Of a stretch of 56,946 nt of DNA, positions 1 through 56,946 are shown in pieces. How positions within the stretch are numbered: the stretch's first letter is position 1; the number at the start of each line of letters is the position of its first letter. The stretch covers positions 1 through 56,946 of the forward strand of contig CAJJCB010000011.1 of assembly GCA_905182565.1 (NCBI GenBank), in the 5' to 3' direction. The translations under genes were made by a program, and so were the position numbers. The DNA comes from Acidimicrobiaceae bacterium (lineage in GTDB: Bacteria > Actinomycetota > Acidimicrobiia > Acidimicrobiales > Poriferisodalaceae). The notes beneath the pieces were generated by a model. That model did no database searches. It was not told the origin of the DNA and saw only the letters and a list, made by a program, of their open reading frames with translations.

Positions 1-271
1 CGTCGTACTCGATCAAGTCTTTGTAGTCGATGTCGTCTTCGTACTCGTCGTCGTCGTCGATCATGTCGTCGGAGTCGCTGAAGTCGTCGGCCATGTCGTC
101 GGAGTCGTAGCCATACGAAGCTATTTGTTTACTGGTGTGAGGTCGTCCGTCGTCAATCGTTGAGTTTTTTATTCGGCTTTTAACTGGAGCTTCACCGTCA
201 TCTGAACCGCATCCAGCAACACCGAACACAGACGTGAGCAGCAGAGCCATCGCTAAAAGAGTTCTCTTCAC
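1..271 (-). CDS. Asp-rich lipoprotein, C-terminus cut by window edge
   Basis: The reading frame is open from the left edge and has no stop in the window, so the gene is partial. From a GTG at 271 the first 21 residues form a lipoprotein signal: Lys-Arg, a Leu/Ala-rich core, then lipobox Val-Ala-Gly-Cys. An in-frame ATG at 301 is the alternative start, but it would give an overlong n-region. After a short linker the chain becomes a run of Asp, Ser, Tyr and Glu, including a block of four Asp. It is probably a membrane-anchored acidic surface protein; the function is unknown. No clear ribosome site is seen before either start. Confidence 0.65.
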   Translation of the reverse strand, partial: MKRTLLAMALLLTSVFGVAGCGSDDGEAPVKSRIKNSTIDDGRPHTSKQIASYGYDSDDMADDFSDSDDMIDDDDEYEDDIDYKDLIEYD

Positions 272-301
272 AGCGGCAAAGCTACCGGCTCCGCTTTCCA
301 T

Positions 302-696
302 CACAGGCCAAAACAGCGGTTTCAGTCAGCCCTGGGACAATCAACCCCGCTCCCTGGCGCTAAAGAAAAGTGGGATTTCTTTTCGGTTTATGAAATGAGA
401 AGAGAAAGCCTATATCAACCAGGTAAAGGGCGCAGCTCACGCAAATGGGCCCAAGCCACAGCTCACGCTTACGTCGGTATTTTCGGGTTGTAATATTGGG
501 TGGCCATTCGGGTGGCCAAACTCTTGAAACACGGTGACACACCAGGACACTGAAGTGCGCTAAAGTCCTTTATATATCTACGTTTTAGACCACTGGAGAT
601 CCCATGTTATCACCTTCGAATCAAGCGGTTGGGGGTTCACGTCGACCCTCCGCTATGGAGAATAACGACGAGCTAAATCAACTAAATCAAAGTGGT
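302..696. other. Intergenic stretch, no supported gene
   Basis: The region lies between the acidic lipoprotein and the hydrolase. I see only short, unconvincing reading frames. An imperfect inverted repeat (681-689 with 693-701, 3-nt loop, one G-T pair) sits at the hydrolase stop and may help end that minus-strand transcript, but there is no strong T run. Confidence 0.4.
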
Positions 697-1590
697 TTAG
701 TCAACTCGGTCTAAGAAGGCTGCGAGATCACGTACATAATGTTCCAGCGCATCGGCATGAACGCTGTGACCCACGCCCTTGAAGTTGGTCGAAGTAACTT
801 CACAACCTTTAGCTCGCAAGTCATCTAGGTCACTGTCGATGACCAGTCCACCTAGTTTAGGTACTCCACAAGCGACATGAACGGGGCATCGGATCGCTCG
901 AAGCGTGTCATCGAGATTGAACGCTGGAGCAGCGTCATCTTCGAACATGGTTTTGAAGACCATGGGATCCATCTGAAGGACCTCGTCAGCCATACTGTTT
1001 AGAAGCTCTTTAGATCTGACATCTCCGAATGTGATGTCGCCCCCTAGAGAGATTCCTGCGATTCTGTCAGCCATTTCAGAACCCTTTTCATGAGCGGCTA
1101 AAGCCTTGTCAAGTTCTAGTCCGATGCTCTTCATAGCACCGATAAACGGGCTTCCCACATGTCGGTTATTCGCAACGAAATGAGGGGTTACGTCTTCTGA
1201 GTACAGCCCTGCCACCAGTTCCGGCCTAACCCCAGCGGCATAAAACGCCTGGATACCGCCTTGAGAGTGCCCCACTAGAACACTACGTCCACTGACTTTT
1301 TCCAAAAATTGGCATGTGTCAGAAACCTGACCGGTCAACTTTCCGTAGTCGCCGCCTTCGACACGAGAAGAACGGCCATGGCCTCGATGGTCCACAAGAT
1401 AAACAGGGCGATTAGTTTTGAGAAGATCCAGAACGGGTATCCAAGTCGCGGTCGTCGAGCTTACGCCACCCATAAAAACAATGGGGACACCATCACCCTC
1501 TATGTACTCGAAGCCAAGTCTTATATCATCAAGTTGTAGTACCCCTACTCGCATAACCAATTCCGCCTTTAGGTATTGCCCGAACCTCAT
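697..1590 (-). CDS. alpha/beta hydrolase
   Basis: This is a 297-aa soluble alpha/beta-hydrolase fold protein, probably an esterase or C-C bond hydrolase. The nucleophile elbow Gly-His-Ser-Gln-Gly-Gly puts the catalytic Ser at about residue 109. The preceding strand has the usual DHRGHGRS pattern, and the C-terminal Gly-Val-Gly-His places the catalytic His at about 275. The acid residue is not certain. Met13 (position 1554) is an alternative start preceded by AAGGCGG. The gene stands alone on the minus strand, so the substrate cannot be inferred. Confidence 0.85.
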   Translation of the reverse strand: MRFGQYLKAELVMRVGVLQLDDIRLGFEYIEGDGVPIVFMGGVSSTTATWIPVLDLLKTNRPVYLVDHRGHGRSSRVEGGDYGKLTGQVSDTCQFLEKVSGRSVLVGHSQGGIQAFYAAGVRPELVAGLYSEDVTPHFVANNRHVGSPFIGAMKSIGLELDKALAAHEKGSEMADRIAGISLGGDITFGDVRSKELLNSMADEVLQMDPMVFKTMFEDDAAPAFNLDDTLRAIRCPVHVACGVPKLGGLVIDSDLDDLRAKGCEVTSTNFKGVGHSVHADALEHYVRDLAAFLDRVD

Positions 1591-1747
1591 GATCCGACGC
1601 CCTACCCCACAATAATCCCTAGAAGACCAGGAATACCGCCCCCGTAGGAGCGACCCAATTAAAAAGCCCAGACAAAGGTAACTGATTTATGGTATTTCTT
1701 AGACCTTAAGGAATGCACTGGCGACAAAACAATGAAAGCTGGATCTG

Positions 1748-2062
1748 ATGGCACGCATAATTCAACGAGGAAAATATACGCCCCAGGGATAGCAAGGAGT
1801 AATGAATACCAGTTTCTCCGCTAGGAAAGCAGCGGTCCTAGCAATAGTCCAGGCGCAAGGTGGAACGGTTGAAGCGATGTATTTCAACTCGAGCTCTAGC
1901 GACTGGGATTGGATGGTCATCATGGACACCGCTACCAACCCAAGCATCCAAGCGAAAGCACAAATCCTTGCCAGTGGCTCATACGAATCCATCATCATTG
2001 AGCATGTCCAAACCGCTGAAGAAGCCGACGGGCAAGGCTCAGTGCAACACGAAACGGCTTAA
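1748..2062 (+). pseudogene. GYD-domain protein interrupted by in-frame amber codon
   Basis: From ATG 1748 the frame reads a typical GYD-family start (MARIIQRGKYTPQG), then TAG at 1790-1792, then continues in the same frame from Gln-Gly-Val-Met through Ala-Arg-Lys-Ala-Ala, a Gly-Gly turn and a Tyr-Phe to Asp-Trp-Asp strand to a stop at 2062. GYD proteins are about 95-105 aa ferredoxin-like domains of unknown role, and the whole frame is 104 codons. The amber falls just after the first strand. ATG 1802 with AAGGAG close before it could restart translation and give 86 aa lacking strand 1. A TGG-to-TAG change, a sequencing error or real readthrough are all possible. Confidence 0.65.
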
Positions 2063-2176
2063 ACAACTTTCAAAGCGTTAGTTGTCTAATAAATGCAGGC
2101 GCTCTTCTTAGGCAGTTGCTCGCCGTAGCTAAATCTGCAACTACCTAGCCATCTAATTCATCTAGATCGACAGGTA

Positions 2177-2205
2177 GGGCCACCTTTGCGGGGGTGGTCC
2201 TTTTT
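2177..2205 (+). terminator. Rho-independent terminator after the GYD gene
   Basis: An 8-bp stem GGGCCACC (2177-2184) pairs with GGTGGTCC (2193-2200) with one G-T pair and an 8-nt loop. It is followed at once by TTTTT. It separates the GYD gene from the next gene. Confidence 0.75.
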
Positions 2206-2286
2206 GCTTTCTGCTATCTTCGGTTCTGTTACGAATCAACACGTCTAGGTATTGCCTGGATGAAAACAGGTACAAAAGGGGAACTA

Positions 2287-2898
2287 ATGACTTATTCGAC
2301 GACAGCGCAGCTACGGGTATCAAACGTTGATGACATAGCACAGGACTTTGAGACATTTGCTCAAGCTGAGTTTCTAGCTGGAGGCGCTACAAGCGCTTCT
2401 ATGCGTCAAATTGTTATGGGAGGCGACTGGGCAGGCATGGTTGCAGTGATACTCCATTGGGAAACAATTGACGCAGCAATGACTGGCCATACAATTAATT
2501 CCAGTCCAAAAATCGCTGAATCGATGGCCAAGCACGGCGCTCAGATCGTCGGACGCTCACTAGGAACAATCTTGAGTGAAGTAGGCACACCTGAAGGGCC
2601 ATACGGTTCGATGATCACACTCTCTGGGCAAGAAATACCTCCGGCAGAACTGCAAGAGGTTATGAACTACAACTGGTCACTCATGAGCGGTAACGGTGTT
2701 AATGGCATCCGGCAATCCAAGATTATTGCAGGTGGCGATCGCACAGGTCTGTTTAGCGCTGGTACCTTCTGCGAGTCTCTCGACGGATTAATGGAAAACA
2801 GCGCAAAGATGTTTTCGGATCCAACGGTGCAAGCAAATATGGCTAAGCACAACAACCAGCTCGTATCTCGAGTCATGTTCCGCACACTCGTCGCATAG
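2287..2898 (+). CDS. 203-aa two-repeat protein of unknown function (copy 1)
   Basis: I chose ATG 2287, which follows GGGGA and gives exactly the length of its paralogue at 19950-20561, over an upstream in-frame ATG at 2194. The two proteins align without gaps at about 70% identity by hand count, rising to nearly 90% in the last 73 residues. Each contains two similar halves with the pattern Arg-Gln, Gly-Gly-Asp-x-x-Gly, Asp-x-x-Met, (Asn/Asp)-Pro, Met-Ala, Gln and Arg, suggesting a fused pair of ferredoxin-like (dimeric alpha/beta barrel) domains. There is no signal peptide or membrane segment. A strong terminator follows, so it is likely transcribed alone. Function unknown. Confidence 0.8.
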   Translation: MTYSTTAQLRVSNVDDIAQDFETFAQAEFLAGGATSASMRQIVMGGDWAGMVAVILHWETIDAAMTGHTINSSPKIAESMAKHGAQIVGRSLGTILSEVGTPEGPYGSMITLSGQEIPPAELQEVMNYNWSLMSGNGVNGIRQSKIIAGGDRTGLFSAGTFCESLDGLMENSAKMFSDPTVQANMAKHNNQLVSRVMFRTLVA

Positions 2899-2919
2899 CT
2901 AGAGAATCAGTCAATTAAT

Positions 2920-2941
2920 GGGCCTCCCTTCGGGGAGGCCC
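2920..2941 (+). terminator. Terminator hairpin with TTCG tetraloop
   Basis: A perfect 9-bp stem, GGGCCTCCC (2920-2928) with GGGAGGCCC (2933-2941), is closed by TTCG. It lies 22 nt after the stop of the 203-aa gene. The T tract after it is weak (CTCTTGTCGTTTT). Confidence 0.8.
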
Positions 2942-2998
2942 CTCTTGTCGTTTTAGGCTCCGAGTCCACGGAACACTTTCGCATAGTCAAGCAGGACT

Positions 2999-3097
2999 AT
3001 GACTTCTACACCGGTATACGCTGGCATCAAACGAACCAAAGCCGAGCAGCGAGGCATTGACATCATCGCCGTTTATATAGAAGACGACCGCATATAA
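2999..3097 (+). pseudogene. Short ORF with weak likeness to a serine-recombinase N-terminus
   Basis: ATG 2999 opens a 32-aa frame with a Val-Tyr-Ala start, a Glu-Gln-Arg-Gly stretch and an Ala-Val-Tyr-Ile-Glu-Asp-Asp end. These resemble in order the beginning of resolvase-type recombinase domains, with the middle missing. It has no clear ribosome site. It may be a decayed fragment or chance; I cannot decide by eye. Confidence 0.2.
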
Positions 3098-3151
3098 GCC
3101 GAAGCTATCCAGCTTTTCTTCTAAGGACTATGTCAACCACCAATGGTCTAT

Positions 3152-4066
3152 CTAAACGCGAGGTCGGGAAGTGGCATGCCCGTTGACTGTCAAACCCAAC
3201 AAAATTATTGCGGCACCGGCGATCTGACCGAAAACGATCGATTCATCAAGCACAAGCCAAGCAGCGATACCACTGACTACTGGAACTATAAACAAAAGCG
3301 GCGCAACCTGTTGAAGTAAAAGGTGTCGAAGCACCCAGTTCCACAGCGACCAGGAAACGAACACCGGAACAACAGTCACCCACATCATCGCAGCCCAACC
3401 GATTCCGCTGATAGCACTCCACTCTTGATGAAATAAAGTCGGCAAGGTCAGCAACAGAATAGGGATCGAAGCAAGCGTCGTCGCATAAGTCGTGAGGACA
3501 AAAGGAGAGTAGTGATCCACTAACTTCCTATTCAGCATTAGATAACCGGCGTAACACGCAGCGACTAGCACAATTAGCAAATCGCCCCAACCAACCTCCA
3601 CCGAAGTTCGAGACACAGCGAAAATAACCGAGCCGCCAATAGCGATCGTCAGACCTAACAAAACCTTGGCTCTTGGCAGTTGGCGTTCAATTACCGCAGT
3701 AAGAATCACAACGAAAAGTGGCACCATCGCCAACAGCAGCGACGCCGAGAAGGCACTCGTCAAGGACAGCCCCCAGCTGAAACCGAAGACATAACCACAA
3801 AATCCAACGACCGCTACCAGCGCGAGTGGTCGACGGTGTTCCTCAGCGATGGGCTTGCGATTACCTGATCGGATGATGACGATCCAGCCAATCACGGTCA
3901 TTCCACCAAAACGCATGAAGTTGAATGCTCCGACGTCAACCTGATTCAGTGCCTCCTTAGCAAAAACGAAATTGAGTCCCCAACCTACGACGACTAACAC
4001 AGCCACAATCCATACAGATACAGGCGAAGGTGTTGAAGTTAACCGGAGGCTGGCGCTCCCTTTCAC
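3152..4066 (-). CDS. EamA/DMT-family membrane transporter
   Basis: About 304 aa with ten hydrophobic segments arranged as two EamA repeats of five, as in drug/metabolite transporters that export small metabolites or amino acids. The first helix has the family's Gly-Trp-Gly-Leu-Asn-Phe-Val pattern and the second repeat ends in a Gly-rich helix followed by a short basic tail. GTG 4066 (after GAAGAG) is preferred over GTG 4114, whose extra 16 residues are polar and Cys-rich, unlike the family. The substrate is unknown, and it converges on nothing obviously related. Confidence 0.85.
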   Translation of the reverse strand: MKGSASLRLTSTPSPVSVWIVAVLVVVGWGLNFVFAKEALNQVDVGAFNFMRFGGMTVIGWIVIIRSGNRKPIAEEHRRPLALVAVVGFCGYVFGFSWGLSLTSAFSASLLLAMVPLFVVILTAVIERQLPRAKVLLGLTIAIGGSVIFAVSRTSVEVGWGDLLIVLVAACYAGYLMLNRKLVDHYSPFVLTTYATTLASIPILLLTLPTLFHQEWSAISGIGWAAMMWVTVVPVFVSWSLWNWVLRHLLLQQVAPLLFIVPVVSGIAAWLVLDESIVFGQIAGAAIILLGLTVNGHATSRPRV

Positions 4067-4333
4067 TGTGCACTCTTCATAAATGGAAAGTGTATAACAG
4101 CCGTGACAACACACGAAGAACGTCCATGCTTGACGTCCTCAGGGTCAAGTCGCAGCAGCTACATAGCTCATCGAAATGAAATCGAAGGTAACGCTGCTGA
4201 GATGACAGGCCGACTGAAGAAGCTTCAGAAAGATCGCTGCAGAACCGACCAGCTTCAGGAATGAAAGAAACCAGATTTCGATTTTACTCTCAACGTCATC
4301 GCCGCTCCCGACCAATGAACCACGTGGCATTGT

Positions 4334-4843
4334 TCAGAGAAGGAAATCAATCGTGGTCAGCTCCTGATCGTTGTCGACGAGCATGACTTTCTTGAAAATG
4401 ATTCGCAACGCTCCCTGGCGCTCGACGAGGTGGTGGATGACCCGGCCGACCCAGTCGACGCGTACCCCGGGGCGAGATTCGGCTACGTGCACCGTCGAGT
4501 GAATAACCAGCGAAACGTCACCGTCCACGGTGCTATCCGATGCGGCTGGCTCGATGGTCACGTTGCCGACAAGGTGAACCGTGCGCGGTGGCGGCTGCTG
4601 AGAGATGGCCTTACCGCCCACATAGCGCTCGACCCGGTTATGCATGCGTGATCGGTTGTCATAGATCAGCGACACCTGGCTATGAGGATCGGTGTCGTCA
4701 CCGTTAGCCGGTACCCAGTAGATCCCTTCCTCCACCCACAGCGCCTCCCATTCAGCGAAGCGACGCCCGTCGATGAGCCGACCTTCGAGAAACAGTAACT
4801 GTTCGACACGCTGCTGTTCGAGGAGAGCCTCAATGCCGCTCAT
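4334..4843 (-). CDS. Ring-hydroxylating dioxygenase, small (beta) subunit
   Basis: 169 aa of the NTF2-like fold typical of aromatic-ring-hydroxylating dioxygenase beta subunits, with the expected features: Leu-Ile-Asp-Gly-Arg-Arg-Phe-Glu-Trp, Trp-Val-Pro, Ile-Tyr-Asp-Asn-Arg, Arg-Thr-Val-His-Leu-Val-Gly-Asn-Val. Its ATG overlaps the alpha-subunit stop (ATGA at 4840-4843), so the two are translationally coupled. The beta subunit is structural in the alpha3beta3 hexamer. The gene shares the high GC of its partner, unlike its neighbours. No ferredoxin or reductase gene is nearby. Confidence 0.88.
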   Translation of the reverse strand: MSGIEALLEQQRVEQLLFLEGRLIDGRRFAEWEALWVEEGIYWVPANGDDTDPHSQVSLIYDNRSRMHNRVERYVGGKAISQQPPPRTVHLVGNVTIEPAASDSTVDGDVSLVIHSTVHVAESRPGVRVDWVGRVIHHLVERQGALRIIFKKVMLVDNDQELTTIDFLL

Positions 4844-6006
4844 CTCGCCGCCGCCTCATCAGTCATCAGCGAGCGGTAGTGGCGCCAAAAACCGCGTATG
4901 GCGATTTCGTCGAGGGCTCGGCCTTCGCCAGTGTGGTCGTACTGCAAGCCACGCTCAAGCATTACCCACTCCGGCTCGCCAGCCTGCAGCCCGAGCTGCA
5001 TCCGCTCCCATGTCGCAGCGTCATCGGGTTCGATCACACCAGCTGCTCCGAATGCCATAGCGAATCGCCTCGACTGGGGACGCTGCATCTTCTCAGGTAG
5101 ACCGACCCATGTGATCGGCGTCTGTATGTGGGTCATCTCCGACACGCTCACTGGATGGATTACGAAGATGCTCGCGGCCTCGATGAACAGGTTAGGGAAG
5201 ATGAACCCATGTGGCCCGAGCCCGGTCTGCGACCCGCCCTCCGTCTGCCGGTAGTCGACCTCTCCGTGGCCGCCGCCCAGGTCGCGCGTCACCCCGCCGT
5301 GCGCGTCGGTGAAATAGCCGGGAGGCACGCCTCCCATCAGACCGGAGGAGCCGTGAGTGATCGGTGGGTGGTAGAAGTCGCAGACATTCTCTGCGGCCAT
5401 CTTCCAGTTGGCCCCGATACGGTGGCGTAGCCACCCTGCCCGAAGTGAGATCTCGCCCACTGGGGAAATATCGCATACTCGGTCGATCAGGTCGCGGGCA
5501 TTGCCTAGGTGCTCGGTCAGCGTCTGGCCTTCGTGTGACCAACTGCCGAACACGAAACCTCGGTATGTTTCCATGCGGGGCACGGGCGCAAGTCCATGCG
5601 TGTCGCGATCGAACGTCGGCCCGAAACCCTCTTCGCCCGGCAGCGCCACCAACGCGCCGGCATTGTCGAAGGTCCAGGCATGGTACGGGCAACGAAAGAA
5701 ACGGGTGTGACCCTGGTCGAGGGCACACACTGTGGCACCGCGGTGAGGGCACCGATTCGACCACAATCGAACCGCTCCGGTGTCGTCACGAGTGAGAAGC
5801 ACTGGCTGGCGTCCCATGCGTCGAGTGACGAACTCGCCCGGAGTGGCCACCTCGCTTTCATGGCCGACGAACATCCAGCTCCGATGGTGGATCCGTTCCA
5901 ATTCGCGTTCGAAGACGTCCGGGTCGGTATATAACCGCCCCGAAACTCGATCCCCACCGATCAACCGCTCATAGGTGGATGAACCTTCATCACCGACCTC
6001 TCTCAC
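4840..6006 (-). CDS. Rieske ring-hydroxylating dioxygenase, large (alpha) subunit
   Basis: A Rieske non-heme iron oxygenase catalytic subunit. The Rieske ligands are Cys-Pro-His then 17 residues then Cys-Pro-Tyr-His (about residues 86-109 from the chosen start). The mononuclear iron motif Asp-x2-His-x4-His sits near residues 210-218, in the context Glu-Asn-x-x-Asp-Phe-Tyr-His. I chose GTG 6006, preceded by GGGGGG, which gives a normal family start. The frame is open to ATG 6096, but those 30 residues are hydrophobic and not family-like. The gene is coupled to the beta subunit. The substrate is unknown. Its GC is clearly above the background, suggesting recent transfer. Confidence 0.9.
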   Translation of the reverse strand: MREVGDEGSSTYERLIGGDRVSGRLYTDPDVFERELERIHHRSWMFVGHESEVATPGEFVTRRMGRQPVLLTRDDTGAVRLWSNRCPHRGATVCALDQGHTRFFRCPYHAWTFDNAGALVALPGEEGFGPTFDRDTHGLAPVPRMETYRGFVFGSWSHEGQTLTEHLGNARDLIDRVCDISPVGEISLRAGWLRHRIGANWKMAAENVCDFYHPPITHGSSGLMGGVPPGYFTDAHGGVTRDLGGGHGEVDYRQTEGGSQTGLGPHGFIFPNLFIEAASIFVIHPVSVSEMTHIQTPITWVGLPEKMQRPQSRRFAMAFGAAGVIEPDDAATWERMQLGLQAGEPEWVMLERGLQYDHTGEGRALDEIAIRGFWRHYRSLMTDEAAAR

Positions 6007-6305
6007 GTATACCCCCCCGAGTATTTGACACGGCACAACCGCAGACCATGCTGTCAAGAACACTAACACGCCGGTGAATACGATCGACCGATTCACCAGC
6101 CACGCGGCAGAAGGTCATACAGAAGCTCTGACACAGCTGGTTTAATCAACAAAACCGTTGGCTACCTGAACAGTCATATTTATTAGACCATTGAGGTCGA
6201 AGACATCGCCGCGCTAAAGAATTTTAGAGAAGGGGCGTTACTTCGGTTTGTTATTATCGCAGACGTTTTGAAGTAAACCCTCGTTAGCTTTGCTCCGGAA
6301 CGTTA

Positions 6306-7136
6306 TTAGCGTCCTAAAACAGTTGGAAATAGTGGGCCCTGGATCTGATCACCTGGTTCTAGTCCATGGTTAGCTGGCAGTGGCATCGTGTGGGGCTTTG
6401 GGCTATACACCACATCAGCACCAACCCACCGGCTAGCCAACGCTCGGCGCTGCAGACTATTTGACGAGTTCCCTGGAGAGCCATGAACAGTAAGGGGATG
6501 AAATATCAGCACGTCACCGGGTTCAAGATCCCAGGAAAGAATTTCGTACTGGTCACGATTAGAATCTATGTCTGGCACATCTTCGAGTTCCGGATTGATC
6601 ATGTGCGCGTTGTAATCCGCTGTGATTGCTTTAAAGCGATTTGGCCATCGGTGAGATGCCTTGACGAATTCGAGTCCGCTCGATTCGCAAGTGACACTGT
6701 CGACAGGTACCCAGATGCTGATAATCTGGTCACCGCTAATTGGCCAAAACGTTAGATCATGATGCCATGGAGTCGGAACATCTGACCCTGGTTCCTTCAA
6801 AAAAAGTTGATCATACCAATGAGTTACTGTCGAGGAATTAAGCACCTGTTGCGCTAAATGTGCAAGAGGAGAATCAAAAACTATGGCCCTGAAGTCTTCG
6901 CTTTGAAGCCACATGAACAAATCAATAGTGAAGCCTCTGTTCTTAATTGAGAGAGATTTCCCAAGAGCAGTGGGTGCGCTCTGTGCCCGTTCGATCCCCA
7001 GCGTTATCAGAGCGATCCACTTATCTGATAAAACTTCGCGTGCACAGATCACTCCATCACTTCGAAGAGCTTCTATTTCCGAGCCAAAAAGTAGGCGAGA
7101 TGGAACTTCGGGTTGGCTAAACACCATGGCGAACAT
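6306..7136 (-). CDS. Phytanoyl-CoA dioxygenase (PhyH) family protein
   Basis: 276 aa, an Fe(II)/2-oxoglutarate oxygenase of the PhyH family. Visible iron ligands are His125-x-Asp127 in Trp-His-His-Asp-Leu and a distal His near 218 in Leu-Thr-Val-His-Gly-Ser; Arg230 or Arg231 would bind 2-oxoglutarate. Such enzymes hydroxylate diverse small substrates. GGAGG lies 2 nt before ATG 7136 and about 11 nt before ATG 7127, so the start is between these two. It stands alone, separated from the Rieske genes by 300 nt and by a drop in GC. Confidence 0.87.
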   Translation of the reverse strand: MFAMVFSQPEVPSRLLFGSEIEALRSDGVICAREVLSDKWIALITLGIERAQSAPTALGKSLSIKNRGFTIDLFMWLQSEDFRAIVFDSPLAHLAQQVLNSSTVTHWYDQLFLKEPGSDVPTPWHHDLTFWPISGDQIISIWVPVDSVTCESSGLEFVKASHRWPNRFKAITADYNAHMINPELEDVPDIDSNRDQYEILSWDLEPGDVLIFHPLTVHGSPGNSSNSLQRRALASRWVGADVVYSPKPHTMPLPANHGLEPGDQIQGPLFPTVLGR

Positions 7137-7444
7137 TACCTCCGATCTTTTCTAATTTCTATATCGTTTCACACCAGTGACTAAAAGCACCCGCTCCAGC
7201 CTGACCGCATGGGTCTGTGGCCTGCGTTCAAGTGAAGAACTCAAGGTATCTCACAACCAAGCTTTCTGGCCCCCTTCGCTTTGAGCAAAACTAGTGGCGG
7301 TATTCGGCTTTCTGACTCTCTATGTGTGCGCTACAGGACCAACACCTCGATATATGAAAAATATGAGCACTTCCTGAGAGAACACGAAGGATTCAGCCCA
7401 TATGAAGGTGGTCAAAACAAACACCGCAGCGCTAATCCCATATT
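7137..7444. other. Intergenic stretch without a supported gene
   Basis: Holds the upstream region of the PhyH gene and the 3' side of the next minus-strand hydrolase. A plus-strand frame from TTG 7281 to 7496 codes a polar 71-aa peptide. It has no ribosome site, overlaps the hydrolase end by 52 nt and matches no family I know. Confidence 0.35.
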
Positions 7445-8224
7445 TCAGATTTCGCTGAGGAAACTCCTCATTGCGTCATTAACTAATTCAGGATGAGTAA
7501 TATTTGGTGAGTGAGCAGCTCCCGGGACTCTCACGAGTCCACGGCAATCAGATAGTCGACTCATCAGGTCTTCAGCAGCTTCCATCGGGATCGCCTGATC
7601 TTCTTCACCATGAATAATTAATACTGGGCAGCTGATTTCACTTACTCGGTCCGTGATGTCATCTCGAGACAGAAGCGTCGCAACTGGCTCCTCCATTCCT
7701 TCGCGATAATGCGCTTCCCATTTAGCAATCCATTGCTTACTAATCGCAGGATCACCAATAATCATGCCGGCAACAGTTTCGCCTAATTCGCCCAGAGGGC
7801 CGGCAACTTGCCATTGACTAAACATCGCCCCATAACCTTCAATTTGTTCTTCGGTAAACACGCCCGACTCGCTGTCGATTACCACAATGCCAGCCACCCG
7901 ATCCGGATGTGATAGCGCAGCACGCAGAGACAAGAATCCTCCTTGGCTCATACCCACGAAAACAGCCGTTTCTATTCCCAGGTGATCCAGCAACGCAACG
8001 GCGTCATTCGCAGAGTCCCAATAAGAAAATGGTCCATCTACGGGTGTTCCACCGAAACCACGCTCATCCCAAGCGATACAACGGTATTTACTGCTTAGAG
8101 CCTGTACCTGAGAGTCGAACATCGAGAGGTCCATAAGAAATCCATGGCTAAATATGACAGCTAGGCCATCACCACCGGAGTCTGAGTAATTAATCGACTG
8201 GTCATTAATATTCGCAATTGGCAT
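7445..8224 (-). CDS. alpha/beta hydrolase
   Basis: 259 aa from ATG 8224, which follows AAGGGGGG; an in-frame ATG at 8248 lacks that spacing. It has the full alpha/beta-hydrolase signature: oxyanion segment Ser-His-Gly-Phe, Trp-Asp-Glu-Arg-Gly-Phe-Gly-Gly, nucleophile elbow Gly-Met-Ser-Gln-Gly-Gly, acid in Gly-Glu-Glu-Asp-Gln and His in Gly-Ala-Ala-His. Counted from 8248 these are Ser101, Asp217 and His246. It resembles the lactonase, esterase and haloperoxidase-like group; the substrate is unknown. No signal peptide, so cytoplasmic. Confidence 0.88.
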   Translation of the reverse strand: MPIANINDQSINYSDSGGDGLAVIFSHGFLMDLSMFDSQVQALSSKYRCIAWDERGFGGTPVDGPFSYWDSANDAVALLDHLGIETAVFVGMSQGGFLSLRAALSHPDRVAGIVVIDSESGVFTEEQIEGYGAMFSQWQVAGPLGELGETVAGMIIGDPAISKQWIAKWEAHYREGMEEPVATLLSRDDITDRVSEISCPVLIIHGEEDQAIPMEAAEDLMSRLSDCRGLVRVPGAAHSPNITHPELVNDAMRSFLSEI

Positions 8225-8248
8225 CTTGCCCCCCTTGTCGCCAGGCAA

Positions 8249-8708
8249 CGAACTCCCGACGCGTTAACCTAAATTAACATAACTTCGCCTTACGCGTCAC
8301 GAGACATAGCGAACCAGAATGCTCACATGACGCCGCTACTGATGCCGCTACTGATGCCAGCAAGTCGCGTCGTAACGTCGCCTGAGTGACAACAATAAAG
8401 CCGGAACCACAAGAAGCCTGGATCTCAAGATATCCCATAATTAAGCTTCTTAAGCACCTAGGCGGAGCTCGAAACTCGCGACGAAATCTGGTTTGTCTGT
8501 TTAGGGCCAAGCGCTACAGAACTCAGCCCGAAACGCAAAAAACTTCCAGATTACGTGAAGCGAAACGAGGGAGTCAGATCACATCAAGGCCATCGAAAAA
8601 ACATCGCAACCACTTGCTTGCGTAAGTCAACCGAGGACAACGGCAAGAGCGTCGTAAATCAGGAACCAATCCATGCATCGAATCTAAGCTGATAGCAACT
8701 AGTCGTTC
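8249..8708. other. Intergenic stretch, no supported gene
   Basis: A 12-nt unit (GCCGCTACTGAT) occurs twice in tandem near 8333-8356. A plus-strand frame at 8386-8625 codes an Arg/Lys-rich peptide without family likeness or a ribosome site. I see no RNA gene or mobile element. Confidence 0.35.
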
Positions 8709-9956
8709 TTAGCTAGGACGTACGCAGAAAACTGAAGGAGGAACCAGCGGCTCAGGACTAGGCGGAACTGGTGGATGATTTAGACTAGCTGCACCCGGTT
8801 TCGGTAATCGAAGTGCTGCGGCAATTCCCAATAAAGCACAAGTTGCCGACAGCAGAAACACCCATAGAAATGTTGATGTCCAATCAGCCAGGAGTCCACC
8901 GATCTGGGGAGACACCATTTGTGCTAGACCAAAGGCCAAAGTCGCAGCGCTGAAACCAGGGCCGTAGTCCTGGGCGGAAGCGTTTTGAACGAAATACATG
9001 GTGAGAGTGACCGGAATGGACGCAAAAATTATTCCGATCAGGAATGAAGATCCGAGAGTCGGAATCACCCACCCAGGAAGAATCGCGAGCACTAGAACGG
9101 CCCAAAGGCTGAAGGCGCAGGCAAGAGTTGCTCTCGTTCCGAATTTGGCAACTGATTTGGCGACAATAGGGCCACCGAACACCATCCCGAGCCCGATTAA
9201 AGTGAAAGATAACGAGGCAGTACTAGCTGACCAGCCGTTATCGTCCTCGAGCCGGCTACTCATGAACGCTAAAACGAGTAGGTACATGAACCCGAATGTG
9301 GCGTACATGCCAGTCACGGGTTTCCATCCAGGCACACGACGCAACGCGTCAAATCCACCGACGCTACCTCTAGGTGAAAGTTGCTCTTGAGCGTGTCTGA
9401 CGATCGCAAAGGTGCCCATCGCGACTAGAAGTCCGATCGTTGCTTGGACCACATAGATATTACGCCAGCCCTCATCGCCCCACACTCTCCGAACCCAACC
9501 GGCCAGCTGGCTGGTGAAGACGATGCTCAGCGCCATCCCTGAAGAAAGAAGCCCGATCGCCGTGCCTCTTTTCTCAGCAGGAAATGCGGCACTCGCAACA
9601 ACCGGCGTCGGGATCCAAACCCAAGCTCCACCAAATCCACAGCAGAACATTCCAAACATCAAGACAGCAGCATTAGGCGCAACCGCCGATATCACTTGGC
9701 CTCCTACAGCAATGACAAGCCCAACCTGCATTATGGTCAGTAGGCGAATACGAGATGCAGCTATCGCTACGGCAAGAGTACCCACAAGATAAGCCGCCAC
9801 GTTCGCTGTCGCTATTGACCCCGCAACGGTATTTGACAGGCCAAGATCTGAGCGCATTGCGGGCAAGACAACACCGAGAGTGAATCGACCAAATCCTTGA
9901 GCTACGCCAGCGCTTGCTGCTGCGAACGCTACAGCCATCCAAGCGCGAGTAGTCAC
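8709..9956 (-). CDS. MFS transporter, possibly YbfB/YjiJ-like
   Basis: 415 aa with twelve hydrophobic segments and the major-facilitator layout. The first helix ends in Gly-Phe-Gly-Arg-Phe-Thr-Leu, and the 2-3 loop has the short Ala-Ser-Arg-Ile-Arg basic turn. The start and the Pro-Ala-Met-Arg-Ser-Asp-Leu-Gly-Leu segment are like the YbfB/YjiJ subgroup. The C-terminus is a Pro-rich tail of about 30 residues outside the membrane region, which is unusual. The substrate cannot be inferred; neighbours on both sides are unrelated or divergent. Confidence 0.87.
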   Translation of the reverse strand: MTTRAWMAVAFAAASAGVAQGFGRFTLGVVLPAMRSDLGLSNTVAGSIATANVAAYLVGTLAVAIAASRIRLLTIMQVGLVIAVGGQVISAVAPNAAVLMFGMFCCGFGGAWVWIPTPVVASAAFPAEKRGTAIGLLSSGMALSIVFTSQLAGWVRRVWGDEGWRNIYVVQATIGLLVAMGTFAIVRHAQEQLSPRGSVGGFDALRRVPGWKPVTGMYATFGFMYLLVLAFMSSRLEDDNGWSASTASLSFTLIGLGMVFGGPIVAKSVAKFGTRATLACAFSLWAVLVLAILPGWVIPTLGSSFLIGIIFASIPVTLTMYFVQNASAQDYGPGFSAATLAFGLAQMVSPQIGGLLADWTSTFLWVFLLSATCALLGIAAALRLPKPGAASLNHPPVPPSPEPLVPPSVFCVRPS

Positions 9957-10193
9957 TCCGACAGACTATCAAGTCGATAGCCACCGCCAATTTTGAGTCA
10001 CTGGCACAGAACGAAATCGCGGCAAACAAAGCTTTCTAAACCACGTAGAACTGAACGAAACTGGAGCCGGTAGCTCATTCTTATGTACTGGACTGTGGGC
10101 GCTACAGACCAAACAACGACTCAGCGTATTCTTTGCTTTAGCAGAAAAATTTGAACCAAAGATCTGAAGGCCCACAACTAAAGAAAACCAGGC

Positions 10194-10502
10194 ATGAAGG
10201 AGTCGCCTAAGTGCGTTAGGCTAATAAAGGTGAAAATTCTTTTAGTGGTTCTGCTTTTAGCAACAACGTCAATTAGCTGTGGCGCTGAAGATAGCCGTTA
10301 TGACGAAGACGTTCGCAATAATTTTCTGGTTAATTGCCAGGTGGAGGGCGACGCTTCTTCGTGCGCGAAATTACTCAGATGTATCGAAGGAACAATGCTT
10401 CAGGATGAGTTTCTATATGAAGAGAGCCGCCTAGTTCTGACCGATGAGCTTTCGGAGCGGATGGCAGATGTGATGGCCAGATGCATTTCTGATCCTGGCT
10501 AA
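10194..10502 (+). CDS. Small Cys-containing lipoprotein
   Basis: 102 aa. A hydrophobic Ile-Leu-Leu-Val-Val-Leu-Leu-Leu core ends in Ser-Ile-Ser-Cys, a lipobox, at residue 29. The in-frame GTG at 10230 would give a more standard short signal peptide. The mature part is about 73 aa, acidic, with four further Cys (in Asn-Cys-Gln, Ser-Cys-Ala, Arg-Cys-Ile and Arg-Cys-Ile near the end) that could form two disulfides outside the cell. Small lipoproteins of this layout are common in actinobacteria; function unknown. It stands alone and divergent from the MFS gene. Confidence 0.7.
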   Translation: MKESPKCVRLIKVKILLVVLLLATTSISCGAEDSRYDEDVRNNFLVNCQVEGDASSCAKLLRCIEGTMLQDEFLYEESRLVLTDELSERMADVMARCISDPG

Positions 10503-10577
10503 GAAGCCGGCATGCAGATCGAGAGTATAAACAACTTAATTACGTCGCGAACTTAAAAGATTGAACGCGACGGTAAG

Positions 10578-10733
10578 TCAAGTTGGGCCAAATCCACTCG
10601 ACCGTCCTATACGCGCTACAAAAAGCTTCGCAAGAGCTTCTATAGCCACATGTTTTGTTTGACTGACTGCTTCAGTAGCTGTTCTCTTGCCTGCAAAAAT
10701 TGCGACTGCTAACACAGCGAGCACTCGTCTCAT
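10578..10733 (-). CDS. Small membrane-anchored or secreted protein (51 aa)
   Basis: ATG 10733 follows AAGG at a 6-nt spacing. The 51-aa product starts Met-Arg-Arg-Val-Leu-Ala-Val-Leu-Ala-Val-Ala-Ile-Phe-Ala-Gly-Lys, a short N-terminal hydrophobic segment. An amphipathic Ala/Val-rich helix follows (Glu-Ala-Leu-Ala-Lys-Leu-Phe-Val-Ala-Arg), then a Gly-rich end. It fills most of the gap between the small lipoprotein and the dehydrogenase. No family recognised; real coding is supported by the ribosome site and amino-acid pattern only. Confidence 0.5.
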   Translation of the reverse strand: MRRVLAVLAVAIFAGKRTATEAVSQTKHVAIEALAKLFVARIGRSSGFGPT

Positions 10734-10815
10734 TGCTGCCTTAGAAAAGCGTTACGCCGGAAGACACGAGCAGTTGGATCGCTGAGAATGGTCAAGTTAG
10801 TGGGCCCCTAAAAAT

Positions 10816-11772
10816 TTATTTGCGAGACACAACAACTTCTGATCCGAGCCTTTCGGGTTCGTCATCAACCATTTGAGCAGGAAATCCTGCGGCTGTAACG
10901 TCCAGACCAGTCGAGTCCTCTAATCGTCGAATGACATTGGGTGACCATTCTCTTGGACCGTACTTGTTTTGAGCATCATGAAAGATCTCGATAAGTAGCG
11001 GCGAAATTTCTAGAGGTACGTTTTCGCGATCAGCGATTTCTTGGAATAGCGAAATGTCTTTGATTACGAGGTCCATTGTGAAGTTGATGTCTCTGCTTCC
11101 ATTGAGAATCACTTGACTTTCGGTCTCATGAACAAACGAATTCCCAGAGCTAATTCGGATTGCTTCATATGCAGTTGCTAGGTCTAGCCCTGCAGCCTTG
11201 GTTGTAACTAAGGCTTCCGATAGTGACAACAGGTTCGCTGTCGCTAGGTAGTTGGTTACGACTTTTAAGACCGAAGCTGAACCAAGCACACCAGTATGAA
11301 GAACTTGTTGCCCCATTCTTGTTAGCAGAGGCAACACTCTTTCAAATACTGCTCTTTCGCAACCTGCGAAGATTGCTATGTTTCCTGTCGCTGCACGGTG
11401 GCAGCCACCGGAAACTGGGCAATCAGCTGGTGATGCTCCCAAATCTTTAACTTTCTGACCAAGACGTAATACTTCCTGCTGGTCAGTGGTGCTCATCTCT
11501 ATCCAGATTTTGCCTTCGCTTAGTCCGGCGAGAATGCCATTTCCATCTTCCATCACAGACGCGCTGACTGAAGGACTCGGCAAACAGGTGATAATGATTT
11601 CGCACGTTTCAGCAATTTCTTTGGGCGATTGTGCAACTGATGCACCAGCATTAAGAAACTGCTCTGTTTTACTCGGATCTAAATCTCTTACCGTAAGGTC
11701 GAATCCGTTGCGTAAAATGCTTTCAGCTAATTTACCGCCAACATTACCGAGTCCAATAAAACCGACTTTCAC
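10816..11772 (-). CDS. 3-hydroxyisobutyrate dehydrogenase-like NAD(P) oxidoreductase
   Basis: 318 aa of the beta-hydroxyacid dehydrogenase family. The N-terminus is the dinucleotide-binding Gly-Phe-Ile-Gly-Leu-Gly-Asn-Val-Gly. The substrate motif Asp-Cys-Pro-Val-Ser-Gly-Gly is at 117-123, and catalytic Lys170 with Asn174 lies in Leu-Lys-Val-Val-Thr-Asn-Tyr. An Arg-Asp motif after the first Rossmann strand (Val-Arg-Asp) makes NADP or NAD use unclear. It would oxidise a short 3-hydroxyacid to a semialdehyde or oxoacid. It is followed by an enolase-superfamily gene on the same strand, together hinting at sugar-acid or hydroxyacid breakdown. Confidence 0.88.
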   Translation of the reverse strand: MKVGFIGLGNVGGKLAESILRNGFDLTVRDLDPSKTEQFLNAGASVAQSPKEIAETCEIIITCLPSPSVSASVMEDGNGILAGLSEGKIWIEMSTTDQQEVLRLGQKVKDLGASPADCPVSGGCHRAATGNIAIFAGCERAVFERVLPLLTRMGQQVLHTGVLGSASVLKVVTNYLATANLLSLSEALVTTKAAGLDLATAYEAIRISSGNSFVHETESQVILNGSRDINFTMDLVIKDISLFQEIADRENVPLEISPLLIEIFHDAQNKYGPREWSPNVIRRLEDSTGLDVTAAGFPAQMVDDEPERLGSEVVVSRK

Positions 11773-11850
11773 TTAATCATTCCAATCTACTTTTGCCTAT
11801 TTGGCTCGATGCGACTTTCTAGAAGTCTCTTTGCGGCCAAGTTATCAACG

Positions 11851-13086
11851 TCAATCCAGTTCACGGGCCAAGCGGCTGTTGTTTGAGCCAAGTGGTGTTT
11901 GTGTCATCTCGAGGTGGAGGCGCCCGCCAGTTGTGTACGGATGCGACAACAGAGCGTTGTGGTTTAGTTCAACTCCTAAACCTGGATCTGTCGGGGCAAG
12001 CATATAGCCGGCTTCCCACTGTAAAGGTTGCGTTACGACGCTGTTGTGAAAGTCGCTGAGGATAGTTTCCAGGATCAAAAAATTGGGAAGAGTGAATCCA
12101 AGATGAGTGGCAGCTGCGTGCGCTATTGGTCCGCAATAAATGTGAGGTGCGATTTGAGCATTGAATAACTCTGCTAGAGCCGCAATTTTTTTGGTCTCCC
12201 ACAGTCCTCCACTGCGACCTACGTTTGGTTGAAGAATTCTTACTCCTGCCTTAAGTAAGTCATGAAACTCCTTGCGGGTAGTCACTCGTTCACCGGCTGA
12301 GACCGGAATGCTGGTCGCTGCGGCAACAGCGCCGATTGCGTCTAGTTGATCAGGAGGGCAAGGCTCTTCGAACCAGAGAGGGTCATAGGGTTCTAGTCGT
12401 TTGGCTAAACGAATGGCGGAAGCTGTTGTCATCTGGCCGTGAGTTCCGAACAAAATGTCGGCCCGGTCACCTACGGCTTCTCGGATGCGGCGAGTTGCAT
12501 ACTCTGATCGATTCAACTCCGCTAGCGACAGTTCGCGTCCTCCCTGAAAAGAATATGGTCCGGTCGGGTCGACTTTGATTGCGGTGAAACCCATCTCTAG
12601 GAACCGCAACGCGCTTTCAGCGGCTGCGTCCCCGTCGTGATAAACGTCAGGTTCGTTTGGGAGTGCGTTACCAGCAGTGTCGGTTTCTAAGGGATACAGG
12701 TAGGAGTAGGTGCGAAGTCGATCGTGGAACTTTCCGCCGAGCAGTTCGTATACCGGTACACCGTGTGCCTTCCCGAGGATGTCCCAAATTGCCATCTCAA
12801 TGCCACTGAAGACGCCCATCATTGAAATATCGGGTCGCTGCGTGAATCCTGCTGAATAGACCCGCCGAAAGAGCGTTTCCAGATGATGGGGGTCGGCGCC
12901 GACGATATAACGTTCGAATGTGTCTGTGATCATCGAAGTGGCGATGTCTGCTGAAAAAGGAATTCCGTAGCACTCCCCCACGCCGGTAATGCCATCGTCA
13001 GTTTCGACTTCTACGAACACCCAAAATGACCCGCCAACTCCTGCAGGGGGCACGGTTGTGTATGTGCGGATTTCTTGAAGGCGCAT
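11851..13086 (-). CDS. Mandelate racemase / sugar-acid dehydratase family (enolase superfamily)
   Basis: 411 aa with the N-terminal capping domain and C-terminal barrel of the mandelate-racemase group, closest in layout to galactonate- or mannonate-type dehydratases. Visible motifs: Ser-Gly-Ile-Glu-Met-Ala-Ile-Trp-Asp, Ala-Ile-Lys-Val-Asp, Trp-Phe-Glu-Glu-Pro, Ser-Ala-Gly-Glu-Arg, and Pro-His-Ile-Tyr. The second and third metal ligands (Glu) are present. The segment that usually has Asp-Phe-His-Gly-Arg reads Gly-Thr-His-Gly-Gln, so the first metal Asp is Gly by my alignment. Probably a sugar-acid dehydratase, substrate unknown. It is 78 nt upstream of the dehydrogenase gene in the direction of transcription. 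Confidence 0.85.
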   Translation of the reverse strand: MRLQEIRTYTTVPPAGVGGSFWVFVEVETDDGITGVGECYGIPFSADIATSMITDTFERYIVGADPHHLETLFRRVYSAGFTQRPDISMMGVFSGIEMAIWDILGKAHGVPVYELLGGKFHDRLRTYSYLYPLETDTAGNALPNEPDVYHDGDAAAESALRFLEMGFTAIKVDPTGPYSFQGGRELSLAELNRSEYATRRIREAVGDRADILFGTHGQMTTASAIRLAKRLEPYDPLWFEEPCPPDQLDAIGAVAAATSIPVSAGERVTTRKEFHDLLKAGVRILQPNVGRSGGLWETKKIAALAELFNAQIAPHIYCGPIAHAAATHLGFTLPNFLILETILSDFHNSVVTQPLQWEAGYMLAPTDPGLGVELNHNALLSHPYTTGGRLHLEMTQTPLGSNNSRLARELD

Positions 13087-13168
13087 TAGTAACTCAACTC
13101 AATGTCAGATACGGAAATCAATGGGTTTCTTAGCTTGTTGTTCGTAGCAAAGAGTTTCAGATGCTTTA

Positions 13169-13942
13169 TTAGCGGCGGTCGATGATTACATGTTCTTTAG
13201 TTAAGAACATCGAAGACCTAGCAAAATCAATGAATTTGGATTCGTCATCATAGGCACGCCGTGATGCGATTTTATTTTCTGGAGTTGGGTTTCCCATAGA
13301 GGAGCGATCAAACCAGACTTCTGCATGCCCCATGTAAGGCTCAATCTCAGATCCTCGCGAACTATTTATGGACGCGGTCAATTCGGGTTCATCGCGATGG
13401 ACTTGTTGGTATCGCAATATTCCGCTGCCCTGAGCCTGGCGCCGAATTACTGGCCCATGGTGGGTGCGCCAATACCACTGAGCTTTATCAAAGGTCAGGG
13501 AATCTTGGTGACGTAACGGGAAGTACAACTTAACGAGACTGGATCGTTCGGTAGCCACAATATTCTCAGGGGTGGGGTTCACTTGAGGGTATTCGTAGTT
13601 AAACCAAGCAACGGATCGCTGCAGATCCATAAAATTTGCCTCGTCATCTCGAAGGATCTGGTCAACTCGACGCCCTTGCTCAGAACGTGTTGCTTCAACC
13701 ATCGCTTCTTTGGATTCCCACCAAACTTCGACTACACCGTCGTAAGGTTCTTCCATTTCGCCGCGACGGCCCGGTAACCGAGAATGGTCATCATCTGTGG
13801 TGTGGACTTGAACATATCGGAGCATCCCTAGCGTTCGAGAGTGGCCAGCTACGAGAGGTCCGTGCTCTTCAAGCCAGTAGCGCTGCATTTCTTCGCGCGT
13901 TATACCTTCTTTGCGTCTGATTAGAAACGTTAATCTGAGCAT
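13169..13942 (-). CDS. Double EthD-domain protein
   Basis: 257 aa from ATG 13942, which follows GGGGGA; an in-frame ATG at 13975 has no such site. Two EthD-like ferredoxin domains follow each other. Each has the signature Trp-(5-7 residues)-His-Gly-Pro-(Leu/Val), namely Tyr-Trp-Leu-Glu-Glu-His-Gly-Pro and Trp-Arg-Thr-His-His-Gly-Pro, and a later Gln-Val-His strand. Both halves end in a Glu-Val-Trp-Trp or Glu-Val-Trp-Phe strand and an Asp-Glu-x-x-Phe-(Met/Ile)-Asp motif. EthD proteins often accompany ether or aromatic degradation; the activity is unknown. Confidence 0.82.
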   Translation of the reverse strand: MLRLTFLIRRKEGITREEMQRYWLEEHGPLVAGHSRTLGMLRYVQVHTTDDDHSRLPGRRGEMEEPYDGVVEVWWESKEAMVEATRSEQGRRVDQILRDDEANFMDLQRSVAWFNYEYPQVNPTPENIVATERSSLVKLYFPLRHQDSLTFDKAQWYWRTHHGPVIRRQAQGSGILRYQQVHRDEPELTASINSSRGSEIEPYMGHAEVWFDRSSMGNPTPENKIASRRAYDDESKFIDFARSSMFLTKEHVIIDRR

Positions 13943-13978
13943 GATGTTTCCCCCAGCGTTAATCTTATCATGCACTAA

Positions 13979-14001
13979 CAGAGGCCGGCGAGGGGCCTCT
14001 G
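13979..14001 (-). terminator. Terminator-like hairpin after the acyl-CoA synthetase gene
   Basis: A perfect 8-bp stem CAGAGGCC (13979-13986) with GGCCTCTG (13994-14001) and a 7-nt loop lies 15 nt after the synthetase stop and before the EthD gene. No T run follows, so it may only attenuate. Confidence 0.5.
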
Positions 14002-14016
14002 GGCTGTTTCAGAGCG

Positions 14017-15618
14017 CTAAATGCGTTCCATCAGGGATTTTGTAATCTGGATCCGATCGAATTTTCCGATGGGGTTTCGAGGAAGTTCACCAAAAACTTC
14101 TACTCGTTCTGGCCACGTATACTTCGCAGTCTTTTTTTCTTCTAAAAACTTTTGCACGTCTCTTATTTCAAAAATCTGGTCGGGCTTAAGCACCACACAG
14201 GCGCATGCTTGCTCACCTAAGCGATGGTGAGGGATTCCGATGACCACGACCTCGGCTACTGCAGGGTGTTCTTGGATTAGTCTTTCAATTTCTTCGGCAT
14301 AAATGTTCAGTCCTCCACGAATAATCATGTGCTTTGAACGTCCGACTGGTTGGAGGAAACCTTCGTCGTCCAGTATGCCCAGATCACCGCTGGCGAACCA
14401 TTCGTTTTCGTCGATACTGTTTTTCGTAGCCTCGGAATTTTTAAAGTATCCAGCGCAAGTCATGGGACCTCGGATATGAATTTCTCCAACTTCACCGGCA
14501 GGCAACGGAGCGCCTTTCGAGCTTCGAATTTCTATTTCTGTAGCGGGTGCTAAACGTCCGGAAGTGAAGATTTTTGATGGCGGGTCATCGAGCCGTAAGA
14601 ACGTACACCAGCCAGTTTCAGTTAGTCCGTATCCGCTAGCAGGAATTGCGTGTGGCCATGCTGCGTTGAAGCGTTGAATTAGTTCTGGGGTGACCGGAGC
14701 GCCTGAGGTGACAACGACTCGTAGCGATGATGCATCAAAGGAAGTGGCTACATGCAGCAAGAGGAGGTCAGAAACAATAGTTGGTATTCCCATGAACATT
14801 GTCACGTGTTCTTCGGCGATCAGCTGCGCTATTGCTCGGGTGTCACTAGCATCACCGACCGCTAGGGCAGACCCTGAAATTAGTGAGGTCATCAAGCCGA
14901 CCATTAGAGCGCCGCGATGAGTTAGTGGAGCGGCAGCGAGAGTAACGTCTTTATTATTTACTTGCAGTCCTTCACAAAGTGCTTTTGCTTCAAATATTTG
15001 AGTTGCTTGGATATGGATATAAATTTTAGGGTTTCCTGTAGTTCCCGATGTCGTCCCTAAAAGAGCGGTGCGGAACGGGTCAGGTTTGGTGGGCGTAAAA
15101 TCTGCTTTATCGAAAGTTGCGGTACTTATCCATCCAGGTTGGCTGTAGTCAACGCAAATTTTGTGAGCGTTTAAGTTGAGATCTTTAGTGACTTCTTCTA
15201 TTAGCTCGAGATAGTTGAATCCTTTAGTCTCGTTTCGACAAACGATTGCGTGTGGGCGAAGTGCGCCGACAATAGTGCTTAGTTCGGCGTAACGATATAG
15301 GGGGTTCAGTGGTTGATAAATAGCACCGATTTCCCAAATAGCAAGGATTAGAACTACGAGCTCAGTGGAGTTAGCTAACTGAACCGAAACAGTATCGCCT
15401 TCTTTGATACCTATTTTTTTTAGCCCACCAGCGGTCCGTTCCATTTCGGTTAATAGCACTGACCAAGTAAGTCTCTTATTGGAGCTGATTAGAGCTATTT
15501 CGTTTGGGCGTTCCGCAGCGTGCTTTCGTAGCATCTCACCGAAGGTTTCATCGGTCCAATAGCCGGCTTGCTTATTGCGGCGGACATAATTTTCCGGGTA
15601 AGGACTAAGTAAATTCAC
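14017..15618 (-). CDS. Acyl-CoA synthetase (AMP-binding family)
   Basis: 533 aa of the ANL superfamily, forming an acyl-CoA from a carboxylic acid, ATP and CoA. The P-loop-like motif Thr-Ser-Gly-Thr-Thr-Gly-Asn-Pro-Lys is at 190-198. The aromatic motif Tyr-Gly-Leu-Thr-Glu-Thr-Gly, the Ser-Gly-Asp-Leu-Gly hinge region, Gly-Arg-Ser-Lys-His-Met-Ile-Ile-Arg-Gly-Gly and the C-terminal catalytic Lys519 in Asn-Pro-Ile-Gly-Lys are all present. The chain length of its substrate is not clear. It lies upstream of the EthD gene on the same strand, possibly one catabolic set. Confidence 0.9.
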   Translation of the reverse strand: MNLLSPYPENYVRRNKQAGYWTDETFGEMLRKHAAERPNEIALISSNKRLTWSVLLTEMERTAGGLKKIGIKEGDTVSVQLANSTELVVLILAIWEIGAIYQPLNPLYRYAELSTIVGALRPHAIVCRNETKGFNYLELIEEVTKDLNLNAHKICVDYSQPGWISTATFDKADFTPTKPDPFRTALLGTTSGTTGNPKIYIHIQATQIFEAKALCEGLQVNNKDVTLAAAPLTHRGALMVGLMTSLISGSALAVGDASDTRAIAQLIAEEHVTMFMGIPTIVSDLLLLHVATSFDASSLRVVVTSGAPVTPELIQRFNAAWPHAIPASGYGLTETGWCTFLRLDDPPSKIFTSGRLAPATEIEIRSSKGAPLPAGEVGEIHIRGPMTCAGYFKNSEATKNSIDENEWFASGDLGILDDEGFLQPVGRSKHMIIRGGLNIYAEEIERLIQEHPAVAEVVVIGIPHHRLGEQACACVVLKPDQIFEIRDVQKFLEEKKTAKYTWPERVEVFGELPRNPIGKFDRIQITKSLMERI

Positions 15619-15706
15619 TGCGCGAAAGCTTAATTCGGTGAGGCATCATCATTGGTTAAATCAACTTAATCCATGTGAGTGATTAGTGCCGCTTAGCTGA
15701 GCAAGG

Positions 15707-15774
15707 GTCAGAAGAGCTAATAAACAATTTGCGTATCGCAAATACTTATGGAGACTCAAGAAAGCTCTTCTGAC
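15707..15774. repeat. Long perfect inverted repeat with nested hairpin
   Basis: GTCAGAAGAGCT (15707-15718) is perfectly inverted at 15763-15774. Between them a second perfect hairpin, ATTTGCG / CGCAAAT (15727-15733 and 15737-15743, loop TAT), is nested. It sits directly after the stop of the 15781-16089 gene and could act as a terminator, a structured RNA or a small mobile repeat. Confidence 0.7.
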
Positions 15775-15780
15775 TAGCTA

Positions 15781-16089
15781 CTACAGCAGGTCTCTGTATA
15801 GGTTACTTCTGGTTGCTCGAGCAGGTGGATCAGCTGAGAACTCGCGTCCTAGCTCCAGCCACTCTGCGTCTGTGTCCATTGCTCCCATGCATTTCGCCCA
15901 TGCAGTCTCGTCATCGAAGAACATGACATAGGTCCACTCGGTTTGAGGAGCGCCTGCTTGGCTTGCTAAAAGTTTGATGTCTGACGCACCGCACCTTTTA
16001 TGGATCTCAGCCGACCGTCGATTGATCGCAAGGAACTCCCCTGCCCTTCCAACGGCTACATCCCAAGTTGTCGAGTGCGTAAGTTTCAT
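15781..16089 (-). CDS. Small dimeric alpha/beta-barrel protein
   Basis: About 102 aa from ATG 16089, which follows GGGG; the in-frame ATG 16113 adds eight polar residues. The pattern (Thr-Trp-Asp-Val-Ala strand, a long helix with Ile-Asn-Arg-Arg-Ser-Ala-Glu, Lys-Leu-Leu-Ala, Tyr-Val-Met-Phe-Phe-Asp-Asp, a second helix ending Asp-Ala-Glu-Trp-Leu, and Asp-Pro-Pro-Ala) is that of NIPSNAP/ABM-like ferredoxin-fold proteins. Function unknown. It is followed by the nested inverted repeat. Confidence 0.65.
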   Translation of the reverse strand: MKLTHSTTWDVAVGRAGEFLAINRRSAEIHKRCGASDIKLLASQAGAPQTEWTYVMFFDDETAWAKCMGAMDTDAEWLELGREFSADPPARATRSNLYRDLL

Positions 16090-16287
16090 TTTCCCCAAAC
16101 TTTCTGTGTTCATCTATCTGTTTTTAATATCTCTAAACTAGTTAACCCTTCATGGATTAAGCAGCTAGCCAGTATGGCTCAACACTCCTAAAGCAAGACC
16201 TTAGACTCCTTAGCTTGACCTTTGCTAAACAAACTTTCGGAACACTACGCACGTAGGCGCCAAAAGGTTACGCTGCACTGATTTTTC

Positions 16288-17193
16288 TTATCTTTCTCCG
16301 CTCTCTTCCTCATTCAATTTTTGGGCGAACTCGCCCTCTTGATTCCATACGTTCCCAAATGGGTGGCCCGGATAGCGAACAGATTTAGGCAGTCGTACTG
16401 TCCCTTCTTCGCAACGCACCTGTTCGCGGCGCTTACCGCTTACCAGCAGACCTGTGTCATCCCAGACCCGATCCGCTAACTGAAACGCGTCGTCGGCCCG
16501 ATACTGATACACCAAACCTCGACGGGGCTCACCTGATTGATTCGGCCCAGATCCATGCAACATCAGACAGTGATGCAAGCTAATGCCACCTGCACGAGGT
16601 GTGATATCGACAACATCGCCAAGGTGATCTTTCCAGGCTTTGGGTTCCTGACACATCCCAGTAAAAACGCCATCTTTGTCCATGTGATTAAGCAATCCGC
16701 GTTTGTGACTTCCCCTAATCATTCTCATGCATCCGTTATCAGCCGTTGCATCATCAAGCATCACCATTGCTGCGACAAGATCTGTGTTGGTGTGGGGGTA
16801 GAACGCAAAATCTTGATGCCAAGCGAAGCCTCCCATCTCAGCGGCTGCAGGTTGTGCAGCCAATTTGGAATGCTGGAGTTGGATATCATCACCGATTAAT
16901 GCCCGCAGGAGCGCGACGATACGGGAATCGCGGGCAAGATCTAAAAAAGCGGAAGCTCTTGTAGTCAGACCTAACGCGTGGATCGTTTTTTTCGCTGTCT
17001 CCCACTCGGTGTCTTCAGGTTCTGAACACGCGTCGCGCAACATATCTATTTCAGCTGAATCAAAAAGGTTATCGATGACCAAAAACCCATCTTCGTGAAA
17101 CTGTCTAACTTGCACCTCTGAAAGTGACTGGTCTCTCGCTAACGAAGGCGAATCGTTCAAATTCTGTTGCTTGTTCTTTGCATCCGAGCCCAT
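16288..17193 (-). CDS. Phytanoyl-CoA dioxygenase (PhyH) family protein
   Basis: About 301 aa from ATG 17193; the frame is open to 17280 but those 29 residues are basic and not family-like. Fe(II)/2-oxoglutarate oxygenase ligands are clear: His-Gln-Asp in Phe-Ala-Trp-His-Gln-Asp-Phe (His155 and Asp157 counted from 17280), a distal His242 in Met-Leu-His-Gly-Ser, and Arg253/Arg254. The N-terminus has the usual Phe-His-Glu-Asp-Gly-Phe-Leu-Val-Ile. This subgroup hydroxylates small metabolites. A cupin gene is transcribed divergently 140 nt away. Confidence 0.88.
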   Translation of the reverse strand: MGSDAKNKQQNLNDSPSLARDQSLSEVQVRQFHEDGFLVIDNLFDSAEIDMLRDACSEPEDTEWETAKKTIHALGLTTRASAFLDLARDSRIVALLRALIGDDIQLQHSKLAAQPAAAEMGGFAWHQDFAFYPHTNTDLVAAMVMLDDATADNGCMRMIRGSHKRGLLNHMDKDGVFTGMCQEPKAWKDHLGDVVDITPRAGGISLHHCLMLHGSGPNQSGEPRRGLVYQYRADDAFQLADRVWDDTGLLVSGKRREQVRCEEGTVRLPKSVRYPGHPFGNVWNQEGEFAQKLNEEESGER

Positions 17194-17335
17194 GAAAGTA
17201 ATAGTAGTTCCGTCATGGGGTCCCAGTATCAAAATAATTTGCCAAGGGTTTCTTGATCTGCGAGCAGCGAAACGCGCCAACTAACTTTCTGACTGACAGA
17301 ATAGCTAGGAGTACGACACAGGAAGTTTTAACGAC

Positions 17336-17686
17336 ATGAAGTTTGAGTTTACAAATGGTGACCCGATTACTGAAGAGGAAGCTCTTGCAGAGGCCGCCTC
17401 TATGGGCCTTCATATTGAGGCCTTCGATAGCGACCGTACTGAAGACACAGAATTGCATTGGCATGACTTCGAAGTGAATGTTTGGTTGATATCGGGCGAA
17501 GCTAGTTATGCCACTGCTGATGGAACAGTTTATGAAGCGAAACCCGGCTGTCGGTTAAAGGCACCCGCAGGCTGGGTGCATCAAGAGCTGATGAGTCCTA
17601 CTCATCGAATGGTGACTGGAACCAACATCCCTCGAGCGGAATGGACCGAACCAGTTAAGAAACCGGTTGTCGAACTGTCAGCATAA
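17336..17686 (+). CDS. Cupin-domain protein
   Basis: 116 aa, one cupin barrel. Cupin motif 1 appears as Leu-His-Trp-His-Asp-Phe-Glu with a following Gly-Glu-Ala turn, and motif 2 as Pro-Gly-Cys-Arg-Leu-Lys-Ala-Pro-Ala-Gly-Trp-Val-His. The two early His, Glu and last His would bind a metal. It lacks any other domain, so its reaction or sensing role is open. It starts at ATG 17336 and is divergent from the PhyH gene. Confidence 0.8.
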   Translation: MKFEFTNGDPITEEEALAEAASMGLHIEAFDSDRTEDTELHWHDFEVNVWLISGEASYATADGTVYEAKPGCRLKAPAGWVHQELMSPTHRMVTGTNIPRAEWTEPVKKPVVELSA

Positions 17687-17872
17687 AGAAGTGGCCCTAG
17701 CAATATCATCTCAAAAATGGCTTGCCTAGACCGAGCTCCATCGCTGATTAACTCAAGAGAAGCAGCAAGTTCTTGTTCAACAAAGCCCATGTTTTAGTTC
17801 TGTCAGCTATCCCCTTCGCTGTTTGATCTACCGAATTCTTAGAAACAGAAATCAAAAGACTCGGTCCTTGGG

Positions 17873-18352
17873 ATGGAATACCCTCTTTCTATGTCCAACT
17901 CTGAACTAATGAGTGACGCTCAGGCTCACGCAGCTATCACCGACACCATTCTTAATTACGCTGAGTACGTAGATGGTGGTGAGATTGAGTTATGGGCAGA
18001 GCTATTTTGCCAAGACGCCGTTTTTGACGAAGGTCAAGCCGTCACAGGCCGTGCAGCTATCCAGGCACTACTGCCAAAACTACTGCGGTTGTTTACTGCC
18101 ACGGCGCACCACATCAGCAATATCCGAATAGAGCGAACTGGACCACATCAGGCAAAAGCGACGTCATATGTGCACGCCTGGCATAAGAAACTCGATGGGA
18201 GTGATTTCGAATTTTGGGGTCGATACGTCGACGCGTTCGCGTTTGAGGACGATGCCTGGCGTTTCTCATCACGCAAAATAGAACAGTTTGGGGCACGTGG
18301 ATTTGAACTTAACGTCGACCAGGTGCCTCGTCGCGAACCCAACATTTCGTAG
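17873..18352 (+). CDS. SnoaL/NTF2-like protein
   Basis: 159 aa, the cone-shaped SnoaL-like fold used by dehydratases, isomerases and dioxygenase beta subunits. Visible features are the N-terminal helix pair (Ile-Leu-Asn-Tyr-Ala-Glu-Tyr-Val-Asp-Gly-Gly), the Leu-Phe-Cys-Gln-Asp-Ala-Val-Phe-Asp strand, a Gly-Arg-Ala-Ala-Ile helix, Ala-His-His-Ile-Ser-Asn-Ile and a Gly-Arg-Tyr-Val-Asp strand. Met7 (17891) is an alternative start. No catalytic residues can be assigned. A strong hairpin follows 140 nt downstream. Confidence 0.78.
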   Translation: MEYPLSMSNSELMSDAQAHAAITDTILNYAEYVDGGEIELWAELFCQDAVFDEGQAVTGRAAIQALLPKLLRLFTATAHHISNIRIERTGPHQAKATSYVHAWHKKLDGSDFEFWGRYVDAFAFEDDAWRFSSRKIEQFGARGFELNVDQVPRREPNIS

Positions 18353-18490
18353 CTCAACATCCACTACTTGTTCACCCTTATAGTGTCGGTGGGGTTCTTG
18401 GCTGGCGATGCTTGTGCCGTCATCCTCAGTTGGGTTAGGAAAGTAAACAGATGCCGTGTTTAACCCTAAATAACTTGTATAGACGGTGCT

Positions 18491-18533
18491 CCCGGTTCTG
18501 TTTCACCAGAACCGGGGTTCCCTGCGGGCTTTT
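18491..18533 (+). terminator. Rho-independent terminator
   Basis: A perfect 10-bp stem CCCGGTTCTG (18491-18500) pairs with CAGAACCGGG (18507-18516) around a 6-nt loop, followed by GTTCCCTGCGGGCTTTT. It lies between two convergent genes and may serve both. Confidence 0.75.
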
Positions 18534-18568
18534 AAGATCTAGCCGTTTAGCTCTATTGGATTAAGTGA

Positions 18569-18868
18569 TCAGCTGACAATTCCTACGTAATCTTCGATAG
18601 AGATTGCTTCGCCGCCTGATTGATAGTTGAGGTATCCCCCTTCAATCATTTTTGCTTGACAACGAAGTGCAGTGTCGCGATCTGCATATGTTTGAATCGA
18701 AACGTTTGCGGCCATGCCAGGGACGAAAAAATTTCCCACTTGTTCTGCACCGTGCTCAGCAAGAATGGCAAACGTCTCTTGAAAAATTGCACCCCACTCA
18801 GCGCTGCCATTTTCTATCCCATCCCACTTTGATCCAGGTGTATAGATTGAAAGAGTTGTGTAAGCCAT
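18569..18868 (-). CDS. Small protein, probable ferredoxin-like (dimeric alpha/beta barrel) fold
   Basis: 99 aa from ATG 18868, preceded by AGGAA at good spacing. No named family recognised. The order strand, long helix, Gly-Ala-Glu-Gln-Val strand, a Met-Ala-Ala-Asn-Val-Ser-Ile strand, then a helix with Ala-Leu-Arg-Cys-Gln-Ala-Lys-Met is like one half of the 203-aa repeat proteins in this window, with Asp-Arg-Asp at the same place as their Trp-Asp-Thr-Ile-Asp. It may be a distant single-domain relative; that link is inference. Confidence 0.65.
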   Translation of the reverse strand: MAYTTLSIYTPGSKWDGIENGSAEWGAIFQETFAILAEHGAEQVGNFFVPGMAANVSIQTYADRDTALRCQAKMIEGGYLNYQSGGEAISIEDYVGIVS

Positions 18869-18956
18869 TTGGTTCCTTTTCTATTATCTAAGCGAAGCTC
18901 AGATCTGTCGATTCTTGGGAACGTTGACCGTAGCAGACCGGCCCATGATAATTAGA

Positions 18957-18982
18957 AAGGTCGACCCCGAAGGGTCGACCTT
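18957..18982 (-). terminator. Terminator hairpin (11-bp stem, tetraloop)
   Basis: AAGGTCGACCC (18957-18967) pairs perfectly with GGGTCGACCTT (18972-18982). On the minus strand the loop is TTCG and the stem is followed by TCTAATTATC. It would end the minus-strand transcript that carries 19243-19602 and the small frame at 19082-19210. Confidence 0.75.
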
Positions 18983-19081
18983 ATAGTGAGCAGACGAAGT
19001 GGAAGTATCTACTCACCTCACTATTGGCTCATTCGCTAATAACTGTACCGGTCTGACAGAGCAACGACGTCTCCAAGCGGT

Positions 19082-19210
19082 TTACAACTCTGTCGGCGCG
19101 TTGCCAGCCGAGCGTTTCTGGTTAGTTTGTTCCACCATCGAACGACTTTTGTTTTTGTTTCGTTTAGCTATACGCCTGGATGACCATCCAGCTACTGCAG
19201 CAGTTAACAC
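19082..19210 (-). CDS. Possible 42-aa membrane-anchored basic peptide
   Basis: From GTG 19210 the frame gives a short hydrophobic start (Val-Leu-Thr-Ala-Ala-Val-Ala-Gly-Trp) then a strongly basic stretch (Arg-Arg-Ile-Ala-Lys-Arg-Asn-Lys-Asn-Lys). GGAGG lies well upstream and is better spaced for an ATG that meets a TGA at its third codon, so the start is doubtful. It is placed between a membrane-protein gene and a strong terminator on the same strand. Confidence 0.35.
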   Translation of the reverse strand: MLTAAVAGWSSRRIAKRNKNKSRSMVEQTNQKRSAGNAPTEL

Positions 19211-19242
19211 TCAAAGCATGAGATCAGCCTCCGACAGCTAGT

Positions 19243-19602
19243 TTAGGACTCTTCAGCTATTCGTTTGCTTCGATCTTTAAACGCTTTGATTGATTGTTGC
19301 AGAAGTAGCCCAGCTATAACGATCGTCACAAGTTGAGAGAACAGTGCCCACCCGGTACTTCCACGCCCCACTATGGAGCCAAAGCTGCCAAGCACAGCTA
19401 GTAGGGCTAGAACTGCCATTGCGTGCATCAAATGGTGAGTGAGGTTTGGTTTGACGCGTGCGAGAATACCAAGGAGCAGAAATAGAACTCCGATAAACGC
19501 AGGAATCATTGAAGTGACGCTGCCTGAATCTGACAAGATAGTAACTATTACGCCAAGGGCGATTAATAGACCACCGCTCAGGGAAGCTTTATCGGCCATC
19601 AT
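19243..19602 (-). CDS. Four-helix integral membrane protein
   Basis: About 119 aa from the Met-Met pair at 19602/19599; a longer frame to 19653 adds a polar, His/Asn/Gln-rich stretch. Four hydrophobic segments fill most of the chain (starting Gly-Gly-Leu-Leu-Ile-Ala-Leu-Gly, Met-Ile-Pro-Ala-Phe-Ile-Gly, His-Ala-Met-Ala-Val-Leu, and Leu-Phe-Ser-Gln-Leu-Val-Thr-Ile). The C-terminal tail is charged (Lys-Asp-Arg-Ser-Lys-Arg). I do not recognise a named family; the role is unknown. Confidence 0.6.
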   Translation of the reverse strand: MMADKASLSGGLLIALGVIVTILSDSGSVTSMIPAFIGVLFLLLGILARVKPNLTHHLMHAMAVLALLAVLGSFGSIVGRGSTGWALFSQLVTIVIAGLLLQQSIKAFKDRSKRIAEES

Positions 19603-19891
19603 TCTGCTTTCGGTTTGTTGTTTATGATCATTATTGAGTCTACGAGGTAACAACTCTGGCGCCTTTCGGTAACGAAATTAGCGTTGTTGGCTTCATCGAA
19701 ACACCGCATTTTGTTTAAAAATTTATTGACAATAGCTTCTCGCGCACGCTCAACTTAAGAGATGACATCGAATACCAAGAACTTGAGGATGCGATTAAGA
19801 CGCATCTTCCGAATACGAAACACGTCGCGACGGTCCCCGATATTTCTCGACCTTAAAGCTCAAACGAAAGAACCTGCAGGAAAATAAGAAA

Positions 19892-19915
19892 GGGCCGGCC
19901 CTTAAAGACCGGCCC
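19892..19915 (-). terminator. Terminator after 203-aa protein copy 2
   Basis: GGGCCGG (19892-19898) pairs perfectly with CCGGCCC (19909-19915). Read on the minus strand it is followed by TTTCTTATTTTC. It lies 35 nt after the stop of the 19950-20561 gene. Confidence 0.75.
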
Positions 19916-19949
19916 AATTTAAACTCTATTAATGAGTTGGCTTATTTGA

Positions 19950-20561
19950 CTATGCGACAAGAGTGCGGAACATAACGCGAGAGACCAGCTGGTTACCGTA
20001 CTTGGCCATGTTTGCTTGCATCGTCGGATCGGAAAACATTTTTGCGCTGTTCTCCATTAAACCGTCGAGGGATTCACAGTAGGTACCTGCAGTCCACAAA
20101 CCCGTCCGATCTCCGCCCGCTACGATCATGCCTTGACGAATGCCGTTAACACCGTTGCCGCTCATCAGAGACCAGCCATGGTCTGCCATTTCTTGTTGTT
20201 CTGCCAGAGGCGCTACTTGTCCCGACATTGTCAGCATCGAACCGAATGGCCCTTCGGGTGTTCCTCGTTCGCTGGACACAGCTATTAGCGACCGGCCAAT
20301 AATTTGAACACCATTGTTAGCCATAGATTCAGCAATCTTAGGATTCGAATTGACCAAGTGACTACTCATTGCGGCGTCGATAGTGTCCCATCTGGTCATC
20401 ACTGACACGAAGCCTGCAGAATCACCGCCCATTACCACTTGACGCATCGAAGCTTGCTGCGCTCCATTGGCTAAGTACTCTGCTTGAGCGAATTCTTTAA
20501 AGTCTTTCGCCAGGCCCTCAACATTTGTTGCTTTTATTTGGACGCTTGTCATGTAACTCAT
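19950..20561 (-). CDS. 203-aa two-repeat protein of unknown function (copy 2)
   Basis: Same length as the gene at 2287-2898 and about 70% identical by hand count, with the C-terminal third nearly identical (from Trp-Ser-Leu-Met-Ser-Gly-Asn-Gly to the shared end Arg-Thr-Leu-Val-Ala). The start is ATG 20561, preceded by GAAGGGG. The two internal halves are most alike around Arg-Gln and Gly-Gly-Asp and at the Met-Ala, Gln and Arg positions of the last helix. It is soluble and has its own terminator. The high conservation of the second half suggests it holds the functional or interface residues. Function unknown. Confidence 0.8.
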   Translation of the reverse strand: MSYMTSVQIKATNVEGLAKDFKEFAQAEYLANGAQQASMRQVVMGGDSAGFVSVMTRWDTIDAAMSSHLVNSNPKIAESMANNGVQIIGRSLIAVSSERGTPEGPFGSMLTMSGQVAPLAEQQEMADHGWSLMSGNGVNGIRQGMIVAGGDRTGLWTAGTYCESLDGLMENSAKMFSDPTMQANMAKYGNQLVSRVMFRTLVA

Positions 20562-21199
20562 AGCTAATACCCCTTCAGTTAAGAGGCCGAATACCTGCTG
20601 CTTCTATGGGCATTGGCCTCACCTTTTGTAATCACACCGGCTCTGCTAAAACCAGGAGCTCGATTATGTTTAATACAATCTAGGACATGCCTGCTACAGA
20701 ATTGAAGGCGTCGCTGAGGGGCCCACCCATGAAACGAGTTAGCTAAGCCACGACGAGCTTCCAATATTTCCTGTCTTGGGCTTGCCCAGTAAAGCTAATT
20801 TTTCTTGGAAGTTAACAAGAACACCTGCATGGAATACAACCGCAGATTAAACGTCTCGATACATCAAAATCCAGAACTTAAAGTTCCGTTGCATCGGTTT
20901 TGTTGAGTGCTATTTTAGGAACTTATTTCGCTCTAAAAAATGATACCAACTCGACAGGTCTTCCAATCTCCCCGATTAATCCGCATTGTCTTCCGCTTAC
21001 ATAGATTCACAAAGCCCTAATCGTGAGCATCGCTCAATGAACATATCCGAGGCGTTCGCAAGCGTCTTGTTTTCTGCTGATTGGCGACAGGGATCGAGGA
21101 GTAAAGGCTCATGCTCTAACAGCATTAGTGATTGACAGTGCAGCCCTATGGAGCGGGAAACCGTTCTTTATGCAAAAAATTATTTAGGGTTTCAATGCC
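20562..21199. other. Long intergenic stretch, nothing recognised
   Basis: About 640 nt between the 203-aa gene start and the DoxX-like gene end. Frames are short and broken; a 61-aa minus frame at 20579-20764 is the longest and has no family likeness. No hairpin with a T run, tRNA or repeat stands out. It may be decayed coding sequence. Confidence 0.35.
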
Positions 21200-21565
21200 T
21201 CAAGCGAAGATAAGGGCAACAGCTGTTAGCACCAACACGCTTATCGCAGGCATTGCCTTTTTCGGACGGTCGCCTACGCGCACATGCATGCCAATTGCAC
21301 CAATCATAATGAGTGCAAGACCGGCTGCCGCTGGTCGCGTCAGGGCATCAACCCAGATGCCAACTATCAACAACAACGAGAGAGCGACTTTGACTGCGCC
21401 AACGAGGTAAACAGCCTTTGCGGGAAAACCGTATGCGGTGAACTCTTCGACCATGTTTTTCGAATCGCCAGCTCGGTATTCCGTTTCCTTATTGAATCTC
21501 AGAATCCAGACGTTGAGAATCCAAAGCGCTGCAGCAATTTGAGCGATGCCACCGACTATTTCCAT
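21200..21565 (-). CDS. DoxX-like membrane protein
   Basis: 121 aa with four membrane segments in the DoxX layout: an N-terminal helix, an Asn-Met-Val-Glu-Glu-Phe-Thr-Ala-Tyr-Gly-Phe-Pro loop before helix two, a Gly-Ile-Trp-Val-Asp turn, and an Ile-Gly-Ala-Ile-Gly-Met-His-Val-Arg-Val-Gly-Asp segment between helices three and four, all typical of the DoxX_2-type group. The role of these small proteins is poorly known; they are often linked to redox stress. It follows the selenoprotein-like gene on the same strand after 178 nt. Confidence 0.78.
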   Translation of the reverse strand: MEIVGGIAQIAAALWILNVWILRFNKETEYRAGDSKNMVEEFTAYGFPAKAVYLVGAVKVALSLLLIVGIWVDALTRPAAAGLALIMIGAIGMHVRVGDRPKKAMPAISVLVLTAVALIFA

Positions 21566-21743
21566 GTTATGCCTTCTTCGTCTAAGTTCTAGCCAAAAAA
21601 AAATTGATTACGGGCCGTGATAGAGGCTAGTCGCAACGACATCAAATTAGGACAGAGCTGTTCGTCAGCACTTTCTCTTTCTTTGCTAAGTAGAGTTGCT
21701 ATCAATCGTGCTGGTGTAAATTTCGGCCAAATGCGACGGTTCG

Positions 21744-22862
21744 TTAGGCCCGCTCTGACGCAAAATCTCCGAGACCCATCGAGCTGGAAAGTTCCGACAT
21801 CGATTCAAGGCGGTCTGCCGGATGGCGAGTTCCGGTCCCATCGGCAATCCTGGTCATCATCTCAAAGTTGGCGACAACCGCAGCAGCATCCAACATGGTC
21901 GCTTCATCTGTGGCTTCGACTAGAGCTGACCGGGCCGATGGCAACGACGCTAAATCGTTAACGGACGCGTCTACAAGCGCAGCTAACTCGGGTGCGTGTT
22001 GGATGGCGCCACTTTCTTGCAGGTCTCCTCGAACCACATCTAAATCAAGTTCCAGGTCGTTTGCGGTACTGCTCGCACGGAGCATCATTGAGTGAGCCGC
22101 AGTTCAGTAAAAACATTCCCTATGTGCTGACAGTCTTCCGGCGACGAGTTCAATTTGCCGACGAGACAATGTGCCCCGGGTCCAGTTCAAGTCAACCATT
22201 TCCCGCATCGGAATGTACTGCGCGTCGCCGAGTGTAAACAGGGTATCCATCGCCGCTGGGACTGAACTGAGTGCTCGGATGACTGGCGCTAACGCAGGAA
22301 GCCCAGCATAAAAAGGTGCGAGTTCTGGTGTGCTGTCTTCAAGATGCACTACAGGCACCCAATGATGTTTTGCCGGTTTAGAAGGTTGAGTTTGGCGCGT
22401 TGGGTGGCCTTGAAGAGGCTCAGGGAAATCGGGACTATCGATTCCAGCCAACTGAGCGAAACGAAGTACTGATGCGACGCTGATTGTGACTTCGATTATT
22501 TCCACCCACTGCTGAGGGGTTACCCCAGTAGCGTCGCGCATTTTCTGATACCAACCTTCAGTCAGAGTTCCTGCGTGCACCGCTAGGCGATAGACAGCGT
22601 CTTGTAGCTCTGAACTGATTACAGAGTCGTTGGGTAGACGCCCACTCTTCGAAGCGCTGTCCCAAGGTGGGACTGGGTCAAAGTCACCTAAGGCCACCCG
22701 AACGACTTCCGCCACAGCGAGGCGTTCGGAACCGTTCCACCATGTTCCTGGCGCAGCGAGCTTTTCCCAAACATGGGCGTGAGCTGCTGTTAGATCAGAG
22801 CGAATATGCAGATCTGTTGCTTCATGTGATGACTCGATAAGGGATGTGGGAGTTTTTGTCAT
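21744..22862 (-). CDS. Putative selenoprotein: AhpD/carboxymuconolactone-decarboxylase-like, CxxU (locus 1)
   Basis: The frame from ATG 22862 meets TGA at 22106-22104, in the context Glu-Cys-Phe-Tyr-UGA-Thr-Ala-Ala-His, then runs on in frame to 21744: 372 codons with residue 253 as proposed selenocysteine. In AhpD/CMD proteins this spot is the second Cys of Cys-x-x-Cys-x-x-x-His, and a Glu lies 12 residues before the first Cys as expected. The part after UGA ends in the usual CMD helix (Met-Met-Thr-Arg-Ile-Ala-Asp-Gly-Thr-Gly), so it belongs to the same domain. The N-terminal part has Gly-Thr-Trp-Trp-Asn-Gly-Ser-Glu-Arg, shared with locus 2. Likely a thiol/selenol peroxidase-type enzyme; substrate unknown. 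Its ATG overlaps the upstream gene's stop. A plain stop at UGA would cut the protein inside its active site. Confidence 0.75.
22070..22084 (-). promoter_or_regulatory. Putative bacterial SECIS stem-loop, locus 1
   Basis: On the minus strand TGCTC (22084-22080), loop CGTGC (22079-22075) and GAGCA (22074-22070) form a perfect 5-bp hairpin. The loop begins 24 nt after the UGA, within the range known for bacterial SECIS elements, and contains G and U. Locus 2 has the same loop at the same distance. Confidence 0.6.
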
Positions 22863-23080
22863 AATGCCCTACTAACTAGATAAGACCTTTGATTGGCACC
22901 GTAGCTGTTGCCGGCGGCGTCTCCATTGGCTTCAGCTATTTCCCAGACCTCGTTAGCCGTCAGTTCATCGCCCGCATCGTTAGCTTCTGGGAGCATTCTG
23001 AGAATGGAACTCACCGACTCACCGAGCAGGCACATCTCAACTATCTCGCCGTTAACTTTTTCGCTCACATAAGTACTCAT
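22859..23080 (-). CDS. 73-aa protein upstream of selenoprotein locus 1
   Basis: ATG 23080 is preceded by a strong AAAGGAGG. The acidic 73-aa product has no signal or membrane segment and matches no family I recognise; Ser-Val-Ser-Ser-Ile-Leu-Arg-Met-Leu-Pro and Asn-Glu-Val-Trp-Glu-Ile-Ala look helical. Its stop overlaps the start of the selenoprotein-like gene (ATGA at 22862-22859), so the two are translationally coupled and may work together. Confidence 0.65.
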   Translation of the reverse strand: MSTYVSEKVNGEIVEMCLLGESVSSILRMLPEANDAGDELTANEVWEIAEANGDAAGNSYGANQRSYLVSRAL

Positions 23081-23108
23081 GATTCCTCCTTTAACTGGTT
23101 TATGGACT

Positions 23109-23615
23109 TTAACACTTTGGTTGTTTCTTACGAACAGGTTTCTTCTTACGTACCGGCTTCTTCTTGACTGGTTGAAGATCTTCGAACATTTCTATAGTGC
23201 GAGCTGCGACGGTAACACCCAGAGCTATTGGAAGCCCCAGCACAACAATCTCGGAGGAACTGATTTCTGTTGCAGTAACAACCACTTTCCTTGTTCCCCG
23301 CTCAAAAGTTAGTGACATCACTTCGAACTCTCCGATGAACACACCGGCAGGGTCCTGCCATATCGTCACATCGGAAACGTCACCAGAGATGAGTTGGCGT
23401 GCCTGCAGCCGTTGAATGTCAGCGTTTTGAGTACTTACCAGGCTTTTCCCGTTAGCAATAAGACCAGCTTCGATTTCCTGTCGAACATTGAAGACTGTGG
23501 TTCTACCTGCTCCTGATAGTGACATGAGCCCGCTACCGAAGAACCGGTTGGTGAATCTCGACGGAGCTGGTTTATAGGAACGCAATAAGCACTCATCTAG
23601 AACACCGGGACTCAA
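23109..23615 (-). CDS. Hypothetical protein with Lys/Arg-rich tail
   Basis: The frame runs from TTG 23615; ATG 23525 (Met31) is an equally possible start. The body alternates beta-like strands (Val-Thr-Ile-Trp-Gln-Asp-Pro-Ala-Gly-Val-Phe-Ile-Gly-Glu-Phe and a Val-Val-Val-Thr-Ala-Thr strand), then a hydrophobic Val-Leu-Gly-Leu-Pro-Ile-Ala-Leu-Gly segment. It ends in a repeated Lys-Lys-Pro-Val-Arg-Lys tail of about 18 residues. The layout hints at a lipid- or envelope-binding protein, but I cannot name a family. It precedes the 73-aa gene by 28 nt, giving a probable three-gene operon with the selenoprotein. Confidence 0.55.
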   Translation of the reverse strand: MSPGVLDECLLRSYKPAPSRFTNRFFGSGLMSLSGAGRTTVFNVRQEIEAGLIANGKSLVSTQNADIQRLQARQLISGDVSDVTIWQDPAGVFIGEFEVMSLTFERGTRKVVVTATEISSSEIVVLGLPIALGVTVAARTIEMFEDLQPVKKKPVRKKKPVRKKQPKC

Positions 23616-23741
23616 ATATGTTTAGGCTCAAACAGGCAACGAATTCTAAAGTGTTCTCGTGACCATAGAAAGCAGCCAAGTCCTAACTGGGCTACCTACT
23701 AACATTGGTTAATGGCTGAAGATGTCAACGAAGAGATAATG

Positions 23742-24932
23742 ATGACTGCTCTCAAAGGATTACGCGTCCTTGATATGACTCAATATGAGGCTGGACCTTC
23801 GTGTACTCAGGCACTCGCTTGGTTCGGCGCGGACGTCGTCAAGGTAGAGCCACCCGGGCGGGGTGACCCAGGTCGAGGAGGAGACAGCATTCCCCAAAAC
23901 TATTTTTTGCAGTGGAACAGCAATAAGCGGTCCGTTGCTATCGACCTTACCAGCGCGGAAGGGAGGCAACTTCTTCTCCAAATGGCAGCACACTACGATG
24001 TCTTCGTAGAAAATTATGGCCCTGGAGTCGTTGATCGACTTGACCTTGGATATGACGTCCTCCGCGAGGTCAACCCAGCGATTATTTATGCGTCGGTTAA
24101 AGGATTCGGCTCGACGGGTCCCTACTCTGATCGCAAATGTTTTGACGGAGTGGCTCAAGCAATGTCTGGAGCTTTGTCGATAACCGGAAGAGCTGACGAT
24201 GGACCCCTTTTACCGGGAACTACGACGGGAGATTCAGGCACAGGGGTGCAACTGGGAATGGCGATTCTCGCTGCCTACATTCAGAGACTCCGAACCGGAG
24301 ATGGACAGTACGTGGAGATCGCGATGCAAGAAGCGATGACGTACTACATGCGCACTCGAATGGCGATGGCGCCTGGCTGGAATGATGAACCTTTAGCTCG
24401 AACAGGAAATGGGTCTCGCGCAGTAAACAACTTGTATCCATGTAAAGGCGACGGAGCGAATGATTACGTGATGATCATGGCGATTACACCAAAGATGTGG
24501 ATCAATCTTTGTTCTGTAATGGGAAAACCCGAACTTGTTAACGACCCTCGGTTCGCCCACGGTCGAGACCGACTCAATAATGATGATGCACTAAGAAATG
24601 AAATTTCTTCGTGGACGGAACATCTAACAAAGCATCAAGTCGCTGAGTTGCTCGCCGCTGAAGGTGTGCCAGGGGGGCCGGTTCTCGACACCAGCGAGCT
24701 CTTAAACGACACACATTTACAAGCACGCGGATTCATAACCACAATCGATCATCCTGATCGCGGTGAGGTTCCTATTTTGGGGTGGGCGCCTCGATTGTCA
24801 GCTAGCTCAGTAGACCTGGTGGCAGCTCCCGGTTTAGGTGAACACACCGTAGAAGTGCTGACACAGGATCTCCAACTTCCAGTGGCGACAATTCAGGGTC
24901 TAATAGCGAAGTCGGTTATTGGAGGGTCCTGA
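23742..24932 (+). CDS. CaiB/BaiF family III CoA-transferase
   Basis: About 396 aa from ATG 23742, which follows GAAGAG; frames to 23739 and 23712 are also open. Typical features of formyl-CoA/carnitine-CoA transferases: Leu-Lys-Gly-Leu-Arg-Val-Leu-Asp at the start, Val-Val-Lys-Val-Glu-Pro-Pro, Asn-Lys-Arg-Ser-Val-Ala-Ile-Asp, and the catalytic Asp in Lys-Cys-Phe-Asp-Gly-Val-Ala-Gln-Ala (Asp145 counted from 23712). It moves CoA between carboxylic acids. Its TGA overlaps the ATG of a decayed hydrolase gene (TGATG), so that pair was once coupled. Confidence 0.88.
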   Translation: MTALKGLRVLDMTQYEAGPSCTQALAWFGADVVKVEPPGRGDPGRGGDSIPQNYFLQWNSNKRSVAIDLTSAEGRQLLLQMAAHYDVFVENYGPGVVDRLDLGYDVLREVNPAIIYASVKGFGSTGPYSDRKCFDGVAQAMSGALSITGRADDGPLLPGTTTGDSGTGVQLGMAILAAYIQRLRTGDGQYVEIAMQEAMTYYMRTRMAMAPGWNDEPLARTGNGSRAVNNLYPCKGDGANDYVMIMAITPKMWINLCSVMGKPELVNDPRFAHGRDRLNNDDALRNEISSWTEHLTKHQVAELLAAEGVPGGPVLDTSELLNDTHLQARGFITTIDHPDRGEVPILGWAPRLSASSVDLVAAPGLGEHTVEVLTQDLQLPVATIQGLIAKSVIGGS

Positions 24933-25346
24933 TGGAGCCCCGAACGTCGGGCACAGCTCGAAATGGTGACGTGGAGCTTTACTTCGATGCGTATGGCGAT
25001 AGCTCGAACCCTCCCGTTCTGTTCGTCAACGGGCTGGGTAGCCAATCGATTAACTTTGTTCCCGCATGGGTTCATGGATTTAACCGTGCTGGATTTTGTT
25101 TCATTCGTATGGACAACCGTGACGTCGGACTGTCATCGAAAACACCGGGACAGCCCCCCAAGTATGGATCAAGTCCTTGAACAATTGACGCTAGAACATT
25201 CCCTTGGAGAACTTTTGACGCCATACAACTTGTCTGACATGGCTATGGACTGCCTCGCAGTTTTAGATGCATTGGAGATAGAGCAAGCCTAGGTGATTGC
25301 TATGCGGCGTTGCCAAGAATGGGCAGCTGAGCTTAGACATGAGTAG
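24932..25346 (+). pseudogene. Decayed alpha/beta hydrolase
   Basis: ATG 24932 after GGAGGG opens a clear hydrolase N-terminus (Phe-Val-Asn-Gly-Leu-Gly-Ser-Gln, then Arg-Met-Asp-Asn-Arg-Asp-Val-Gly-Leu-Ser), but this frame stops at 25180. The family's next block (Tyr-Asn-Leu-Ser-Asp-Met-Ala-Met-Asp-Cys-Leu-Ala-Val-Leu-Asp-Ala-Leu) continues in the +1 frame up to a TAG at about 25290, just where the nucleophile elbow should begin. A short Gln-Glu-Trp-Ala-Ala-Glu remnant follows. At least one frameshift, one stop and a deletion make it non-functional. Confidence 0.75.
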
Positions 25347-25644
25347 CGACGAGTTGGACGGGTTTGACCGTGAGGAGTTCGAGGACGGCTTTGGGTCCTT
25401 GGAGCGCAGTTTGAAGTTCGTTGTTTGGGTGCAACAAATGATGCCGATTCGCCCCAAGGACGACGTGGAGATGCTGTCTAACGTTTTGGCTGGTCGAGCT
25501 GTTGTGAAGTTGTTGGGGAAGGGCTTGTTTGGTACTGATCACCAACACGTGGCTGATCGGTTGCTGAAAGAATTGGAAGCACAGGTGAGTTGCGCACATG
25601 AGAAAAACGATTCGGAGCTCCCTAAATCTGGCGTTTGGTTATAG
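25339..25644 (+). CDS. Hypothetical protein (101 aa)
   Basis: ATG 25339 starts a charged, soluble 101-aa chain (Asp-Arg-Glu-Glu-Phe-Glu-Asp-Gly-Phe-Gly, then Gln-Gln-Met-Met-Pro-Ile-Arg-Pro, then Leu-Leu-Gly-Lys-Gly-Leu-Phe-Gly). The frame is open upstream to 25297. No family recognised. It begins inside the remains of the hydrolase pseudogene and local base use is G-rich compared with its surroundings, so it might be part of a replaced or imported segment. No clear ribosome site. Confidence 0.45.
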   Translation: MSSDELDGFDREEFEDGFGSLERSLKFVVWVQQMMPIRPKDDVEMLSNVLAGRAVVKLLGKGLFGTDHQHVADRLLKELEAQVSCAHEKNDSELPKSGVWL

Positions 25645-25786
25645 CTAAAGGCTTCTGTTGGTCAGTGGTTGGGCAGAGGTCAAAAAGACTTCTGAGCGCA
25701 TCACCTGGTTGTGGCCCAAAGCACACAGCCATGCGCCTTTCAGTCCTTAACGGGCAGTGATCTCTCATGCGCTATAGTTTCCGTGC

Positions 25787-26881
25787 ATGCATTCCATCTA
25801 TGAAATAGTTTCTCCTGGCATCGATTCCCGCTTTGGAATTGCTCATGCCGAAGTTTGGCAACAACTTGGTGCTTGCGGCACATGGTGGACCGGGAATGAG
25901 CGGATCGAGGTAATGAAGGAGGCAAGAGCTGCTCATAGCTGCGAGTTGTGCGCACAACGTAAACAAGACTTAACTCCTACCGCGGCGAGTGGATCTCATA
26001 GTGCAGTCTCTGATTTGCCCGAAGAGGCGGTTGATTTAATCCACCGAGTAGTTACTGATCCAGGTCGACTTACACGCAACTGGGCTGAAGAAATAATGAA
26101 CTCTATTGGCGAGGAGCATTACGTAGAGCTGGTAACCGTTATCTGCACGCAGAACGTCATAGAAGAGTTCACTGTTGCGCTGGGTGTCCCACTGCCAAAT
26201 TTTCCAGATGCCGGCGAAGGCACCCCAAGGAGAACCCGCCCAGATGGTGTTGGCGATGTTGGGGCCTGGGTGAGTCAATCGATTGATAAGCCCCTCGCTA
26301 ATGTGTCTCGATGCGTTTCGTTGGTTCCTGATTCTGCTCAGCATTGGAGACGAATAGTCGATGAGCATTATAGTCATGGTCGTGAATTTGGTGATCTTGT
26401 TTGGGAGCGTCCGCTTTCACGGCCACAAGTTGAGTTGATTGCGTCGGTCGTATCTTCGTTGAATGAGTGCTTTTACTGAACTGCTGCTCATGTAGCGTTG
26501 CTCCGTGCGAGTGGCGAAGCCTTAGAATCTGAAGTTGATATTCACACGATTGCGCATGGGGCTTATGTCGAGTTTGGGGAGGAACTAGTTTCGTTTGCGA
26601 CGCATGTCCTCGAACGTAATCCTGGTTTAGCTGAAAGCCGAAATATTTTGCAGGAGTTGGTAGGTGATGCGGGGCTAGTTGAGGCTGCCGCCACGGTCGC
26701 TGCGTTTCAAGGTTTGAATCGGATAGCTGACGCTACTGGTATACAGCTCGATGATGGTTTGAATTCTGAAAGTGCCGATTTTCGTTCGCTTTTAGGGCTC
26801 GAGAAATTTAGCGGCGCAGACAGCACGAAGAAAACTGAGACCACAGCGCGTAGCGAGTCAGTTATGGGTATTTTTCGTTGA
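25787..26881 (+). CDS. Putative selenoprotein: AhpD/carboxymuconolactone-decarboxylase-like, CxxU (locus 2)
   Basis: From ATG 25787 the frame meets TGA at 26477-26479 in Glu-Cys-Phe-Tyr-UGA-Thr-Ala-Ala-His and continues in the same frame to 26881: 364 codons with residue 231 as proposed selenocysteine. It shares with locus 1 the N-terminal Val-Trp-x-x-Leu, Gly-Thr-Trp-Trp-x-Gly-x-Glu-Arg and the Arg-x-Gln-(Ile/Val)-Glu-Leu helix before the redox motif. After UGA the CMD helices end in Gly-Leu-Asn-Arg-Ile-Ala-Asp-Ala-Thr-Gly, the normal family ending. There is no start codon with a ribosome site after the UGA that would make the second part an independent gene. Likely a selenol-based peroxidase or thiol reductase. 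Confidence 0.77.
26496..26516 (+). promoter_or_regulatory. Putative bacterial SECIS stem-loop, locus 2
   Basis: CGTTGCTC (26496-26503) pairs with GAGTGGCG (26509-26516) in an 8-bp stem with three G-U pairs, loop CGTGC (26504-26508). The loop starts 24 nt after the UGA. Loop, closing pairs and distance equal those of locus 1, while the lower stem bases differ but still pair. Confidence 0.6.
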
Positions 26882-27069
26882 CGGTTTTGCTTTTTGATTC
26901 CAATCAAACAAATGATTGAAGACCGAAAACTAATCTAGGATCTGAGGAATATGTAAGTTCGCTAGAAATACAGCTTCGTAGAGTAGCGATTAACTCCACC
27001 CTGTGGTTTGTCCTTACAAATTTTATTTTATTTCAGGATAAAAAAATCTCCCGAATATAGCATTTAAGA

Positions 27070-28434
27070 ATGAGAAAATTAGCTGTTCTAATGCTTTCGG
27101 CGATGACCTTATCGGCTTGTGGAGGTGGTGTATCATCAGTAAATTCCGAAGCGCTAATAACAACTGAAGCTGCAGCGCCAACCACAACATCTACGATCAA
27201 AGCATCTACAGCACCGACCACGACCCAAAAGCAGACCACAACATCCACAGCGCCTGCTGTTGACCCAAAAACGATCTGGACATCAGTTCAGGGATGGGAT
27301 TGTGCCTCCAACCGGCATTTAGCCGTCTCCGCAAGATACGCCAACGGTACTGTTGAACTTGAGTTCTCTACGTCGCCTTCCTCACAAGGTTTTAGCGAAC
27401 TGGCAGTGCAAACTGCTCCATCGATTACTCCAAGAGAATATGCTTGGGACGCTAACAGCACCAGCGGGTCCTCCCTGCATCATCTTCGACGCATCGCTGT
27501 AACCGATTTAGAATCGAATTCTGTATCCGTAACGCTCACTAGCCCTACACAGCGTCAGGTAAACATTCAGGTTGGTTTGGCTGCAACTCATTCGGACGGA
27601 ACTATTTGCCAAGCGAATATATTCCCCAATATCGATTATGAGTCAGGGCCTTCGTTATCCGATGCGGTGTTAATACCAGATGGCGTGTCGGTAAATAATG
27701 ATCGTTACTCATCTTTCGTAATGCCTGAGCCAACGGCTCAAGCTCTCATCTACTCAATCTCACAAAATGACCCATATGGACCTGCCGTAGATGAAAACAT
27801 TTTTGATTACCCCGCAAAGTTAAGAGTCGCTCTTTATGGCGAACCCACTACTAATCATTGGCGAACAGTTGCTGATATTCTTGAAGTGCTGCAAGTTATT
27901 GCGCCCGATCTTGATGCTCGATTCGCTCAGACACACGATGAGGTAACTTTCCCAATCCACGTCACTACTTGCGCTAATTGGCAAAAACAAACCGCTCTTC
28001 GCCGGTTCACAGCTTGCAACGCTAATGGGATGGGTGGGTACTTCTCCAATGGCGACATACAAAGTGGCGCCACCACATCATCTGTAAGCCGCGGATTCGT
28101 CTGGATTGACAATGGAACTTACAGCGTGACCAATCTGCGACACGAAATTGGTCACGCCATGGGACTTCCTCACGTCAACTGTGCCGGAAGTATGATGATT
28201 GTCCCTGACAACCAAGGACAGTTTTGGAATGCTTCTGACTTGGGCGCTATTGCTGTACATCAAGACTCTCGCACTACCGACAAGATGACTTTAGAACAAG
28301 CACGAAAAGCGCTCAATATACCGCAAGATTACACATGGGAGAGTCTCCTTGCAGACAGGACCAAGGTATGTGACAACCCGTCTCCGGCTTTCGATGTTTT
28401 AGCTGCTGACTTAAAGTCCAATTCTTTGAAGTAG
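27070..28434 (+). CDS. Secreted lipoprotein with metzincin-type zinc peptidase motif
   Basis: 454 aa. A short signal peptide ends in Leu-Ser-Ala-Cys (Cys17), followed by a Thr/Ala-rich linker of about 40 residues of the kind seen in actinobacterial surface lipoproteins. After a beta-rich region comes the zinc site His358-Glu-x-x-His362-x-x-Gly-x-x-His368, then Ser-Met-Met at 374-376, a likely Met-turn. This is the metzincin pattern, so an extracellular protease is likely. Several Cys (78, 180, 301, 316, 371) may form disulfides. The protein before the peptidase domain is not recognised. Start ATG 27070 lies in an AT-rich upstream region. Confidence 0.82.
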   Translation: MRKLAVLMLSAMTLSACGGGVSSVNSEALITTEAAAPTTTSTIKASTAPTTTQKQTTTSTAPAVDPKTIWTSVQGWDCASNRHLAVSARYANGTVELEFSTSPSSQGFSELAVQTAPSITPREYAWDANSTSGSSLHHLRRIAVTDLESNSVSVTLTSPTQRQVNIQVGLAATHSDGTICQANIFPNIDYESGPSLSDAVLIPDGVSVNNDRYSSFVMPEPTAQALIYSISQNDPYGPAVDENIFDYPAKLRVALYGEPTTNHWRTVADILEVLQVIAPDLDARFAQTHDEVTFPIHVTTCANWQKQTALRRFTACNANGMGGYFSNGDIQSGATTSSVSRGFVWIDNGTYSVTNLRHEIGHAMGLPHVNCAGSMMIVPDNQGQFWNASDLGAIAVHQDSRTTDKMTLEQARKALNIPQDYTWESLLADRTKVCDNPSPAFDVLAADLKSNSLK

Positions 28435-28458
28435 TAACTCCGCTAAGCAAGGTTCGGA

Positions 28459-29253
28459 TTAGACAGCAGTTTTTTGAAGGCGTTTAAACCTACGAGTGGC
28501 TCCCCAAACTACGAACCCAGTAAACACAATCCCAAGGGTCAAAGGAACAACAAAGTTTCTTCGCCTTTCAGAATTGTCTGATTCTGGAGCAGCGTCGACG
28601 TTTTCTATTAACTCGGACTTATTCTCTGCTGCGTTCTCAACGACAGACGGTCGTTCCTCGTTTTCAGCTTTTTGCTCAGGAGCGTTTGAGAACCATTGCG
28701 TTAACGGGTCTGATCCGCTACCCAATGAAAATGGTCGGGCATACCTTTTGACTGGAGTTCCGAACCGTTCAATCGCACCGACGGACACCACGAATCGTGC
28801 TGCAAAGTTCCCGTTTAATAGGAAATCATGGATGCCTTCTTGAGCTACTTCACGAAATTCGTTGACGCGCACATAGCTTGTCCCTGTGTACGGTTCATAA
28901 AACTCGACACTCATCTCAGCTGCCAAATCAAAAGATGTTCCATCCGGACGTGTGACTTTCAATACTGGTAGATCTTCGAACTGCAAATTCGTTTCTGGTA
29001 GCGCTGCAGGTATCAGCATCGAGATTTGCAGCGTTTGGCCTTCTTGGAACTCTGCTTGAAACCCTCGAGTCTCTTTCTCAGAACCAAGATCACCGTAAAA
29101 AGCGAAGGAGATGGTCCCATCGGGAAGGAATGGCCCTGTTTCTGCTCTGTCGTGCTGGCTAGTCAAAAAGATGGGGTCATGAGCAGATGCTGGAGCAGCA
29201 AATTGGCACAGCAGTAAAAAAGTTAAGCAACCAATAACCAAAAGTCTACGCAT
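28459..29253 (-). CDS. Exported single-pass membrane protein
   Basis: 264 aa. A signal peptide with Leu-rich core ends Ala-Pro-Ala-Ser-Ala before His-Asp-Pro at residue 25. The beta-rich ectodomain (Leu-Pro-Asp-Gly-Thr-Ile-Ser-Phe-Ala-Phe-Tyr-Gly and so on) runs to about 195, then an acidic Asn/Glu-rich stretch, one membrane helix at about 233-251 and a basic Arg-Arg-Phe-Lys-Arg tail, so type I topology. The His at the mature N-terminus is notable, because similar ends bind copper in other families, but that is only analogy. It converges with the metallopeptidase gene, with a 24-nt gap. Confidence 0.72.
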   Translation of the reverse strand: MRRLLVIGCLTFLLLCQFAAPASAHDPIFLTSQHDRAETGPFLPDGTISFAFYGDLGSEKETRGFQAEFQEGQTLQISMLIPAALPETNLQFEDLPVLKVTRPDGTSFDLAAEMSVEFYEPYTGTSYVRVNEFREVAQEGIHDFLLNGNFAARFVVSVGAIERFGTPVKRYARPFSLGSGSDPLTQWFSNAPEQKAENEERPSVVENAAENKSELIENVDAAPESDNSERRRNFVVPLTLGIVFTGFVVWGATRRFKRLQKTAV

Positions 29254-29382
29254 CGTTATCTTATTTTAGCTTGCTGACTTACTCCTGCGTTTATAGATTC
29301 TCTGAGCTATCAGTTTTGGTTTACAATTTATTTTAAGTACATCGCTCAATATGTATCGCAGAGTCATAGTGCGGTAAAGATT

Positions 29383-29859
29383 TTATTCTTTAGCAATCAC
29401 TTGATCCGCTTTTAGAATTTGACGCATTTCGGTTCCTAAGACCTCAAAGCCGAGTTTTTCGTAGAACCCGCGATTGCCTTCGGTAGACGGCACCAAGTAG
29501 AGACCTATCTCAGCACAACCGCGTCGCCGAGCATCATCAATGGTTCGCTGCACGAGAATTCTTCCTAAGTTCAGACCCCTCGCTGAGTCGTCCACTATCA
29601 GCTCTTCAAGTTCGCAGTACTCCCCTCCATAACGAATAGTCATGTTGTAGGACACGGTTGCTATCCCCAAAATCGAAACATCATTTTCGGCAATAACAAC
29701 AGCCCCTCGCTCTAACCGCAGATGCGACTCGTACACGCCCTGCCAGTCTGAGGTAACGGCTTCGCCGGTTAGCTGTTCGATCAGCTCAAAGACTCGAGAC
29801 TGGTCATCTACTTTCGCCGGTCGGGTGCTAACTCCATTTGGATGATGTTCAACTGTCAT
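29383..29859 (-). CDS. GNAT-family N-acetyltransferase
   Basis: 158 aa with the GNAT fold. The acceptor side is Ala-Val-Val-Ile-Ala-Glu-Asn, the strand Glu-Leu-Glu-Glu-Leu-Ile-Val-Asp leads to the acetyl-CoA loop Ala-Arg-Gly-Leu-Asn-Leu-Gly-Arg, and the C-terminal block is Asn-Arg-Gly-Phe-Tyr-Glu-Lys-Leu-Gly-Phe. It transfers an acetyl group to an amine; the substrate is unknown. ATG 29859 follows GGGAG. It stands alone. Confidence 0.88.
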   Translation of the reverse strand: MTVEHHPNGVSTRPAKVDDQSRVFELIEQLTGEAVTSDWQGVYESHLRLERGAVVIAENDVSILGIATVSYNMTIRYGGEYCELEELIVDDSARGLNLGRILVQRTIDDARRRGCAEIGLYLVPSTEGNRGFYEKLGFEVLGTEMRQILKADQVIAKE

Positions 29860-30109
29860 GTGGCTCCCCAGGTTCCTAGTGGCACCTTTAACTTAGTTAG
29901 TGGATTGCATGCATCACGTAATTTAGCTAGATAGCAGTTGTGCATGTTTCCCTATCCACAACTGCAGGTATTTTGCTGACAGCTAATTCTGTAGCTAGGA
30001 CTTCTTGATTTGGCTGGTTCGCTCGAAGCGGTTCGGAAGGCAAAACGAAGTCTTGGATTGAGAGCCTTGACGCTACTATGGGAACAGATCGTTTACAGAG
30101 GGGGCAGTC

Positions 30110-30535
30110 ATGTCATCTGAGCTATTGGCTATGAATGAGAAGGCAATAAGTGAATTTCGTTCTAACGAGGGAAAATGCGGTCCTCCATTTGATGGAGTTC
30201 CTATGATGCTGCTCACGATGGTTGGCTCTAAATCAGGCCGTGAGTTGTGTTCACCGCTTGCTTATTCAAATGACGGCGACGACCTAGTGGTCATTGCGTC
30301 AGCTGGCGGCAGAGCAACTAATCCCAACTGGTATCACAACCTCATTGCTAATCCTGATGTGCTTGTGGAAGTTGGAGTAGATCGTTACGAAGCAACAGCG
30401 GTGCTTGCCAATAGCGACGAACGGGATCGTTTATACAAAACTCAAGCGGAACAACTTCCAGTTTTTAATCAATACGAGGAAGCTGCCCAACCGCGCGTCA
30501 TCCCAGTCTTTCGTATCGTCCGAACAAATGACTAG
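30110..30535 (+). CDS. Nitroreductase / deazaflavin (F420)-dependent family protein
   Basis: 141 aa of the split-barrel family that includes Ddn of mycobacteria. Hallmarks are Ile-Ser-Glu-Phe-Arg-Ser-Asn-Glu-Gly-Lys-Cys-Gly, Leu-Leu-Thr-Met-Val-Gly-Ser-Lys-Ser-Gly-Arg, Ser-Pro-Leu-Ala-Tyr, and Asn-Pro-Asn-Trp-Tyr-His-Asn-Leu. Members use F420H2 or bind related cofactors; F420 use here is inferred from family. Its end overlaps the start of the cupin gene by 8 nt, so the two are coupled. Confidence 0.87.
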   Translation: MSSELLAMNEKAISEFRSNEGKCGPPFDGVPMMLLTMVGSKSGRELCSPLAYSNDGDDLVVIASAGGRATNPNWYHNLIANPDVLVEVGVDRYEATAVLANSDERDRLYKTQAEQLPVFNQYEEAAQPRVIPVFRIVRTND

Positions 30536-30965
30536 AGGCACCGTTAATGGAGTCAGGTTTAGCGATATCCCTTGGCAATCAACTAGTTCGTTGTGGGGCG
30601 ATGAATCTGATCAGCCGGCTGAGCTCGATATAACAGAATACGGGTTGGCCCGTGTTTTATCGAGAGATGAGGAAACTGGTGCTATATCTCTTCTGATTAA
30701 GGAGCCTCCGGGGTGGCATACAGCTGCCGCTGAGGCGCACTCTGTGAATCAAGAAGATATTTTGCTTGAAGGCGACTGTTGGTATGGCGAAGAGCATTTC
30801 GAAGGCCCTACTTATTTCAATTTTCCTGCTGGGCATTTCCATGGACCGATGTATACAGAGACGGGCGCTTTGTGGCTGGTGACCTTAACTGGTCAGTTTG
30901 ATGTGTCTTACAGCGATGAAGTTACGGCTGAATCTATGTCATGGTTTGGGCGAGCGAGTCGCTGA
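30528..30965 (+). CDS. Cupin-like protein coupled to the F420-type enzyme
   Basis: 145 aa from ATG 30528, which lies inside the end of the previous gene; longer frames upstream would overlap it heavily and are not likely. The central part (Trp-His-Thr-Ala-Ala-Ala-Glu-Ala-His, Glu-Asp-Ile-Leu-Leu-Glu-Gly-Asp, then Phe-Pro-Ala-Gly-His-Phe-His-Gly-Pro) fits a ChrR/DUF4437-type cupin with metal-binding His. The activity is unknown. Overlap suggests a joint role with the reductase-like protein. Confidence 0.75.
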   Translation: MTRGTVNGVRFSDIPWQSTSSLWGDESDQPAELDITEYGLARVLSRDEETGAISLLIKEPPGWHTAAAEAHSVNQEDILLEGDCWYGEEHFEGPTYFNFPAGHFHGPMYTETGALWLVTLTGQFDVSYSDEVTAESMSWFGRASR

Positions 30966-31021
30966 AACAGGTAGCAGGTTTGTTGCGGTCATGAAGCAAA
31001 CTTAGATACGCGACTCTTCAT

Positions 31022-31129
31022 ATGTTAGTTGCAACTATTCGCAGGGTTCGTCATGTCGGTTTGTTTAACGGTGAGCAGTGCGATGACCTATTTGCTAGTT
31101 CTGGCGATGTTGCTCTTCCACCGGTTTGA
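31022..31129 (+). CDS. Doubtful 35-aa ORF
   Basis: ATG 31022 opens a short frame (Met-Leu-Val-Ala-Thr-Ile-Arg-Arg-Val-Arg start, Gly-Asp-Val-Ala-Leu-Pro-Pro-Val end) in the 260-nt gap before the gamma-glutamyltransferase gene. Its residue mix is protein-like, but there is no ribosome site and no family match. It may be a remnant. Confidence 0.2.
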   Translation: MLVATIRRVRHVGLFNGEQCDDLFASSGDVALPPV

Positions 31130-31224
31130 AGCAACGACTTTGAGTTACGGTTCCTTTCGATCGTTAAGGCTAAATAAGATTCTGATACTTTAATCATTAA
31201 CCGAATTTTGAGCCGAGGATAATT

Positions 31225-32835
31225 ATGAACAAATACGCGCATGGTATGGTGGTTGCCGCTCAGCCTGAAGCTGTTGAGGCCGGAGCTTCGGTGCTAAGAG
31301 CTGGAGGTAACGCTGTAGATGCAGCTATTGCGTGTGCTCTAGTGGCAGGTGTTGTCGATCCCCAGATGTGCGGAATCGCCGGTTTCGGTAATTTGCAAGT
31401 TTATCTTCCGGGGAAAGGCCTTCACCAATGCATCGATTTCCATGCCAAATCTCCCCTAGCAACACGAGCTGACCAATGGGAAGACATAGTTATTGGCGAG
31501 ACTAGAGATGGCTTTGGTTTCGTACTGGAAGGCAAAGTGAACGACCTTGGCTATCAGGCAATTGCTACTCCCGGTTCGCTGAAGGCCTACTTTGAAGCTC
31601 AAACAGCATGGGGAGTGAAAGACTGGGATGAAATCGTCGCACCTGCGATCCGGTGGGCGGAAACAGGGTTTGCTGTGCGGCCACATGTGGCAGGGTGGTG
31701 GGCTGAAGGCGCTGCAATGGGGAGAACTGACAACGTCGAACGCCTTCGGTATTCAGCTACTGGGCGCGAAATTTATTTTCGAGCTGATGGGTCGCTTAAG
31801 CGAATCGGCGATGTTGTTGTCAATAAAGATCTAGCCAACACCTTACGGCTCATTGCTTCCGAGGGGGCCGACGTTTTCTATAAGGGCCGTCTAGCTGAAC
31901 TGATCGCCGAAGATATTTCTGCCCATGGTGGGCTGATGACTGACAGAGACCTTAATGAATATGAGACTACTCATAATGATCCCATTCGGAGCCTCTATCG
32001 CGGGCTCGACGTAGCGACGAATCACCCTCCTGGTGGGGGAACAATGGTCCTCGAAATGCTTAACATGCTCGAATGTTTCGATCTGCAATCGATGGGACAT
32101 AACAGTGTTGAATACGTTCGCACTGTCACTGAAATCATGAAGCGAGCTACCTCGGACAAGGACAGCTACATCGGAGATCCTGCCCATGTCAAGGTCCCCT
32201 TGGACCGGTTACTGTCAAAAGCTCATGCTCGAGAACACGCAGCGTCTATTCAGGCTGGCGAACGAGCACAAGTTGAGAGGTTGGCATATGAACCTCGGGA
32301 CACAACTCACGTTTGTGTTGTCGACAAAGACGGTAATGCAGCATCGATGACACACTCACTTGGGATGCCTTCGGGTGTGATTACCGATGGGCTTGGTTTT
32401 ATGTTTAATGGTTGTATGGCGGTATTTGACCCGCGACCTGGAAACGCCGACTCTTTGGCTCCGGGGAAAAGCCGGTTCAGTTCGCTTTGCCCGACAATGG
32501 TCTTTGAAAACGATGAATTGAATTATGTGGTTGGAGCGCCTGGAGGGACTCAAATCGCGATGGGGGTCACCCAGGTGCTTCTTAACAGCATCGATTTTAA
32601 GATGAACATGCTCGAAGCAGTATCAGCGCCGAGAGTTTCGGGAACTAGTAATGCAATCGATGTGTCCAACGGTATTCCCTGGGTCGTCACTGATGCGTTG
32701 GAAGCAGAAGGTTATGAGGTCATTCGGAGCCCGAGGACCCATGACTTTGGGTGGGTTCATGGCATTCGAGTTAAAGATGGAAACCTTGATGGTGGAGCTG
32801 ACCCTGCCGCTGATGGCGCGGTTCAAATTGGGTAA
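31225..32835 (+). CDS. Gamma-glutamyltransferase family protein
   Basis: 536 aa, an Ntn-hydrolase of the GGT family that is expected to self-cleave before a Thr. The catalytic Thr360 is in Asp-Thr-Thr-His-Val-Cys-Val-Val-Asp. Family blocks Gly-Gly-Asn-Ala-Val-Asp-Ala-Ala-Ile-Ala near 27-36, Pro-Gly-Gly-Gly-Thr near 269-273, and Gly-Ala-Pro-Gly-Gly near the end are present. There is no signal peptide, unlike periplasmic GGT, so it is likely cytoplasmic and may act on other gamma-glutamyl or acyl substrates. ATG 31225 follows GAGG. A hydrolase gene follows after 12 nt. Confidence 0.9.
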   Translation: MNKYAHGMVVAAQPEAVEAGASVLRAGGNAVDAAIACALVAGVVDPQMCGIAGFGNLQVYLPGKGLHQCIDFHAKSPLATRADQWEDIVIGETRDGFGFVLEGKVNDLGYQAIATPGSLKAYFEAQTAWGVKDWDEIVAPAIRWAETGFAVRPHVAGWWAEGAAMGRTDNVERLRYSATGREIYFRADGSLKRIGDVVVNKDLANTLRLIASEGADVFYKGRLAELIAEDISAHGGLMTDRDLNEYETTHNDPIRSLYRGLDVATNHPPGGGTMVLEMLNMLECFDLQSMGHNSVEYVRTVTEIMKRATSDKDSYIGDPAHVKVPLDRLLSKAHAREHAASIQAGERAQVERLAYEPRDTTHVCVVDKDGNAASMTHSLGMPSGVITDGLGFMFNGCMAVFDPRPGNADSLAPGKSRFSSLCPTMVFENDELNYVVGAPGGTQIAMGVTQVLLNSIDFKMNMLEAVSAPRVSGTSNAIDVSNGIPWVVTDALEAEGYEVIRSPRTHDFGWVHGIRVKDGNLDGGADPAADGAVQIG

Positions 32836-32847
32836 AGGAAAATATTG

Positions 32848-33606
32848 ATGTCTAAAAGCGTGATTACTGAAGAAGTAAATATCGAAACATCCGATGGTTC
32901 TATGAACAGCTACTTTTTGCGACCAGAGTCAAGCGGCTCTCTTCCTGGGGTTATTGTTTATATGCCTGCATCTGGGGTTCGAGATGAGTTAGTTGATATC
33001 GCTAGCCAAATCGCACAATTGGGTTACGCCGTGGTCTTACCGAATCTTTACTACCGGCTCGCTCGAACAGTTGACATAGACGCAAATCGTTTAGGCACCG
33101 ATGAATACTTGGGTGTTCAGGACTACATGATTGCTTTGGCAGATCACTTATCCAATAGAAGAGTGCAGTCCGACACTGCTGCAATCATTAGCTGGATGGA
33201 CTCTCAGGTCACTATTAGCTCAAAGCAAATCGGTGGAGTTGGTTACTGCATGGGAGGTCGCTTAGTTATGGCGTCGCTCGGCGCTCACTCTGACCGCATG
33301 GTTGCGGCTGCTTCGTTGTATGGAGCAGGTGTTGCCACCGACCAGGCTGATTCTCCACATCTACAACTTGATCGTTGCGAAGGCGAACTATATTTCGGTT
33401 TAGCGGAGAATGACAAATATGTAACAGATGAGGAAACGGCCATCTTGAGAGAGCACCTCGTTACGCTGTCGGTACCTCACAGCATCGAAACTTATCCTGG
33501 CACCGAACATGGCTTCGTTTTCCCAGAGCGATACTGTTTCAATCCGGAGCAGACTTTGCTGCACTACGCCAGGATCAAAGAGCTTTTTGAAAGATGGCTC
33601 TCTTGA
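32848..33606 (+). CDS. Dienelactone hydrolase family protein
   Basis: 252 aa from ATG 32848, preceded by AAAGGAAA. It has the dienelactone-hydrolase elbow Gly-Tyr-Cys-Met-Gly-Gly with Cys134 as nucleophile, the acid in Ala-Glu-Asn-Asp-Lys-Tyr and the His in Gly-Thr-Glu-His-Gly-Phe. The family opens lactones of chlorocatechol breakdown or cleaves related esters. It is 12 nt after the GGT gene and probably in one transcript; a common substrate is not evident. Confidence 0.87.
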   Translation: MSKSVITEEVNIETSDGSMNSYFLRPESSGSLPGVIVYMPASGVRDELVDIASQIAQLGYAVVLPNLYYRLARTVDIDANRLGTDEYLGVQDYMIALADHLSNRRVQSDTAAIISWMDSQVTISSKQIGGVGYCMGGRLVMASLGAHSDRMVAAASLYGAGVATDQADSPHLQLDRCEGELYFGLAENDKYVTDEETAILREHLVTLSVPHSIETYPGTEHGFVFPERYCFNPEQTLLHYARIKELFERWLS

Positions 33607-33679
33607 ACAAAACTTCAGTCAGAACCTGCTGCAACATAGTTGCGCTTCAGGCCATTGATTCTCGTAAGCAAACGCAGAT

Positions 33680-33976
33680 TTAGCCGGCGTTCATAGACTG
33701 TGAAATCACAGCAAAGCCTGCTGTAGCTTCTAACCTTTTTCCGATGATCGCCTGGTAATCATCAGACTCATACCAAGCTTTGGCTGCAGCAGTATCTTCG
33801 AACTTCAGCACAATTGTTTGCGGGCCCGGAGGGGTTCCTTCCATAGTTTCAGCTGCTGCGTCAAACACAACTAGCTCAGCACCAGAAGCCTGGATAGTCG
33901 GACCGGCTCCTTTTTGATATTCACGATATAAAGCAAGGTCATTAACAACGTATTGAGCAACGAAATATGCAGCCAT
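33680..33976 (-). CDS. DUF1330 protein
   Basis: 98 aa of the DUF1330 ferredoxin-like fold. Visible pattern: Ala-Tyr-Phe-Val-Ala-Gln-Tyr at the start, Tyr-Arg-Glu-Tyr, Ser-Gly-Ala-Glu-Leu-Val-Val-Phe, Ile-Val-Leu-Lys-Phe-Glu-Asp, Ala-Lys-Ala-Trp-Tyr-Glu-Ser-Asp-Asp-Tyr-Gln. Function unknown. It converges with the dienelactone-hydrolase gene. Confidence 0.85.
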   Translation of the reverse strand: MAAYFVAQYVVNDLALYREYQKGAGPTIQASGAELVVFDAAAETMEGTPPGPQTIVLKFEDTAAAKAWYESDDYQAIIGKRLEATAGFAVISQSMNAG

Positions 33977-34320
33977 GCGAACAGTATGTCATCTAGAGAT
34001 TACTCTCGTTGAACGTTCCAACGAAAATGCTTTCGCTGAGGTAGATACTATGTAGCGCTAAAACCATCAGCAACTTGATCTGTGCTGTGCAGACCACGCA
34101 TAAAAGTAGACTTGCCTCATACATCTTCCGTTTAATTTCTGACCGACGACTTCACTACTCGATGAGCTCACTTCTCTATTTTTGAATCGCTAAGACAAGT
34201 CCGATGAAACAACAAAGGCTGATTCAGTGGAATTCTCATATCAGAAACGCGCTAAAGTTTTTCCTGACGCACTGTTTCAGACATCAGGAGAGCCTGTGTT
34301 TAGAACTTCAGGAAATGATT
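33977..34320. other. Intergenic region with no supported gene
   Basis: Lies between divergent DUF1330 and acyl-CoA synthetase genes. The plus-strand frame is open from 34204, but the extra 39 residues before ATG 34321 look unlike the family. No hairpin or clear promoter can be assigned by eye. Confidence 0.35.
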
Positions 34321-35802
34321 ATGCAAACATTTAGCGAAACTTTGGCTAGAGCCGAAAGCATGCATACCGAGAAACTAGCGCTCGTATGCGATGGTAATGA
34401 ACGAAGCTTCCGAGAGTTTTTTGAGCGCTGCCATCGCGTGGGTTCGATTCTTAACGAGCTCGGGGTAGCTGCGGGTGAACGAGTAGCGATTTGGGCTGCG
34501 AACTCCGATATCTATACTGAGCTTTACGCTGCGATTCCTTCTCACGGCCGTTCAATTTTACCTCTAAATACTCGCTGGTCATTTTCTGAGCTGGCGTACG
34601 CCATCGAAGATGGCGGCGCCAAGCTTTTGATCACTGATCGTGACCCAGGATCACTTATCCATAGCGTCGATCACGTGCTGTCGATTGCTGACTATGAGCT
34701 GATGGTTGATCGCGCTGAGCCTTTACCATTTGCAGATGTTAACGAAGACGATTTAGCAGGCCTTTTTTACACAGGCGGCACGACCGGTAAAAGCAAGGGC
34801 GTGATGCTCTCGCATCGAAACATTGTTTCTAATGCTTTGCATAGCCAGTTCACGATGCCTTTAGTAGGACATGATAGGTATCTCCTCGCCGCGCCAATGT
34901 TTCATGCAGCCGGGACTCTTTCGGTTTTGCAATGCCTTTCGCTTGGAGTCACTCAGATTATTTTGCCTGCCTTCAGTCCTGAAGTCTGTCTCGACCTCAT
35001 CGAAAGCGAGTTGTGTACCGCCACAATCTTAGTGCCGACCATGATTGCTGCTATGACAGAAGCACAAACCCTTAACCCAAGATCTCTTAACTCGATGAGA
35101 CTGCTCGCTCATGCGGCGTCACCGATAACCACTGAGGTTCTTAAGCGAGCCTGTGAACAATTCCCGAATGCCGAATTTATTCATGTTTATGGGGCCACTG
35201 AAACGACTGTCGTGACTGCCCTTCGATCTGAACATCTCCTTATAGAAACATCTTTGGGTAAATCTGTGGGCCGCGCCTCACTCGGTGTGTCTGTAATGAT
35301 TGATGGTGAGCCAGGCCAGCCAGGCGAAGTCCTTGTGAAAGGACCAAATGTTACAAGCAGCTATTGGAACAAACCCGAACAAACATCTGAGTCAATCCGG
35401 AACGGCTGGTATCGGACTGGCGACATTGGGTATTTAAACGACGATGGCTATTTGTTTCTTGTTGATCGAGCTAAAGACATGATTATTTCTGGCGGTGAAA
35501 ACATTTACTGTTCTGAAGTCGAAGAGATTATCTACCAAAACTCGAAAGTGCTTGAGGCCACAGTTTTTGGTATTCCGCACCCTCATTGGGGTGAACAAGT
35601 TCACGCTACTGTTGTTGCCCGAGATAACTCGCTAACCGAAAATGAACTGATTGATTTCTGTCGGATGTACTTATCGGGCTACAAGCTACCACGATCAGTA
35701 GCTTTCCAAGAAAACGAACTACCAAAGTCAGGACCAGGCAAAGTCCTCAAAAGGGAACTCCGCTCTCCGTACTGGGCTGGCCACGAACGAGCAATTAACT
35801 AG
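34321..35802 (+). CDS. Acyl-CoA synthetase (AMP-binding family)
   Basis: 493 aa from ATG 34321, spaced well from AGGAA; ATG 34315 is a close alternative. The motif Tyr-Thr-Gly-Gly-Thr-Thr-Gly-Lys-Ser-Lys-Gly is at 150-160, followed by Tyr-Gly-Ala-Thr-Glu-Thr, Thr-Gly-Asp-Ile-Gly-Tyr, Asp-Arg-Ala-Lys-Asp-Met-Ile-Ile-Ser-Gly-Gly-Glu-Asn-Ile-Tyr and the catalytic Lys474 in Gly-Pro-Gly-Lys. It activates a fatty or other carboxylic acid as CoA thioester for downstream beta-oxidation; the exact acid is unknown. Confidence 0.92.
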   Translation: MQTFSETLARAESMHTEKLALVCDGNERSFREFFERCHRVGSILNELGVAAGERVAIWAANSDIYTELYAAIPSHGRSILPLNTRWSFSELAYAIEDGGAKLLITDRDPGSLIHSVDHVLSIADYELMVDRAEPLPFADVNEDDLAGLFYTGGTTGKSKGVMLSHRNIVSNALHSQFTMPLVGHDRYLLAAPMFHAAGTLSVLQCLSLGVTQIILPAFSPEVCLDLIESELCTATILVPTMIAAMTEAQTLNPRSLNSMRLLAHAASPITTEVLKRACEQFPNAEFIHVYGATETTVVTALRSEHLLIETSLGKSVGRASLGVSVMIDGEPGQPGEVLVKGPNVTSSYWNKPEQTSESIRNGWYRTGDIGYLNDDGYLFLVDRAKDMIISGGENIYCSEVEEIIYQNSKVLEATVFGIPHPHWGEQVHATVVARDNSLTENELIDFCRMYLSGYKLPRSVAFQENELPKSGPGKVLKRELRSPYWAGHERAIN

Positions 35803-35860
35803 GATCTCCAGCAACCGTCCGGGGCCAGAACCTCTACCCCACTCTCAACAAAAACAACGG

Positions 35861-36736
35861 CTAAGCCGGCGGCGCCAACAGTGGTTCGCGATAAGAATGC
35901 ACTATCAACGGATCTCCAACTTTGATCGTCGCGCCCACAGGTCCGATACGACATGCCATACCAAACACGCCATGACCTTCCATCATGTTACGTACGTTCC
36001 CTTCGAGTTCCGGTGCTTCTTTACACCAACGATGCGCCCGTAAAACCACTGCCGGTTCGCGATGGCGTTCACCAGAGTCTTGATCAATTTGTGGCACCGC
36101 GCATCGTGGCCAAGGAATTTCCCCAGCCAGCTCAGCGTCACCTATAGCCATATCATGCCATGTGTCTTCTATCCAGGGTTCGCCGGCGTCGACGATCACG
36201 TTAGGGCGAAAGCGGTCAATGCTGAACTGTTCCAGGGCACGCTCTTGCAGCCAGTTCAGTGACGCTAGGTTTGTTAGCAGCACTGGAGCGAGGTCTACAA
36301 AAGCTATTGGCTGCTCAAAAAGATCTAAAGAAGATGGGGCCCGGTGATCGGAATCGTCGGTAACTGAGGCAAATCTACATCTCTCGCCGAGAAGCTCCGA
36401 GATCCAGTTCGCAGCTTCTCCTCCCCCATCGACTGCTCTCACAGGCCGTCGTCCCACTAGGTGTTGAACTGAGACTTCAGCTGCTTGTTCTCGACTCAAA
36501 ATTGTTGAGCCGTTACCGTTGGCTGAAAGCAGGACAGTGTCACCATCTAAAGCTGTTTCGACCGTCGCCAAAATTTTGTGTTTACGTTGGGTAACACACT
36601 CACCGTTTTCGTCAACGATCTGCCATTCACGATCATGTTTAAGCCCTGTAGCGATGACATCGGCTTGTTCAACTTCGATCCGACGGCATGACTTCACTGG
36701 ATGAATGTGAATAGCCTCTACTCGTACATCGCTCAT
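35861..36736 (-). CDS. MOSC-domain protein (YcbX-like)
   Basis: About 291 aa from ATG 36736; the frame is open to 36796. It has an N-terminal MOSC-N beta barrel (Ile-His-Ile-His-Pro-Val-Lys-Ser-Cys, His-Asp-Arg-Glu-Trp) and the C-terminal MOSC domain with the sulfur-carrying Cys in Pro-Arg-Cys-Ala-Val-Pro-Gln-Ile-Asp. Such proteins are molybdenum-cofactor sulfurases or reductases that act on N-hydroxylated compounds. It converges on the acyl-CoA synthetase gene. Confidence 0.87.
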   Translation of the reverse strand: MSDVRVEAIHIHPVKSCRRIEVEQADVIATGLKHDREWQIVDENGECVTQRKHKILATVETALDGDTVLLSANGNGSTILSREQAAEVSVQHLVGRRPVRAVDGGGEAANWISELLGERCRFASVTDDSDHRAPSSLDLFEQPIAFVDLAPVLLTNLASLNWLQERALEQFSIDRFRPNVIVDAGEPWIEDTWHDMAIGDAELAGEIPWPRCAVPQIDQDSGERHREPAVVLRAHRWCKEAPELEGNVRNMMEGHGVFGMACRIGPVGATIKVGDPLIVHSYREPLLAPPA

Positions 36737-36902
36737 CAAACTATCGTAGCAACCTTTAACGAATACTTTCAGTACGAGCAGGCCAACCTTAAGCAATTAC
36801 CTCATCCAGAGATAGCAAACCACTTAACTAAATTTTAATTCCCAATCACCGCAGCCCAGTTTTGTGTAATAATTTTCATCAGCAGATTTAGGACTTGGGA
36901 GA

Positions 36903-37460
36903 ATGCCTCTGATGGAGCAGCATCACGAAATCTTTGCCGAACAGAACATGGAGCCGGCAACACCTATCTCTGCGAGCGTTTCGATAGCGGCTAACGCTTC
37001 AGATGTTTGGACAGCAATTAGTGATGCGGGAAACCTAAAAAGATTGCACCCATTTTGTGAAAGAAACGAAGTTGAACGATGGCCGGGTCCTAATGGGAGG
37101 GACCACATCTATTATTACAGCGGAGTGCACTACCAGCGTGACGTACTTAGCTGGCAAGAGGAACAAGGCTACGACTTGATGGTTGGGCCGCTTTCGGGCA
37201 AGATATCTTTCGCCAGGTGGCGGATTGAAGAATCGACTCCAAGCGCATGCACCTTCAGCATCGAGGTCACTTCTTACATCCGTAACAATGTGTCATCTGA
37301 GGACCGTTCCCGTTATGAAACTACAGTAATTAAGGCGGCTATTCCGCCTTACCTTGATGCAGTTGTTCAAGGCGTCGCCTACTTTGTTGAAACCGGCAAC
37401 CCAGTTATCCGCAACCAGTTCGGTGCCCACAAGATCTATTCGCCCGGCCCTCAGAACTAG
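36903..37460 (+). CDS. SRPBCC (polyketide-cyclase/START-like) protein
   Basis: 185 aa. After about 20 polar residues it follows the SRPBCC fold: Ala-Ser-Val-Ser-Ile-Ala-Ala-Asn-Ala-Ser-Asp-Val-Trp strand-helix start, Leu-Lys-Arg-Leu-His-Pro, central strands, and a long C-terminal helix with Val-Val-Gln-Gly-Val-Ala-Tyr-Phe-Val. These proteins bind a hydrophobic ligand in a deep cavity. ATG 36912 (Met4) is better spaced from GGGAG than ATG 36903. Function unknown. Confidence 0.78.
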   Translation: MPLMEQHHEIFAEQNMEPATPISASVSIAANASDVWTAISDAGNLKRLHPFCERNEVERWPGPNGRDHIYYYSGVHYQRDVLSWQEEQGYDLMVGPLSGKISFARWRIEESTPSACTFSIEVTSYIRNNVSSEDRSRYETTVIKAAIPPYLDAVVQGVAYFVETGNPVIRNQFGAHKIYSPGPQN

Positions 37461-37654
37461 CTCTGTTTGGCTTTATTTTTCTCTTGAATACGTCGGCCGG
37501 GCCTGACCGTCTGACCGCCTCGCATAGGGTAGTCTCGGCACCTCCGACTCAAATAGTGACTAGGAGCCAGACACCAAATGATTTTCGCTGCCTGATCTGA
37601 ATTTACTAGCGCAGCAATACTGCCTTTGCCTTTATTCGTGTTGGCTTTACCCAT
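37457..37654 (-). CDS. Doubtful 65-aa basic ORF
   Basis: A minus-strand frame starting Met-Gly-Lys-Ala-Asn-Thr-Asn-Lys-Gly-Lys and ending Arg-Arg-Ile-Gln-Glu-Lys-Asn-Lys-Ala-Lys-Gln-Ser. It is very basic at both ends and overlaps the SRPBCC stop by 4 nt. No ribosome site and no known family, so it may be chance. Confidence 0.25.
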   Translation of the reverse strand: MGKANTNKGKGSIAALVNSDQAAKIIWCLAPSHYLSRRCRDYPMRGGQTVRPGRRIQEKNKAKQS

Positions 37655-37749
37655 GATTAGCGTAACTTGCGATTTTGAGGCGCTATGTTAACTGCAAGGC
37701 CCAACATATCGGGTTGATTTATCGGGGCAGGGGAAGGAGAAAGCATAGG

Positions 37750-40164
37750 GTGCTTTCACCGTATCGAGTTTTAGATCTAACTGATGAGCGCGGCCATTTA
37801 GCTGGGTTGATGTTGGCAATGTTTGGCGCCGAAGTAATAAAAATCGAACCACCCGGCGGGATTCGAACTAGAAACATCGGACCATTTGATGCTTCTGGAG
37901 CCTCTCTAACTCATGCAGCTTATGACAGGGGTAAAAAGTCTGTCGTTATCGACCTAGAAAGCCTCGAAGGAAAAAATCAGCTGCGCGATCTCGTTAAGGA
38001 AGCTGATTGTCTAATCGAGTCGTTGGGGCCTTGCGCACTCGACAAGTTAGGTCTTACTACTGACTCACTCTTAGAAATCAACCCATCGCTCGTTATAGGG
38101 ACTCTCACTGCCTTTGGCCATAGCGGACCGAAGGCTTTTTGGCCTGCAACTGATATCACTCTTATGGCATCTGCTTGCACCATGGCTTTTACTGGTGACG
38201 CTGACCGGTCGCCAGTGCGTGTTGGGGTTCCCCAAGCATTTCATTTTGGTGCTGCTGCTATGGCCGGCGGAGTGATTGCAGGGTTGTATGAAAGGGGGCA
38301 CTCCGGTGTTGGGCAAGTGATTGACGTCTCAGCGCAGCAGGTAATCCCTATTGCTACTCAGGGAGGCGTATTGTCTGAGGCTTGCAACTACTCAACTCCG
38401 GTGCGTTCCGGAGGCGGCGCCTCAGTAGGTCCAATCGATTTACGATTCGTGTACCCGGCCAAAGACGGGTTTGTGTCCATCACCCACGTATTCGGGGAGG
38501 TAATCGGGCAGGTGACCGCAGAGCTGATGCGGTGGTGTCTGGAGGAAGGCTTTACCACGCCGGAGATCGTAGAGTTGGACTGGGTTAATTTTGCGACTCT
38601 CCTTGAATCAGGAGAGGTCAGCATTGCGACTTGGGAACAGGCAAAAACTGATGTTGCTAACTGCACTGCCTCCAAAACTAAGGCCGAGTTGCTGGCTGTG
38701 GCAATGGAGCGAAGAATTCTTATAGCTCCTATTGCTGACCTTAGGGAAGTAGTTAATAGCGCGCAGCTTGCTGCCAGAGGCTATTTCGTTAATCTCGATA
38801 TAGGCGACCAGAAGATTTTAGCGCCTGGCGCTTTTGCCCAAGTCAGCCCAACTCCTTTGAAGCCTTTGCCACAAGTGTCTAAGTTAGGATCAGACACTGA
38901 AGAAATTTTAGCCAATAATCACTATTCGGTTTCAAAAACTCCAACAACAAAAATTAGCAGAAAGCCATTAGATGGTGTGAAAGTTGTTGACTTTACATGG
39001 TCTTTAGCTGGACCATACGCGACCCGAGTGTTAGCGGATCTAGGTGCCACGGTCGTCAAAATCGAGTCCAGCAAGAAGCCAGATGCGGCTCGAGGGTTTC
39101 TACCTATTTGGGACAACATTCCTGGTAGCGAGCAGTCTGCAATGTTTGATAGCGCAAATGCAGGCAAATTGTCGCTTAGTCTCGATTTGAGTAAACCTGA
39201 AGCCATCAGTGTCGTGCATGATCTCGTCGGCTGGGCTGATTTAGTTAGCGAGTCTTTTTCTCCGAAAGTCATGTCAGGCTGGGGTCTAGGCTATGAGCAG
39301 CTTGCAAAGATTAATCCTCGAATGATAATGGTTTCTACTTGTTTAAATGGGCAATACGGGCCTTTAGCAAGTTTCGCAGGTTACGGGAATTTAGGTGCTG
39401 CTCTATCCGGTTTCTATGGATTAGCTGGGTGGCCTGACCGTCCGCCGGCAGGTCCTTTTGGGGCATACACCGACTACACATCTACTCATTTTCTAGTTGC
39501 TACGATCTTGGCTGCATTAGACCAACAGCGCCGAACCGGACTGGGCGCTTACATTGATCTCGCTCAAGCCGAAGCCGCTCAGCATTTTATCTCTCCGGCA
39601 TTGCTTGATATTTCAGCTAATGATCATTTGGTAAGCCGTTCAGGCAATAACGATGATGCAATGGTTCCCCATGGCGGGTTCCGATGCGAAGGTGATGACA
39701 ACTGGATTGCTATAGCCGTGGTTGATGATGATGCTTGGCGAGAACTGTGCAGAGTGATCGAGCGACCAGATCTTGAGGCAATGGCAAAGCTTAAATCATT
39801 GGGTGGTCGCAAAGTAGCTCGTGCCTTAGTTGAAGGCGAACTGACAAAGTGGACTCAAAGCCAAAGTATCGATGACGCAGAATCTAAGTTGATAGCGGCA
39901 GGAATTGCTGCACATCGAGTGCAAAGTAGCGACGAGTGTCTTGCCGATCCGCAGCTGGCTCATCGCGCCGCGTTTTTGTGGGTGGATCACCCGAACCGTC
40001 GCTCGATTATAGAGAACTCGCGCTTTAAGATGTCACACTCAGAGTGCAAGCCGACCACCCGGGCGCCGTTTGTTGGTGAGCATACTTTTAATATTTTAGC
40101 TGACATCTTGAATTATGACGGAGACCGTATTGCCGATCTAGCGGCAGCCGAAGTTCTTGAGTAG
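37750..40164 (+). CDS. Fused double CaiB/BaiF CoA-transferase
   Basis: 804 aa from GTG 37750, which follows AAGGAG; the frame is open to 37675. It holds two family III CoA-transferase domains in tandem, each about 390 aa. The first has Tyr-Arg-Val-Leu-Asp-Leu, Val-Ile-Lys-Ile-Glu-Pro-Pro and Asp135 in Pro-Ala-Thr-Asp-Ile-Thr at the catalytic place. The second restarts with Leu-Asp-Gly-Val-Lys-Val-Val-Asp-Phe-Thr and Val-Val-Lys-Ile-Glu, but reads Phe-Ala-Gly-Tyr-Gly-Asn-Leu where the active Asp should be. So one active and one structural half is likely, making an internal pseudo-dimer. Substrate unknown. Confidence 0.88.
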   Translation: MLSPYRVLDLTDERGHLAGLMLAMFGAEVIKIEPPGGIRTRNIGPFDASGASLTHAAYDRGKKSVVIDLESLEGKNQLRDLVKEADCLIESLGPCALDKLGLTTDSLLEINPSLVIGTLTAFGHSGPKAFWPATDITLMASACTMAFTGDADRSPVRVGVPQAFHFGAAAMAGGVIAGLYERGHSGVGQVIDVSAQQVIPIATQGGVLSEACNYSTPVRSGGGASVGPIDLRFVYPAKDGFVSITHVFGEVIGQVTAELMRWCLEEGFTTPEIVELDWVNFATLLESGEVSIATWEQAKTDVANCTASKTKAELLAVAMERRILIAPIADLREVVNSAQLAARGYFVNLDIGDQKILAPGAFAQVSPTPLKPLPQVSKLGSDTEEILANNHYSVSKTPTTKISRKPLDGVKVVDFTWSLAGPYATRVLADLGATVVKIESSKKPDAARGFLPIWDNIPGSEQSAMFDSANAGKLSLSLDLSKPEAISVVHDLVGWADLVSESFSPKVMSGWGLGYEQLAKINPRMIMVSTCLNGQYGPLASFAGYGNLGAALSGFYGLAGWPDRPPAGPFGAYTDYTSTHFLVATILAALDQQRRTGLGAYIDLAQAEAAQHFISPALLDISANDHLVSRSGNNDDAMVPHGGFRCEGDDNWIAIAVVDDDAWRELCRVIERPDLEAMAKLKSLGGRKVARALVEGELTKWTQSQSIDDAESKLIAAGIAAHRVQSSDECLADPQLAHRAAFLWVDHPNRRSIIENSRFKMSHSECKPTTRAPFVGEHTFNILADILNYDGDRIADLAAAEVLE

Positions 40165-40417
40165 ATGATTAGGCGTGAGCGGATGCTCCCACTCTCTAGA
40201 AGCCGCAAGTTTTTTGAAAAGGCCTTTAATATTTTTGTGGCTGCTTAAAATGCTAATTGAGTCAACCAAGGTCTTGTAAGAACACTTTCCGAGCCGTTAC
40301 GTCAACACAAAATCGTTTCTTTGGCTTCTCTGGTTAACAGTGCAGAGATTATTGTTCACTTTGAAGGAAATACGGCGATTGGCGCACTCTGCTCTCAGTG
40401 CTGTGAGAAGGTGGTGC

Positions 40418-40442
40418 CTGATCGGTATTTCATCCCGATCAG
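40418..40442 (+). promoter_or_regulatory. Stem-loop in the leader of the tiny basic gene
   Basis: CTGATCGG (40418-40425) pairs perfectly with CCGATCAG (40435-40442), loop 9 nt, ending 12 nt before the ATG of the next gene. A second stem of TCTCA-type arms lies just upstream (40392-40409). They could be a terminator of upstream transcription or a control element for the small gene. Confidence 0.45.
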
Positions 40443-40454
40443 AGAGAGGCCAGC

Positions 40455-40559
40455 ATGGCCGGTAAAGACAAAGGTGGCCGGGCTGCTAAAACGCCAGCTG
40501 CTAAAAGCACAAAAGAGAAGCGTCAAGCGAAGAAAGATAAAAAAGCTAGCAAGGCATAG
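40455..40559 (+). CDS. Tiny Lys/Ala-rich basic protein (34 aa)
   Basis: ATG 40455 follows AGAGAGG. The 34-aa product starts Met-Ala-Gly-Lys-Asp-Lys-Gly-Gly-Arg and is otherwise almost only Lys, Ala, Arg and a few Thr/Ser. Very short basic proteins with this Gly-Lys-Asp-Lys-Gly-Gly opening are, as I recall, common in actinobacteria, often with no assigned role; nucleic-acid or ribosome binding is a guess from charge. The gene stands alone. Confidence 0.6.
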   Translation: MAGKDKGGRAAKTPAAKSTKEKRQAKKDKKASKA

Positions 40560-40698
40560 CACTTTAGGGCTTCGTTGTTTAACGGGCTCTGTTGCTTCTT
40601 CAACTAATTTTGAAGTCACGGCTTTCGGCAAACATGCACGCGATCGTTCCTAGGAAATTTTCAAACGTCTAACTAAGCACTTCTGCGCATTCACCGAG

Positions 40699-41223
40699 TT
40701 ACTTTCCAGTAGGTGCTTTCGCTCCCATAATCCAATCTATGACGTCATTTCCATCTCGTGTACCCCAAACTCCTACCTGACCGCGACTGCTATTCGCAGG
40801 TACAGTTTCTACCCGCCGCCATTCAGTTGCTACCACTCTGTGGGCAATTAGCCACTGTCCGTTCCGCTGCTCAAACCGGTCAACATACCGGATTCCGAAA
40901 ACATCATCTTTTCCTTCTTTATCAGAAAACTCTCGGCGATGATAAGCGACTGCATACGTTTCAGCACGAGCGCTGTCTCCTTCGACTTCGACAAGGATAT
41001 TTCCCATAAAGTGCATGGTGGCAGTCCAACGCGGCATGAAGTCTTCGACCATGCTTATGAACTCATCGACGTTACCTTTGAACGCTCCGTGGTCATCGTA
41101 AGCATCAGGGTGATAACAAGACCTCACTAATTCGAAGTCCATTCGGTCTATTCCTCGTGCATAACGATAGACAACATCGGTGATTTCCTGTTTGGCTAAG
41201 AGCGTTTCGATATCCATAAACAT
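40699..41223 (-). CDS. SnoaL/NTF2-like protein
   Basis: 174 aa with the SnoaL_4-type layout: Leu-Leu-Ala-Lys-Gln-Glu-Ile-Thr-Asp-Val-Val-Tyr-Arg-Tyr-Ala-Arg-Gly-Ile-Asp-Arg, then Cys-Tyr-His-Pro-Asp-Ala-Tyr-Asp-Asp-His-Gly, Met-His-Phe-Met-Gly-Asn, and Tyr-Val-Asp-Arg-Phe-Glu. The Tyr, Asp and His set after the first helices often forms the active site in family members acting as dehydratases or isomerases. ATG 41223 or 41217 starts. The substrate is unknown. Confidence 0.83.
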   Translation of the reverse strand: MFMDIETLLAKQEITDVVYRYARGIDRMDFELVRSCYHPDAYDDHGAFKGNVDEFISMVEDFMPRWTATMHFMGNILVEVEGDSARAETYAVAYHRREFSDKEGKDDVFGIRYVDRFEQRNGQWLIAHRVVATEWRRVETVPANSSRGQVGVWGTRDGNDVIDWIMGAKAPTGK

Positions 41224-41326
41224 TTAGTCTTGCCGGATCTTGGTATTGCTGCAACTAGTTTTTGGGTTGCGAGTTTATTGAGGTGTCCAATAAATCCATT
41301 CGCTTTCGATACGGTCTATTAGCGGT

Positions 41327-42538
41327 TTATGCTGTCATCCCAAAAATTTTTTCTGCTTCGCTCGCTACTCCAAGCAGCTTATTGTCGCCCCACATGCTGC
41401 CAGTTAGTTGAACTCCCACCGGAAGACCTAATGGCCCTGTGCCTGTCGGCAGGTGAATAGCCGGAACTCCCAGTGCTGTCCATACTCTGTTAAACACAGA
41501 GTCCCCAGTTGTCTTCATGGGTGGTGCTTCGCTTGAAGCGCTCGGAGTTATCAGCGCATCTAATCCGCTTTCGTGCATGAACTCATAGTGCAGATTCCGG
41601 GCTTTAAGCAAAATTAATTGAGCATCACGATATTTACGATGGTCAACATTGTCACCGTTCAATAACATTTTTTTGAGTAGAGGACTAATCAGATCAGCGT
41701 GGTTGCTTCGTTCCCATGCAAAGATTCGAACGACCTCATAATGCAGCACTGTGTTGGCTGCTTCGAACACTGGAGCCAAATGCGTCAGTGGGTCTAAGTT
41801 AACTATCTCAATTCCTGCATCCGATAGCTGTTGTTCTGCGAGCCTCATGACTTCAGCCATTTCTGGTTTGGCAGCTTCCCATTGATGCGATAGGTAGCGG
41901 CCAATTTTTTTTATTGAAATTGTCTCATCTAGGTTTGTGTCTACAAGCGTCGAAAACATGGTTTTCGAATCGGTTACGTTTTTAGTAAACCAGCCAACAG
42001 TGTCAAAGGAATGAGACAAAGTCGCTACTCCTGCCACCGGCACTAGCTGATAGGTCGGTTTGAATCCAACAACTCCGCAGTAGGCCGCCGGTCGAAGTAC
42101 CGACCCAACGGTCTGAGTGCCGAAAGCTGCACGGACTTGATTGTCTGCAACAGCTGCTGCTGAACCGCTAGAACTTCCACCCGGGGTTCGGTCAGGGTCA
42201 TGAGGGTTAGTTGTTTTGTTTGGCGTGAATAAAGCAAATTCTGTCGTTACTGTTTTCCCCAGCACAACAGCACCCGCTGCACGAGCTCCCGCAACGCACG
42301 CAGCGTCGTTGCTAGTAGAACGATTTGCATATATCGGCGATCCGCGTTCGGTAGGAAGATCAGCCGTGTCGATAACGTCTTTAACGCCAAGGGTCCAACC
42401 GTGAAGACTTCCCGGAGGGGCTTCTTTGACGGCTTCAAGAATTGTTGCATCTTCATGACGTGCGACCCAAGCTTTAACAGCATCGTCACGCTTAGAAATG
42501 CGAGATAGCTGAGTCCGGGCTTCTTCTAACATCGTCAC
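41327..42538 (-). CDS. Amidase (amidase-signature family)
   Basis: 403 aa with the Ser-cisSer-Lys triad: Lys53 in Gly-Val-Lys-Asp-Val, the cis-Ser in Pro-Gly-Gly-Ser-Ser-Ser-Gly-Ser (about 122) and nucleophile Ser146 in Gly-Thr-Gln-Thr-Val-Gly-Ser. It hydrolyses an amide to acid and ammonia. The usual Gly-Thr-Asp-Thr-Gly-Gly-Ser is altered at two places (Asp to Gln, Gly to Val). The C-terminal part is shorter than GatA. It is divergent from a hydantoinase gene 24 nt away, so shared control and a joint amide or ureide pathway are possible. Confidence 0.87.
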   Translation of the reverse strand: MTMLEEARTQLSRISKRDDAVKAWVARHEDATILEAVKEAPPGSLHGWTLGVKDVIDTADLPTERGSPIYANRSTSNDAACVAGARAAGAVVLGKTVTTEFALFTPNKTTNPHDPDRTPGGSSSGSAAAVADNQVRAAFGTQTVGSVLRPAAYCGVVGFKPTYQLVPVAGVATLSHSFDTVGWFTKNVTDSKTMFSTLVDTNLDETISIKKIGRYLSHQWEAAKPEMAEVMRLAEQQLSDAGIEIVNLDPLTHLAPVFEAANTVLHYEVVRIFAWERSNHADLISPLLKKMLLNGDNVDHRKYRDAQLILLKARNLHYEFMHESGLDALITPSASSEAPPMKTTGDSVFNRVWTALGVPAIHLPTGTGPLGLPVGVQLTGSMWGDNKLLGVASEAEKIFGMTA

Positions 42539-42630
42539 CTACTCATTATTGCTCACTTCTTGTGACCATGTTAAGTAATGTTCGTCTTAGCAGTAAACGC
42601 TGTCACCACATCAGAAGGACAGGTCAAAGC

Positions 42631-44004
42631 ATGGACTTAGTTATAAGAAATGGCTTAGTTGTCCTAGCTGGCGAAGCCACAGCAACCAATATTGGGATAG
42701 CTAACGGCAAAATTTCCCAAATCGGTGGTGTTATGAACGGCACCCAAGAAATTGATGCAAATGGAAAATTTGTTCTTCCCGGAGGAGTGGATCCTCATGT
42801 TCACCTCTCTCCGCCGAGGACCGGACCTGGAGTCAACAGCTGGACCGATGATTTTGAGATTGGAAGCCGGGCTGCGCTAGCTGGCGGTGTTACTACTGTC
42901 GGAAACATGTCATTCCCTCGCAAGGGTGAGCAAATGGCAGAAGGTCTAGAGCGCGACATGAGAGATGCAGCAGCTAATTCAATGGTTGATTTTTTTCAGC
43001 ACCCAGTGCTGTTAGACCCTGACGCCGAGGGAATTAAACAGATTTCTGAGTTGGCGGCTTCAGGTCACCCAAGTGTCAAAATGTTTCTATCTTTCAAACG
43101 ATTCGATCGCGATGTCGAAGGGTTCTTACGGGCAATGCGTGCATGTGCCGCTGCGGGTTCAGTAGTCCTATTGCATTGCGAAGACGCTGCTTTGATGGGA
43201 TGCTGTGGCGAGCTGCTCAAAGAAGCGAACTTAACTGCGCATCACCATTACCCCGAGACCCGGCCCGTAGTTGCAGAACGTATTGCCACCGAACGCGCAG
43301 TAGGTTTTTGTGAAGTTTCTGGTGCTGCTACCTACATAGTTCATTTATCAAGCCAAGAAGCACTCGAAGCTTGCCGGCGAGGGCGAGCCCGAGGCCTGCC
43401 GTTGTATGTAGAGACTCGGCCAATTTATTTACATCTGGAACGATCACGTTTTGATGAGGCCGATGGAGCGAAGTATGCAGGCGCTCCGCCATTGCGCGAA
43501 GACTCCGACCGTGATGCTCTTTGGGCAGGTATCGCTGATGGAACAATCAGCACCGTCGCAACTGACCATGCTCCGTGGACGTTAGAACAAAAACTTGATC
43601 CGACTTTGGGTGCCGCTGATCTTCGACAAGGAATGGCTGAGTTAGAAACGATGATGCCAATGCTATGGGATTTAGGCGTTGCAAGCGGGAAAATATCGTT
43701 AGCGAGGTTTGTTGAGATAACCAGCTCTAACCCTGCAAAACTTTTCGGTATGTATCCTCAGAAAGGCTGTATTGCTCCAGGCTCCGACGCTGATCTCGTA
43801 GTTTGGGATCCTAATGATTCCCGAGTCATAGAAGGAGCCACCATGCACTCCGCTGCGGGTTACTCGCCCTATGACGGATGGGAAATCAAAGGCTGGCCAA
43901 GTTTTACAATTAGCCGCGGGGAAATCGTAGCTGAAGGATCAAAAATATTGGCTTCTCCAGGACGGGGTCTTGCAGTGCCGAGACAACCTTTCCAAAGGCC
44001 GTAA
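42631..44004 (+). CDS. Dihydropyrimidinase/hydantoinase-like amidohydrolase
   Basis: 457 aa from ATG 42631; the frame is open to 42562. Cyclic amidohydrolase with a two-metal site: His56-x-His58 in Asp-Pro-His-Val-His, Lys150 (carboxylated in the family) in Val-Lys-Met-Phe, His182, His238 and Asp312 in Ala-Thr-Asp-His-Ala-Pro. It opens a ring amide such as a hydantoin, dihydropyrimidine or allantoin; which one is not evident. The paired divergent amidase could act on the product. Confidence 0.9.
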   Translation: MDLVIRNGLVVLAGEATATNIGIANGKISQIGGVMNGTQEIDANGKFVLPGGVDPHVHLSPPRTGPGVNSWTDDFEIGSRAALAGGVTTVGNMSFPRKGEQMAEGLERDMRDAAANSMVDFFQHPVLLDPDAEGIKQISELAASGHPSVKMFLSFKRFDRDVEGFLRAMRACAAAGSVVLLHCEDAALMGCCGELLKEANLTAHHHYPETRPVVAERIATERAVGFCEVSGAATYIVHLSSQEALEACRRGRARGLPLYVETRPIYLHLERSRFDEADGAKYAGAPPLREDSDRDALWAGIADGTISTVATDHAPWTLEQKLDPTLGAADLRQGMAELETMMPMLWDLGVASGKISLARFVEITSSNPAKLFGMYPQKGCIAPGSDADLVVWDPNDSRVIEGATMHSAAGYSPYDGWEIKGWPSFTISRGEIVAEGSKILASPGRGLAVPRQPFQRP

Positions 44005-44168
44005 AACGCGCACCAGCCATAACCAAGCCACAAAGACCTTATATCTAAGATTCAGCTACAAGGTATTGGACCTATTTACAATATTGGTCTGCACTATTTG
44101 CTGTTCGGACCCATTGACTTCCAGCTAGGATTAAGACCATCTCTAAAGTGCCCTCGACTGGAGAAGCC

Positions 44169-45416
44169 ATGGAAGACTATAGCCCTGAAGCAGCGAAATT
44201 TAGAGCGGAAGTGAAGTCATTCCTTTCTCAAAATCTTCCACCGGAATGGAGTGGAATGGGGAACTTCACCAAGGAACAACGAACAACTTTCGTTCAAGAA
44301 TGGCGCAAAATTCTTGCAGCTAACCAACTCTTAGCTGTTGCTTGGGCTCCTGCATATGGCGGAGCTGGGCTAAGCCAATTGGAGCGCACCGTCCTCGCAG
44401 AAGAGCTTGCTGCCGTCGGTGTTCCTAACGGCAGCGATAATGACCCTTTTTCCATCGGAATGATTGGGCACACTATTATCGAGTGGGGCACCGAAGAACA
44501 GAAACAACATTACCTTCCAAGAATTTTAGATGGAACTGATGTGTGGTGCCAGGGCTACAGCGAACCGAATTCTGGATCAGATCTAGCTTCTCTAGCCACA
44601 CGAGCTGACCTAGACGGCGACGAATGGGTAATAAACGGACAAAAAATATGGACGTCTCAAGGCCACAACGCCAATTGGATTTTTGTTCTTTGTCGCACTG
44701 ACCCAACGGCTGTGAAGCACGCTGGGATCTCTTTTGTTCTCTGCCCTATCGATCAACCCGGTGTCGAAGTTCGACCTATAGTAAATGCTTCCGGACATCA
44801 TGACTTCAACGAGGTGTTCTTCAGCGATGCTCGGACTTCAAAAGAAAATGTTTTAGGAGGAGTTCATAATGGTTGGGCGGTAGCGAATACCCTTCTCGCC
44901 TACGAAAGAGGAGACGACTCAACCACCAACGGTATTCGCTACGGTGATGAGTGGAGTCGATTGGTCGATGCAGCGAACCAGAAAGACAAGCTTTCTGATC
45001 CAGTTATGCGTCAACGTTTTGCTGCCGCATATACAACCACTCAGATAATGCGATTCATGGGTCTACAGACAGTCGCTCGTTCGCTTCAGGGTTACAGCCA
45101 AGGTCCAGAATCTTCTTTAAATAAACTTCTTTGGTCTGAGTACCATCAACGATTCACAGAATTAGCGATGGACGTTGTCGGCATGGACGCCACGGCTCCT
45201 TCCGGTCGCGATTCAGCCACTGGCGTGGGAGTTGATGACATCGGCTCGCCGTATTCGTCGCAAGCTTGGGTCACTAATTTCATTGGAGCTCGACCTGGCT
45301 CTATCTACTCCGGAAGTAACGAAATCCAAAGAAACATTGTGGGTGAGCGAGTTCTCGGACTTCCTAAAGAACCACGAGCCGATATAGGTCCTTGGAACGA
45401 AACCAAAAGATCCTAA
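44169..45416 (+). CDS. Acyl-CoA dehydrogenase
   Basis: 415 aa from ATG 44169, preceded by GGAG; the GTG at 44148 is less good. Typical flavin acyl-CoA dehydrogenase blocks: Tyr-Gly-Gly-Ala-Gly-Leu, the Gln-Gly-Tyr-Ser-Glu-Pro-Asn-Ser-Gly-Ser-Asp-Leu FAD segment, Trp-Thr-Ser-Gln-Gly, and the C-terminal Gly-Ser-Asn-Glu-Ile-Gln-Arg-Asn-Ile-Val-Gly-Glu-Arg-Val-Leu. It forms an enoyl-CoA from an acyl-CoA. By layout it is nearer to the actinobacterial FadE17/26-type group than to the short-chain enzymes, which is a loose inference. Confidence 0.92.
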   Translation: MEDYSPEAAKFRAEVKSFLSQNLPPEWSGMGNFTKEQRTTFVQEWRKILAANQLLAVAWAPAYGGAGLSQLERTVLAEELAAVGVPNGSDNDPFSIGMIGHTIIEWGTEEQKQHYLPRILDGTDVWCQGYSEPNSGSDLASLATRADLDGDEWVINGQKIWTSQGHNANWIFVLCRTDPTAVKHAGISFVLCPIDQPGVEVRPIVNASGHHDFNEVFFSDARTSKENVLGGVHNGWAVANTLLAYERGDDSTTNGIRYGDEWSRLVDAANQKDKLSDPVMRQRFAAAYTTTQIMRFMGLQTVARSLQGYSQGPESSLNKLLWSEYHQRFTELAMDVVGMDATAPSGRDSATGVGVDDIGSPYSSQAWVTNFIGARPGSIYSGSNEIQRNIVGERVLGLPKEPRADIGPWNETKRS

Positions 45417-45549
45417 AAAGACTTTGAGACTATGCATTATCAGCCAGAACCAGAGGATGAATTTACAACCTGATTGATTATCTAGTAGGTATCCCCAGAT
45501 CGATCTTGAACATGTTCACACGTTCTGAATTCTTTATTCAAACCTGGAG

Positions 45550-46533
45550 TTACCCAGCTGATTTAGCTAATGCACGCCACAAAGTCGGATAGCTTCGCCA
45601 CAGCAAATCTTCATAGATGTATCCATCTTCTTTCAGCGCTTTAGTTAATTTTGGAAGATTCCTAAAAGGAACTCCACTATCTACATGGTGCGCCAGGTGA
45701 TGCCCCACACGAAGCGGCACCAAGAAAATTCTCGCAAGCATACTCTGCCTTACGTGATGAGAAGTTTGTCTTTTATCTCCAGAACGGGTCATTCCGCCAT
45801 GTTCGGCAATAGCTCGCAACCGATTTATAACTTGATAGAAAGTCATGTAAGGCAGAACCCATAACAGTAAATACAGTGCGGGCTGCCCAGATAGAAAAAA
45901 CATTGAAAAAATTGTTATTTGTCCGACGTAGAAACGGATGCTGTTGAGCGCGTATCGCCGATTCAGAACGCCAACAACTCGGGGTTTCAATTGTCGATAC
46001 GCTGAAACCCCTAGGAAGTCTCGACGTAGTTTTCTGCGAAATGAAGCTCCAGTAACGGGGAAAAGAGCATACAACAAGAAGTCTGGCTCTTTCGGGCCAA
46101 ATTCATCTCTATGGTGGTTGCTATGCCCACGACGGTAGGCATGGCCACCGCCACCAAATGACAACGGTCCGAAAACGTTAAGGCCAATAAAATCGTTAAA
46201 TTTCCGGTTGGTGAACAGGAGCCTATGTGCCCCTTCGTGATGCAAAATAAACATACGGTTCTGTACAAGGCCCATTACCGGTATCGCTAACAAAATCCCC
46301 AGCCAGTGGTCGGCAGACACTGCTACAGCTACTAGAAGAATCGGAAGAACTACAGATATTAAACAAGTTACGGCATTAGCTACATCAGGAATTTTTCTTA
46401 GCTCATCTCTAAAAGCGCCAGTAGGCCGACCGTTGGGGCGGAGCCTCTCGCTCCCCTCGAATGTTGGGTGGTTTGAGGCCATTCCACCAGTCATAGTGCG
46501 GACTACTTCATCGTGTTCCAACACTATTGCCAT
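45550..46533 (-). CDS. Fatty-acid desaturase-like membrane protein
   Basis: 327 aa with the three His boxes of membrane di-iron desaturases or hydroxylases: His-His-Glu-Gly-Ala-His, Arg-Gly-His-Ser-Asn-His-His and His-His-Leu-Ala-His-His. Hydrophobic segments lie between them. It would act on an acyl lipid or carotenoid chain at the membrane. The extra His in Glu-His-Gly-Gly-Met fits the family. Monocistronic, convergent with the acyl-CoA dehydrogenase gene. Confidence 0.88.
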   Translation of the reverse strand: MAIVLEHDEVVRTMTGGMASNHPTFEGSERLRPNGRPTGAFRDELRKIPDVANAVTCLISVVLPILLVAVAVSADHWLGILLAIPVMGLVQNRMFILHHEGAHRLLFTNRKFNDFIGLNVFGPLSFGGGGHAYRRGHSNHHRDEFGPKEPDFLLYALFPVTGASFRRKLRRDFLGVSAYRQLKPRVVGVLNRRYALNSIRFYVGQITIFSMFFLSGQPALYLLLWVLPYMTFYQVINRLRAIAEHGGMTRSGDKRQTSHHVRQSMLARIFLVPLRVGHHLAHHVDSGVPFRNLPKLTKALKEDGYIYEDLLWRSYPTLWRALAKSAG

Positions 46534-46675
46534 GCGCTTAATTTATCGTATGGTTATTCTTCAGACACCATTTTAGTATCAGAATTTGTGTCGCTAGGCG
46601 GAGTCGTCAAAATAGCTTAACGCCCCAAGCCGCATCGAGCCTTTCTGTCATTTCACTTACGGCTATGATCTTGCC

Positions 46676-46753
46676 ATGAGTCTGTTAGCACCAACATTTC
46701 AAAACGTCTTTACTGCTGCCGTCGCTTGGGCCAACGGTACAACTAACTCATGA
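46676..46753 (+). CDS. Possible 25-aa leader peptide coupled to a CoA-transferase
   Basis: ATG 46676 opens Met-Ser-Leu-Leu-Ala-Pro-Thr-Phe-Gln and ends in TGA that overlaps the ATG of the CoA-transferase (ATGA, 46750-46753). Neither start has a visible ribosome site, so coupled translation from this leader is one way the CoA-transferase could be read. Coding potential of so short a frame is weak. Confidence 0.3.
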   Translation: MSLLAPTFQNVFTAAVAWANGTTNS

Positions 46754-47937
46754 CTAAACACCCGGCCCTAAACGGTATCCGCGTACTTGACGTTTCAAGC
46801 GTCCTTTCGGGACCCTTGGCCGCCATGTTGTTGGCTGACTTAGGAGCTGAAGTTATTAAAGTCGAACCACCGAACATCCCTGACTTTACTCGTGGTACCG
46901 GCGACGCCCGTAACGGAATGACAGCATATTTCTACAATACTAATCGCGGTAAACGAGCTATCTCGGTAAACGGACGCCAGCCAGAAGGACAGCGAATCTT
47001 GCAACAACTCGCTGACCAGGCGGATGTGTTAATTCAAAACATGCGACCAGGTAAGGCATCTGGTATTGGCTTAGACCCTTCGCAATGTCTTCAGCGTAAT
47101 CCAGCGCTCATATATGCTTCCATTAACGGCTATGGGACTGTTGGCCCCATGTCCGAGGAGCCCGTGTACGACTACGTAATTCAAGCAGTCACGGGAATAG
47201 TTGATGTGCAACGTGATCGCGCTAGCGGTACCGCTGATCTCAGCCATCATTTTCCTGCCGATAAGATCACGTCGCACGCACTAGTTGAAGCGATTCTTGC
47301 AGCCTTGTTCGCTCGAGAGCGGCACCCTGACCGACGCGGTCAAGAAGTTGAAGTGAGTATGCATGAAGCCAATCTTGCTTACATGTGGCCTGATGCAATG
47401 ATGCAGCACAGTATTGTTGGAGATATAGATGGCCCTGGAATTTATCCTGGCGAGTATTACCGTGTCTACTCCACCATTGATGGGGCTGTTGTGGTGATGC
47501 CGCTTATGGGTCCAATGGCAGGTATTTGTGAAGCAATTAACCGCCCAGAGCTAGCTAAAGATCCTCGATTTCAAGCTTTAGATGCATCTAACTTAGACGA
47601 ATTCCAAGACTTGTTGGCCGAACAAATATCTAAGTGGACGACACAAGAGACTCTTAGCGCTTTTAGTGAACATGATGTGCCGGTAGGGCCAGTCATACCT
47701 CGTAACGAAATACATGATCACCCGCAGGCAAAGGCGCGCGGGTCGGTTCCAGAACACGACGTGTTTCCTGTTGGGCGCATCCGGTCAGCCCGACCAGCAT
47801 GGAGGATGAAGGAAACTCCTGAACTTTTACATCAAGGGGCACCGACAATGGGAGAGCACACTGACGTGGTTCTAGCGGAACTTGGTTACCTACCTGAGGA
47901 AATCGCAGCTTTACGACAAGTTGGCACTGTCGCCTAA
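46750..47937 (+). CDS. CaiB/BaiF family III CoA-transferase
   Basis: 395 aa. Family features are Asn-Gly-Ile-Arg-Val-Leu-Asp-Val, Val-Ile-Lys-Val-Glu-Pro-Pro, Asn-Arg-Gly-Lys-Arg-Ala-Ile-Ser, and catalytic Asp141 in Val-Tyr-Asp-Tyr-Val-Ile-Gln-Ala. No ribosome site is seen before ATG 46750. It is the third CaiB-type locus in the window and shows normal length and all key motifs. The CoA donor and acceptor are unknown. Confidence 0.9.
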   Translation: MTKHPALNGIRVLDVSSVLSGPLAAMLLADLGAEVIKVEPPNIPDFTRGTGDARNGMTAYFYNTNRGKRAISVNGRQPEGQRILQQLADQADVLIQNMRPGKASGIGLDPSQCLQRNPALIYASINGYGTVGPMSEEPVYDYVIQAVTGIVDVQRDRASGTADLSHHFPADKITSHALVEAILAALFARERHPDRRGQEVEVSMHEANLAYMWPDAMMQHSIVGDIDGPGIYPGEYYRVYSTIDGAVVVMPLMGPMAGICEAINRPELAKDPRFQALDASNLDEFQDLLAEQISKWTTQETLSAFSEHDVPVGPVIPRNEIHDHPQAKARGSVPEHDVFPVGRIRSARPAWRMKETPELLHQGAPTMGEHTDVVLAELGYLPEEIAALRQVGTVA

Positions 47938-47996
47938 AGATTTATTAATGGCACTACTTCGAACTTGAGTCCAAGCAAACGATGACTTTTCTGGAT

Positions 47997-48016
47997 ACGC
48001 CGATCTAACTCGGCGT
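47997..48016. terminator. Hairpin between convergent genes
   Basis: ACGCCGA (47997-48003) pairs perfectly with TCGGCGT (48010-48016), loop TCTAAC. It lies 60 nt after the CoA-transferase and 4 nt after the VOC gene stop. No T run, so possibly bidirectional or weak. Confidence 0.45.
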
Positions 48017-48019
48017 TGC

Positions 48020-48526
48020 TCAGAGAACCGCTCGCCCATTCATTTGACCTAACGGCTCAGCAAGAAGTTCGAGGCGTTCACCATCAGGACCATTGAAATA
48101 GAACGAATTTCCGTGTTCGAAAACAATTTTCACACCAGCAGCTTTAAGTTTTGATTTCAAGTGTAAGTGAGTGTCTGGTGCTACCGAGATAGCAAGATGG
48201 TGCATCGATCCCAAGACCTCTAAGTACGGACCTAAATCTAAACCGGGAAAATCGAAGAAAGCCAATGCGTTACCATTGCCTATATCGAAGAAAAAATGAG
48301 TTGAACCCTTGTAGTCACGATTCTCAAAGAGCTCAGTAAGGGGAAACTCGAGCACATCTTGATAAAAAGTAATCGTTTGCGCAACATCAGAACACAACAG
48401 CGCTAAATGATGCACCCCATTGGCTGACGAGACCGGTCTTGTTTCCTTCGCCACAAGGTGAGCTTTGCGAAGCCTCTCCCATTCGTTGCTTCGGTCCATT
48501 TCTTCAGCATCTTCTAATCGTGTCAC
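48020..48526 (-). CDS. VOC (glyoxalase/extradiol dioxygenase) family protein
   Basis: 168 aa from GTG 48526, which follows AGGAGAG; the frame is open to 48595. After about 35 charged residues the two beta-alpha-beta-beta-beta modules start: Gly-Val-His-His-Leu-Ala-Leu and Met-His-His-Leu-Ala-Ile. The metal site would use His in the first motif and Glu in Glu-Arg-Leu-Glu-Leu-Leu. The Phe-Tyr-Phe-Asn-Gly-Pro-Asp-Gly motif is typical of the superfamily. It might be a lyase, epimerase or dioxygenase; I cannot say which. Confidence 0.8.
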   Translation of the reverse strand: MTRLEDAEEMDRSNEWERLRKAHLVAKETRPVSSANGVHHLALLCSDVAQTITFYQDVLEFPLTELFENRDYKGSTHFFFDIGNGNALAFFDFPGLDLGPYLEVLGSMHHLAISVAPDTHLHLKSKLKAAGVKIVFEHGNSFYFNGPDGERLELLAEPLGQMNGRAVL

Positions 48527-48731
48527 TGACTCTCCTCGCCGTCTCGCGTCATTTAGCCACATCGTTTTGTGCCGTCGGGCGGCCCCAGCGTTCACTTGAG
48601 ATAGTAGCGCTTGTCAGCTTAAACAATGACAGCTCAATTCAATTCGATATACGGCCCAGTCTTATGTTTCAGAATTGACAACTTCTTGTAGTCTTCTTCT
48701 TTAGAGTCGTCAAAGTTCAATGAGGAGTTTC

Positions 48732-49142
48732 GTGTCTGGAGATGCCGCTGTTGTTGCCTGGATCGCTGCAGCTAAAGCATGGACCGATGCCGCTCTTATG
48801 TGGATAGTGGATGCGGAAGCTGCTGACCCAAGTGCTGCCTATAGAGCTGCCGCAGCTGCTTTTCGAGCCGCTGAACAAGCTGACCCCGGAAGCGAAGCCG
48901 CAGCTAAATACCGCTCAACTGCCGATGACTACCGAAATGCCGCCTACGCAGATGCGGCAATTGCTTGGTCAACTTCTGATGCTTGGGCTTCATCTGCTCA
49001 GGCATGGGCTGCTACAGGCAAACTGTGGTCGAGCCGTGCAGAGATGAGCGCCCAGGCTGCTGCTGAAGCTGCTGAAGGGGCGGCTGCCCAAGCCGCCGTT
49101 GAAGCAGCTACTCGACCAAATACTTATAAGCCGCCCGAATAA
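48732..49142 (+). CDS. Ala-rich helical protein
   Basis: 136 aa from GTG 48732, 4 nt after GAGGAG; ATG 48720 in the same frame would have no site. The chain is over a third Ala, with Trp, Tyr, Asp and Ser at recurring positions and no Pro in the long middle, so extended helices are expected. The end is Pro-Asn-Thr-Tyr-Lys-Pro-Pro-Glu. No signal or membrane segment. I recognise no family. The Trp pattern (Val-Ala-Trp, Lys-Ala-Trp, Leu-Met-Trp, Ile-Ala-Trp, Asp-Ala-Trp, Gln-Ala-Trp) is unusual. Confidence 0.6.
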   Translation: MSGDAAVVAWIAAAKAWTDAALMWIVDAEAADPSAAYRAAAAAFRAAEQADPGSEAAAKYRSTADDYRNAAYADAAIAWSTSDAWASSAQAWAATGKLWSSRAEMSAQAAAEAAEGAAAQAAVEAATRPNTYKPPE

Positions 49143-49349
49143 CGTATGTCTCGAATTTTCTGACTAAGTCGTTGCATGAGCTTTCTTTCACTTCAACTGC
49201 TAGCGCTAGTTAGCACTGCGGCACCAAAGATTAATTGAGTGAACTCGTTGTCCAAGCAACTTACCCGTCTCTAACGATCTCGCATTCCACAGGATCAGTC
49301 GTGCTACCGTCGTCTAATTATCGGCAGTGTTCACAGACATGGAGAAAAC

Positions 49350-50114
49350 ATGCTTCGAGATTTAAATAACAAAGTCGCCTGGATCACGGGTGCTGGAAGC
49401 GGGATAGGCGAAGGCTCGGCGGTCGCGCTTGCTGAAGCTGGCATGCACGTAGTCCTCTCTGGTCGCCGTCGAGAAAAACTCGAAGAGGTAGCGCAACGTT
49501 GCTTAGGCAAAGCAAGCATTGAGTTACTTGACGTAGCTGACAAAGATGCCGTGGCCGAAGTAGCTGCACGGATCATCAACACTCATGGCCGCATAGATGT
49601 TTTAGTGGCTTCAGCCGGCATTAATGTGAAAGAACGCAACTGGCACAATGTAAGTGTTGAAGATTGGGATCAAGTAATACGCATCGACTTGGACGGCGCT
49701 TTCTATTGCTGTAGAGCCGTCCTGCCAACTATGAAATCTCAGGGTGAAGGACTTATAGTAAATATCTCCTCGTGGGCAGGCAAACACGTTCACATTTTGA
49801 CCGGGCCAGCGTATACAGCCGCCAAACATGCCATGAATGCTATGAACGAAAGCATCAACATGGAGGCAGGCATATTCGGAGTGAGAGCTTGTGCCGTGTG
49901 CCCAGGAGAAGTTGCTACACCTATTTTAGATAATCGCCCAATTCCTGTTTCCGCTGAAGACCGAGCCAAGATGGTGCAACCCGAAGACTGCGGAGAACTT
50001 ATCCGCTTCCTGGCGCAACTCCCAAATCACGTATGCATTAACGACGTAACTATCAGCCCAACTTATAACCGGCAGTACGCAGCGGACGCGCAAACATATT
50101 TACCCCCCTCTTAA
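49350..50114 (+). CDS. Short-chain dehydrogenase/reductase
   Basis: 254 aa, classical SDR. NAD(P) motif Thr-Gly-Ala-Gly-Ser-Gly-Ile-Gly near 13-20, catalytic Ser140/141, Tyr155-x-x-x-Lys159. The Arg-Arg-Arg after strand two favours NADP. The structural Asn of the family near 113 appears as Asp (Arg-Ile-Asp-Leu-Asp). ATG 49350 follows GGAG. It oxidises or reduces an alcohol/carbonyl; the substrate is unknown. Confidence 0.9.
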   Translation: MLRDLNNKVAWITGAGSGIGEGSAVALAEAGMHVVLSGRRREKLEEVAQRCLGKASIELLDVADKDAVAEVAARIINTHGRIDVLVASAGINVKERNWHNVSVEDWDQVIRIDLDGAFYCCRAVLPTMKSQGEGLIVNISSWAGKHVHILTGPAYTAAKHAMNAMNESINMEAGIFGVRACAVCPGEVATPILDNRPIPVSAEDRAKMVQPEDCGELIRFLAQLPNHVCINDVTISPTYNRQYAADAQTYLPPS

Positions 50115-50241
50115 AAAGTTTGGGTGGTTTCGCAACGCTATAAGCAAGAAACTGCTCCGAAATAAAGTAATTTCCAGTCGTTAACGTGAGACTATTTATG
50201 AATCCGACGTTTCATAGCTTTGTTATTCCGTGGCCTTCGGA
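50115..50241. other. Spacer after the SDR gene
   Basis: AT-rich spacer. With the broken DsrE-like gene (50242-50633) it forms a gap of more than 600 nt between intact genes. No terminator hairpin was seen. Confidence 0.3.
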
Positions 50242-50633
50242 TCAGAATGTCAAAGCTATATCAGCGCCGACGCTAAGAAATACGACCGCTGCTAGTCCGG
50301 CCCAATTCAGTTCGTAACCGCCTACAAGAATTTCGTTAGCATTTTCTGGAATCACTCCTACGACTCCTTGACTACCACCAGAACAATGAACAGCTTGAGT
50401 GCCTGTCCTAAGGTCTTCAGGGAGTCTGAAGAGATACCAGGAGCTTCACCAACTTTTCCGTCAATGTTCGTTAAGCAGTCAGTCTGAAGCAACCGGACCG
50501 CACGCGAAGCAAAGAACACGTTGACCAGGTGGCCGTCTTGAACTGCTTGATCTGCTCAGGCAATGCCTACGACACACTTGCATGGGTCAATTTCTGGGTC
50601 CGTGGATATCATTACGAAATAGCCCTTAGACAT
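50242..50633 (-). pseudogene. DsrE-like gene broken by UGA and a frameshift
   Basis: From ATG 50633 the frame reads Met-Ser-Lys-Gly-Tyr-Phe-Val-Met-Ile-Ser-Thr-Asp-Pro-Glu, a DsrE-type first strand, then Asp-Pro-Cys-Lys-Cys and TGA at codon 26 (50558-50556). It continues in frame with Ala-Asp-Gln-Ala-Val-Gln-Asp-Gly-His and Asn-Val-Phe-Phe-Ala-Ser-Arg-Ala-Val, to about 50405. A one-base shift there leads to the DsrE C-terminus (Val-His-Cys-Ser-Gly-Gly-Ser, Val-Gly-Gly-Tyr-Glu, Ala-Asp-Ile-Ala-Leu-Thr-Phe) and the stop at 50242. Total 392 nt, one short of 131 codons. DsrE proteins handle sulfur in tRNA or sulfur metabolism. Decay or sequence error both fit. Confidence 0.6.
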
Positions 50634-50758
50634 GGTTTAGACTTAACTAATTCGCTCCCCGATAACGGTCTTGGAGATCTTTGTTCGGAGTAATCATGGT
50701 GAGGTTAATAAGCATTTTTTAAGCGGGGCTTTGTGCTAGATCAACCAGAAGACTCTGT

Positions 50759-52282
50759 CTAATGCCCAGCGGTAGATGTGTTAGTAGCGCGAGAGTGGAA
50801 ATACTCTGCGTGTCGATTCAGACCGACAAGGTTTGCTTCAATATCGCGCTCAGCGAACTTCGCTATAACAGCATCTAAAGCAACAACCGCTGAGGTATCC
50901 CATATACGCGCTTCGCTCAAATCAATTTCTACTCGTTTTACTTTGACTGAGTCATAGTCGAAGGAGTGGACTAAGTCATTGGTCGATGCAAAAAATAATT
51001 CACCTCTGACTGCGTAAAGACGCTCGACGTTATCTGGATCAACGCAGCTAGTAACTTTCACTACTCCAGATACATGTCGAACAAAGAAAACTGCCGAGAG
51101 CAGCACTCCAATACCAACGCCGTATGCAAGGTTTTCGGTCACAACGACGATCCCGATAGTCGCTAGCATCACCGCCGTCTCCGACTTTGGCATCCGTCGT
51201 AGAGTCGATGGCCGCACGCTTTCCCAACTGAAGGTACCAATAGCTACCATTACCATCACTGATACCAGTGCAGCCATCGGGATGCGGGCCACTATGTCAC
51301 CAAAAACCAAAATCAGAACCAACAAAAAGACGCCAGATGCAAGCGTGGAGAGTCGGGTTCGCCCTCCAGTACGGTAGTTAATCATTGACTGCCCAATCAT
51401 CGCACAGCCAGCCATACCTCCGAAAAATCCTGTGAAGACGTTAGCTATCCCCTGCCCTCGTGATTCTAAATTTTTATCTGAATCCGTATCTGTCAAATCG
51501 TCAAGTAGCTGAGCGGTCAGCAAAGATTCAAGCAGTCCTACCAAGGCCAAAGTCAATGAAAACGGAAGAATTATCAATAACGTTTCAAGACTAAAAGGAA
51601 CGTCAGGAAGGTTAAGGAAAGGTAGGGAACTTGGAAGTTCACCCATATCTCCAACCGTCGGCAAATCAAGGTTAAATATTGTTGCTACTGCAGTCAAAAC
51701 CGCTATAGCTATTAACGGCGCAGGAATGCTCTTCGTTATGACTGGGAGTCCGTAGATGATGACTAAGCCAAAGAGTATAAATACGACGTTGAGGTACAAC
51801 TGACTAGAATTCGCGTGGCCATCATTAAGTAATATATGCGGAATCTGAGCCATGAAAATTAGTATCGCTAAGGCATTAACGAAACCAAGCATCACCGTTC
51901 TTGGCACAAATCGCATTAGGGAGCCAACTCCCAGGTACCCGAAACCAATTTGGATAAGGCCGGCTAACACAGTAGCTGCGAGTAGATAACCAGTTCCGTA
52001 TTCAGCTACTAGAGGCACGACGACAAGAGCCATCGCCCCAGTTGCCGCTGATATCATTCCTGACCTTCCGCCTGTCATCGAAATAATTATTGCGATCGAG
52101 AATGATGCGTATAAACCAACTTTGGGGTCAACTCCGGCGATAATCGAGAAAGAAATAGCCTCAGGGATAAGAGCCAGAGCTACTACAAGACCGGAGAGAA
52201 GGTTCACTTTCGGATCTGAAAGCCATTGCGCTCGATCGGTCGAGATCACGCGACTGCGAAAGCTCATGAGACTTTTAGACAT
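50759..52282 (-). CDS. SulP-family anion transporter with STAS domain
   Basis: About 507 aa from ATG 52282, preceded by AAGGG; the frame is open to 52327. Around eleven membrane segments carry SulP features: [11 protein letters not shown], Gly-Leu-Tyr-Ala-Ser, Thr-Gly-Ala-Met-Ala-Leu, [12 protein letters not shown]. A cytoplasmic STAS domain follows ([14 protein letters not shown]). Substrates of such transporters are sulfate, bicarbonate or dicarboxylates; this one cannot be set by eye. It stands alone. Confidence 0.9.
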
Positions 52283-52562
52283 TGTTATCGCCCTTAGGAA
52301 GTTTCGAAAAACGCCTAGGTCAGTCAAAAGGGCGCTCTGAAAGGATACGTCCTAAAAACGCTTACCGACTGTGACACTTGTCATAGTTAGTAGCTAAATC
52401 TTCCACTCACCGTCAACTATTAAGACCCCCAAAGGGTCAATGAGGAAAGACACCAAAAGTTTGCTCCATCGGAAGCTCAGAAAGGCCTAATACGAAATAG
52501 ATGCGAGAGTTTCCAAGACGCTTAATTTGATAGCGTACGCCTAGCTATCGCAGCCGCTTTAA

Positions 52563-52958
52563 CTATACGCGTGGCTCTGTTGTAGCCGTAATTTCGATTT
52601 CAATTTGCCCCACAACAAGTGGCGCTCCAACAGTCGTTCTGCAGGGGTACGGAGGCCTAAAAACATCCTGAAAGACTTCATTCCAAATACTAAAGTCGTC
52701 AACATTAGTCAGGTGAGCATTAACTTTGATTACGTGATCTAACGACAATCCAATGTCTGCAAGAATCAGGCCAAAGTTTTCAAGTGTGACTCGAGCCTGA
52801 GTAGCGATATCTCCATCGCTAACCTCAAAAGTGTCGAGGTCAATTGCAGTCATTCCACTAAATACGTATAGGTCACCAACCTGAATAGCTGTGGCATTTT
52901 TTATATCGTACTTTGCGAGTGCGGCAGCCGCTGATGCTGATGAGTGAACAATAGTCAT
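52563..52958 (-). CDS. RidA-family protein
   Basis: 131 aa with the RidA/YjgF fold. The conserved Arg107 in Tyr-Pro-Cys-Arg-Thr-Thr-Val-Gly-Ala and Glu120 in Gln-Ile-Glu-Ile-Glu are the imine-deaminase residues. Members remove reactive enamine or imine intermediates made by PLP enzymes. A 5-bp hairpin GACCC/GGGTC (52424-52438) lies downstream and might end transcription. ATG 52958 is the first start. Confidence 0.87.
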   Translation of the reverse strand: MTIVHSSASAAAALAKYDIKNATAIQVGDLYVFSGMTAIDLDTFEVSDGDIATQARVTLENFGLILADIGLSLDHVIKVNAHLTNVDDFSIWNEVFQDVFRPPYPCRTTVGAPLVVGQIEIEITATTEPRV

Positions 52959-53193
52959 AGAGAGACCCTACCTCGAAAGCATCCATCCAATGGGAGAGAG
53001 CTTCTAACAGGCGTATGGATAGAACTAGATTTTTGACCGTTTAGCGACTTAGCTGAGCGAAGATCAGAGCCGTATTGATGCAGAAATAAGCGTCTAAGGT
53101 CTGACCTCTATCATTATCTATCTGTGTATCTGACAATTTAGTTTGAGGCGCTACACAAGACGTCGACACAAATTAGAATATTTACCGCTTACG

Positions 53194-53589
53194 ATGGCCT
53201 ATATGAATACCGAACCTCAGAAAGAAGCCTCTGAATGGGGCATTAACAATATTCAACCAGGTTCTAAACGAGTCGGTCCTCCATCCGAACTTCCACCGAT
53301 AGATATGGGCTGGTTAACTCCGGGTTATGAGCCGACTAAGTTGTCCTACTCACCGCAGCCACAAATCCTATCTGAGGAGGTAGATCAAACTAATTCAGCT
53401 CAGATGCAGGCAGCTAACCGGTCGCGCCGCAAAGCTTCTAAGCGAGCAAAATTCACGAATACGAAACAAAGCAAAGTCACAAATGAGGTTTATTCCCCCA
53501 TCAAGACTGACACAGGAATGAAACGAGGAGTTGTTGTCCTCGTCCTGTTGTTGATCGCATCAGCGGCTACGACTGCCCTAGTCTTCTAG
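53194..53589 (+). CDS. Tail-anchored small membrane protein
   Basis: 131 aa from ATG 53194; the frame is open to 53143 with an Arg-rich start that seems less likely. The chain is polar and disordered-looking (Pro, Ser, Gln, Asn), has a basic patch Arg-Ser-Arg-Arg-Lys-Ala-Ser-Lys-Arg near 75-85, and ends in one hydrophobic helix (Val-Val-Val-Leu-Val-Leu-Leu-Leu-Ile-Ala) at the very C-terminus. No family recognised. It would face the cytoplasm anchored by its tail. Confidence 0.6.
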   Translation: MAYMNTEPQKEASEWGINNIQPGSKRVGPPSELPPIDMGWLTPGYEPTKLSYSPQPQILSEEVDQTNSAQMQAANRSRRKASKRAKFTNTKQSKVTNEVYSPIKTDTGMKRGVVVLVLLLIASAATTALVF

Positions 53590-53709
53590 CTCACAAAAAG
53601 TAATAGCTAGCCAATTGCTTGCTGGCCGGGGTCATAGAAAACAAGTATCAAAGAGACAAGACTTTTCCCTAGCCACTATCGATGCAGCAGGGTACCTATC
53701 GGCAAAACA

Positions 53710-54639
53710 TCAGCCTGTTCTATCCAACAAGGACAGAATTACCTCTACACAGCTACCGGGCTGTTGCTCCTGAATAAAGTGCCCCGCATTCTCAATGATG
53801 GTGTGTGGCTGATTTTTTGCGCCTGCCACTCTTCCAGACAAAAGGCCCTGCATAGAACCAGTTACATCATCATCAGCTCCAAATGCAGTAGTCAAAGGCA
53901 CTTGACACTCAGCTAGCAGAGACCAAGTCTCCCAACATATCGGCGCACTCGGATGAGTAGCTGAAGTCGGAACGATGAGCGGGAACTGGCGCGCCCCAGC
54001 GGCATAAACCTCCGCAGGAAATGGAGCGTCATAGGCCTTTCGTTCCTCAGTCGAGAGGTCACATGCCATTCCTTCGATTGGAGTGGACTCTCCGGCTAAG
54101 CAAGCTGAAGCTAGAAACGGATTGAGGTCTTGGGAATACTGACGCCATCGAGCGAAAGCGTCTTCACTAGTCCTCAAAAAATCTTTTCCGAGGGGTACTC
54201 CAGTGTTAGAAGCCACAACTCCCCTATATTTTTCTGCATTTCGGGCCATATGGCTAAGCCCGAGCAAACCACCCCAATCCTGGCAGAACATGGTGAGTGG
54301 TCCAAGATCAGTCGAGTCACTAATCGCGTCGATGCTTTCAGTTAGCCATCGGAGATGGCGCCCGTAGGTATAGTCATCTCTCAGAGTCGGTTTGTCAGAG
54401 CGCCCGAAACCGACTAAATCTGGGGCGATTACACGACAACCCGAGGCAACAAGTATTGGAATCATTTTCCGGTATAGATAAGCCCAAGTAGGCTCGCCAT
54501 GGAGCAGGAGAACCGTCGGACCTGAGCCTTCATCAACGTAGTGAACACGAAGCGAGTCGCTTATCTCCACGTACTTCGGTTCGAAAGGCCAGTCAGTCAG
54601 GTCATCAAAGCGACTTTCCGGTGTTCTCAAAGATTCCAT
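53710..54639 (-). CDS. Haloalkane dehalogenase-like hydrolase
   Basis: 309 aa, close in length and motif spacing to haloalkane dehalogenases. Oxyanion segment His-Gly-Glu-Pro-Thr-Trp at 47-52, nucleophile Asp121 in Cys-Gln-Asp-Trp-Gly-Gly with the halide-binding Trp just after it, acid Asp in Gly-Ala-Asp-Asp-Asp, and His287 in Asn-Ala-Gly-His-Phe. It would replace a halide by hydroxyl, or hydrolyse a related ester or epoxide. It lies 55 nt downstream of an epoxide-hydrolase-like gene on the same strand, so a shared transcript is likely. Confidence 0.85.
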   Translation of the reverse strand: MESLRTPESRFDDLTDWPFEPKYVEISDSLRVHYVDEGSGPTVLLLHGEPTWAYLYRKMIPILVASGCRVIAPDLVGFGRSDKPTLRDDYTYGRHLRWLTESIDAISDSTDLGPLTMFCQDWGGLLGLSHMARNAEKYRGVVASNTGVPLGKDFLRTSEDAFARWRQYSQDLNPFLASACLAGESTPIEGMACDLSTEERKAYDAPFPAEVYAAGARQFPLIVPTSATHPSAPICWETWSLLAECQVPLTTAFGADDDVTGSMQGLLSGRVAGAKNQPHTIIENAGHFIQEQQPGSCVEVILSLLDRTG

Positions 54640-54694
54640 TATCGCAACTTAGCAACCACTCTCGAAAAATAAAAATAGTTTTTTGTTCTCGAGA

Positions 54695-55732
54695 TCAACT
54701 AGGAAATCTTGGCCACCAGGAACTTACAGAAGACCGCAACCAAGAAACAAGGGCAGCGTTAACTCTCGCAGGATCTTCCTGAGCCATCCAATGGCCGGTA
54801 TCTAACGTGAACTCTGTGAGGTCACTGCAGCAGTCACGCATGGGTGCAGCCAGCTCTGACGAGATGGTTTCACACACATAGTCATACCGGGCGTGCAGAA
54901 ACAACACCGGCATGCTCAAAACACCACCATTGTGTGCACTCGCCGCATACGTTTTGTTAGCTTCATGATTCAAATACCAACTGTCAGGACCGAAAAAACC
55001 GTTTCTGCTTAAAGCTTCAGCGTAAATTCTTAGATCATGTTCGGTTACCACATCATGGTCAGCAGGAACATCGGGGACTGCATCCGCTCCGCCGAACCAC
55101 CCTCCATCGGCTCTTACTGAGGCCGTCAAAGCCGGCTTGCCGAGCCCCCTCGGATCACCTTTACGAAATAATGCTTTCACCGTCATATAAGGATCCGCTT
55201 CAAATACTCTGACTGCTTTCTCGAAGTTTTCCTGGTAAAAAAGCTGGTAGTCCCACTGGCCGACTGGGTACAAGCCAACTGGGTAAACATTGCGATCAAC
55301 GTGAGCAATCATCTCATCCCAACCATGTTCTAAAGTTCGATAAGGCACACAGAGACTAGCTACTGCATGGCATCGATCAGGGTGGTGGCTAGCAATGTTC
55401 CACACGACTGGACTTCCCCAATCGTGGCCAATCCATACAGCACTATCGTTACCAAGGTGATCGAGCAGCTCTATCATGTCTCCAACAATTACTTCCTGAC
55501 CAAAGTCAGTAACCGAGCCATAGGTCGCGGAGCGTCCATAGCCACGCATATCGGGGGCTACCACCCGAAAGCCTAATCCTGCGAAGGTCGATATTTGATG
55601 GCGCCAACTTAACGAAAGTTCGGGCCATCCATGAACAAAAATGAGGAGAGGTCCATCAGTCGGGCCAGCAGCCAAATAGCCAGTTGTGTGCCGAGAAGTC
55701 TGAAGCGTGTTCTCGGTTACCGTTATCTCCAT
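54695..55732 (-). CDS. Epoxide hydrolase-like protein
   Basis: 345 aa. Oxyanion motif His-Gly-Trp-Pro-Glu at 34-38, nucleophile Asp104 in Gly-His-Asp-Trp-Gly-Ser, and His314 in Thr-Gly-His-Trp-Met with the Asp/Glu after it, the pattern of soluble epoxide hydrolases. Lid Tyr residues that activate the epoxide (Ser-Trp-Tyr-Leu-Asn region and the Tyr-rich 155-165 stretch) are present. The substrate is unknown. It is followed by the dehalogenase-like gene; together they could turn a halohydrin or haloalkane into a diol. Confidence 0.85.
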   Translation of the reverse strand: MEITVTENTLQTSRHTTGYLAAGPTDGPLLIFVHGWPELSLSWRHQISTFAGLGFRVVAPDMRGYGRSATYGSVTDFGQEVIVGDMIELLDHLGNDSAVWIGHDWGSPVVWNIASHHPDRCHAVASLCVPYRTLEHGWDEMIAHVDRNVYPVGLYPVGQWDYQLFYQENFEKAVRVFEADPYMTVKALFRKGDPRGLGKPALTASVRADGGWFGGADAVPDVPADHDVVTEHDLRIYAEALSRNGFFGPDSWYLNHEANKTYAASAHNGGVLSMPVLFLHARYDYVCETISSELAAPMRDCCSDLTEFTLDTGHWMAQEDPARVNAALVSWLRSSVSSWWPRFPS

Positions 55733-56025
55733 ATCAACAAATACTTTCCTCTAACTAAAACGGAATGCATAATCACTTAAAACGAGATTGTAATGCTGCA
55801 CCGAGGTTGGTGCTCATAAATAGAAGGCGGAGCATAAATTCGTTTTTAATTATTGTCGAGCTTTAATGGTGCCCGGATCGAAAAAGCAAACAGCTAGCCA
55901 GAGACGTCTTCCGGGACTAATTACAGCTATTTCTAATCATGTTTTAACGTTACATAAATACCTTGATTAAGAAATGGCACTAGTTTCAATTAGATAAGCA
56001 TGACGGACCTAAAGGGAAATAAGTA

Positions 56026-56505
56026 ATGATTGTTGCTGATCAGCTAACAGAAGAAGCGCCTGGTGCTATTCACATAGGAGACGAAGAGCTTCCATGGGTT
56101 GCCGGTCAAAATGGCGGCGAAGTAAAATTGTTAAGCGCAAAGATCAAAGAAGGTCTTTGGATAGTTCGTGTACGTTTCGCTGCGGGGACCAGAGTTCAAA
56201 CGCATAGACACACCGGTCCTGTCTATGCCTACACGTCAACAGGCTCTTGGTATTACGCCGAAAGTGAATACGTAAACCGAGCAGGATCATTTTTGTATGA
56301 GCCAGCAGGCTCAGTCCATACTCTCCTAGTGCCTGAGACAAACACCGAGTTGACTGACGTGTGGTTCCAAATATATGGAGCGAATCTAAATCTTGATGAA
56401 GGTGGCGATGTATCTTCAGTTACCGATGCGACTTCAATTTTAGCTTGGTATCGAGCCGCTGCTAAAGATCTAGGTTGGGACAACCCGCCAGTGCTGACTG
56501 ACTAA
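56026..56505 (+). CDS. Cupin-domain protein, possible dioxygenase
   Basis: 159 aa from ATG 56026 after AAAGGGAA. Cupin motif 1 is Thr-His-Arg-His-Thr-Gly-Pro-Val-Tyr (His60, His62) and motif 2 Glu-Pro-Ala-Gly-Ser-Val-His (His98). The Trp-Tyr-Tyr-Ala-Glu and Ser-Val-His-Thr-Leu strands resemble 2,4-dihydroxyacetophenone-dioxygenase/ChrR-type cupins, but enzyme or sensor is open. The C-terminal 40 residues form a helix outside the barrel. Nearby genes are hydrolases. Confidence 0.8.
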   Translation: MIVADQLTEEAPGAIHIGDEELPWVAGQNGGEVKLLSAKIKEGLWIVRVRFAAGTRVQTHRHTGPVYAYTSTGSWYYAESEYVNRAGSFLYEPAGSVHTLLVPETNTELTDVWFQIYGANLNLDEGGDVSSVTDATSILAWYRAAAKDLGWDNPPVLTD

Positions 56506-56865
56506 GTGGGCTTCACTGAGGCGCAGGCGACATCTCGTATCTTCCTGGAATCGGAATCAGTTTTAAGTTGACGCGATACGAAAGAGCAGCCAATTACCCG
56601 TGTTCGTGTTCCAGAGAAAACGCTGAAAAGGGGACTGAGCTAATCTAAATAAGTTCGATCAAATGCTTCCAATGCTAGCTCGGGCCTTTGGCAAGAACTA
56701 TAGGTTCGCAGATGCAAAGAACTGCTGTCTGTTGAGGCAAGGGTTCTTTGCGGTTATCTAATAGCACCACACGTAAATAAAGCTCAAAAAGTACTGAAAA
56801 CACTGAGAAATAGGGGTTTGGTAGTGGAAATGAAAATTTAGATGTGCTCTGTTTTACTTCCACGT

Positions 56866-56893
56866 CGCCCAGCCGGGCGGCTTTCGTCGTTTT
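56866..56893 (+). terminator. Rho-independent terminator
   Basis: CGCCC (56866-56870) pairs with GGGCG (56875-56879), loop AGCC, followed by GCTTTCGTCGTTTT. It would end transcription running from the cupin gene. Confidence 0.6.
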
Positions 56894-56908
56894 GGTAGCC
56901 GGTCGTGC

Positions 56909-56934
56909 TGACCGCTAGATCAGCTAAGCGGTCA
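56909..56934. repeat. Perfect 8-bp inverted repeat at the right edge
   Basis: TGACCGCT (56909-56916) with AGCGGTCA (56927-56934), 10-nt loop. The minus strand of the loop side reads GCTTAGCTGA, which also occurs before the inverted repeat at 15690-15706. Role unknown. Confidence 0.45.
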
Positions 56935-56946
56935 CACCTCTGCTTC

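Follow-up and report, generated by a model that had tools for sequence, protein, structure and literature searches.

The Sargasso Sea selenoproteome published in 2005 (PMC1088965) describes, under the name "hypothetical protein 1", four sequences that have a CXXU motif and for which a bacterial SECIS element is predicted, and a 2026 selenoproteome review (PMC13188914) equates NF041238, a family of the NCBIfam collection, with this entry. In the tables of both papers, AhpD-like and CMD-domain selenoproteins are listed separately from "hypothetical protein 1". The AhpD-like 1 (COG2128) and AhpD-like 2 (pfam02627) selenoproteins given in PMC2398784 have CxxU in common with the gene described here, which we call locus 1.

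On the structural side, AhpD and the AhpD-like peroxidase-related enzymes (TIGR01926, PF02627; structures 2prr, 6k40 and 3c1l) share their fold and the motif E-x11-C-x2-[CU]-x3-H with the predicted C-terminal half of locus 1. The differences are that here the second Cys would be selenocysteine (Sec), and that an extra, degenerate copy of the domain appears to be fused on the N side. In Sestrin2, as in our model of locus 1, a single chain is made of two AhpD-fold halves, and one half is degenerate (PMC4674687, PMC11429811). However, the active site of Sestrin is found in the N half (Sesn-A), has one Cys and leaves the C half degenerate, whereas the active site of locus 1 is placed in the C half, and for this reason we do not file locus 1 as a Sestrin. 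The two are also only about 10% identical, and the Sec and the SECIS-like hairpin set locus 1 apart. The fused-AhpD analogues of C. ureicelerivorans and C. aquatica described in PMC11429811 resemble locus 1 in that their C half is active and their N half lacks Cys, and bacterial fused-AhpD proteins resembling Sestrin are already in print.

It should be said at the outset that the family itself is catalogued; what is new here is the RNA-level evidence and the predicted Sestrin-like, two-half shape. In PMC11429811 the sole occurrence of "selen" is in selenomethionine, and the word "sestrin" is absent from PMC13188914. Our search of the open-licence literature found no published link between Sestrin-like fused AhpD proteins and the NF041238 selenoprotein.

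The Gene and Its Family

The window is a stretch of 56,946 nucleotides from an Acidimicrobiaceae bacterium (contig CAJJCB010000011.1), and all coordinates below without a contig label refer to it. The features of interest are as follows.

22859 to 23080, minus strand: ORF of 73 residues directly upstream of locus 1 (ORF list)
21744 to 22862, minus strand: locus 1, putative gene of an AhpD-related selenoprotein (372 residues if the UGA is read as Sec)
22446 to 22799, minus strand: N-terminal half, residues 22–139 (model helices), predicted degenerate AhpD-fold domain without active site (AF2 model)
21786 to 22373, minus strand: C-terminal half, residues 164–359, predicted AhpD-fold domain with E238, C250, U253 and H257 (sequence and AF2 model)
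22104 to 22106, minus strand: in-frame UGA, proposed selenocysteine codon 253 (C250-F-Y-U253), a codon shared by 32 of 32 loci read
22068 to 22086, minus strand: SECIS-like hairpin of locus 1, nt 21–39 from the U of UGA, with the loop at nt 28–32 and an invariant G29 (alignment)
25787 to 26881, plus strand: locus 2, diverged paralogue with UGA at the equivalent place (NF041238, 378 bits)
26477 to 26479, plus strand: in-frame UGA, proposed Sec codon of locus 2 (readthrough translation)
26497 to 26515, plus strand: SECIS-like hairpin of locus 2 (alignment and motif scan)

Locus 1 starts with an ATG at 22862, ends with a TAA, and has one internal stop in its 372-residue frame. An earlier interpretation made from the letters of the window alone (the sequence-only reading) had placed a UGA at 22106-22104 in the frame of a CMD domain that stays open beyond it, and this is confirmed. 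The readthrough translation around the UGA is ...RECFYUTAAHS... (ECFY-U-TAAH), and the codon sits inside the AhpD motif E-x11-C-x2-U-x3-H. Under table 11 the ORF stops at 22104, and a further ORF could begin at 22088; standard ORF calling truncates a gene for which the selenoprotein reading is supported here. The stop of the upstream 73-residue ORF overlaps the start of locus 1 (ATGA), which suggests translational coupling of the two; this small ORF has no Pfam match in a search up to E 1.

Against NF041238, locus 1 scores 329.2 bits (cut-off 175) over positions 1–357 of the 357 in the profile, and it has the CFYU-T motif from which the family takes its name (AhpD_rel_CFYUT). Locus 2 matches the same profile nearly or fully at full length, and a third paralogue elsewhere in the genome (C26:37944-38975), with one UGA and the hairpin, also exceeds the cut-off, which puts all three copies of this genome above it. 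The TIGR01926 score falls below that model's own cut-off, and a Pfam scan of locus 1 up to E 1 gave no domain besides CMD. The NF041238 match, taken with the 2005 and 2026 descriptions, puts locus 1 into an already known kind: the profile match, the CFYU-T motif, and CxxU with a SECIS-like hairpin downstream are all alike (PMC1088965, PMC13188914). We have seen nothing that speaks against membership, and to what is described for the family we add the presence of three old paralogues within a single genome and the pseudodimer reading discussed below.

Among 296 genomes of the class, the protein is found in 48, with 53 matches in total. Exactly one in-frame TGA is present in 51 of these; G247 has none, with a Cys instead, and the match in G204 covers the N part only. 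The codon itself was read in 32 loci and in G247, the remaining 20 matches being judged by stop count and range, and the UGA occupies the same motif codon in 32 of the 32 loci. A search of the phylum with NF041238 gave hits in four of 396 genomes, all in the class of the window, with one TGA in each of the seven matches; the control genome of Deinobacterium chartae has a match below the cut-off. The alignment used below has 29 rows from the 32 loci, after L029 and L042 (near copies) and L039 (without the N half) were dropped.

The sequence-only reading had proposed a dN/dS comparison on the two sides of the UGA. This was run on 23 pairs of relatives that are at least 55% identical downstream of the UGA; locus 1 itself is too far from its nearest relatives among the 32 loci (41–44% identical) to be included. 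In these pairs the third codon positions vary most both before and after the UGA, and in the three closest pairs dN/dS is 0.14, 0.17 and 0.23 before it and 0.06, 0.13 and 0.29 after it. Purifying selection is similar on both sides among these relatives, and constraint is not lost past the UGA.

A Hairpin Maintained by Codon Choice

The bacterial SECIS as described in PMC1088965 is a stem-loop just 3' of the UGA with a G in its small apical loop, and the candidate hairpin fits this description in its stem, its five-base loop and its G29, present in 32 of 32 sequences. The hairpin emerged from the alignment; folds of single 66-nt sequences gave mixed long-range pairings. Starting at the UGA, 48 bases can be aligned gap-free across the 32 loci, and all 32 have the motif CUC-nGnnn-GAG at nt 25–35 (CUC at 25–27, GAG at 33–35). 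The stem of nt 24–27 with 33–36 pairs in every sequence and leaves a five-base loop, the second base of which is always G, while the helix pair 22–38 forms in 12 of the 32.

Codon 8 is Leu, written CTC in 32 of 32 loci although CTC makes up 42% of the Leu codons in these genes (log10 p -12), and codon 11 is Ser, written AGY in all 32 although AGY accounts for about 25% (log10 p -19). Codon 9 may be Arg, Ser or Gly, with G as the middle base throughout (log10 p -6), and codon 10 takes six amino acids (Ala, Trp, Glu, Leu, Ser and Val), the third base being G in every case (log10 p -10). These probabilities treat the loci as independent, and kinship makes them less extreme; the shuffles below likewise ignore kinship. 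As judged from the alignment, the hairpin is maintained at the nucleotide level by codon choice while the amino acids vary, and the codons used offer a way to recognise the SECIS hairpin of this gene.

Across the seven base pairs examined, 86.6% of cells are paired, as against 25–49% when the partner is slid by one to three columns. The covariation score was matched by none of 500 shuffles, with the +3 slide coming near the real value (0.136 vs. 0.157); the count of further pair types was matched by 14 of 500, and that of pairs changed on both sides (two) by 309 of 500. In a scan of both strands of the window, two of 2,143 TGA triplets have CTC-nGnnn-GAG at the right distance, and these are the UGAs of locus 1 and locus 2. 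Eight loci with Cys copies or Cys relatives (L051–L058) contain 12 Cys motifs between them, and none of these has the hairpin motif. Rfam gave no match on the window at gathering threshold, to which we attach no weight because, in our judgement, such a miss says little about bacterial SECIS elements.

Selenocysteine Machinery and Cysteine Homologues

The genome (2,646,701 bases in 27 contigs, 95.64% complete) has the full set of components for Sec insertion that we searched for. On contig C22 we found tRNA-Sec (65.5 bits, cut-off 47), SelA (392.5, cut-off 267.9) and SelB (270.9, cut-off 242.25), and on contig C12 SelD (21547-22488; 348.5, cut-off 125). The SelD gene has one in-frame TGA inside it, which makes it probably a selenoprotein itself. 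Across the class, SelA (E 1e-40) is present in 201 of 296 genomes, and in 47 of the 48 that carry the selenoprotein, the lists being compared by eye (Fisher p 4e-8, uncorrected for kinship). The exception, G234, which is about 90% complete, has the selenoprotein and no SelA match, and counts against the Sec reading. In 14 control genomes the tRNA-Sec model passes its cut-off in five, as against one for SelA, and the tRNA model alone is therefore not decisive.

In the copies without UGA, the place of Sec is taken by Cys, encoded by TGT in L051 and by TGC in L052, L053 and L058. The nearest four Cys copies are divided evenly: two, L051 from Marinomonas and L052 from Bermanella, come from genomes where SelA gave no match at E 1e-20 (G296 and G297, of no stated completeness), and two from genomes with a SelA match (G247 and G298, the latter the genome of L053). 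The joint presence of a Cys copy and SelA in these last two counts against the Sec reading. A tree of 29 Sec and three Cys proteins, from which L052 was excluded because its frame is broken upstream, requires three changes between Sec and Cys. The tree has long branches (3.58 for L053), and at one point two long rows are joined to each other; we therefore claim no direction for these changes.

Locus 2 and the Surroundings

The sequence-only reading had pointed to a diverged homologue with UGA at the same codon, and this is borne out by locus 2, whose translation at the UGA is ...NECFYUTAAHV... and which is identical to locus 1 in 115 of 372 aligned columns (31%), the alignment running across the UGA. 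It was wrong in calling the two copies unlinked: their start codons are 2,924 bp apart. The argument that two unlinked copies speak against a random nonsense mutation or a sequencing error fails as it was written, since the loci are neighbours, and its conclusion holds through the conservation of the UGA across genomes, which takes the argument's place. In the tree, locus 1 groups with L023–L025, locus 2 with L035, L036 and the Marinomonas protein L051, and the third copy (L010/L059) with L022. Because each clusters with genes of other genomes, locus 1 and locus 2 are old paralogues.

The N half of locus 2 has the motif C-E-L-C-x2-R, close to the C-E-F-C-x2-R of the Marinomonas Cys homologue, and in both proteins this C-E-[LF]-C falls at the position matching CFYU of the C half, with the register judged by eye. 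Such a CxxC in the N half is rare, occurring in one of 29 alignment rows and in L051.

The DNA between the two loci includes a CoA-transferase gene and hydrolase fragments. The latter, at 24932-25644 between the CoA-transferase gene and locus 2, look like an alpha/beta hydrolase split into ORFs in different frames; the first piece has a weak Abhydrolase_1 match and 25297-25644 has none, and the split appears to be decay or an assembly error. Elsewhere in the window, two ORFs on opposite strands (2194-2898 and 19950-20561) are alike in their C-terminal sequences by eye, one of them with a weak DUF6854 match below cut-off. We compared positions 12001-37000 of the window with nine other stretches (that of L067 being 5,989 bases), using crude ORF calling. 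Besides pieces of the selenoprotein, one small group recurs in three stretches, and by position we read its members as ORFs antisense to the selenoprotein gene, and a GNAT-like pair and AMP-ligase-like ORFs occur in two. A candidate partner gene was sought across these compared neighbourhoods and none was found.

Two Predicted Halves with One Active Site

The AF2 model of locus 1, built from 29 aligned sequences with Sec modelled as Cys, has a mean pLDDT of 90.5 and a pTM of 0.90. Neither this model nor a separate model of the N half of locus 2 had a Foldseek match in the PDB at E 0.001 or better, and the top-ranked chains were realigned to the models for Z scores. The best whole-chain match of locus 1 is human Sestrin2 (Z 17.0, 239 residues, rmsd 3.5, 10% identity), with an alignment that spans model residues 17–346. 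AhpD enzymes follow on the C half, with Z 12.2–13.1 over 169–176 residues for 2prr, 6k40 and 3c1l (6k40: Z 13.1, 176 residues, rmsd 3.1), and the first chain outside the Sestrin and AhpD families has Z 4.4. For the N half of locus 2 (pLDDT 87.2), the best 13 chains all belong to the AhpD family (Z 8.8 to 6.3), the next scores 4.7, and a further CMD-family chain, 1vke, is at Z 2.0. For a helical domain such Z values alone are no proof, and the weight of the N-half comparison lies in the best 13 all being of one family. A comparison of the N-half and C-half profiles with hhalign was weak (probability 15–22%, E 0.001–0.002, 41–43 columns), and the duplication is therefore argued from the structure models. 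On these models, the chain very probably consists of two fused AhpD-fold halves that form an intramolecular pseudodimer, with the N half degenerate.

In the C half, all 29 alignment rows have E238, C250, U253 and H257, these rows having been selected by that very motif. The catalytic residues given for YP_296737.1 (PMC4674687), namely Glu74, Cys86, Tyr88, Cys89 and His93, have a spacing identical to that of locus 1.

Weighing the Explanations

If the UGA were a true stop, locus 1 would be a pseudogene or would code for a truncated protein of 252 residues, followed by debris or a separate gene, much as the table 11 ORFs ending at 22104 and possibly restarting at 22088 would have it. It is hard to see how such a gene would keep a single TGA in 51 of 53 matches, selection after the UGA that resembles that before it in pairs of relatives, and a hairpin motif at 32 of 32 UGA copies and at none of the 12 Cys motifs; termination would also delete the second catalytic residue and the motif His. 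We give this explanation very little credence, and about as little to one in which the UGA is read as some other residue through an altered genetic code or near-cognate suppression. The frame alone would look the same whatever residue was inserted, but Sec tRNA, SelA, SelB and SelD are all in the genome, a SECIS-type hairpin follows just downstream, and the homologous position is Cys in the UGA-less copies read. Moreover, UGA apparently terminates locus 2 itself (26879-26881) and a number of the relatives, and so does not appear to be globally reassigned. The Sec machinery, the shared UGA codon, the hairpin, the two-sided selection and the NF041238 match together support the selenoprotein readthrough that the sequence-only reading had put forward, and we are highly confident that locus 1 is a selenoprotein of NF041238 in which the UGA at 22106-22104 is decoded as Sec.

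A different question is what such a selenoprotein would do. By analogy with AhpD, a peroxidase or a disulfide reductase seems the likeliest reaction type, an assignment we favour with some caution. Sec could also serve in reductive dehalogenation or in some other thiol-transfer enzyme: the relatives with a solved AhpD-fold structure include the debrominase Bmp8 (Z 12.6, 177 residues, rmsd 2.9), and the window has a ring-hydroxylating beta subunit and a haloalkane dehalogenase gene at 53710-54639 (NF002043, 338.3 bits, cut-off 265). Bmp8, however, is level with plain AhpD enzymes, the haloalkane dehalogenase gene is 31 kb off, and such a gene is common to none of the compared neighbourhoods, which leaves this an unlikely alternative to a peroxidase or disulfide reductase.

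Proposed Mechanism and Implications

From the comparative evidence, SelB and Sec-tRNA would decode the UGA at 22106-22104 as Sec, aided by the hairpin downstream. In the resulting protein, as sequence and model suggest, the N half would have lost its active site and the C half would hold Glu238, Cys250, Sec253 and His257 in AhpD-like spacing. The chemistry can be sketched from AhpD: the selenolate of U253, activated by a Glu/His relay, would attack a hydroperoxide or a disulfide, Cys250 would resolve it as a selenenylsulfide, and a dithiol donor would then re-reduce the selenenylsulfide.

We would like to end with a more speculative proposal, which we put forward only tentatively. NF041238 may comprise selenium-dependent enzymes built like Sestrin, a fused AhpD pseudodimer whose active half acquired Sec while its partner half became available for regulation or for binding substrate. 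The C-E-[LF]-C that locus 2 and the Marinomonas Cys homologue have in their N halves could then be a relic, or a working relay, of the second active site, and the family might parallel Sestrin in prokaryotes, perhaps with bulky lipid hydroperoxides or halogenated aromatics as substrates. The predicted fused-AhpD architecture would tie a selenoprotein listed as "hypothetical" in 2005 to the Sestrin design, and this link offers testable enzymology, with bulky hydroperoxides, as for Sestrin2, as the substrates to try.
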